Below the pieces are notes generated by a model. It saw nothing but the letters and a program-made list of their open reading frames with translations. It was not told the DNA's origin and searched no databases. The translations under genes were made by a program, and so were the position numbers. From positions 1 to 23,605 of the IMG/VR virus record IMGVR_UViG_3300050015_000134: a stretch of DNA of 23,605 nucleotides, one strand, 5' to 3'. Below, piece by piece: positions 1-23,605 of this stretch. The DNA comes from a virus. Each line of letters starts with the position of its first letter. The first letter of the stretch is position 1.

Positions 1-165
1 CCCGACGCAACAGCGCGAACACTGGCTGAGGGGTTGACCAGATGGGCTGGTGACACTCGCGTCGATCTCTTAGCGCAACTATTTCCCAGCCTAGCACCGG
101 CTGAACTACAGGCCGCAGTTGATCAGATAGACGAAGCGAAGGAGGGACACCATGCTTTGGACTAA
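1..165 (+). CDS. C-terminal end of an unidentified protein (5' partial)
   Basis: Frame 1 is open from the first base to a TAA at 163-165, giving 54 residues that end in ...KEGHHALD. The stretch RVDLLAQLFPSLAPAEL looks like ordinary amphipathic helical protein. The end overlaps the next gene by 14 bases, and the ribosome site of that gene (AAGGAGGG, 138-145) lies inside this reading frame, a common arrangement in phage operons. The start lies outside the window and no family can be named. The main support is open frame and gene packing. Confidence 0.45.
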   Translation, partial: PDATARTLAEGLTRWAGDTRVDLLAQLFPSLAPAELQAAVDQIDEAKEGHHALD

Positions 166-517
166 CGCAGAAAATACATACCTGCGCGAACAATACGGCA
201 AGCACACATACGCCAAAATCGCCCTGTCGCTCGGCAGAACAACCTACGCCGTGCGGGAACACGCCAAGCGGCAGAAGATACTTAAGCCGCGTATTGTCGA
301 GCCTGGCGGCGTTCCGATGCAGAAAGCGCTTTCGCCTGACGAGTGCGCCAAGATGAGAGGATTTCTGCGAACCTGGCTCCACTACGGCAAGGCTTGCGGC
401 AATGTATCAGCAGGGCGATTTTTGAAGGCGTGGCGCGAGGCAGAGTTTGGGCGCGCAAAGTTGATAGTACCGGTGGCATCGACAATGCCACCAGAGGGCA
501 CCACGTTCGCTGTGTGA
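152..517 (+). CDS. Myb/SANT-like helix-turn-helix DNA-binding protein
   Basis: 121 residues. The N-terminal 45 residues have the spacing of a Myb/SANT or GcrA-like DNA-binding repeat: W3 and E7, an L...Y pair, then IALSLGRTTYAVREHAKR, the classic 'IA..LGRT..AV' recognition helix of phage and bacterial Myb-like proteins. The remaining 75 residues are basic and helical without a recognised domain. The ATG follows AAGGAGGG at good spacing and overlaps the preceding frame. A regulatory or DNA-binding role in the early/middle operon is inferred; no target site can be read from the sequence. Confidence 0.75.
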   Translation: MLWTNAENTYLREQYGKHTYAKIALSLGRTTYAVREHAKRQKILKPRIVEPGGVPMQKALSPDECAKMRGFLRTWLHYGKACGNVSAGRFLKAWREAEFGRAKLIVPVASTMPPEGTTFAV

Positions 518-593
518 GTGGTTGAGTAGCTAGGTAAGGGTTTGGTCGTACGATGTCGAAAAAACGAAACTAGAGCGTTTGGAGGGAGATAAA

Positions 594-872
594 ATGGCAG
601 AGATTAACGAAGCAAAAAACGCAGAGTGTGCGAGCGTCGCGGAACTGTTCATACGGAACAATGCGGAGGTGCGGGAGAAGGCGTTTGCGGAAGGCGTGAA
701 GGCTGAGAGGGAGCGGATAATCCAGATAATGGTTGATTATGACATTTGCCCGCCAGATGATGTTAGATGCGGTGACCAGAAAGGATGCGAGCCATGCTGG
801 CAGAGATACCTAGCGGAGGTCAGCGGAAGTGTCGGAAACCCAGCGGAAGAGGTGGAGGCATGCCGCCCTTAA
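594..872 (+). CDS. hypothetical protein with C-terminal cysteine cluster
   Basis: 92 residues starting MAEINEAKNAEC. ATG 594 is chosen because GGAGGGAG (581-588) lies just upstream; the longer frame starting at TTG 579 would put that ribosome site inside the gene. The first two-thirds is a charged helix (EKAFAEGVKAERERI) that could form a coiled coil. The end has four cysteines (CPP..C..KGCEPC), a possible small metal site. No family is recognised. The TAA stop overlaps the next ATG as TAATG, so the two genes are probably translationally coupled. Confidence 0.7.
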   Translation: MAEINEAKNAECASVAELFIRNNAEVREKAFAEGVKAERERIIQIMVDYDICPPDDVRCGDQKGCEPCWQRYLAEVSGSVGNPAEEVEACRP

Positions 873-1216
873 TGCCCTACAAGCGTGCGAAGTATGGCAG
901 TAGGAAAACAGAGGTGGACGGTATCACGTTCCACTCAAAGCGCGAGGCTAACCGATACTGTGAGCTAAAACTGCTCAAGCAGGCCGGGGAGATTGTGGAC
1001 TTTGAGCTTCAGCCGCCGTTTCTGCTGCAGTCAGCATTTGTGCATCGAGGCGTAAAATATCGCAGTATCAGCTACAGGGGTGATTTCAGGATACTGTACC
1101 CGGACGGCAGGCAGGTTGTCGAGGACGTTAAAGGATACGCTGACATTGCAGTATATCGGCTGAAAAAGAAGTTGCTACTGTGCAAGTATCCCGATATTGA
1201 GTTTATTGAGACATGA
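872..1216 (+). CDS. DUF1064 family nuclease-like protein
   Basis: 114 residues. The sequence fits the phage DUF1064 family: KYGSRKTEVDGITFHSKREA near the N-terminus, then an ExxR/YCELKLL helix, an ELQPPF strand, D71 in GDFRILY, and E84-D85-V86-K87 in VVEDVKGY. The D...(E/D)xK pattern is that of the restriction-endonuclease-like PD-(D/E)xK fold, so a DNA-cutting or junction-resolving role is likely but not proven for the family. Start 872 gives the usual family N-terminus and a TAATG overlap with the gene before. ATG 860 is an alternative, but GGTGGAGG (851-858) would then be too close. The stop overlaps the next ATG (ATGA). Confidence 0.85.
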   Translation: MPYKRAKYGSRKTEVDGITFHSKREANRYCELKLLKQAGEIVDFELQPPFLLQSAFVHRGVKYRSISYRGDFRILYPDGRQVVEDVKGYADIAVYRLKKKLLLCKYPDIEFIET

Positions 1217-1404
1217 CCGTCCCAGGGTTGCCATACTGTCGCTTGCACCGCTGCTACCTCGACGCGATAGCAGTACACCACCACGGGTGTATGAATCGGC
1301 GCAAGCAGGGACGGAAGGGGATATGCAAACACTACAGCAAAAGTAAGGCATCGCAGGGGAGAAGGTGGGGACAGTGTAATCTGGCGGCGTCGGCAACTGA
1401 ATAG
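1213..1404 (+). CDS. small Cys/His-rich basic protein
   Basis: 63 residues. The ATG overlaps the stop of the DUF1064 gene as ATGA, which argues for coupled translation even though no strong ribosome site precedes it. C9, H12, C14, H22-H24, C26, C38 and H40 could form a small zinc-binding fold, and the rest is rich in Arg/Lys, so nucleic-acid binding is plausible. No family is recognised. The gene is short and could still be a chance frame. Confidence 0.5.
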   Translation: MTVPGLPYCRLHRCYLDAIAVHHHGCMNRRKQGRKGICKHYSKSKASQGRRWGQCNLAASATE

Positions 1405-1456
1405 CGGTTTAAGTTGGTTTTATTACAAGTAGTAGCTGTGATTATGTGTGTAAGTA

Positions 1457-1486
1457 GCCTCGCTGATTGTAGTAGGTCAGCGAGGC
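1457..1486 (+). other. perfect 10-bp hairpin in the leader of the next gene
   Basis: GCCTCGCTGA (1457-1466) pairs exactly with TCAGCGAGGC (1477-1486) around a 10-base loop. It sits in the 110-base gap before the gene at 1515. No T run follows, so it is not a standard terminator; it may be a processing site, an mRNA-stabilising 5' hairpin or an operator. Confidence 0.5.
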
Positions 1487-1514
1487 ACATAAAAACAAGA
1501 GGGGGATAAGAGAA

Positions 1515-1901
1515 ATGGGGGATAGGAGAATGGGTTATAACGAGAGTTTGAGGCAGGGAGCAATGCAGGAGCAGCAAATACAGGGTCAACAGGGTCCGCA
1601 ACAACCATACTACGAAGAAGCAGGTCCACCCAGCCCTGTGGCTGAACTGGATAATCTCGTTGAAGGGCTTTATTACCAAATATCGCAATATCGTGATAAC
1701 TTGGACAGGTTGGTCAACCTCCTTGCGGCACCGATGCCTGTGACAACTGGTAAAGATGATGCGGCAAACGTGCCGCATGTTGTAACCATACAGGGCGCAA
1801 TGCAAGATATGCTCGACAGGTTGATGTGTTGCAATAAATACTTCGAAGTAACACGGAAACGCATCGAAGAGCAGGTCGGGGCTCTGAAAATACTGCCATA
1901 G
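1515..1901 (+). CDS. hypothetical protein, Gln-rich N-terminus and helical body
   Basis: 128 residues. The first 40 are low complexity and rich in Gln, Gly and Pro (QEQQIQGQQGPQQP), probably disordered. From about residue 43 onward the sequence is long helix (VAELDNLVEGLYYQISQYR, then MLDRLMCCNKYFEVTRKRIEE), suggesting a coiled-coil oligomer. ATG 1515 has AGAGGGGGA at normal spacing; an in-frame ATG at 1530 has a ribosome site that is too close. No family is recognised. Confidence 0.75.
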   Translation: MGDRRMGYNESLRQGAMQEQQIQGQQGPQQPYYEEAGPPSPVAELDNLVEGLYYQISQYRDNLDRLVNLLAAPMPVTTGKDDAANVPHVVTIQGAMQDMLDRLMCCNKYFEVTRKRIEEQVGALKILP

Positions 1902-1910
1902 TGAACCAAA

Positions 1911-1936
1911 GCCCCGTTATCAGGGGATGGCGGGGC
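1911..1936 (+). other. GC-rich intergenic hairpin
   Basis: GCCCCG (1911-1916) pairs with CGGGGC (1931-1936), and an inner CCCC/GGGG pairing (1912-1915 with 1923-1926) is a competing fold. It lies between two genes read in the same direction and has no T run, so it may tune transcript levels rather than end transcription. Confidence 0.4.
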
Positions 1937-1959
1937 AATACATAAAATAGGAGGCCACT

Positions 1960-2208
1960 ATGCAGAGTTTGTACCCGCGGCTAAAGTTTGTGGATGAGAA
2001 CAGCATAGATGAACAACTGGATCATATACGGGAAGAGTTCGTCGAGGTTATGAAGGCCGAAGGACTGGGGGATCGTGACATGGAACTGGCAGACTTGGAG
2101 CAGGCAATTCAGACGTACTTCTTCATGCGGGAAAAGAAGGACATTGACATAAATGCAGTAAGGGCGGCGGTTGTCGCTAAAAACAAAGCTCGGGGATACG
2201 AGGTGTGA
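1960..2208 (+). CDS. MazG-like nucleotide pyrophosphohydrolase
   Basis: 82 residues of all-helical sequence. It contains the family metal-binding signature: E25-E26-x-x-E29 (REEFVEV), then E42-x-x-D45 (MELADLEQA), the EExxE...ExxD pattern of the MazG/dUTPase-2 all-alpha NTP pyrophosphatases. The C-terminus (AVVAKNKARGYEV) matches the usual 'K...RGY' ending. Such enzymes hydrolyse non-canonical or surplus NTPs to NMP and pyrophosphate, and phage copies are thought to clean or shift the nucleotide pool. The ATG follows AGGAGG. The protein is short even for the family, so it probably works as a dimer or tetramer. Confidence 0.75.
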   Translation: MQSLYPRLKFVDENSIDEQLDHIREEFVEVMKAEGLGDRDMELADLEQAIQTYFFMREKKDIDINAVRAAVVAKNKARGYEV

Positions 2209-2209
2209 C

Positions 2210-2437
2210 ATGGCAACCTTTACCGACAACTGGTGGGCTAGCAAAAGAAAAGGGACAGGCAACATGCACAAATGCGACGACTGCCGCAAGGCTACACCGC
2301 TTGAGTGCGCCTGGATCGGCCAGGACGACAGAACGGGCATAGTGACGGTTTATCATGGTGAGAGCGAAACTGTAAGTCAATGTCTGCGATATGCACAGGG
2401 GGCGTTGCCGGCAATTGGGTTAGGAGTAGCACGATAG
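2210..2437 (+). CDS. small CxxC protein
   Basis: 75 residues starting MATFTDNWWASKRKG. ATG 2210 lies one base after the preceding stop, with GAGGTG just upstream; the frame is open farther back but has no better start. A CDDC motif (residues 22-25, in MHKCDDCRKATPLECAW) plus C33 could hold a metal ion. The rest looks like a short beta region (GIVTVYHGESETVSQC). An internal ATG at 2264 is a weaker alternative start. Function unknown. Confidence 0.6.
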   Translation: MATFTDNWWASKRKGTGNMHKCDDCRKATPLECAWIGQDDRTGIVTVYHGESETVSQCLRYAQGALPAIGLGVAR

Positions 2438-2452
2438 GAGGAGGTATGAGGG

Positions 2453-2881
2453 ATGATTAGCTTAGATAAGGCAAAGGCGTTGAAAGAGGCGGGGTTGAAG
2501 TGGGAGCCGCAAGAGTGGGATTTATACCTAGATGCGCCAGTGATGATTGATGGCAGAGCTAGGTACCTAGGGGGACATTGTATAGACTACACCCCAAGCA
2601 ATTTACGACCCATGCCGGAGGTGGTTATAAATGCCAGGATCTGGCTCCCTTCTCTCTCGCAACTACTGGCAGAGATAAAAAAACATAGTGGGTGCGCCTT
2701 ATATGTGTTTGATAGCGGTCTAAGGGTTTTGAAGAAGGGTGCTTATGAGATTGAGTTGCCAAAGGTAGGTATTGATACCTGCTGTTTCAGGGCACACGCT
2801 CCCGAAGACGCCGCCGCAGATGCGTTGTTGTGGATATTAGGGCAGGTAGGTGAGGGCAATGATGCGACAGATAAAGGTTAA
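2453..2881 (+). CDS. hypothetical phage protein
   Basis: 142 residues. AGGAGGAGG (2435-2443) precedes ATG 2453; a closer ATG at 2446 opens only a four-codon frame, so 2453 is taken. Readable parts are an N-terminal helix (LDKAKALKEAGLKW), IWLPSLSQLLAEIKKH near the middle, a short beta region, and a C-terminal helix (APEDAAADALLWILGQ). This WLPsl-Ll...AADALLWIL organisation is seen in unnamed phage proteins of Firmicutes. No catalytic motif is visible. Confidence 0.7.
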   Translation: MISLDKAKALKEAGLKWEPQEWDLYLDAPVMIDGRARYLGGHCIDYTPSNLRPMPEVVINARIWLPSLSQLLAEIKKHSGCALYVFDSGLRVLKKGAYEIELPKVGIDTCCFRAHAPEDAAADALLWILGQVGEGNDATDKG

Positions 2882-2969
2882 CCTGTTGAATTTGATTGAA
2901 ATTGAAATGCCGCTAATTGGGTGGATTTTGTGGATAGGTGGGTCTGTAGCATGGCTGTTGATTAGATAA
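2859..2969 (+). CDS. possible 36-residue single-span membrane peptide
   Basis: This frame opens with ATGATG at 2859 behind GGTGAGGG (2849-2856), overlaps the end of the previous gene by 23 bases, and ends at TAA 2967-2969. The peptide is a short basic head (MMRQIKVN) followed by a nearly unbroken hydrophobic stretch (MPLIGWILWIGGSVAWLLI), enough for one membrane span with a GxxxG-like small-residue patch. Its position, ribosome site and composition support a real small gene. Being so short it remains uncertain. Confidence 0.45.
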   Translation: MMRQIKVNLLNLIEIEMPLIGWILWIGGSVAWLLIR

Positions 2970-2989
2970 TTTAGGGGGAGGCTGACAAT

Positions 2990-3376
2990 TTGGGGATGGG
3001 GGTGGTGGCCTTGGTGGACGACGAAGAAAAACAACCGAACCTACAGGCGGTGGCCGACTTGGTGCGCGAGCATGTTAACGATGCCGCTCGCGAGAGCATC
3101 GAACTGATCAGACAGCGCAACAGGCGCGAGAACTTGGCTGCCTATCGCTGTGACTGCCCTGCCGCTAAATGCTACGATAGTTGCCCACGGTTCCAGATTC
3201 ATGCGGATGCCGATGAGACATTCGCGCTGTTGGCAAGGTTTAGGCCGCCTGATCGGAGAGACAGAGGGGCGCTGCCGTTGGACGGGGCGATTGTGTTCGG
3301 AGGCGGTGGCAAGTCGGGCCGCAAGCGCAGTAAGATACCTCCCAAGGCAACTGTTTGGAGCTGGCATGAGTTATAA
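2990..3376 (+). CDS. hypothetical protein with Cys cluster
   Basis: 128 residues. TTG 2990 is preferred because AGGGGGAGG (2973-2981) lies 8 bases upstream; ATG 2996 is the alternative. The first half is acidic then helical (LVREHVNDAARESIELIRQR). A central cluster YRCDCPAAKCYDSCPRF (four Cys, residues 52-65) looks like a metal-binding knuckle. The C-terminal third is basic and Gly-rich (GGGGKSGRKRSK). Last gene of the first plus-strand block; a nucleic-acid-binding role would fit but is inference. Confidence 0.65.
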   Translation: MGMGVVALVDDEEKQPNLQAVADLVREHVNDAARESIELIRQRNRRENLAAYRCDCPAAKCYDSCPRFQIHADADETFALLARFRPPDRRDRGALPLDGAIVFGGGGKSGRKRSKIPPKATVWSWHEL

Positions 3377-3397
3377 GGATATTAGTATATTAGAGTA

Positions 3398-3426
3398 TTG
3401 ACATATGCTAAAGTTGACATTAAAAT
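3398..3426 (+). promoter_or_regulatory. sigma-70-type promoter
   Basis: TTGACA (3398-3403), 17 bases, then TAAAAT (3421-3426): a near-consensus housekeeping promoter with ideal spacing, predicted start near 3433. A second TTGACA at 3414 has no matching -10. A terminator begins only about 28 bases after the predicted start. Confidence 0.7.
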
Positions 3427-3460
3427 AGAGTTGGAGTTGTAGCTAAAAAACAGATAGTTA

Positions 3461-3484
3461 AGCCGCCCACATGAGCGGCTTTTT
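3461..3484 (+). terminator. Rho-independent terminator, plus strand
   Basis: AGCCGC (3461-3466) pairs with GCGGCT (3475-3480) around an 8-base loop, followed by TTTT. It would end both readthrough from the gene at 2990 and any transcript from the promoter at 3398. Confidence 0.8.
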
Positions 3485-3536
3485 GCTTTATCCGTGGCAA
3501 ACCGCGCAGGTGCGCAGTATACGGGTGCCCTTCGGG

Positions 3537-3563
3537 GGAAAAGAAAAAACCGCCGAGGCGGTT
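3537..3563 (-). terminator. Rho-independent terminator of the minus-strand operon
   Basis: AACCGCC (3548-3554) and GGCGGTT (3557-3563) form a tight hairpin. Read on the minus strand it is followed by a T-rich tract (complement of the A run 3541-3549). It overlaps the stop codon of the last minus-strand gene. Confidence 0.8.
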
Positions 3564-3744
3564 AATCGCACCTAAATATTTCACCGTATTTCTCAAGATG
3601 TCGCCTGCCGTATTCGTTGATAAATTCTTGCGCTGTGCACGGTGTCAAGTCCATGTGCACCGCTTCGCGTAGGTCGTCGTCCATGAGTGTGGCGCAGGCT
3701 GCAAAGTCGCGCTGTTGACCGCTTAAGGTTATTGTTACTTGCAT
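3562..3744 (-). CDS. small hypothetical phage protein
   Basis: 60 residues. It begins MQVTITLSGQQRDFAACATL, a beta strand then helix, continues with DDDLREAVHMDL and ends TAQEFINEYGRRHLEKYGEIF. Similar 'TLSG...Q.DF.A...LMDD..RE' small proteins occur in clostridial phages and elements, without known function. AGAAGGAG lies 7 bases before the ATG. Last gene of a five-gene minus-strand operon, running directly into its terminator. Confidence 0.7.
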   Translation of the reverse strand: MQVTITLSGQQRDFAACATLMDDDLREAVHMDLTPCTAQEFINEYGRRHLEKYGEIFRCD

Positions 3745-3777
3745 ATCAATTCTCCTTCTGCCCGTGGGGGGCGGCCG

Positions 3778-3918
3778 TTATTTGGCTTGCTTGGCCAGGT
3801 ACGCGGCCACTGCTGCCTCGACGATGGAGGCTTTAGACTTGCCGATCTTGGCGGCGTATAGCTCCAGGGCATCGTTTAGCTGCTGGCTGAGACGGGTGTT
3901 TAATGTCACTTGGGCCAT
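3778..3918 (-). CDS. ribbon-helix-helix (CopG/Arc-type) protein
   Basis: 46 residues, read from ATG 3918 to TAA 3778, with AAAGGAGG at ideal spacing. The sequence is a compact ribbon-helix-helix domain: a strand (QVTLNTRLSQ, residues 3-12), helix A (LNDALELYAAKIG, 14-26), the turn GKSKAS (26-31) and helix B (IVEAAVAAYLAKQ, 32-44). RHH proteins bind palindromic operators as dimers and often repress their own operon. The candidate operator is the AGCATGCT palindrome inside the operon promoter (4812-4819). The gene is easily missed because of its length. Family call is strong; repressor role is inferred. Confidence 0.8.
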   Translation of the reverse strand: MAQVTLNTRLSQQLNDALELYAAKIGKSKASIVEAAVAAYLAKQAK

Positions 3919-3952
3919 GGTTAGTCCTCCTTTTATTTACTTTTATCACTAA

Positions 3953-4180
3953 TCACCATTCCAATTTGTTTTTACCATTAAGCCATTCTTCGATGTATTC
4001 AAGGGGCTTTTGTATAATCCTGTCCATGAAGTCTTGCCCTCTTATTGCGAGAAACCCAAACCCTGTATGCCATGTAACCGCTTCGTCTGCGTATTTGCGA
4101 AGCCAAGCATATTTGAGATGTCCCTTGAAATGTTCTATTTTTTGGTTGAACTCCATTTCGTATTTTTCACAGTTATTCAT
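3953..4180 (-). CDS. hypothetical protein
   Basis: 75 residues starting MNNCEKYEMEFNQKIEHFK. ATG 4180 is chosen because AAAGGAG (4189-4195 on the complement) sits 8 bases upstream; a GTG at 4189 would lie inside that ribosome site. The protein is rich in aromatic and charged residues and mostly helical (YAWLRKYADEAVTW, then PLEYIEEWLNG). No family recognised. The AAATAAAAGGAG leader is almost the same as that of the RHH gene, suggesting the operon genes share a duplicated translation signal. Confidence 0.65.
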   Translation of the reverse strand: MNNCEKYEMEFNQKIEHFKGHLKYAWLRKYADEAVTWHTGFGFLAIRGQDFMDRIIQKPLEYIEEWLNGKNKLEW

Positions 4181-4250
4181 TCTCAACACTCCTTTTATTT
4201 GCTATCCTGCGAGCCCCGAAGGGCTTTCTGTTTAAGCTTCATCAGGCAGG

Positions 4251-4460
4251 CTAGACAGTCTCGTGGAGGCGGCGCGTAAGTCCATAACCTTGTGCCTGTC
4301 CGCAGTCGTCTGTCATGTCGCATCCGCGCCGTTTGGCCTGTCTCAATGCATTTCTTTCTGCCTGTTCGGGGCTGCTGGAGCGAGCTGTTCCACCCTCGTT
4401 ATCGTGTTGCCAGGTTGATACGTATCCGCCTTGCTTGCTTGTGCGTGTCGTAATTTCCAT
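4251..4460 (-). CDS. small hypothetical protein
   Basis: 69 residues starting MEITTRTSKQGGYVSTW. ATG 4460 has GAGAGGGAG upstream; the frame is open to 4538 but has no ribosome site there. It appears to be a beta hairpin (GGYVSTWQHDNEGGTARS) followed by a helix (SPEQAERNALRQAKRRG), the layout of several small phage proteins that contact nucleic acid, but no named family fits. Third from the end in the minus-strand operon. Confidence 0.6.
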   Translation of the reverse strand: MEITTRTSKQGGYVSTWQHDNEGGTARSSSPEQAERNALRQAKRRGCDMTDDCGQAQGYGLTRRLHETV

Positions 4461-4574
4461 TTTTAATCTCCCTCTCGCCGTTGTGGTGGCGAACCATTTA
4501 CTTGCTGTGCTTTGTGACTCTAACCGCCGTGTGCTCAAAGGCCCTGTCGCGGTCGTCGTCGCTGTTCTATGTGT

Positions 4575-4760
4575 TTACTTAGCAGCTCCTTCAAATGCGC
4601 TATCAAAGTATTGGGTTTCTTCCTCTGTCAGTAAGGGGTTGTTTCTGTGCGCATGTATGTAGTTGCAATAATAGTGTTTTTTGTTTCTGCCTTCGCGCAT
4701 TTCGTCGAGCATCCAGGTTAAGTGCTGCAACTGGTCTAATCTTTCCTCGCTCTTTGTCAT
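4575..4760 (-). CDS. small hypothetical protein, first gene of minus operon
   Basis: 61 residues, highly charged and helical (SEERLDQLQHLTWMLDEMRE), then KKHYYCNYIHAHR and an acidic tail. AAAGGAGG precedes the ATG at good spacing. It is the promoter-proximal gene of the minus-strand operon, about 29 bases from the predicted transcription start. The 115 bases to the next gene hold no convincing frame. Function unknown. Confidence 0.7.
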   Translation of the reverse strand: MTKSEERLDQLQHLTWMLDEMREGRNKKHYYCNYIHAHRNNPLLTEEETQYFDSAFEGAAK

Positions 4761-4795
4761 TTGTGTTGCCTCCTTTGATTTGATTGATTGAGTTT

Positions 4796-4824
4796 ATTGT
4801 ACCAGACCGCAAGCATGCTGTCAA
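4796..4824 (-). promoter_or_regulatory. consensus promoter of the minus-strand operon
   Basis: On the minus strand TTGACA (4824-4819), 17 bases, then TACAAT (4801-4796), start near 4789. The spacer contains the perfect palindrome AGCATGCT (4812-4819), well placed to be an operator. It faces away from the plus-strand gene at 4890. Confidence 0.8.
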
Positions 4825-4852
4825 GCGGCTATTTCATAAGTTTATCAAATAA

Positions 4853-4868
4853 CCGCAAACCCTTGCGG
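4853..4868 (+). other. hairpin just upstream of a ribosome site
   Basis: CCGCAA (4853-4858) pairs with TTGCGG (4863-4868) around ACCC, three bases before TAAGGAGG (4872-4879). It may stabilise the 5' end or modulate translation of the gene at 4890. Confidence 0.4.
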
Positions 4869-4889
4869 CAGTAAGGAGGCAAAGATATT

Positions 4890-5054
4890 ATGGCAGGTTA
4901 TCCCGAGTTTACCGAGACAAATAGTTTGGCGAAGGCAATGAGGTCAATGGAGGTTTGGGAATACCCGGTACCGCCGAAGGAGCCTGAAGTCGGCGAGTTA
5001 ACCCAACAAATGAGGGAGAAGCTTAACGGAAAGCTACTTATTAAAGCAAAGTAA
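4890..5054 (+). CDS. 54-residue hypothetical protein
   Basis: ATG 4890 follows TAAGGAGG and the frame ends at TAA 5052-5054. The protein begins MAGYPEFTETNSLAKAMRS, has a proline-rich centre (WEYPVPPKEPEVG) and a helical basic end (LTQQMREKLNGKLL). It is first in the plus-strand group leading to the terminase small subunit. The strong ribosome site and tight spacing to the next gene argue that it is real. No family known. Confidence 0.6.
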   Translation: MAGYPEFTETNSLAKAMRSMEVWEYPVPPKEPEVGELTQQMREKLNGKLLIKAK

Positions 5055-5082
5055 CCGTTGAGGCTGTAGGAGGTTAGGGACT

Positions 5083-5262
5083 ATGGACGTATTGCAAAGG
5101 ATGATGCGCAGAGATTATTGCCGCGAGCAAGCAGTAAAAAGACGCGAGGTGCTGACTAGGCGCGATGCGTGGGGCAATATACACACGTGGAACGACTGGT
5201 TACCAAGTGGGACGAGGGCGGCAGTAAATAAGTATCTGATCTGCTGTGAGCTAATTTTTTAA
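5083..5262 (+). CDS. 59-residue basic hypothetical protein
   Basis: ATG 5083 follows AGGAGG (5068-5073) by 9 bases; the stop is TAA 5260-5262. The N-terminal half is strongly basic (MMRRDYCREQAVKRREVLTRR), the centre is Trp-rich (DAWGNIHTWNDWL), and three Cys are present. A helical nucleic-acid-binding peptide is possible. No family recognised. It lies between the 54-residue gene and TerS in the same direction. Confidence 0.6.
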   Translation: MDVLQRMMRRDYCREQAVKRREVLTRRDAWGNIHTWNDWLPSGTRAAVNKYLICCELIF

Positions 5263-5402
5263 GCAAGGCTCCCAGCTCTGCAACTACAGCAACAGGACTA
5301 GCAGCGGTGGAATAATGTAGGATGATGCGTACCAGGTAAGGTTTGATCGTGGCGCTCAGGGGACGTGGTGAGCTGTTAGTATATAGAAGGAAGGTGAAAT
5401 GT

Positions 5403-5843
5403 GTGGCAGGAGGCAGACCGTTAAAGTTTCAGGACATAGACGAGTTTCAGGCTAAGATTGACGCTTATTTCGCGAGCTGCTTTGGCGACGTGATAGTTAA
5501 GGATAAGGACGGATGCGTCGTGCTTGACGGGGACGGCAATGTGATTAGAGAGATGCAGCGGATTAAGCCGTTTACCATCACTGGCCTGGCGCTGGCGTTG
5601 GATACGAGCAGGGAAACGCTGATGGAAATCGAGAGAGGACCATCAGATTATAGTCGGCCGTTTGTTGACGCTTTAAAACGCGGCAAGGATAAATGTCAAC
5701 AGTTTGCGGAGGAATTTATCTTCACCGGCAAGAATCCGGCAGGTGGAATCTTTGCCCTCAAGAACTATGGCTGGCGTGATACTCAGGAGGTTAAGTTGAT
5801 TGCTACTGTCCGATCAGTAGAGCAGCTCCTCGATGACCTCTAA
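5403..5843 (+). CDS. terS: terminase small subunit (P22 gp3-like)
   Basis: 146 residues. The GTG at 5403 gives the typical N-terminus MAGGRPLKFQDIDEFQAKID and follows GGAAGGTG (5389-5396); the frame stays open to 5343 without a ribosome site. An HTH region (FTITGLALALDTSRETLMEIE) is followed by a helical part and the family ending FTGKNPAGGIFALKNYGWRD. This resembles the DNA-packaging gp3-type small terminases of P22-like phages. It would bind the packaging site and load the large subunit. Unusually, it is more than 2.6 kb from terL, with a regulatory island and an opposite-strand recombinase between them. Confidence 0.85.
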   Translation: MAGGRPLKFQDIDEFQAKIDAYFASCFGDVIVKDKDGCVVLDGDGNVIREMQRIKPFTITGLALALDTSRETLMEIERGPSDYSRPFVDALKRGKDKCQQFAEEFIFTGKNPAGGIFALKNYGWRDTQEVKLIATVRSVEQLLDDL

Positions 5844-5944
5844 CATTACACTGCCTCGTTATGTCAGATAAGGAACGTAGTAGTACCAAGGGTTACAGGG
5901 TTTAAGGCTGTTATGACGCTTATGCTATACCATATGTAGTAGCA

Positions 5945-6010
5945 CAACAAGGCAACTTGTCAGCAGCACAACACAAGGCAGGGCAGGCAAGGGCAAGGCA
6001 GAGCAGAGAT
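5945..6010 (+). repeat. AGGCA/GGGCA short direct repeats
   Basis: About 65 bases made largely of repeated (A)AGGCA, GGGCA and GCAGAGCA words, beginning with CAACAAGGCAACTTG and ending GGCAAGGGCAAGGCAGAGCA. Placed right after terS, these could be recognition repeats of a pac/cos site or an iteron-like cluster. No coding frame fits. A shorter version (GGCAAGGGC then AGAGCA) recurs at 7418-7432. Confidence 0.5.
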
Positions 6011-6056
6011 CAGGGGGGGGCAGGGTCCTTGCCTGGTCATGTGGGCGCAGATGGGT

Positions 6057-6089
6057 AGGGGGGCCACCTCCCCCCAGGGGGGCGGGGGT
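6057..6089. other. G6/C6 palindromic tract, candidate packaging or structural site
   Basis: G6 (6058-6063), a short loop, C6 (6070-6075), A, G6 (6077-6082), C, G5 (6084-6088). The C6 run can pair with either G6 run, and CCCCCCAGGGGGG (6070-6082) is a perfect odd palindrome. Another run of G8 lies at 6013-6020. Such GC-rich symmetric sequence beside a terminase gene is reminiscent of cos/pac regions, but no cut site can be shown. Confidence 0.4.
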
Positions 6090-6091
6090 GC

Positions 6092-6100
6092 TGATATACT
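6092..6100 (+). promoter_or_regulatory. extended -10 promoter for the structured RNA
   Basis: TGATATACT fits the extended -10 consensus TGnTATAMT. No -35 is visible because the G/C tract lies there. The predicted start is near 6107, about 35 bases before the structured RNA. Confidence 0.4.
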
Positions 6101-6140
6101 AGACCTCCTCTCATAAATTTTGCTAATTTACAAAAAGGCG

Positions 6141-6267
6141 ATATATGGTGGCGAAATAGGTAAACGCTGTTATGCCGCAAGGTAGGAGAATCGGGAGTGA
6201 ACCCGTTAAAAACTCATCAGGCAGAAATCTCGGCTGCCATGCAGGGTGCAAATCCCTGCCCATATAT
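6141..6267 (+). ncRNA. tRNA-like structured RNA, class unassigned
   Basis: An 8-bp closing stem joins ATATATGG (6141-6148) to CCATATAT (6260-6267). Directly inside are TG plus a D-arm that reads like a leucine tRNA (GCG, loop AAATAGGTAAA with the GG pair, CGC; 6151-6167) and a T-arm (GCAGGG, loop TGCAAAT, CCCTGC; 6241-6259) stacked on the closing stem. The roughly 73 bases between, where an anticodon arm belongs, instead fold as GAG/CTC (6186-6188 with 6213-6215) enclosing CGGG/CCCG (6192-6195 with 6202-6205), plus a hairpin GGCAG/CTGCC (6220-6238). There is no canonical 7-base anticodon loop, no encoded CCA, and T-loop position 55 is G. It is therefore not an ordinary tRNA. Candidates are a tRNA-mimic such as a bacterial Y RNA, a packaging RNA, or a degenerate tRNA. 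The 75-codon frame crossing it (6172-6399) lacks a ribosome site and is rejected. Confidence 0.45.
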
Positions 6268-6273
6268 CAACTT

Positions 6274-6299
6274 GCAAAACTACAAAAAGGTTTGCTTTT
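6274..6299 (+). terminator. weak hairpin plus T run after the structured RNA
   Basis: GCAAA (6274-6278) can pair with TTTGC (6291-6295), followed by TTTT. The stem is short, so this is at best a weak terminator or a processing hairpin. Confidence 0.25.
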
Positions 6300-6360
6300 G
6301 GTTCCGTTGCCCCTGACCACAAAAACAATACTTAAACGAATTACATGCCAAAAACCTTTC

Positions 6361-6392
6361 AACCCTACTCTCCCACGGGCTGAGGGGTTTTT
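6361..6392 (+). terminator. probable Rho-independent terminator
   Basis: AACCC (6361-6365) pairs with GGGTT (6385-6389), continued by CTC/GAG (6368-6370 with 6382-6384) and CCC/GGG (6372-6374 with 6377-6379), and ends in TTTTT (6388-6392). It closes the gene-less interval before the gene at 6447 and would bound a transcript of roughly 285 bases starting near 6107. Confidence 0.6.
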
Positions 6393-6446
6393 CGCCTAGT
6401 GCACCATATGCACCTTGCTCTTGGTATCCTGGAGGTGGTTTTTATC

Positions 6447-7007
6447 GTGAAAAAAGAGTTGCTTGAATACCTGACTGGCAGGAGAAACGCTGTCAAGGAT
6501 GAGTTTATATTGAGTCGTGAGAAGTCGGGGCAATCAGAGTTATTATATGTATCCCATGCGGAAATGAAAGATCCCCTGTATGCTCTGTGGAGTGGGCCGA
6601 AGTCTAAGAAGAAGCGATACAGGCAAGTAGAGGGCGAACCTCAACCTGATGCCATAATTAAGTATGAGGAAGTCAAGCCAAAGCACACAGGCGGGAAACA
6701 GCCTTATGTAATGCTTATGGAGGGCAAGTCGAAGGACATTAATGATTTGTCTATGGGTGCATCTGGTTTGCTGTTGAAGTTATTTTATGGCGGTCATATT
6801 GAGTGGAACACCGGGAGGATTATTCGCAAGTGTGACAAAAAATCCATGACGCTGCCTATGTTCGTGGAGCAGTTTAACGCCGGGGAAAGAGAAATGAAGC
6901 GGGCAGTGGTGGAGTTGTCAGCAAATGGAGTTATGACATATAACCGAAGCAAGAGATCCTACTTTGTAAGTCGTAACTTAGCCAAGAAGGGAGGGCGGCA
7001 AGAGTGA
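6447..7007 (+). CDS. winged-helix DNA-binding protein
   Basis: 186 residues. The GTG at 6447 follows TGGAGGTGG (6430-6438); the longer frame to 6399 has no ribosome site. The first ~95 residues are charged with a basic patch (GPKSKKKRYRQ). From about residue 105 the pattern is a winged helix: LSMGASGLLLKLF, a strand with NTGRIIRKCDKKSMTLPMF, helices EREMKRAVVELSANGVMTYNR, and a final SKRSYFVSRNLAKKG wing. This resembles replication-initiator or MarR-like winged helices encoded by Firmicutes phages and plasmids. A regulator of late genes or a replication protein are both possible. It is coupled to the next gene by a GTGA overlap. Confidence 0.6.
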   Translation: MKKELLEYLTGRRNAVKDEFILSREKSGQSELLYVSHAEMKDPLYALWSGPKSKKKRYRQVEGEPQPDAIIKYEEVKPKHTGGKQPYVMLMEGKSKDINDLSMGASGLLLKLFYGGHIEWNTGRIIRKCDKKSMTLPMFVEQFNAGEREMKRAVVELSANGVMTYNRSKRSYFVSRNLAKKGGRQE

Positions 7008-7243
7008 GGATTAAATACAAAAAAGGAACATCGCCCGACTTAATAGTTGCCCACTTGAGGCAATATTTTGAGGAAACAATAATAGGTTCCGTCAACGTCT
7101 ATATTCAGGAATATGACGAGAATATGAAGGCTAGAAAAGATGATGCCGAATACCTTGTTTTTGAGCCTGGAGACGTCAGCAAGGAACGGTACGCAGATTA
7201 TGCCGCCGACCAACGGCGTAAGAGGATGAAGGTGGTTGTCTAG
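7004..7243 (+). CDS. hypothetical protein
   Basis: 79 residues. The GTG overlaps the previous stop (GTGA) and GGGAGG lies upstream. It is predicted as alternating strand and helix: MRIKYKKGTSPDLIVAHLRQ, then TIIGSVNVYIQEYDEN, and a charged end DQRRKRMKVVV. No family recognised. Its stop TAG shares a base with the GTG of the next small gene, so three genes here (6447, 7004, 7243) appear co-translated. Confidence 0.65.
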   Translation: MRIKYKKGTSPDLIVAHLRQYFEETIIGSVNVYIQEYDENMKARKDDAEYLVFEPGDVSKERYADYAADQRRKRMKVVV

Positions 7244-7365
7244 TGGAACGATGCCCTGCAACACTTGAGGAGTTTTTGAAGAATAATAGGAATTGTAGGA
7301 AGTGTAGAGGCTGTAGATTTTTGGATATTTGCCGCTATTTAGTTAGCGAGCATGAAGAAGAATAA
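7243..7365 (+). CDS. 40-residue cysteine-rich protein
   Basis: GTG 7243 overlaps the previous TAG by one base, with AAGGTGG (7229-7235) upstream; the stop is TAA 7363-7365. Five cysteines occur as C4, C18-x2-C21-x2-C24 and C30 in a basic setting (NNRNCRKCRGCRFLDICRY), which looks like a tiny zinc-binding knuckle. The coupling and ribosome site support a real gene that standard length cut-offs would drop. Function unknown. Confidence 0.55.
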   Translation: MERCPATLEEFLKNNRNCRKCRGCRFLDICRYLVSEHEEE

Positions 7366-7381
7366 CCCCCTCCGGGGTTAT
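7361..7381. repeat. palindromic repeat copy 1 (hairpin)
   Basis: ATAACCCC (7362-7369) pairs with GGGGTTAT (7374-7381) around CTCC. The 20-base segment 7361-7380 is identical to 7732-7751, and AGATT follows both copies. It overlaps the stop of the Cys-rich gene. The T run is weak on the plus strand. Confidence 0.6.
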
Positions 7382-7458
7382 AGATTTAACTTGACGTAAA
7401 TAAAATAAGCAAAGTTTGGCAAGGGCAGAGCAAAGCAAAGAAAAGGAGAGGTTAAAAA

Positions 7459-7698
7459 ATGAAAGATGTTACCAGAGAAGAAGTAATGGTTATGGCAGGG
7501 AATATTAAGGACACTATCTACAATTACGGCAAAGCAAAGATATCCAACATACTGGAAGCGACAATGGAACCAGGCCCACAGCTTCAGGCATCCAAGAGGT
7601 TAGTTTCGGACCTTTTGAATACATTGGGAGATCAAATTAACACCACAATCCATGATACCCTACTTGATGAAAGTGATTACATTCAGCCAATAAAATAA
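7459..7698 (+). CDS. hypothetical helical protein
   Basis: 79 residues with AAAAGGAGAGG immediately upstream of the ATG at good spacing. The sequence is nearly all helix (REEVMVMAGNIKDTIYNYGK, then ASKRLVSDLLNTLGDQINTT) with no Cys or Trp. No family recognised. It stands alone between the two copies of the palindromic repeat and ends 51 bases before the opposite-strand recombinase gene. Confidence 0.7.
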   Translation: MKDVTREEVMVMAGNIKDTIYNYGKAKISNILEATMEPGPQLQASKRLVSDLLNTLGDQINTTIHDTLLDESDYIQPIK

Positions 7699-7723
7699 AT
7701 CGGCATGCCCTTGCCGTAAATTT

Positions 7724-7751
7724 ACAAACAAAATAACCCCCTCCGGGGTTA
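7724..7751 (-). terminator. terminator of the recombinase gene; palindromic repeat copy 2
   Basis: TAACCCC (7734-7740) pairs with GGGGTTA (7745-7751) around CTCC. Read on the minus strand, the stem is followed by TTTTGTTTGT. It abuts the recombinase stop codon. Positions 7732-7751 repeat 7361-7380 exactly. Confidence 0.7.
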
Positions 7752-8330
7752 CAGATTAATCATATTATACACGTCGGCAATATCATCCTGGGTAATGCCA
7801 ATGTAACACAGCGTTTCCCGTTGTGATGCATGGTTAAATATTATCTGTATGCGTTCTAGTGGCACACCGCCTTGGTAGGCGTGGTATCCCCACGTCTTAC
7901 GCATACTGTGAGTCCCTATCTGTTCCTTAATGCCGACCCACTCAGCGGCCTCGTTAAGTATTGACCATGCTTGTTGTCTGGTTATGGGTTGTTCAGCATT
8001 CTTCTTGGAAGCGAACAGTGGCTTATCTAAATCAATACATTTAAGCGTGGCTGCATATTCTTGTATTGCCTTCGCTGCACTTTTGTTAATGTTAAAATGC
8101 TTGCGCTTTTTGGTTTTTTTCTCGTGAAGAATAATGCTATCCTGCGCCTTACCGTTGGTGGTCATAGCGTCACCAACTGTAAGCTTTAGTATGTCGGATA
8201 TGCGTAGTCCTGAGTTTATGCCAATAACAAACAACAGATGATTTCTCATGCCAAAACACCTATTTGCCAATAGGTGTTTTTTTATGGCCTCGATCTTCTG
8301 TATGTCGCGGATAGGTTGAACTAGTTCCAT
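7749..8330 (-). CDS. minimal tyrosine recombinase
   Basis: 193 residues from ATG 8330, which has GGGGTGAT just upstream; the frame is open to 8375 but without a ribosome site. All catalytic residues of the phage-integrase/Xer family are visible: R43 in SGLRISDILKL, a basic turn K71-K77 holding the lysine, H141-x-x-R144 in THSMRKTWGYHAY, H167 in FNHASQRET and the nucleophile Y176 in LCYIGIT. The N-terminal DNA-binding part is only about 25 residues, so there is no full core-binding or arm-binding domain. The length resembles FimB/FimE-type invertases and small phage Xer-like proteins. It may resolve dimers, invert a switch or act in regulation; integration without the usual domain is less likely. 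It is transcribed against the flanking late genes. Confidence 0.9.
   Translation of the reverse strand: MELVQPIRDIQKIEAIKKHLLANRCFGMRNHLLFVIGINSGLRISDILKLTVGDAMTTNGKAQDSIILHEKKTKKRKHFNINKSAAKAIQEYAATLKCIDLDKPLFASKKNAEQPITRQQAWSILNEAAEWVGIKEQIGTHSMRKTWGYHAYQGGVPLERIQIIFNHASQRETLCYIGITQDDIADVYNMINL
8253..8283 (+). terminator. 28-bp perfect palindrome inside the recombinase gene; antisense terminator or dif-like site
   Basis: AAAACACCTATT (8253-8264) pairs with AATAGGTGTTTT (8269-8280) across TGCC, and TTT follows on the plus strand. It can act as an intragenic terminator for plus-strand readthrough. It can also be read as two 11-bp arms around a 6-bp centre (TTGCCA), the layout of Xer/dif core sites. 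It covers codons near residues 17-26 of the recombinase. Confidence 0.65.
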
Positions 8331-8360
8331 GTGTATCACCCCTTTAACTTTACTTAATCC

Positions 8361-8389
8361 ATTATATCGCAACAATTGTAAGATTGCAA
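8361..8389 (-). promoter_or_regulatory. promoter of the recombinase gene
   Basis: On the minus strand TTGCAA (8389-8384), 17 bases, TATAAT (8366-8361), with predicted start near 8354, 24 bases ahead of the start codon. The -10 is a perfect consensus. Confidence 0.7.
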
Positions 8390-8400
8390 TAGCTTATTCC

Positions 8401-8431
8401 CCAGTTATTCTGGTAGTTATGCCAGTATAAA
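8401..8431 (+). promoter_or_regulatory. possible activated late promoter before terL
   Basis: TATAAA (8426-8431) has no good -35, but CCAG (8401), CTGG (8410) and CCAG (8422) form overlapping inverted and direct repeats (CCAGT at 8401 and 8422, 21 bases apart). This would suit an activator-dependent promoter for the head genes. No protein partner can be named. Confidence 0.3.
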
Positions 8432-8467
8432 ACACAGTCTAATGAGTAAGATTAAGAAGGTTAATTT

Positions 8468-10150
8468 ATGCCGCCAAAAAAACAGCAGCCAATGACCGAT
8501 AAACAGGCAGACAACCTCCGCAAACTGCGCGATGATTTTACCTTTTATGCGCCTACAATGTTGCAGATACGGACAAAGGTAGGGGAATTAGTCCCCTTTG
8601 AACTTAACTATATGCAACAACGGATAAATGCTGAAATTGAGCGACAAAGGGCATTAAATAAGCCCGTGCGAATCATTGTCCTCAAGGCAAGGCAAATGGG
8701 TTGTTCCACGTTAACCGAAGGACGGTTATTCCACCAAACCACCATGCACAAACTGACTACTTCAATGATTGTAGCGCATAAAGATGACGCATCAACCAAC
8801 CTGTTTAATATGAGCAAATTGTTTTACGAGTGTATGCCGGAGGAGTTGCGGCCAATGCGCAAGGCTTCTAACGCTAAGGAGCTTGTATTTGAAAACCCGA
8901 CTACCAACGCCAAGGAAAAGGCGGCCAACCCAGGGTTGAGAAGTAAGATTAAGATTGAAACCGCGGGGGCAGAGGGTGTTGGTCGTTCAGATACCCTACA
9001 CAATGTTCATATTTCAGAGTTGGCGCACTGGAAGCCAAAGGAGAAGGTAAAAGAAATCATGGCAGGTCTACTCCAGGCTGTGCCTAACACCCCAAACAGC
9101 ATGATTATTGTAGAATCAACCGCCAACGGTGTAGGCGGTTATTTTTATGATATGTGGCAGTTGTCCAAGGAAGGTAAAAACGACTTTGTGCCTCTGTTCT
9201 TTGCCTGGTTTGAACACCCCGAGTATCGGATGCCTGTGCTTGACGGCTTCATGTTAGACCCAGAAGAACGGGAACTGAGGGATCTCTACCATCTCGACGA
9301 TGAGCAGTTAGTGTGGCGACGTTGGTGTATAGCAAACGACTGTAACGGTGACAAGGAGATATTTAAACAGGAATACCCTTCAAATGACATAGAGGCGTTC
9401 CTTTCTTCTGGGCGACCCGTTTTTAATACAGCGATACTTAATGCTATGCTCCAAGAGACAAAGGCCACCCCCCCCAACTGGGTAGGCAATATGACCGAGG
9501 AAAACGGGCGTGTGAAATTCGCCCCGCAGCAAAAAGGATTCCTATCTATTTGGAAGAAGCCGAAAGAAGGCCACGAGTATGTTATCTCTGCCGACGTCGC
9601 CGAAGGGCTGGCGCACGGTGACTACTCCTCTGCCGACGTGATTGACCGCAAGACATTGGAGCAGGTGGCACAATGGCATGGTCACATAGACCCTGACATG
9701 TTCGGGGAGTTTGAGTTGTATCGGCTGGCGAAGTTCTACAATCTGGCCTTTATCGTTCCGGAGGTAAACAACCACGGGCTTACTACCGTAACGTCGCTAA
9801 AGAAGAAATACAGGCGCATCTACCGCAGACGCACGGTGGACAAGATCAGCAACAAGGCACGGCAGGAGTACGGTTTTCAGACTACAACTAAGACCAAGCC
9901 CCTAGCCATAGACAAGGCTGCTGAGTGCATCCGCGAGCGGTACGTTAAGATAAACTGCAAGGAAACGGTAGAGGAGTGTCTTACCTATGTGCGAGACGAT
10001 AGAGGGGCCACCAACGCCCAGCAGGGCCGTTATGATGACCGCGTGATGTCGCTGGCCATTGGCCTGTATGCAAACTACGAGGTGCCGTTTACAGAGGTTG
10101 ACGACGAAGATGTGGAATACGAAATCGCATTCGGACGAACTGGGTACTAA
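8468..10150 (+). CDS. terL: terminase large subunit
   Basis: 560 residues, the usual length. The ATPase half has a Walker A variant KARQMGCST (residues 73-81), Walker B with catalytic glutamate VHISE (180-184), and the coupling motif VESTANG (215-221). The nuclease half has the RNase H-like acidic residues D376 (ISADVAEG), E432 (VPEVNNHG) and D523/D524 (RYDDRVMS). The protein packages DNA through the portal and cuts the concatemer. AAGAAGG precedes the ATG. It is first in the uninterrupted head-gene series. The small subunit lies far upstream, which is unusual. Confidence 0.97.
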   Translation: MPPKKQQPMTDKQADNLRKLRDDFTFYAPTMLQIRTKVGELVPFELNYMQQRINAEIERQRALNKPVRIIVLKARQMGCSTLTEGRLFHQTTMHKLTTSMIVAHKDDASTNLFNMSKLFYECMPEELRPMRKASNAKELVFENPTTNAKEKAANPGLRSKIKIETAGAEGVGRSDTLHNVHISELAHWKPKEKVKEIMAGLLQAVPNTPNSMIIVESTANGVGGYFYDMWQLSKEGKNDFVPLFFAWFEHPEYRMPVLDGFMLDPEERELRDLYHLDDEQLVWRRWCIANDCNGDKEIFKQEYPSNDIEAFLSSGRPVFNTAILNAMLQETKATPPNWVGNMTEENGRVKFAPQQKGFLSIWKKPKEGHEYVISADVAEGLAHGDYSSADVIDRKTLEQVAQWHGHIDPDMFGEFELYRLAKFYNLAFIVPEVNNHGLTTVTSLKKKYRRIYRRRTVDKISNKARQEYGFQTTTKTKPLAIDKAAECIRERYVKINCKETVEECLTYVRDDRGATNAQQGRYDDRVMSLAIGLYANYEVPFTEVDDEDVEYEIAFGRTGY

Positions 10151-10166
10151 TAAGGCGGTGAACTAA

Positions 10167-12053
10167 TTGGCCAAGAAAGACCAGCAAAAGAATCTAAACA
10201 AATACATGACCCGCATTGAAGCGGCAGAACAGTACCGGGACAATAGCTACAAGGAACTATGGGCAAGGTGCTATAAGCGTTACCGCAACCACGTTGATGA
10301 ATTGGTTGATCCCAAGACCAAAAAGATTGTCACGGATCGGTCTAATATATCAATCCCTTACTGCTTCCTCCAGGTTGAGACCATCCTTCCCAGGATCATT
10401 GAGGTTCTATTCGCTAACCGGCCATACATAACGGTGATGGACAGGGAGCCCAGCGACCTACCGGGGGCGAAGAGGATGGAAACGCTTCTTGACTGGCAGA
10501 TGAATGAGCGATTCGACATCCAAGACTTATTCCACCATGGCATAAAGGAGTGCTGCATCTACGGCACGGCGATAGGTTATACAGGGTGGAAGTGGGAGCA
10601 ACGGGAAGTTATCAAGAAGCAGCAGGTCCCCGTGACGGAGCCCGACCCCTTAACCGGTGCTGAAATGCCGATGCTTGACGACATGGAACAGCCAATAACC
10701 GAGTGGCAACCAGTAAAGACCAACGAAATAGACTACGACGACCCAGAGGCGAAATTCATCGACCTGGGCCTTTTTTATGCGGACCCTTCTGCCGAGGACA
10801 TCGACGATGCCAGGTACTGTGGGCACGACGAGTTTAAGACCAAGGACGAATTACAACAAATGGTTGACCTGGGGCTATATAAGATTGATTGGAAGAAGGT
10901 ACCCAAGGATCGCCCACGCAACGAGGCCAAGGATTACCGTATGTCAAGCGTGGGGCTACCCACGAACAATGATCAGGTGGAGGACAATGACGACGACGCT
11001 CTGTATCGCGTAACCCATTACTGGGAGGACAACAAGCACGTTGTCATTCTCAACCGGGCCTATATTGCAGCAGACGGGGAGAACCCCTTCTGGCATAGGC
11101 GCAAGCCTTACCGCAAGGGTGTCTATACCTTAGTGCCGCATGAGTTCTACGGCATGGGCATCATCGAAATGATGGAGGATTTACAGGACGAGTTAAACAC
11201 CGAGCGCAATATGCGTATTGACTTTAGGGCATTTCTCCTACGTCGCATGTTTAAGATTCGCCGCGGCGCCAATATCAAAAAGGAACAACTCAAGTGGCGG
11301 CAAGGTGGATATATCGAAGTTGACGACATGGATGATGTGATGGAGTTTGGCGTTTCCGATGTGGCCGGCTCGTCCTTCGCGCAGGAGTCAACCATCAAAC
11401 AGGACATGCAGGACTGTTCCGGGGCGCAGGACGTTGTGATGGGCACAGCAGGCAACCGTGAGACTGCAACCACCACCATGACCAAGGATGCTAATGCCTC
11501 GATGCGCTTTAAGCTCCTTATCTCAAGCCTAGAGAAGAAACTCCTCGTTGGTTTGACACGGCTTATCATGCAGAATAACCAACAGTTTATTGATGCTCCA
11601 AAGTGGATTCGAGTTACCGGAGAAGACGGAGGAAATCAACCCACGCAGATAGCACCGGAGGAAATACAGGGAGAGTTTGACCTGTTCCCGGCAGGCTCCA
11701 GCGTCGAACCGTTGGCCAACAAGGAAGCCGCCAAACAGCGCATGACCGAGCTTTACAACGTAGCCGGCAAAGATCCGATTTATGAAATGTTCCCCGAAAA
11801 ACGACTACGCTTCTTGAAGAAGCTGTATGAGGCGCATGGCATGAAAGATTCTGAGCAACTCCTTCCCACGGATGAAGAGTTCACTCAGATGCAACAGAGA
11901 ATGGCTCAACTTTCGGCAGCACCCCCAGCGCCGCCGGGGGGAGATAGTGGCCCGATAACTTCGCAGGGTGGCCAAGCCAATACTGCGTTGATGCAGGAGG
12001 CCGGACTCCACGCACCCACCCCGACCATCTCCGGAGGGGGCGGGTATATATAG
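10167..12053 (+). CDS. portal protein
   Basis: 628 residues, in the range of the large portals of short-tailed phages. The TTG start follows AAGGCGGTGA. Typical portal features are an N-terminal helical stretch with a conserved ISIPYCFLQVETILPRIIEV (residues ~60-80), an acidic loop region with DPSAEDIDDARYCGHDE, the FYGMGIIEMMEDLQDELN segment before the stem and clip, and a C-terminal crown-like Gln/Ala/Pro-rich tail (FTQMQQRMAQLSAAPPAPPG). It forms the dodecameric ring through which DNA moves and to which the adaptor binds. Position directly after terL supports the call. It lies outside the HK97/SPP1 short-portal size class. Confidence 0.9.
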   Translation: MAKKDQQKNLNKYMTRIEAAEQYRDNSYKELWARCYKRYRNHVDELVDPKTKKIVTDRSNISIPYCFLQVETILPRIIEVLFANRPYITVMDREPSDLPGAKRMETLLDWQMNERFDIQDLFHHGIKECCIYGTAIGYTGWKWEQREVIKKQQVPVTEPDPLTGAEMPMLDDMEQPITEWQPVKTNEIDYDDPEAKFIDLGLFYADPSAEDIDDARYCGHDEFKTKDELQQMVDLGLYKIDWKKVPKDRPRNEAKDYRMSSVGLPTNNDQVEDNDDDALYRVTHYWEDNKHVVILNRAYIAADGENPFWHRRKPYRKGVYTLVPHEFYGMGIIEMMEDLQDELNTERNMRIDFRAFLLRRMFKIRRGANIKKEQLKWRQGGYIEVDDMDDVMEFGVSDVAGSSFAQESTIKQDMQDCSGAQDVVMGTAGNRETATTTMTKDANASMRFKLLISSLEKKLLVGLTRLIMQNNQQFIDAPKWIRVTGEDGGNQPTQIAPEEIQGEFDLFPAGSSVEPLANKEAAKQRMTELYNVAGKDPIYEMFPEKRLRFLKKLYEAHGMKDSEQLLPTDEEFTQMQQRMAQLSAAPPAPPGGDSGPITSQGGQANTALMQEAGLHAPTPTISGGGGYI

Positions 12054-12085
12054 ATGCCAGGAATAAATAACAGGAGGTAATGAAA

Positions 12086-12535
12086 ATGGCAACTGATCCT
12101 AAACCCGTAGCAATCCAAGCTACCGCAACCCAGTACGAATTACTCATTGGTTCAAACGGTTCCATCGACGTAAACCAGATCGGACAATTCCCCAAAGGGG
12201 CGACCCCGTGGAGCGCAACAGCTACCAGTGCAACAAATGCGGTAGCGGTCGCCACCGTCGCCGCAGTCGCCCTCAAGAAGCATTATCTGTTAGGTTACGC
12301 CGTGGCACTGAGAGCCGCCGTCACCGCCGCAGATACGCTGGTCACAGTCAAGGACGATGTTACGGTTAAATTAACCGACGTTTTCGGGGCTGCTGCACCC
12401 ATCGGAACAAGGTTGACTCTATCCTGCGCTATGCCGATTGTCGTAGGCACGATCAACAAGGCATTAACCCTTAATGCCGCCGCAGGCGGAGCTGGCGCAA
12501 TCACTGAGTTGGTCATGTGGGGGTATACCCTGTAA
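12086..12535 (+). CDS. small Ala/Val/Thr-rich structural protein
   Basis: 149 residues. ATG 12086 has AGGAGG (12072-12077) 8 bases away; the ATG at 12080 is too close to it. The sequence is extraordinarily rich in Ala, Thr and Val (TATSATNAVAVATVAAVAL) and alternates as beta strands (ADTLVTVKDDVTVKLTDVFG, then GTINKALTLNAAAGG), as in phage decoration or spike-like beta domains. It lies between portal and scaffold. A virion surface role is plausible; the family is not known. It is coupled to the next gene by TAATG. Confidence 0.65.
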   Translation: MATDPKPVAIQATATQYELLIGSNGSIDVNQIGQFPKGATPWSATATSATNAVAVATVAAVALKKHYLLGYAVALRAAVTAADTLVTVKDDVTVKLTDVFGAAAPIGTRLTLSCAMPIVVGTINKALTLNAAAGGAGAITELVMWGYTL

Positions 12536-12759
12536 TGGATGCCGAAGAAAGGGCACGATCGTTACAGGAGTTGATCGAAACGGACGGCTGGCCAATCGTT
12601 GACCAGTTTATCAACGAACGAATCGCAGACAACACGAACCAACTATTGACATGCCCAGCAGAAAAGATAACGGAGCATCGAGCGATGGTGAAAGCCTTCA
12701 ACTCGGTGTTTCTTTTTATCCAGGGCGTTATTGATGATGCCCAAGAAGACGAAAGGTAG
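12535..12759 (+). CDS. small helical protein of the head module
   Basis: 74 residues starting MDAEERARSLQELIE. The ATG overlaps the preceding stop as TAATG. The protein is acidic and helical (EHRAMVKAFNSVFLFIQGVIDDAQ). Small genes of this kind often sit between portal and scaffold in podovirus-like genomes and have no assigned function. Confidence 0.7.
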   Translation: MDAEERARSLQELIETDGWPIVDQFINERIADNTNQLLTCPAEKITEHRAMVKAFNSVFLFIQGVIDDAQEDER

Positions 12760-12771
12760 GTATTATCCCAT

Positions 12772-13626
12772 ATGGGTATTTTTGAAACTTCAACACCCCC
12801 GGCTGAATCCCCGGTTGAGAACCTTGAAACCGGACACGAAGAAGCGGGGACTGAGGAACTGCAAGCCACGGAGTTACAGGACCAGGAAACCGCAACCACG
12901 GAATCTGGGACTGAAACACCAGCCACTGAGAAAGAAACGCCCTCCGCAGTGGAGCAAGGCGTAGAACAACCTGAGCCTGATTACGCCAAGAAGTACAAAG
13001 AGCTTCAGCGTGACTATACCAAGAAGGCTCAAGAACTGGCCGACCTAAGGCGTCAGGCCCCACAGCCACCCCAACAGGGACAAGGCCAAGGCGCAGACAC
13101 CGAAGCGCTCAACGCCAAATTCATTGATGATTTCAATCGCGACCCGGTAAACACGCTTTACCGCTTCGCCGATGCTATAGCAGATCAAAAGGTTAGGAAC
13201 TATCAACAGCACGTAGAGGGCATGATCGCCCCCCTGTATGAAGGTGAAGCCGCCCGTTCGTTCGCGGCAAACATGAACACGCTGGCGAAGTCTCACCCGG
13301 AGATTAAGACCGACGAGGGGTATCAGAAGTTTTCAGCCAAGGTCAACGAGATCGCGCAGGAGATGGGCAATCCCGGCCTAGTCAATAACCCTCCTAAGCG
13401 AATCCTTGCCCTCGCCGCGACGGAAGCATTCGGAGATAGCAAGGCTGCAATCTATGCCAAGGCCAAGGCCAAAGGAACAGAGGAAGCCTACAACAACATC
13501 CGTGCCAAACAGGGGCTAGGCGGCCCCACTGGTGCAAAACTAAAAGAAGCGCCGAAATCCATTGAGGATCAGGTGGCAGACAGTATTGTGTCAGCCGGAC
13601 GCGGAAGTGGAATCTTCCGGCGCTAA
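12772..13626 (+). CDS. capsid scaffolding protein
   Basis: 284 residues, just upstream of the major capsid gene. The first ~65 residues are acidic, Glu/Thr/Pro-rich and probably disordered. A coiled coil follows (YAKKYKELQRDYTKKAQELA), then a Pro/Gln/Gly linker (PQPPQQGQGQG), a helical body, and a short basic end (GRGSGIFRR) of the sort that contacts the capsid shell. Sequence layout and gene order together indicate an assembly scaffold; residue-level similarity to a named scaffold family is not claimed. AGGTAGG precedes the ATG at slightly long spacing. Confidence 0.8.
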   Translation: MGIFETSTPPAESPVENLETGHEEAGTEELQATELQDQETATTESGTETPATEKETPSAVEQGVEQPEPDYAKKYKELQRDYTKKAQELADLRRQAPQPPQQGQGQGADTEALNAKFIDDFNRDPVNTLYRFADAIADQKVRNYQQHVEGMIAPLYEGEAARSFAANMNTLAKSHPEIKTDEGYQKFSAKVNEIAQEMGNPGLVNNPPKRILALAATEAFGDSKAAIYAKAKAKGTEEAYNNIRAKQGLGGPTGAKLKEAPKSIEDQVADSIVSAGRGSGIFRR

Positions 13627-13647
13627 TAAAAAAGGAGTGAAATAAAA

Positions 13648-14799
13648 ATGGCAGCTATTACAGGAGTAAGAGATACTAATACCACGCTTGCAGCAAAACT
13701 TAAAATCGACATGTCCGAGAAGATTGCTCTATTACGGCCTTCTGCCGCCCCATTTATTACGTTTCTGAAGAGGGCCAAGGGCAACACCATGGCCGCTAAT
13801 AACCCTAAATTCTCGTGGCTCGAAGACGATCTGGACGCACGTTGGGACGCCATCAACGCTGCGGCTGGTTACGCCACTGGCATCACTGATGTGGTGGTAG
13901 TCAACATTACCTACTTCTCCGTTGGTGACATTATAAAGATCCCGAGAACCGGAGAATGTGTTCTAGTTACGGTAGTTACGACAGGCACCAGCACACTGAC
14001 TGTTCTACGTGCCTACGGCACTACCGTAGCCGCAGCCATTGTGGATAAAGACCCCCTGGTTATCATCGGTAACGCCAACGAAGAGGGCGCAGGGGTTCGC
14101 ACCATTAAGTCCTTTAGCGAGACTGAGGTATATAACTTGTGCCAGATTTTTAAAACTCCATTTGGCGTTACAAACACCCAGAACGCCACCGACATGTATG
14201 GCGGCAACGATTTAAGCTACCAACAGAAGAAGAAAGGCATTGAGCATACTGTAGACATTGCCAGAGCCTTCTACTTCGGAGAATTGAAACTAGACACCAC
14301 CGGCACCCACCCGCGCAGGACTACTAGCGGCTTGCTGAAATTTATGGCTAAGAACAACTACGACGCTTCCGGTGCACTGACTCAGAGTGAGTTTGACCAG
14401 AACGTCTGCGAAGTGGCGTTTAAGTACGGTAGCAAAGAAAAACTCATGCTGGCATCTGCCCGCATCCTTTCCGTAATAAACGGCTGGGCACTTGGCAAAC
14501 TAGAAATATCCCAGGGAGAGGACACCTTCGGCCTGTCTGTAACTAAGTATGTGTCTCCCTTCGGCGTGCTAAACATCGTCTATGAACCTCTCTTTGAGGG
14601 TGTTGTTTACGGTGGCCAGGCCGCAATCATCGACGTGGAGAACGTCAGATACCGTCCACTGAAAGGCCGCGATACTTCACTCTCGACCAACATCCAAGCC
14701 AACGACATCGACGGTCGCACCGACCAGTATCTTACCGAGGCCGGCCTGGAAGTACGCCTGCCTGAGACCCACGCTCTACTCACCGGAGTTACATCGTAA
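13648..14799 (+). CDS. major capsid protein (SU10-type, HK97 fold)
   Basis: 383 residues. AAAAGGAGTG precedes the ATG. The sequence matches the SU10 major-capsid pattern: an N-terminal arm (PFITFLKRAKGNTMAANNPKF with FSWLEDDLDARW), a central FSVGDIIKIPRTGECVLVTV strand pair, VIIGNANEEGAG, YNLCQIFKTPFGVTNTQNA, EHTVDIARAFYFGELKL, and a C-terminal SPFGVLNIVYEPLFEG with LPETHALLTGV. This forms the icosahedral shell. No N-terminal prohead protease processing domain is visible, in keeping with a separate scaffold gene. Confidence 0.92.
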   Translation: MAAITGVRDTNTTLAAKLKIDMSEKIALLRPSAAPFITFLKRAKGNTMAANNPKFSWLEDDLDARWDAINAAAGYATGITDVVVVNITYFSVGDIIKIPRTGECVLVTVVTTGTSTLTVLRAYGTTVAAAIVDKDPLVIIGNANEEGAGVRTIKSFSETEVYNLCQIFKTPFGVTNTQNATDMYGGNDLSYQQKKKGIEHTVDIARAFYFGELKLDTTGTHPRRTTSGLLKFMAKNNYDASGALTQSEFDQNVCEVAFKYGSKEKLMLASARILSVINGWALGKLEISQGEDTFGLSVTKYVSPFGVLNIVYEPLFEGVVYGGQAAIIDVENVRYRPLKGRDTSLSTNIQANDIDGRTDQYLTEAGLEVRLPETHALLTGVTS

Positions 14800-14805
14800 A
14801 AAAAG

Positions 14806-14831
14806 GGGAGGCTATATGCCTCCCTATCTTT
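14806..14831 (+). terminator. terminator or attenuator after the capsid gene
   Basis: GGGAGGC (14806-14812) pairs with GCCTCCC (14818-14824) around TATAT, followed by TATCTTTTCC. A partial terminator here would make the capsid transcript more abundant than downstream genes. Confidence 0.7.
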
Positions 14832-14861
14832 TCCTCAATCTAAAATGAAAGGTTGTTGTTT

Positions 14862-15077
14862 ATGACTAAGTTTTTATCTAAGTGTCCCAATCAGGTTATC
14901 TGTGTGAAACCTAACCGTGTTCAGATATTCGACGGCATCGCCGTTCCGGTTCCAGGCCAAACCATTCGCTTCAACAGTGGGGAGTATGAGGCTACCGACA
15001 GGAAAGAAATCGACTTCCTACGCAAGCACAGCCTCTTCGGTAGGGGCATAACGGAGGTTAACGAGGGGGTAAGATAG
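14862..15077 (+). CDS. small head-completion-type protein
   Basis: 71 residues starting MTKFLSKCPNQVICVKPN. ATG 14862 has GAAAGG 9 bases upstream; TTG 14853 lies within that spacing. The layout, a beta-rich start (RVQIFDGIAVPVPGQTIRF), then NSGEYEATDRKEIDFLRKHS, is common for small proteins between capsid and connector genes in Firmicutes phages, where the last segment reads 'G.Y.T.D.KEIEFLR.H..FG'. A structural role near the shell is likely but undetermined. Confidence 0.75.
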   Translation: MTKFLSKCPNQVICVKPNRVQIFDGIAVPVPGQTIRFNSGEYEATDRKEIDFLRKHSLFGRGITEVNEGVR

Positions 15078-15590
15078 ATGGCAAAAGATATACAGCCTGT
15101 AGAACTAACGGGAAGTAATACGCGAAAGCAACCTGTAGTTGCAAGTATACTAATCGGCACAGGCGCGGCACATACCGCAGGTGATATCGTGTCAACGGAC
15201 GCAGGGGCGATACTACAGTTCAACACGGGACTTCCTGCTGGCAACGGCGGGGTAATATTAAGCTCATATGCATATACCGACAACGATGCCGTTTTCTCAG
15301 GTGGTGCAGGTTATACCCTATATTTATTTACTGCCTCTCCTACCGCACAGGCCGACAATGCGGTTTATAATTTGGCGGTTGCCGACCTATCCAAAGCCAT
15401 AGGCAAGATAATCCTTAGTACCCTCCCCGACAAAGGGGATAGTTGCTCAATATCAGATTTTGGACACAATGTAGATTTTGCACTAGCTGTTGCGGACACT
15501 AAACTCTATGGCAAACTGGTATGCAACGGTGGGGAAACAACCATTAGCGGCAAAACCATCACTATTAATCTTGGCATAGCGGCGTTGTAG
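15078..15590 (+). CDS. beta-rich structural protein
   Basis: 170 residues, starting directly after the preceding stop behind GAGGGGGTAAG. The protein is Gly/Ala/Thr-rich with alternating strands (GAGYTLYLFTASPTAQADNA, then TTISGKTITINLGIAAL), resembling a head-decoration or fibre-like beta domain. A very similar residue profile is seen in the gene at 12086, though no clear alignment is evident by eye. Family unknown. Confidence 0.65.
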   Translation: MAKDIQPVELTGSNTRKQPVVASILIGTGAAHTAGDIVSTDAGAILQFNTGLPAGNGGVILSSYAYTDNDAVFSGGAGYTLYLFTASPTAQADNAVYNLAVADLSKAIGKIILSTLPDKGDSCSISDFGHNVDFALAVADTKLYGKLVCNGGETTISGKTITINLGIAAL

Positions 15591-15601
15591 GGGGTGATGA
15601 T

Positions 15602-16198
15602 ATGTTGCCTATAATGAGACAGATATTACTAAGCAGTAAAAGGGCTATCGTTAGAGATAGTTTTGACCGCGCCAACAACGCCTCCAGTCTAGGCAATGCC
15701 GATACAGGGCAAGCGTGGGTGAATGTATTGACCCCCGTATGGGGAATATCAGGCAATATGGCCTATGTATCTAGCGGGAGCAGTATTGTCGCCATTGCAG
15801 TTATAAATGCCGCTAAAAGCAAATTAATAATATCTATGGATGCTTTATGGAAAACAGGTGATCAAGCAGCAATTGTTTTCCGCTGTGATGGTACTTATGA
15901 CAATGTTTTTAGATGGCTTATTTCCGAATTAGGCACTAAGTTATTGCTTGTAAAAAAAGTAGGCGGAGGCTCTACAACAGTTCTAGCAGATATCCCATTT
16001 TCCCCAGTAAATAATACAGTCTATAATCTAAAGGTTGTGACTAATGGCAATCAAATAAGGTGTTATGTTGATAATTTAGAGAAACTATCCACAGTAGACA
16101 CGAATTTAGTATCAAACACATATTGCGGTATGCAAACATATAACTATGATAGAGTACCAACGTCAACCTTTGATAACTTTAAAGTGGAGGCGATATAA
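15602..16198 (+). CDS. LamG/concanavalin-like jelly-roll protein
   Basis: 198 residues. GGGGGTGATG lies before ATG 15602. The sequence has the pattern of a concanavalin A-like (LamG/DUF1080-like) sugar-binding jelly roll: DSFDRANNASSLGNADTGQ, a WGISGNMAYV strand, AIVFRCDGTYDNVFRWLI, YNLKVVTNGNQIRCYVDNL and a final FDNFKVEAI. Phages use such domains as decoration or adhesion modules that bind glycans. Its location inside the head module, rather than among tail fibres, suggests a capsid-surface decoration. The stop is TAATG-coupled to the next gene. Base composition (AT-richer) differs from its neighbours, hinting at separate acquisition. Confidence 0.75.
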   Translation: MLPIMRQILLSSKRAIVRDSFDRANNASSLGNADTGQAWVNVLTPVWGISGNMAYVSSGSSIVAIAVINAAKSKLIISMDALWKTGDQAAIVFRCDGTYDNVFRWLISELGTKLLLVKKVGGGSTTVLADIPFSPVNNTVYNLKVVTNGNQIRCYVDNLEKLSTVDTNLVSNTYCGMQTYNYDRVPTSTFDNFKVEAI

Positions 16199-16467
16199 TG
16201 AAGTATTATCTTGCCCCCACTATTGGATCAGGAACAGAACAGGATTCGTATAGACCTAAAGTATCTAACTATAATTGCAGTTGGGTGGCAATATACGAAA
16301 CTCCTGAACAGAATAACGCTATCGTTGCAGTAAAAGCCACTGATGAAGTATTGGCACAGATAACCTCGGATTCTGAAATAACCTATCTGGGGGATGATGG
16401 TGATGCCATGACAACAGAGGAATTTCAGAGAATTTGTCCTGATGGTAAGGTGATGGTATATGGCTAA
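16198..16467 (+). CDS. hypothetical protein
   Basis: 89 residues, ATG coupled to the LamG gene (TAATG). The sequence looks like a small mixed alpha/beta domain: VSNYNCSWVAIYETPEQNNAIVAV split by turns, then ATDEVLAQITSDSEITYLGDD and TTEEFQRICPD. A similar layout (strand with an 'A.V.A.....L..I....' helix) occurs in unnamed phage small proteins. Function unknown. Confidence 0.7.
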   Translation: MKYYLAPTIGSGTEQDSYRPKVSNYNCSWVAIYETPEQNNAIVAVKATDEVLAQITSDSEITYLGDDGDAMTTEEFQRICPDGKVMVYG

Positions 16468-16636
16468 AGGTGAAGAAGTTAAAACAGCGAAGGCATTAAA
16501 GACTAAGAAAGACCTGAAAGATGCTCGTAAAAACGCTAAAATTGAACTCCAAGAAGGCGAGAACAAGAAGGATTTTATCACACGGCTTGGTAAACAAGTT
16601 TGCGGTGAGACTTTCACTTTGCCAACAGTCTTATAG
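16460..16636 (+). CDS. 58-residue Lys-rich hypothetical protein
   Basis: ATG 16460 overlaps the end of the previous gene by 8 bases and has AAGGTGATG upstream. The sequence is a long basic helix (TAKALKTKKDLKDARKNAKI) followed by QEGENKKDFITRLGKQVCGE and a short TFTLPTVL end. It is likely to be a real coupled gene too short for most gene callers. Function unknown. Confidence 0.6.
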   Translation: MAKGEEVKTAKALKTKKDLKDARKNAKIELQEGENKKDFITRLGKQVCGETFTLPTVL

Positions 16637-16690
16637 AACTAAATGGATTGCGTTAGTTGAATAACAACTCCCAGAAAGGGGGTCTTTTTT

Positions 16691-16894
16691 ATGTCCCAAG
16701 AGATAAGATGCGTCAACTGTAACACCGTTCTGGCCTCCCTAAGAAGCCGGACAATGATCATTAAGCCCGTTGACCCGGAAATACCCGAGTTCCATTTATC
16801 TGAACGTGACAAGGATGAAACGACATCACCGCCAACCTATAATCCCAAAGAGCTAATCTGCCCATCATGCGGCGCAGTGAATAAGATTTACTAA
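16691..16894 (+). CDS. zinc-ribbon protein, Com-like
   Basis: 67 residues with two CxxC knuckles: C7-x2-C10 (RCVNCNTVL) and C57-x2-C60 (LICPSCGAVNK), joined by a long acidic linker. This is the layout of small phage zinc ribbons such as the Mu Com-type proteins, which can act in translation control; here only the metal-binding fold is sure. GAAAGGGGG precedes the ATG. Confidence 0.75.
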   Translation: MSQEIRCVNCNTVLASLRSRTMIIKPVDPEIPEFHLSERDKDETTSPPTYNPKELICPSCGAVNKIY

Positions 16895-16917
16895 TACCTC
16901 TGAAAGGGGGTTTTGTT

Positions 16918-17556
16918 TTGACAGTAGACGAGATTATTTCGCAATGTCTCAAGGCTATAGGCGAGGACGATCCAACCGCTCCGGTAGAAATGACCCGCGT
17001 CGAGTGTCTCACACTGATCAATCAACTCTACCGCAACGATATTGCCAAACGGCTGAAGAACCTCGCCACCTACTCCTACGACGCGAGTGACGCGGCACAT
17101 ACCATCACCGCAGGAGTTGGCACTCTGCCGAGCGACTATATGACTCCGTCCCGTGTCTACGACGGAGATGCGCCGACTAATGAACCATTGACGCAGATAT
17201 TCGACATTGAGGATAAGGTTGCCGCGACCGATGCGACAAGCCAGTACATGGTGCCGAGCACGACACAAATATGGATATTCGGGTCCACCCCAACGAACAT
17301 GCTCAAACTATACTACTACTCCAAGCCTGATGTGCTGATAGACAGTAGCGCATCATCCCCAACGGCGCTGAAAGAGGAATTTCACGTTGACCCGTTTGTT
17401 GTGCATATCAAAGAGACATATGCCATAAGGAATAACGATCTAGCCGATATGTTCGACCTGAAGGCTCTCAAACTGGACATTCTGAAAGCCATTGAGGAAG
17501 CTCACGGCATTGAGAAGGCAGACAGCGAACCTCCGTATATTAAGGTGGAATGGTGA
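16918..17556 (+). CDS. head-tail adaptor protein
   Basis: 212 residues from TTG 16918, with AAAGGGGG 7 bases away. The N-terminal helices (TVDEIISQCLKAIGEDDPTA), the ECLTLINQLYRNDIAKRL helix, a central beta part with LPSDYMTPSRVYDGD and IWIFGSTPTNMLKLYYYSKP, and a C-terminal helix (LDILKAIEEAHGIEK) are the recurrent layout of podovirus adaptors that ring the portal (P22 gp4 / HK97 gp6-like). Position between capsid and tail hub supports this. The call rests on layout more than on a diagnostic motif. Confidence 0.7.
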   Translation: MTVDEIISQCLKAIGEDDPTAPVEMTRVECLTLINQLYRNDIAKRLKNLATYSYDASDAAHTITAGVGTLPSDYMTPSRVYDGDAPTNEPLTQIFDIEDKVAATDATSQYMVPSTTQIWIFGSTPTNMLKLYYYSKPDVLIDSSASSPTALKEEFHVDPFVVHIKETYAIRNNDLADMFDLKALKLDILKAIEEAHGIEKADSEPPYIKVEW

Positions 17557-17557
17557 T

Positions 17558-20500
17558 ATGGCATACGACCGCATAAAACAGCGCACAGGCCGCAATCGAG
17601 GCCGCAACTCCCAACCCCTCTCGGTACCTCAGCAGGACTGGCGAGGGGTTAACTATGTGGACGACATCTATTCTATAGCCGCGCATCAACTCCCGTTTGC
17701 CCAAAACGTTGACCTGGGCAACCCCATCGGCAGCATCACAAAACGGGCAGGCCGCGAATCGCTGTTTGCCTCTCTTGGAGCCGGTCAGGTGTTGGGCCTG
17801 CACGCTTGGGAGCATAGTGACGGAGACAAGTTGATCGAGGCATGGGGAAAGAACCTCTACCTGCTGTCCGGCGCATCCGGTAGCATTGCCAAGACCTCGC
17901 AGGCTGATTGGGAAGCAGGGGTACGGTCACATATTGACACAACCACCTCACCCGGTGACATCCAGATGGTCACCGGCACTGACTTCACTGAAGAGGACAC
18001 GCTGACCGCCGACTTTGACGGTACGCACAGTCACACCAAGGCGGTTAGTGACCATGTGGAGTTAGTTCCTGCTGATACTGCGGTTAACGGAATTACCACG
18101 CTTGGTGCCACTTCTATATTTACCACTAGTGGCCACGATGAGGTTGGTTGGAAGTTTACAGTAGGGGCCAAGGCGCTTACCTGTACGAAACTAAGGCTGT
18201 ATGCAGGAAGTACTGGTAGCAAGACCGTTCGGTTATGGCGGGTAAGCGACAAGGCGTTGCTTGCCTCAGTGAATGTTTCAAGCGTTGACGGGGTATGGGT
18301 AGAGGCATCAATAACCCCCGTGACCATTGCGGCGAATACGGCCTATGTGGTTTCCTACGACCTTAGCGCTGGTAAGAATTATAGGACTGTCCCAAGAACA
18401 TCCAACACCTACAGTTCCGTGATTACCTGTAATGAAGGCCGTTATCTCGCGTCTGGCGGTGGCACTTTTCCCACGACCGTTGATAGCACCGACATCCAGG
18501 GTATCGTGGATATCGTTATCACCGACGCCTATTACAACACCGCCGGTGTCTACACCCACCACGAGCAGAACATAAGCGCGGCGAGAGAGATTGCAAACGC
18601 CACGATAACCTACGACAAAACCACCCCGGCTAATACCACTCTAACAGTTGAGGCCAGGGTTTCAACCGATGGAGGAGCGAACTGGGGCGCATGGACGGCT
18701 AGGGCAAGCGGTGAAGCAATAATTACCGCTGGAACAGACGTAAGCGGCTACCGTGTTCAGTGGAGAACAAACCTTGCGTCAACAGATGGGGTGAATACGC
18801 CCACACTAAACAGCGTAACGGTATCCGTGGTTGCGGTGCATTATGCCGAAGGGATATGGGAATCACCCGCGTACGACCTGGGCAACACCCCCTTGACGGC
18901 AACCCTGTCATGGGTGGCAACCACCCCGGCAGGTACGACCGTAACGGGTTACGCCGCAGGGTCCGGAAATGGTACGGTGTTCGGTGACTACCAGGAGTTA
19001 ACAGCAATCGGGGATGCGATCCCATTGTCGCGGTTCATCAAGGTAAAGTTTGTTTTAGCAAGTCCGACGAGCACTACGCCCACGGCAAGCAGTCTACTGG
19101 TTAGCTACTCAACCTCCTACACCCAGGCGCACAAGCTGGACATATCTCCCCTGGGCAGGACAGCCAACGAGCTTACAGGCAACCGTGTGCGGATGCAGGA
19201 CTATGATGACAGGTGCTATTGTGCGGACGACTTGAGGTCGTTTGTTCTGTATGTGGACGATGCTACGGCAGTCACCGGGACGGCGCAGGCGGGAGCCGCG
19301 ACCACGATTAGGCTAGCGGCAGGCGCCTCAGCAGTCAACGACTTTTTCAATAACGCTTTTATCACTATCACCGGGGGAACGGGAGTAGGCCAGGTACGGT
19401 TCATCTCCGACTACAACGGATCTACCAAGGACGCCACGGTAGCGGCATGGACGACCAACCCGGCGAACGATTCAACCTATGCCATCGGTTCAGCCGTGAA
19501 GGCACGCAAGGCTGGGGTAGATGCACCAGCGGCGTCCCTGACCTCTGCGGCAGGGGCAGGAACGGGTTTGACGGGCAACTACTACTATAAGTATACCTAC
19601 GTCAACGCTGACGGCTACGAGAGTAACCCTTCGCCTGCAAGCACGGTGCTGAACCTGTCAAACAAGGATGCAGCATTATCCGTCATTGCAGTAGGTGGAG
19701 TAACGATTGCATCAAGGAAGATTTACCGCACCAAGGCAGGCGGCTCGGTCTATTACTACGTCCACACTATTGCCGACAACACCACGACGACCTACACGGA
19801 CGCTGCGGCTGACGGGACACTGACCGAACTCATGCTGGACAACAACAACATCCCGCCTAACGCCTCGATAGTGTTTGAGTTCTTGTCGTATATGTTCTAT
19901 GCCAACAATGACGAATTATGGTTCTCAAAGGCTGGATCACCGGAGCAGGTTCCAAACATCACCGGTGACCGGACGCTGATTGTCTGCCCGAGTACAATTT
20001 TGGACATCAAGAGTAATCCGATGGCCTTGATTCCGCAGGGCGAGAACTTCATTGCACCGATAACGACCAATACAGGTTTTGTCTTTGACAGCGACCCAAC
20101 CATTGACACCACGCGCATGAAGCTAATCGACAAGAACGGCTCACTCTCCTTCGAGGCAAGCGACATTTGCATCGACCCACAGATGAGAAGTATCCTGGTG
20201 TTCCCGACGAATACGGGCGTTAGGTTATTGCTCCCAGGCTTGCAGGAGGAATCCATTGAGTCTGTGCCATTGAGCAGAAATATCCAGACTTACTTTGACC
20301 GCACGGTGAACCGGGGGAGCATGGCCGGGATTTTCTTTAACTCCTACTACATTTTGTCGATGGAATACCAAGACCCGGCCAAGGTGTCGTCTGAGTGGTT
20401 GACGTTCTGCTACGATTTTCGGACTAGCGAATGGTACGGGCCGTGGACGTTTGGGGCTTCCTGCTACTGTATTAGTGGGGCCGTGCTGTATGCTGGCGAC

Positions 20501-20899
20501 CCGGCAGTAGGTAAGATATATCACATGTTCAGCGGCAATTCCGATGATGGGTCGAACGTCAAAATGGTAGCAGACCTGCAAATGCTATCGCCGGCCGGGG
20601 AGAACCATATCCACAAGTTCAACAACTTCATGGCCATGGTGAGCGCAGAGAGTAATACAGTTTCGACGACCATTGCCGCCAAGGTGGATGATAGGGAGGC
20701 TACTATCAACCTGGGCGTTCTGACAGATGCCTTCATCGGAGAGAAGCGGCCTGGGCATGACAACATCAGGAGCAAGAAGTACAAAATCCCTCTGGCGAGG
20801 GGGAGCACGTTGTCTTACAGGATTACGGATGATAGCGTGAATCCGTTTAGCTTGCAGAAAATTATTACCGAATGTACGCCGTTGCCACTAAAAGGATAA
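17558..20899 (+). CDS. large tail-hub/nozzle-like protein with inserted beta domains
   Basis: 1113 residues from ATG 17558, two bases after the preceding stop. The N-terminus (GVNYVDDIYSIAAHQLPFAQ, then a GSITKRAGRESL motif) is the signature of short-tail stabilisation or nozzle proteins. The C-terminal ~270 residues (YMFYANNDELWFSKAGSPEQ, FVFDSDP, LVFPTNTGVRLL, FCYDFRTSEWYGPW) read as beta-propeller strands, as in P22 gp10-type hubs. Inserted between are a DUF4082-like module (~190-325: GWKFTVGAKALTCTKLRLYA, TVRLWRVSDKALLASV, NTAYVVSYDLSAG), two sandwich repeats (~345-530), an ITGGTGVGQVRFISDYNG module and an FN3-like domain (YYYKYTYVNADGYESNPSP). It closes the head and forms the short tail; the inserts may bind host sugars. 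It ends at a UUCG-capped hairpin. Confidence 0.8.
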   Translation: MAYDRIKQRTGRNRGRNSQPLSVPQQDWRGVNYVDDIYSIAAHQLPFAQNVDLGNPIGSITKRAGRESLFASLGAGQVLGLHAWEHSDGDKLIEAWGKNLYLLSGASGSIAKTSQADWEAGVRSHIDTTTSPGDIQMVTGTDFTEEDTLTADFDGTHSHTKAVSDHVELVPADTAVNGITTLGATSIFTTSGHDEVGWKFTVGAKALTCTKLRLYAGSTGSKTVRLWRVSDKALLASVNVSSVDGVWVEASITPVTIAANTAYVVSYDLSAGKNYRTVPRTSNTYSSVITCNEGRYLASGGGTFPTTVDSTDIQGIVDIVITDAYYNTAGVYTHHEQNISAAREIANATITYDKTTPANTTLTVEARVSTDGGANWGAWTARASGEAIITAGTDVSGYRVQWRTNLASTDGVNTPTLNSVTVSVVAVHYAEGIWESPAYDLGNTPLTATLSWVATTPAGTTVTGYAAGSGNGTVFGDYQELTAIGDAIPLSRFIKVKFVLASPTSTTPTASSLLVSYSTSYTQAHKLDISPLGRTANELTGNRVRMQDYDDRCYCADDLRSFVLYVDDATAVTGTAQAGAATTIRLAAGASAVNDFFNNAFITITGGTGVGQVRFISDYNGSTKDATVAAWTTNPANDSTYAIGSAVKARKAGVDAPAASLTSAAGAGTGLTGNYYYKYTYVNADGYESNPSPASTVLNLSNKDAALSVIAVGGVTIASRKIYRTKAGGSVYYYVHTIADNTTTTYTDAAADGTLTELMLDNNNIPPNASIVFEFLSYMFYANNDELWFSKAGSPEQVPNITGDRTLIVCPSTILDIKSNPMALIPQGENFIAPITTNTGFVFDSDPTIDTTRMKLIDKNGSLSFEASDICIDPQMRSILVFPTNTGVRLLLPGLQEESIESVPLSRNIQTYFDRTVNRGSMAGIFFNSYYILSMEYQDPAKVSSEWLTFCYDFRTSEWYGPWTFGASCYCISGAVLYAGDPAVGKIYHMFSGNSDDGSNVKMVADLQMLSPAGENHIHKFNNFMAMVSAESNTVSTTIAAKVDDREATINLGVLTDAFIGEKRPGHDNIRSKKYKIPLARGSTLSYRITDDSVNPFSLQKIITECTPLPLKG

Positions 20900-20921
20900 G
20901 ATCCGCCTTCGGGCGGATCTT
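20898..20921 (+). terminator. UUCG-tetraloop terminator
   Basis: AAGATCCGCC (20898-20907) pairs with GGCGGATCTT (20912-20921) around TTCG. This is a very stable 10-bp hairpin, but the T run after it is short. Confidence 0.7.
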
Positions 20922-20980
20922 TACATGGGGGCTTGTCTTGGGTTATCATTAATTCAGAATCTAATGTAGGAGTGATACCC

Positions 20981-21295
20981 ATGTACGGCTTGGTTTTAGG
21001 CTTAATGCTCACGGTGGCAACGGCAACTACCCCGATCAACGCACCACCTACAACAAACAGCGAGGTTTTTGGCCCTCCAAGTTATGAGGAGTGGGTGAAA
21101 AATCCTGGCATCAACTACATTGAAGAAGCTAAAATACTGTATCCCGAAGAGTTTAATCAACCACAGACCTATTCCTTTGGATATGAATGTTTACTTAGGC
21201 AAGGAATCATCGGTACACCGGAGGCCGCTTTGATGCACGGCGCGCCACCAGGCATGAAATATGACCCTAAATTGTTCACCAGTACTGATAAGTAA
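20981..21295 (+). CDS. secreted/anchored small protein sharing a module with the next gene
   Basis: 104 residues from ATG 20981, with TAGGAGTGAT upstream (the open frame to 20933 lacks a ribosome site). A hydrophobic N-terminus (LVLGLMLTVATA, residues 4-15) suits a signal peptide or anchor. The body carries PGINYIEEAKILY (42-54), LLRQGIIGTP (71-80) and LMHG (84-87). The same three blocks occur in the same order in the next protein at residues 17-29, 64-73 and 77-80. It therefore looks like a stand-alone copy of that N-terminal module. Function unknown; flanked by strong hairpins on both sides, so it may be expressed on its own. Confidence 0.7.
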   Translation: MYGLVLGLMLTVATATTPINAPPTTNSEVFGPPSYEEWVKNPGINYIEEAKILYPEEFNQPQTYSFGYECLLRQGIIGTPEAALMHGAPPGMKYDPKLFTSTDK

Positions 21296-21306
21296 AAAGC
21301 AAAAGC

Positions 21307-21337
21307 AACACCCTCCAGTCGGGGGTGTTTTTATTTT
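21307..21337 (+). terminator. Rho-independent terminator
   Basis: AACACCC (21307-21313) pairs with GGGTGTT (21323-21329), followed by TTTTTATTTT. Strong terminator between the two module-sharing genes. Confidence 0.85.
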
Positions 21338-21351
21338 AGGAGGTGCTTATT

Positions 21352-22578
21352 GTGGCAAATGTCAATTACGGACCCAACTTACCCAGCACCACTTCTACCC
21401 CAGGTATAAATTATGCCGACCTAGCTAAAAAACTATATTCAACGTCTTCAACCGGTTCATTGCTTAATGGCACCACTGCCAGCAATGCCCAGAAATCACT
21501 ACTTCCTGGCGCTACCCCTACTTCATCTGCATACAATGACCTGCTTAAAAAGGGCGTTATCGGCGATCCGATGACCGGCCTGATGCATGGCTATTACAAT
21601 GAAAATCCGCTACCAACAGCACCTTCCCTTAACTACTCCATGCCCGATGTTGAACAAATGTCATGGGACGAAGCTCTCCAGCGTGCCGTCGGGATGTACA
21701 CGCCAGCCTACAATACCAGCGTACAGCGTCAGGACAAACAAACATCTGACCAACGCGCGCTACTCCCGCAGATGCTTGCGGCACGGGGTTATCTCAAGGG
21801 TGGCAAGTTGGAGTCCGGAGACAACGCAATCACCCAGGATCAGGCCATGGCCCGGACGGAGCTTGACAACTCCTTCGAAACGCAGAAGCAACAGGCCGCC
21901 AACTCAATCTACGAGGGCGAAACGAACAGGGCTCAGGCGGCGTTAAGCAACCTGCTTGCCCAGCAGAACGCCAAGAACACCAACGCCATGTCACAGTGGC
22001 AGACGCAGTATAACGCGGCACTCCAGAAGGAGCAGAACGCACAGACTACGCTGATGGAGTTGGCACGGATGAACCAGCAAGGGGAGCAGTATAATAAGAC
22101 GTTCGACTACACCAAGGGGCGGGATACTACTCTTGATGCATCAACCGCATCCCAGAAGGCGGCAACTGATGCAGAACAAAGAAGGCAGTTCGATCTAACT
22201 TATGGCCTACAGAAACAGACGACAGATTACAATATTGGCAAGCCGTATTTTGCCCCAAGTAGCGGGGGAGGCATCACCCCATATCAGGGTTATGAAATTG
22301 GCCGCAATGACCAGCAGGATTCGGCTAAGATAGGAGCCCAGGCCAGAGAACTTGCATCTAAAGATACCCGTAAATGGGATGAGGCCGCAACCCTAAAATG
22401 GTTAACAGACTCCTATGTTCAGGCAGGTTATGACGCTGGAACGGCTGAACAAATGGCTCGCACAGATCCAAGACTTGCGCCACCAAAAGGAAGTTATTCC
22501 GAAAACGATCTTTACAACTCCTACATCAACGACTTAACCAGGCAACAGTATGGCCTTCCAACCTCAAACCCTCAGTAG
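21352..22578 (+). CDS. Gln/Ala-rich virion protein (zero-frame product)
   Basis: 408 residues from GTG 21352, with AGGAGGTG (21338-21345) upstream. The N-terminal 80 residues hold the PGINY...LLKKGVIG...LMHG module shared with the gene before. The central part is a long polar helix rich in Gln, Ala and Asn (QKQQAANSIYEGETNRAQAA, then WQTQYNAALQKEQNAQTTL), as in rod-like internal or ejection proteins of short-tailed phages. The C-terminus is shorter-range helix and ends SNPQ. The last codons contain the slippery A_AAC_CCT, and a -1 shift there would fuse this protein to the transglycosylase domain downstream to give about 517 residues. Confidence 0.8.
   Translation: MANVNYGPNLPSTTSTPGINYADLAKKLYSTSSTGSLLNGTTASNAQKSLLPGATPTSSAYNDLLKKGVIGDPMTGLMHGYYNENPLPTAPSLNYSMPDVEQMSWDEALQRAVGMYTPAYNTSVQRQDKQTSDQRALLPQMLAARGYLKGGKLESGDNAITQDQAMARTELDNSFETQKQQAANSIYEGETNRAQAALSNLLAQQNAKNTNAMSQWQTQYNAALQKEQNAQTTLMELARMNQQGEQYNKTFDYTKGRDTTLDASTASQKAATDAEQRRQFDLTYGLQKQTTDYNIGKPYFAPSSGGGITPYQGYEIGRNDQQDSAKIGAQARELASKDTRKWDEAATLKWLTDSYVQAGYDAGTAEQMARTDPRLAPPKGSYSENDLYNSYINDLTRQQYGLPTSNPQ
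22566..22572 (+). promoter_or_regulatory. candidate -1 ribosomal frameshift site A_AAC_CCT
   Basis: In the zero frame TCA AAC CCT CAG TAG, the heptamer AAACCCT fits X_XXY_YYZ exactly, three bases before the stop codon. A -1 slip re-pairs AAC on AAA and CCT on CCC and enters the transglycosylase frame. A GC-rich stretch with possible GCC/GGC pairing follows (22578-22595). Confidence 0.55.
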
Positions 22579-22904
22579 CCCCTGCGTCTGGCGGCATTGA
22601 CGACTGGATTAATCAGGCGATAAATGTCACGGGGGTAGGGGCCGACTGGGCACCGTATTTAAAATGGCTCGCCGAACATGAAACAACAGGGTTTAATCCC
22701 GAAGCGGTAAACCCTGAAACTGTAGGCGGGGAACATGCTACCGGATTAATGCAAACATTACCATCGACGTTTAATGGTTACAATCCCGGTGGTGATATTT
22801 ACAACCCAGTTGATAATATAGTCGCCGCAATAGGGCATATCAAGTCCCAGTATGGGCATCCATCTAAGGCCGTAAATGGCTGGGCTAGTAGAGGTGGTTA
22901 CTAA
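22572..22904 (+). CDS. lytic transglycosylase (SLT-like) domain in -1 frame, no start codon
   Basis: About 110 residues after the frameshift site. The fold is an SLT/goose-lysozyme-like domain: WAPYLKWLAEHETTGFNPEA with the probable catalytic glutamate encoded at 22680 (HETTG, matching the family ESGG position), ATGLMQTLPSTF (family GLMQ motif), the NPVDNIVAAIGHIKSQYG helix and a WASRGGY end. It would cut peptidoglycan glycan strands, helping DNA entry. The frame is open back to 22449 but contains no ATG, GTG, TTG or CTG before the catalytic glutamate, and there is no ribosome site. It therefore looks like the extension of the 21352 gene. It is coupled to the next gene (TAATG). Confidence 0.8.
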   Translation, partial: SVAPASGGIDDWINQAINVTGVGADWAPYLKWLAEHETTGFNPEAVNPETVGGEHATGLMQTLPSTFNGYNPGGDIYNPVDNIVAAIGHIKSQYGHPSKAVNGWASRGGY

Positions 22905-23605
22905 TGAGACACATCCCGGCATTTGCCTTGAGGGTGCTGACTGACGACATAGACAATGGTTCGCTCAACTACGGAACCCTGGATAACGAATGGAAACAAC
23001 AGCTTGATTCAATCGGCTACACGCCACCTGCGCCTAAACCCATGCCCGAGATACAGGCGGCTGAGGCGCCAGCGCCAGCAGCGAAAAGCTGGCTTGACCA
23101 GCAGAATATACAGATCCCCGGTGGCGAGATTGGGGTATCTAATAGCAACGTCAACCCAGATTTCGCGCAGAATCACCCGACACTCAACCGCGTCCTTGGG
23201 GCTGTCTCTGCACCCATCAATAGGGTTATGGAGAACCCCTGGATGAAACGGGCAGGGCAAACTGGCGCAGAGGTTATGACCACACAGGACAACCCTGACA
23301 AGGTATCTACTGGAAACAGGGTAGGCGACGTTACCGCTGGCCTTTTCGGCGGCCTGATGGGGTTCGCAGAGAACCCCGCATCTCTCGGCGCAAAAGTGTG
23401 GAAGGGCGGCGAGAACCTAATTGGCCAGGCTCTGCCGCTGATCCCGAGACTTGGAACTGCTCCGCAAGCCGTACAGTCTGCGCTGAAAATAGCAGGCGCA
23501 TCTTTGCCGTATGAGGCAACGATGGCAGGGGCTAACAATCGCCCCTTGAACGCTGGAGAAGCGTCGACCGCTGTAGGCTCAAATGTATTGCTTGATTTGG
23601 CATTT
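22904..23605 (+). CDS. large virion/internal protein, 3' partial
   Basis: The ATG overlaps the preceding TAA (TAATG) and has GAGGTGG 6 bases away; the frame stays open to the window end (234 codons). The N-terminal ~75 residues are polar and Pro/Ala-rich (PPAPKPMPEIQAAEAPAPAA). After that come Gly/Ala-rich moderately hydrophobic helices (VGDVTAGLFGGLMGFAENPA, then ALPLIPRLGTAPQAVQSALK), as in very large internal/ejection proteins of short-tailed phages. The C-terminal domains are outside the window, so enzymatic activity cannot be judged. Confidence 0.75.
   Translation, partial: MRHIPAFALRVLTDDIDNGSLNYGTLDNEWKQQLDSIGYTPPAPKPMPEIQAAEAPAPAAKSWLDQQNIQIPGGEIGVSNSNVNPDFAQNHPTLNRVLGAVSAPINRVMENPWMKRAGQTGAEVMTTQDNPDKVSTGNRVGDVTAGLFGGLMGFAENPASLGAKVWKGGENLIGQALPLIPRLGTAPQAVQSALKIAGASLPYEATMAGANNRPLNAGEASTAVGSNVLLDLAF

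Follow-up and report, generated by a model that had tools for sequence, protein, structure and literature searches.

The gp20 protein of phage SU10 is reported to be an ejection protein with transglycosylase activity that degrades the cell wall (PMC9509320), and gp16 of T7 – carried in the virion and used at genome entry – bears a transglycosylase at its N-terminus (PMC8954989). Programmed −1 frameshifting is known from the major capsid proteins of Kuravirus and of T7 and T3, with a GGGAAAG near the capsid stop codon in YF01 (PMC9965538), and from the lambda tail-assembly chaperone G/GT, where a −1 shift close to the 3′ end of the first gene gives rise to a minor, longer form (PMC5009743). Phage A2 is cited for −1 shifts in its capsid and tail proteins (cited in PMC5009743 and PMC7260188), and tail-assembly chaperones make up 2,397 of the 2,476 annotated cases in the PRFect phage set, the other 79 being hypothetical (PMC10885494). 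In retroviruses, a heptamer with a downstream structure underlies Gag/Gag-Pol, placing enzymes on a minority of the co-assembling structural proteins (PMC5009743). The −1 shifts already known in phages are those of tail chaperones and of capsid or tail proteins; the titles, abstracts and passages of the open-access literature covered here describe no frameshift that appends a peptidoglycan-degrading domain, which is not proof of novelty.

The stretch of DNA analysed here, referred to as the window, is a virus record of 23,605 nt (IMG/VR IMGVR_UViG_3300050015_000134, positions 1 to 23,605). In its ejection-protein module, which is that of an SU10-like podovirus, programmed −1 frameshifting very probably gives two products, one of 408 aa and a minor one of 517 aa that has an SLT transglycosylase domain. 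The window holds an SU10-like structural module, with portal (PF23899), capsid (PF17236) and adaptor (PF24175) recognised by Pfam, and a nozzle-like protein that matches phrog_511 in PHROG; the Pfam and PHROG searches identified no tape-measure or long-tail genes, finding the SU10-type portal, capsid and adaptor instead. The gene order runs from the nozzle-like protein through the gene at 21352-22578 and the SLT frame to a large protein cut at the window end, so that the SLT lies in a module 3′ of the tail genes and 5′ of the large terminal protein; the gene at 21352-22578 thus occupies the place at which podoviruses encode their ejection proteins. As the capsid gene occupies 13648-14799, the frameshifted gene at 21352-22578 does not encode the major capsid protein.

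The arrangement both resembles and departs from those of described phage enzymes. SU10 gp20 (Kuravirus, phrog_12507; PF01464, E 1.1e-23) is likewise an SLT protein in the matching ejection module, and SU10 has the same portal and capsid families; yet gp20 is the 260-aa product of an ordinary, separately initiated gene, whereas the window's SLT has no start and would be reached by a −1 shift from the preceding gene. As in T7 gp16, the SLT is found directly before a large terminal protein, but in T7 the domain and the large protein form a single in-frame fusion, so that every copy has the enzyme. Caulobacter phage Kuura, found via its related capsid protein, also has an SLT in the gene directly before the large terminal protein (gp20), although there the domain sits in the N-terminal part of a continuous 647-aa frame.

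All features of the frameshift locus given below, from the ribosome-binding region of the upstream gene to the start of the next gene, lie on the + strand. The upstream, frame-0 gene (21352-22578) has a GTG start, a Shine–Dalgarno-like AGGAGGTG at 21338-21345, 408 codons and a TAG stop at 22576-22578. Its 408-aa product belongs to no Pfam or PHROG family and its fold is not recognised, and because there is no recognised family the label 'ejection protein' rests on gene order; from gene position we infer an ejection-module role for both this protein and the SLT. Its C-terminus is common to a homologous locus on another record, L002 (IMGVR_UViG_3300031669_000014), and its middle part to the 280-aa family of loci L006 and L007. 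The window and L002 proteins are 28% identical overall, with 41 of the 77 residues of the L002 C-terminal segment identical to the window protein. When the 408-aa protein and its 557-aa and 281-aa counterparts from L002 and a further locus, L013 (IMGVR_UViG_3300031825_000068), were searched against INPHARED phages, there was no match, so no cultured phage with the upstream gene was found among them.

The upstream protein is also a mosaic (window 21352-22578, L002 8322-9995, L006 5993-7664, L013 3153-3998): in the window its middle matches the L006 280-aa gene, and in L002 and L013 it contains the family of the L006 271-aa gene, recognisable by the motif WGSDPSxGFQT. The frameshifted enzyme is thus apparently attached to different ejection-module proteins in the window, L002 and L013. 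In addition, the adjacent genes 20933-21295 and 21352-22578 have a short motif in common (LLRQGIIGTPEAALMHG / LLKKGVIGDPMTGLMHG), with 34% identity over 64 aa, suggesting a duplication of an N-terminal segment.

The SLT frame is −1 relative to the frame-0 gene and is open from 22449 to a TAA at 22902-22904. The first-pass annotation had described an intact transglycosylase domain in a frame that opens at 22449 without a usable start, behind a gene that begins at 21352 and ends at 22578 in the other frame, and each of these points holds. The domain matches PF01464 (E 5.2e-9, above the Pfam cut-off) at 22647-22865, with the catalytic Glu codon at 22680-22682, and between 22449 and this codon there is no in-frame ATG, GTG, TTG or CTG – solely ATT, ATT and ATA. 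Unlike virion-associated enzymes of the SU10 gp20 or T7 gp16 type, the domain is therefore not encoded in a normally initiated frame, and gene callers that depend on start codons would omit it or call it too short. An AlphaFold model of the domain, built from a three-row alignment, was poor (pLDDT 62), and a profile search of PDB sequences with the domain gave no match. Between the window and L002 the SLT frame has a pN of 0.23 and a pS of 0.91 (saturated), and it is, by this comparison, under strong purifying selection.

The two frames of the window overlap by 130 nt, and among the 41 phase positions of this overlap the slippery heptamer A_AAC_CCT at 22566-22572 is the sole in-phase XXXYYYZ; the background rate in the window's structural genes is nine in 4,239 in-phase positions. 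The heptamer is in the correct frame-0 phase, and the TAG follows it after a single codon, CAG. A slip at this site would lead into the frame −1 extension (22572-22904), adding 110 residues that carry the SLT domain to 407 encoded in frame 0, for a predicted fusion of 517 residues. To our knowledge, A_AAC_CCT is not among the most efficient bacterial slippery sites. No internal Shine–Dalgarno stimulator was seen by eye upstream of it at the usual distance. Transcriptional slippage was considered as well and is unlikely, because the homopolymers at the site comprise only three or four bases.

The same layout recurs in L002 and L013, which, together with the window, make up three examples on three contigs, all metagenomic, with the window and L002 being related. 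All three share the split, the −1 offset and the lack of a usable start codon, and all keep the catalytic Glu and its motif. In L002, the 557-aa frame ends in ...YGLPTGNPQ* (...YGLPTSNPQ* in the window); the SLT domain behind it, 64-66% identical to that of the window, is read in the −1 frame and lacks a start, the single start-type codon being a GTG at 10052, inside the domain. The 281-aa frame of L013 ends in ...TSPKQ*, and there too the SLT is in the −1 frame and has no start. The overlaps shrink to 49 nt in L002 and 28 nt in L013, and in each the heptamer is the sole in-phase XXXYYYZ, placed exactly one CAG codon before the stop: the junction reads A_AAC_CCT CAG TAG in the window and L002, and C_CCA_AAG CAG TAG in L013. 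Around the site, codon identity at conserved amino acids between the window and L002 is 30-33%; the longest stretch of the region without a difference between them is the 15-nt AAACCCTCAGTAGCC (22566-22580). Conservation flips from one frame to the other at the heptamer, with 9 of 14 residues identical in frame 0 upstream and 15 of 20 in frame −1 downstream. The earlier proposal of a −1 shift at an in-phase X_XXY_YYZ heptamer, giving a product of about 517 residues, thus gains support from the homologues: both split homologues found retain the split and the offset – neither having a continuous frame or a normal SLT start – and the site is identical in L002, with another textbook heptamer taking its place in L013.

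A feature absent from the first-pass annotation is an RNA hairpin downstream of the heptamer, at 22573-22648, with an outer helix (22573-22576/22645-22648), a main stem (22578-22585/22635-22642) and more pairs above. A spacing of 5 nt separates the heptamer from the main stem in the window, and one of 5-6 nt across the three loci, as is usual for −1 signals. Folding of the 78-80 nt 3′ of the heptamer gives −37.6, −46.2 and −24.8 kcal/mol for the window, L002 and L013, respectively, with z-scores of −4.1, −5.1 and −2.0 against dinucleotide shuffles. As the 3′ arm of the hairpin encodes the conserved TGVGADW, synonymous-codon shuffles within the SLT frame were also run, and 25, 12 and 89 of 2,000 such protein-preserving sequences folded as well. 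Taken for each locus alone, the shuffle tests provide moderate evidence.

Covariation is the stronger evidence for the hairpin. With the alignment register set through the homologous 3′-arm codons, 16 pairs – four in the outer helix and 12 in the main stem – are in register across the three loci; L002 and L013 have no broken pair, the window has one. There are three compensatory double changes between the window and L013 and four between L002 and L013, counts that represent support and not a formal test, because the register was chosen from the folds themselves. A search of Rfam gave no match for the region. The hairpin is a candidate stimulatory structure of the −1 signal, and the frameshift signal as a whole is, as far as comparative sequence evidence goes, well supported.

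By the proposed mechanism, most ribosomes would read the gene at 21352 through to the TAG, producing the 408-residue protein, while a minority would slip back by one base at A_AAC_CCT, before CAG-TAG and the strong hairpin, and continue in the SLT frame to 22904, producing a 517-residue protein with a C-terminal lytic transglycosylase. Because their N-terminal parts are common, the two forms would be able to co-assemble, so that a set fraction of subunits would bear a peptidoglycan-cutting domain, to be used at DNA entry. The ratio of the forms, their incorporation into the virion, their ejection and the activity of the enzyme are all predictions that we infer from this arrangement. By analogy with the described systems, the window's phage most likely carries its ejection-module transglycosylase as an optional C-terminal extension. 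That a Gag-Pol-like −1 shift sets the number of peptidoglycan-cutting subunits, with the virion containing a mixed complex of plain and enzyme-bearing ejection proteins, is somewhat favoured, with less confidence than the frameshift itself.

Compared with known frameshifts, the locus resembles the Kuravirus, T7 and T3 capsid genes, in which a −1 shift near the stop codon of a podovirus structural gene also places a C-terminal extension on a minority of copies; the product there is, however, an extended capsid protein, whereas in the window it would be an ejection-module protein gaining an enzyme. Lambda G/GT differs in that the chaperone remains outside the virion and its gene precedes the tape measure, whereas the extension in the window is an SLT domain. 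The likeness to Gag/Gag-Pol is an analogy only, the virus and the proteins being unrelated. If the proposed reading is true, frameshifting would have a new use here, supplying a putative ejection protein with a wall-degrading enzyme, and the locus would illustrate how the amount of a potentially damaging enzyme in a phage particle could be controlled by the phage itself; gene callers would be splitting or missing such enzymes. The prediction is a sharp one, specifying the heptamer, the hairpin and the 517-aa product.

Among the alternatives, the one that survives best accepts a real frameshift and assigns it to termination or expression control – for instance, of the gene at 22904 – and not to dosing of a virion enzyme. 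This gene (22904-23605; the window ends inside it, so that only the N-terminal part of a large protein is encoded) has an ATG that overlaps the TAA of the SLT frame, and the stop-start overlap, TAATG in the window and TAGTG in L002, fits such coupling. However, the next gene has its own Shine–Dalgarno-like purine stretch in all three loci, the genes do not overlap in L013, and the SLT domain itself is under selection, which together make an expression-control role improbable. As for the identity of the large protein, the L002 relative of gene 22904 shows a weak match to 'internal virion protein D' of a marine phage.

Separate production of the SLT protein, by termination and reinitiation at the TAG or from a non-standard start such as ATT, is less probable still. 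The domain begins just 3′ of the TAG, so that coupled reinitiation is geometrically possible, and an in-frame ATT is available at 22596; yet this ATT is GTT in both L002 and L013, the window and L013 lack any ATG, GTG, TTG or CTG ahead of the domain, and the GTG of L002 falls within it. Nor would reinitiation need an in-phase XXXYYYZ that changes in sequence yet keeps its form.

The first-pass annotation had offered as its alternative a single-base indel, natural or from sequencing; on this view, an error of sequencing or assembly, or a fresh mutation, split one continuous gene. The window is a single metagenomic contig, and single-base errors are common in general, but three separate assemblies would each have had to acquire the indel at one and the same place, since in L002 and L013 – other contigs, highly diverged – the offset and the codon at which it occurs are unchanged. 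Nor would an indel arising by chance keep the TAG preceded by a conserved heptamer and CAG, together with a hairpin; with the same offset, conserved site and hairpin in three separate assemblies, an indel artefact or pseudogene is very unlikely. Decay of a formerly fused or separate transglycosylase gene, to which the absence of the SLT frame at this place in L006-L010 and L023 might point by showing that it can be lost, can practically be dismissed given a pN of 0.23 against a saturated pS, a catalytic motif present in all three loci and a frame open to the start of the next gene.

In L006-L010 and L023 the neighbouring genes are present and the SLT frame is absent at the matching place, so that the enzyme is dispensable in some members; the terminal proteins of relatives that were scanned contain no recognised hydrolase, and by these two observations the ejection module is variable. 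Scans of genome_contigs gave no matches. The other SLT matches in the phage and plasmid records examined, including L003, L014 and L016, lie in tape-measure or other continuous proteins and are unsplit.

Some of the related records show further peculiarities. L009/L026 and L002/L005 share the 80,564-base contig IMGVR_UViG_3300031669_000014, on which two different ejection cassettes are separated by about 40 kb. The SLT frame is present in one of them and absent from the other; either the assembly has merged two phages or the cassettes are arranged in tandem. The terminal protein of L023 (5774-10240) is at least 1,489 aa long and includes a segment that resembles a DNA methyltransferase by eye (VIMNPPFSS); it is perhaps a polyvalent injected protein.

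Elsewhere in the window, the nozzle-like protein (17558-20899) has a DUF4082 insertion (PF13313, E 7e-11) where the L006 version has a Laminin_G_3 domain, so the nozzle-like gene would seem to swap lectin-like modules. Directly before the terminase gene, on the opposite strand (7749-8375, −), lies a gene for a protein that by eye is tyrosine-recombinase-like (SGLRISDILKLTV... / HSMRKTWGYHAY...), a possible sign of a temperate lifestyle or of a role in resolution.
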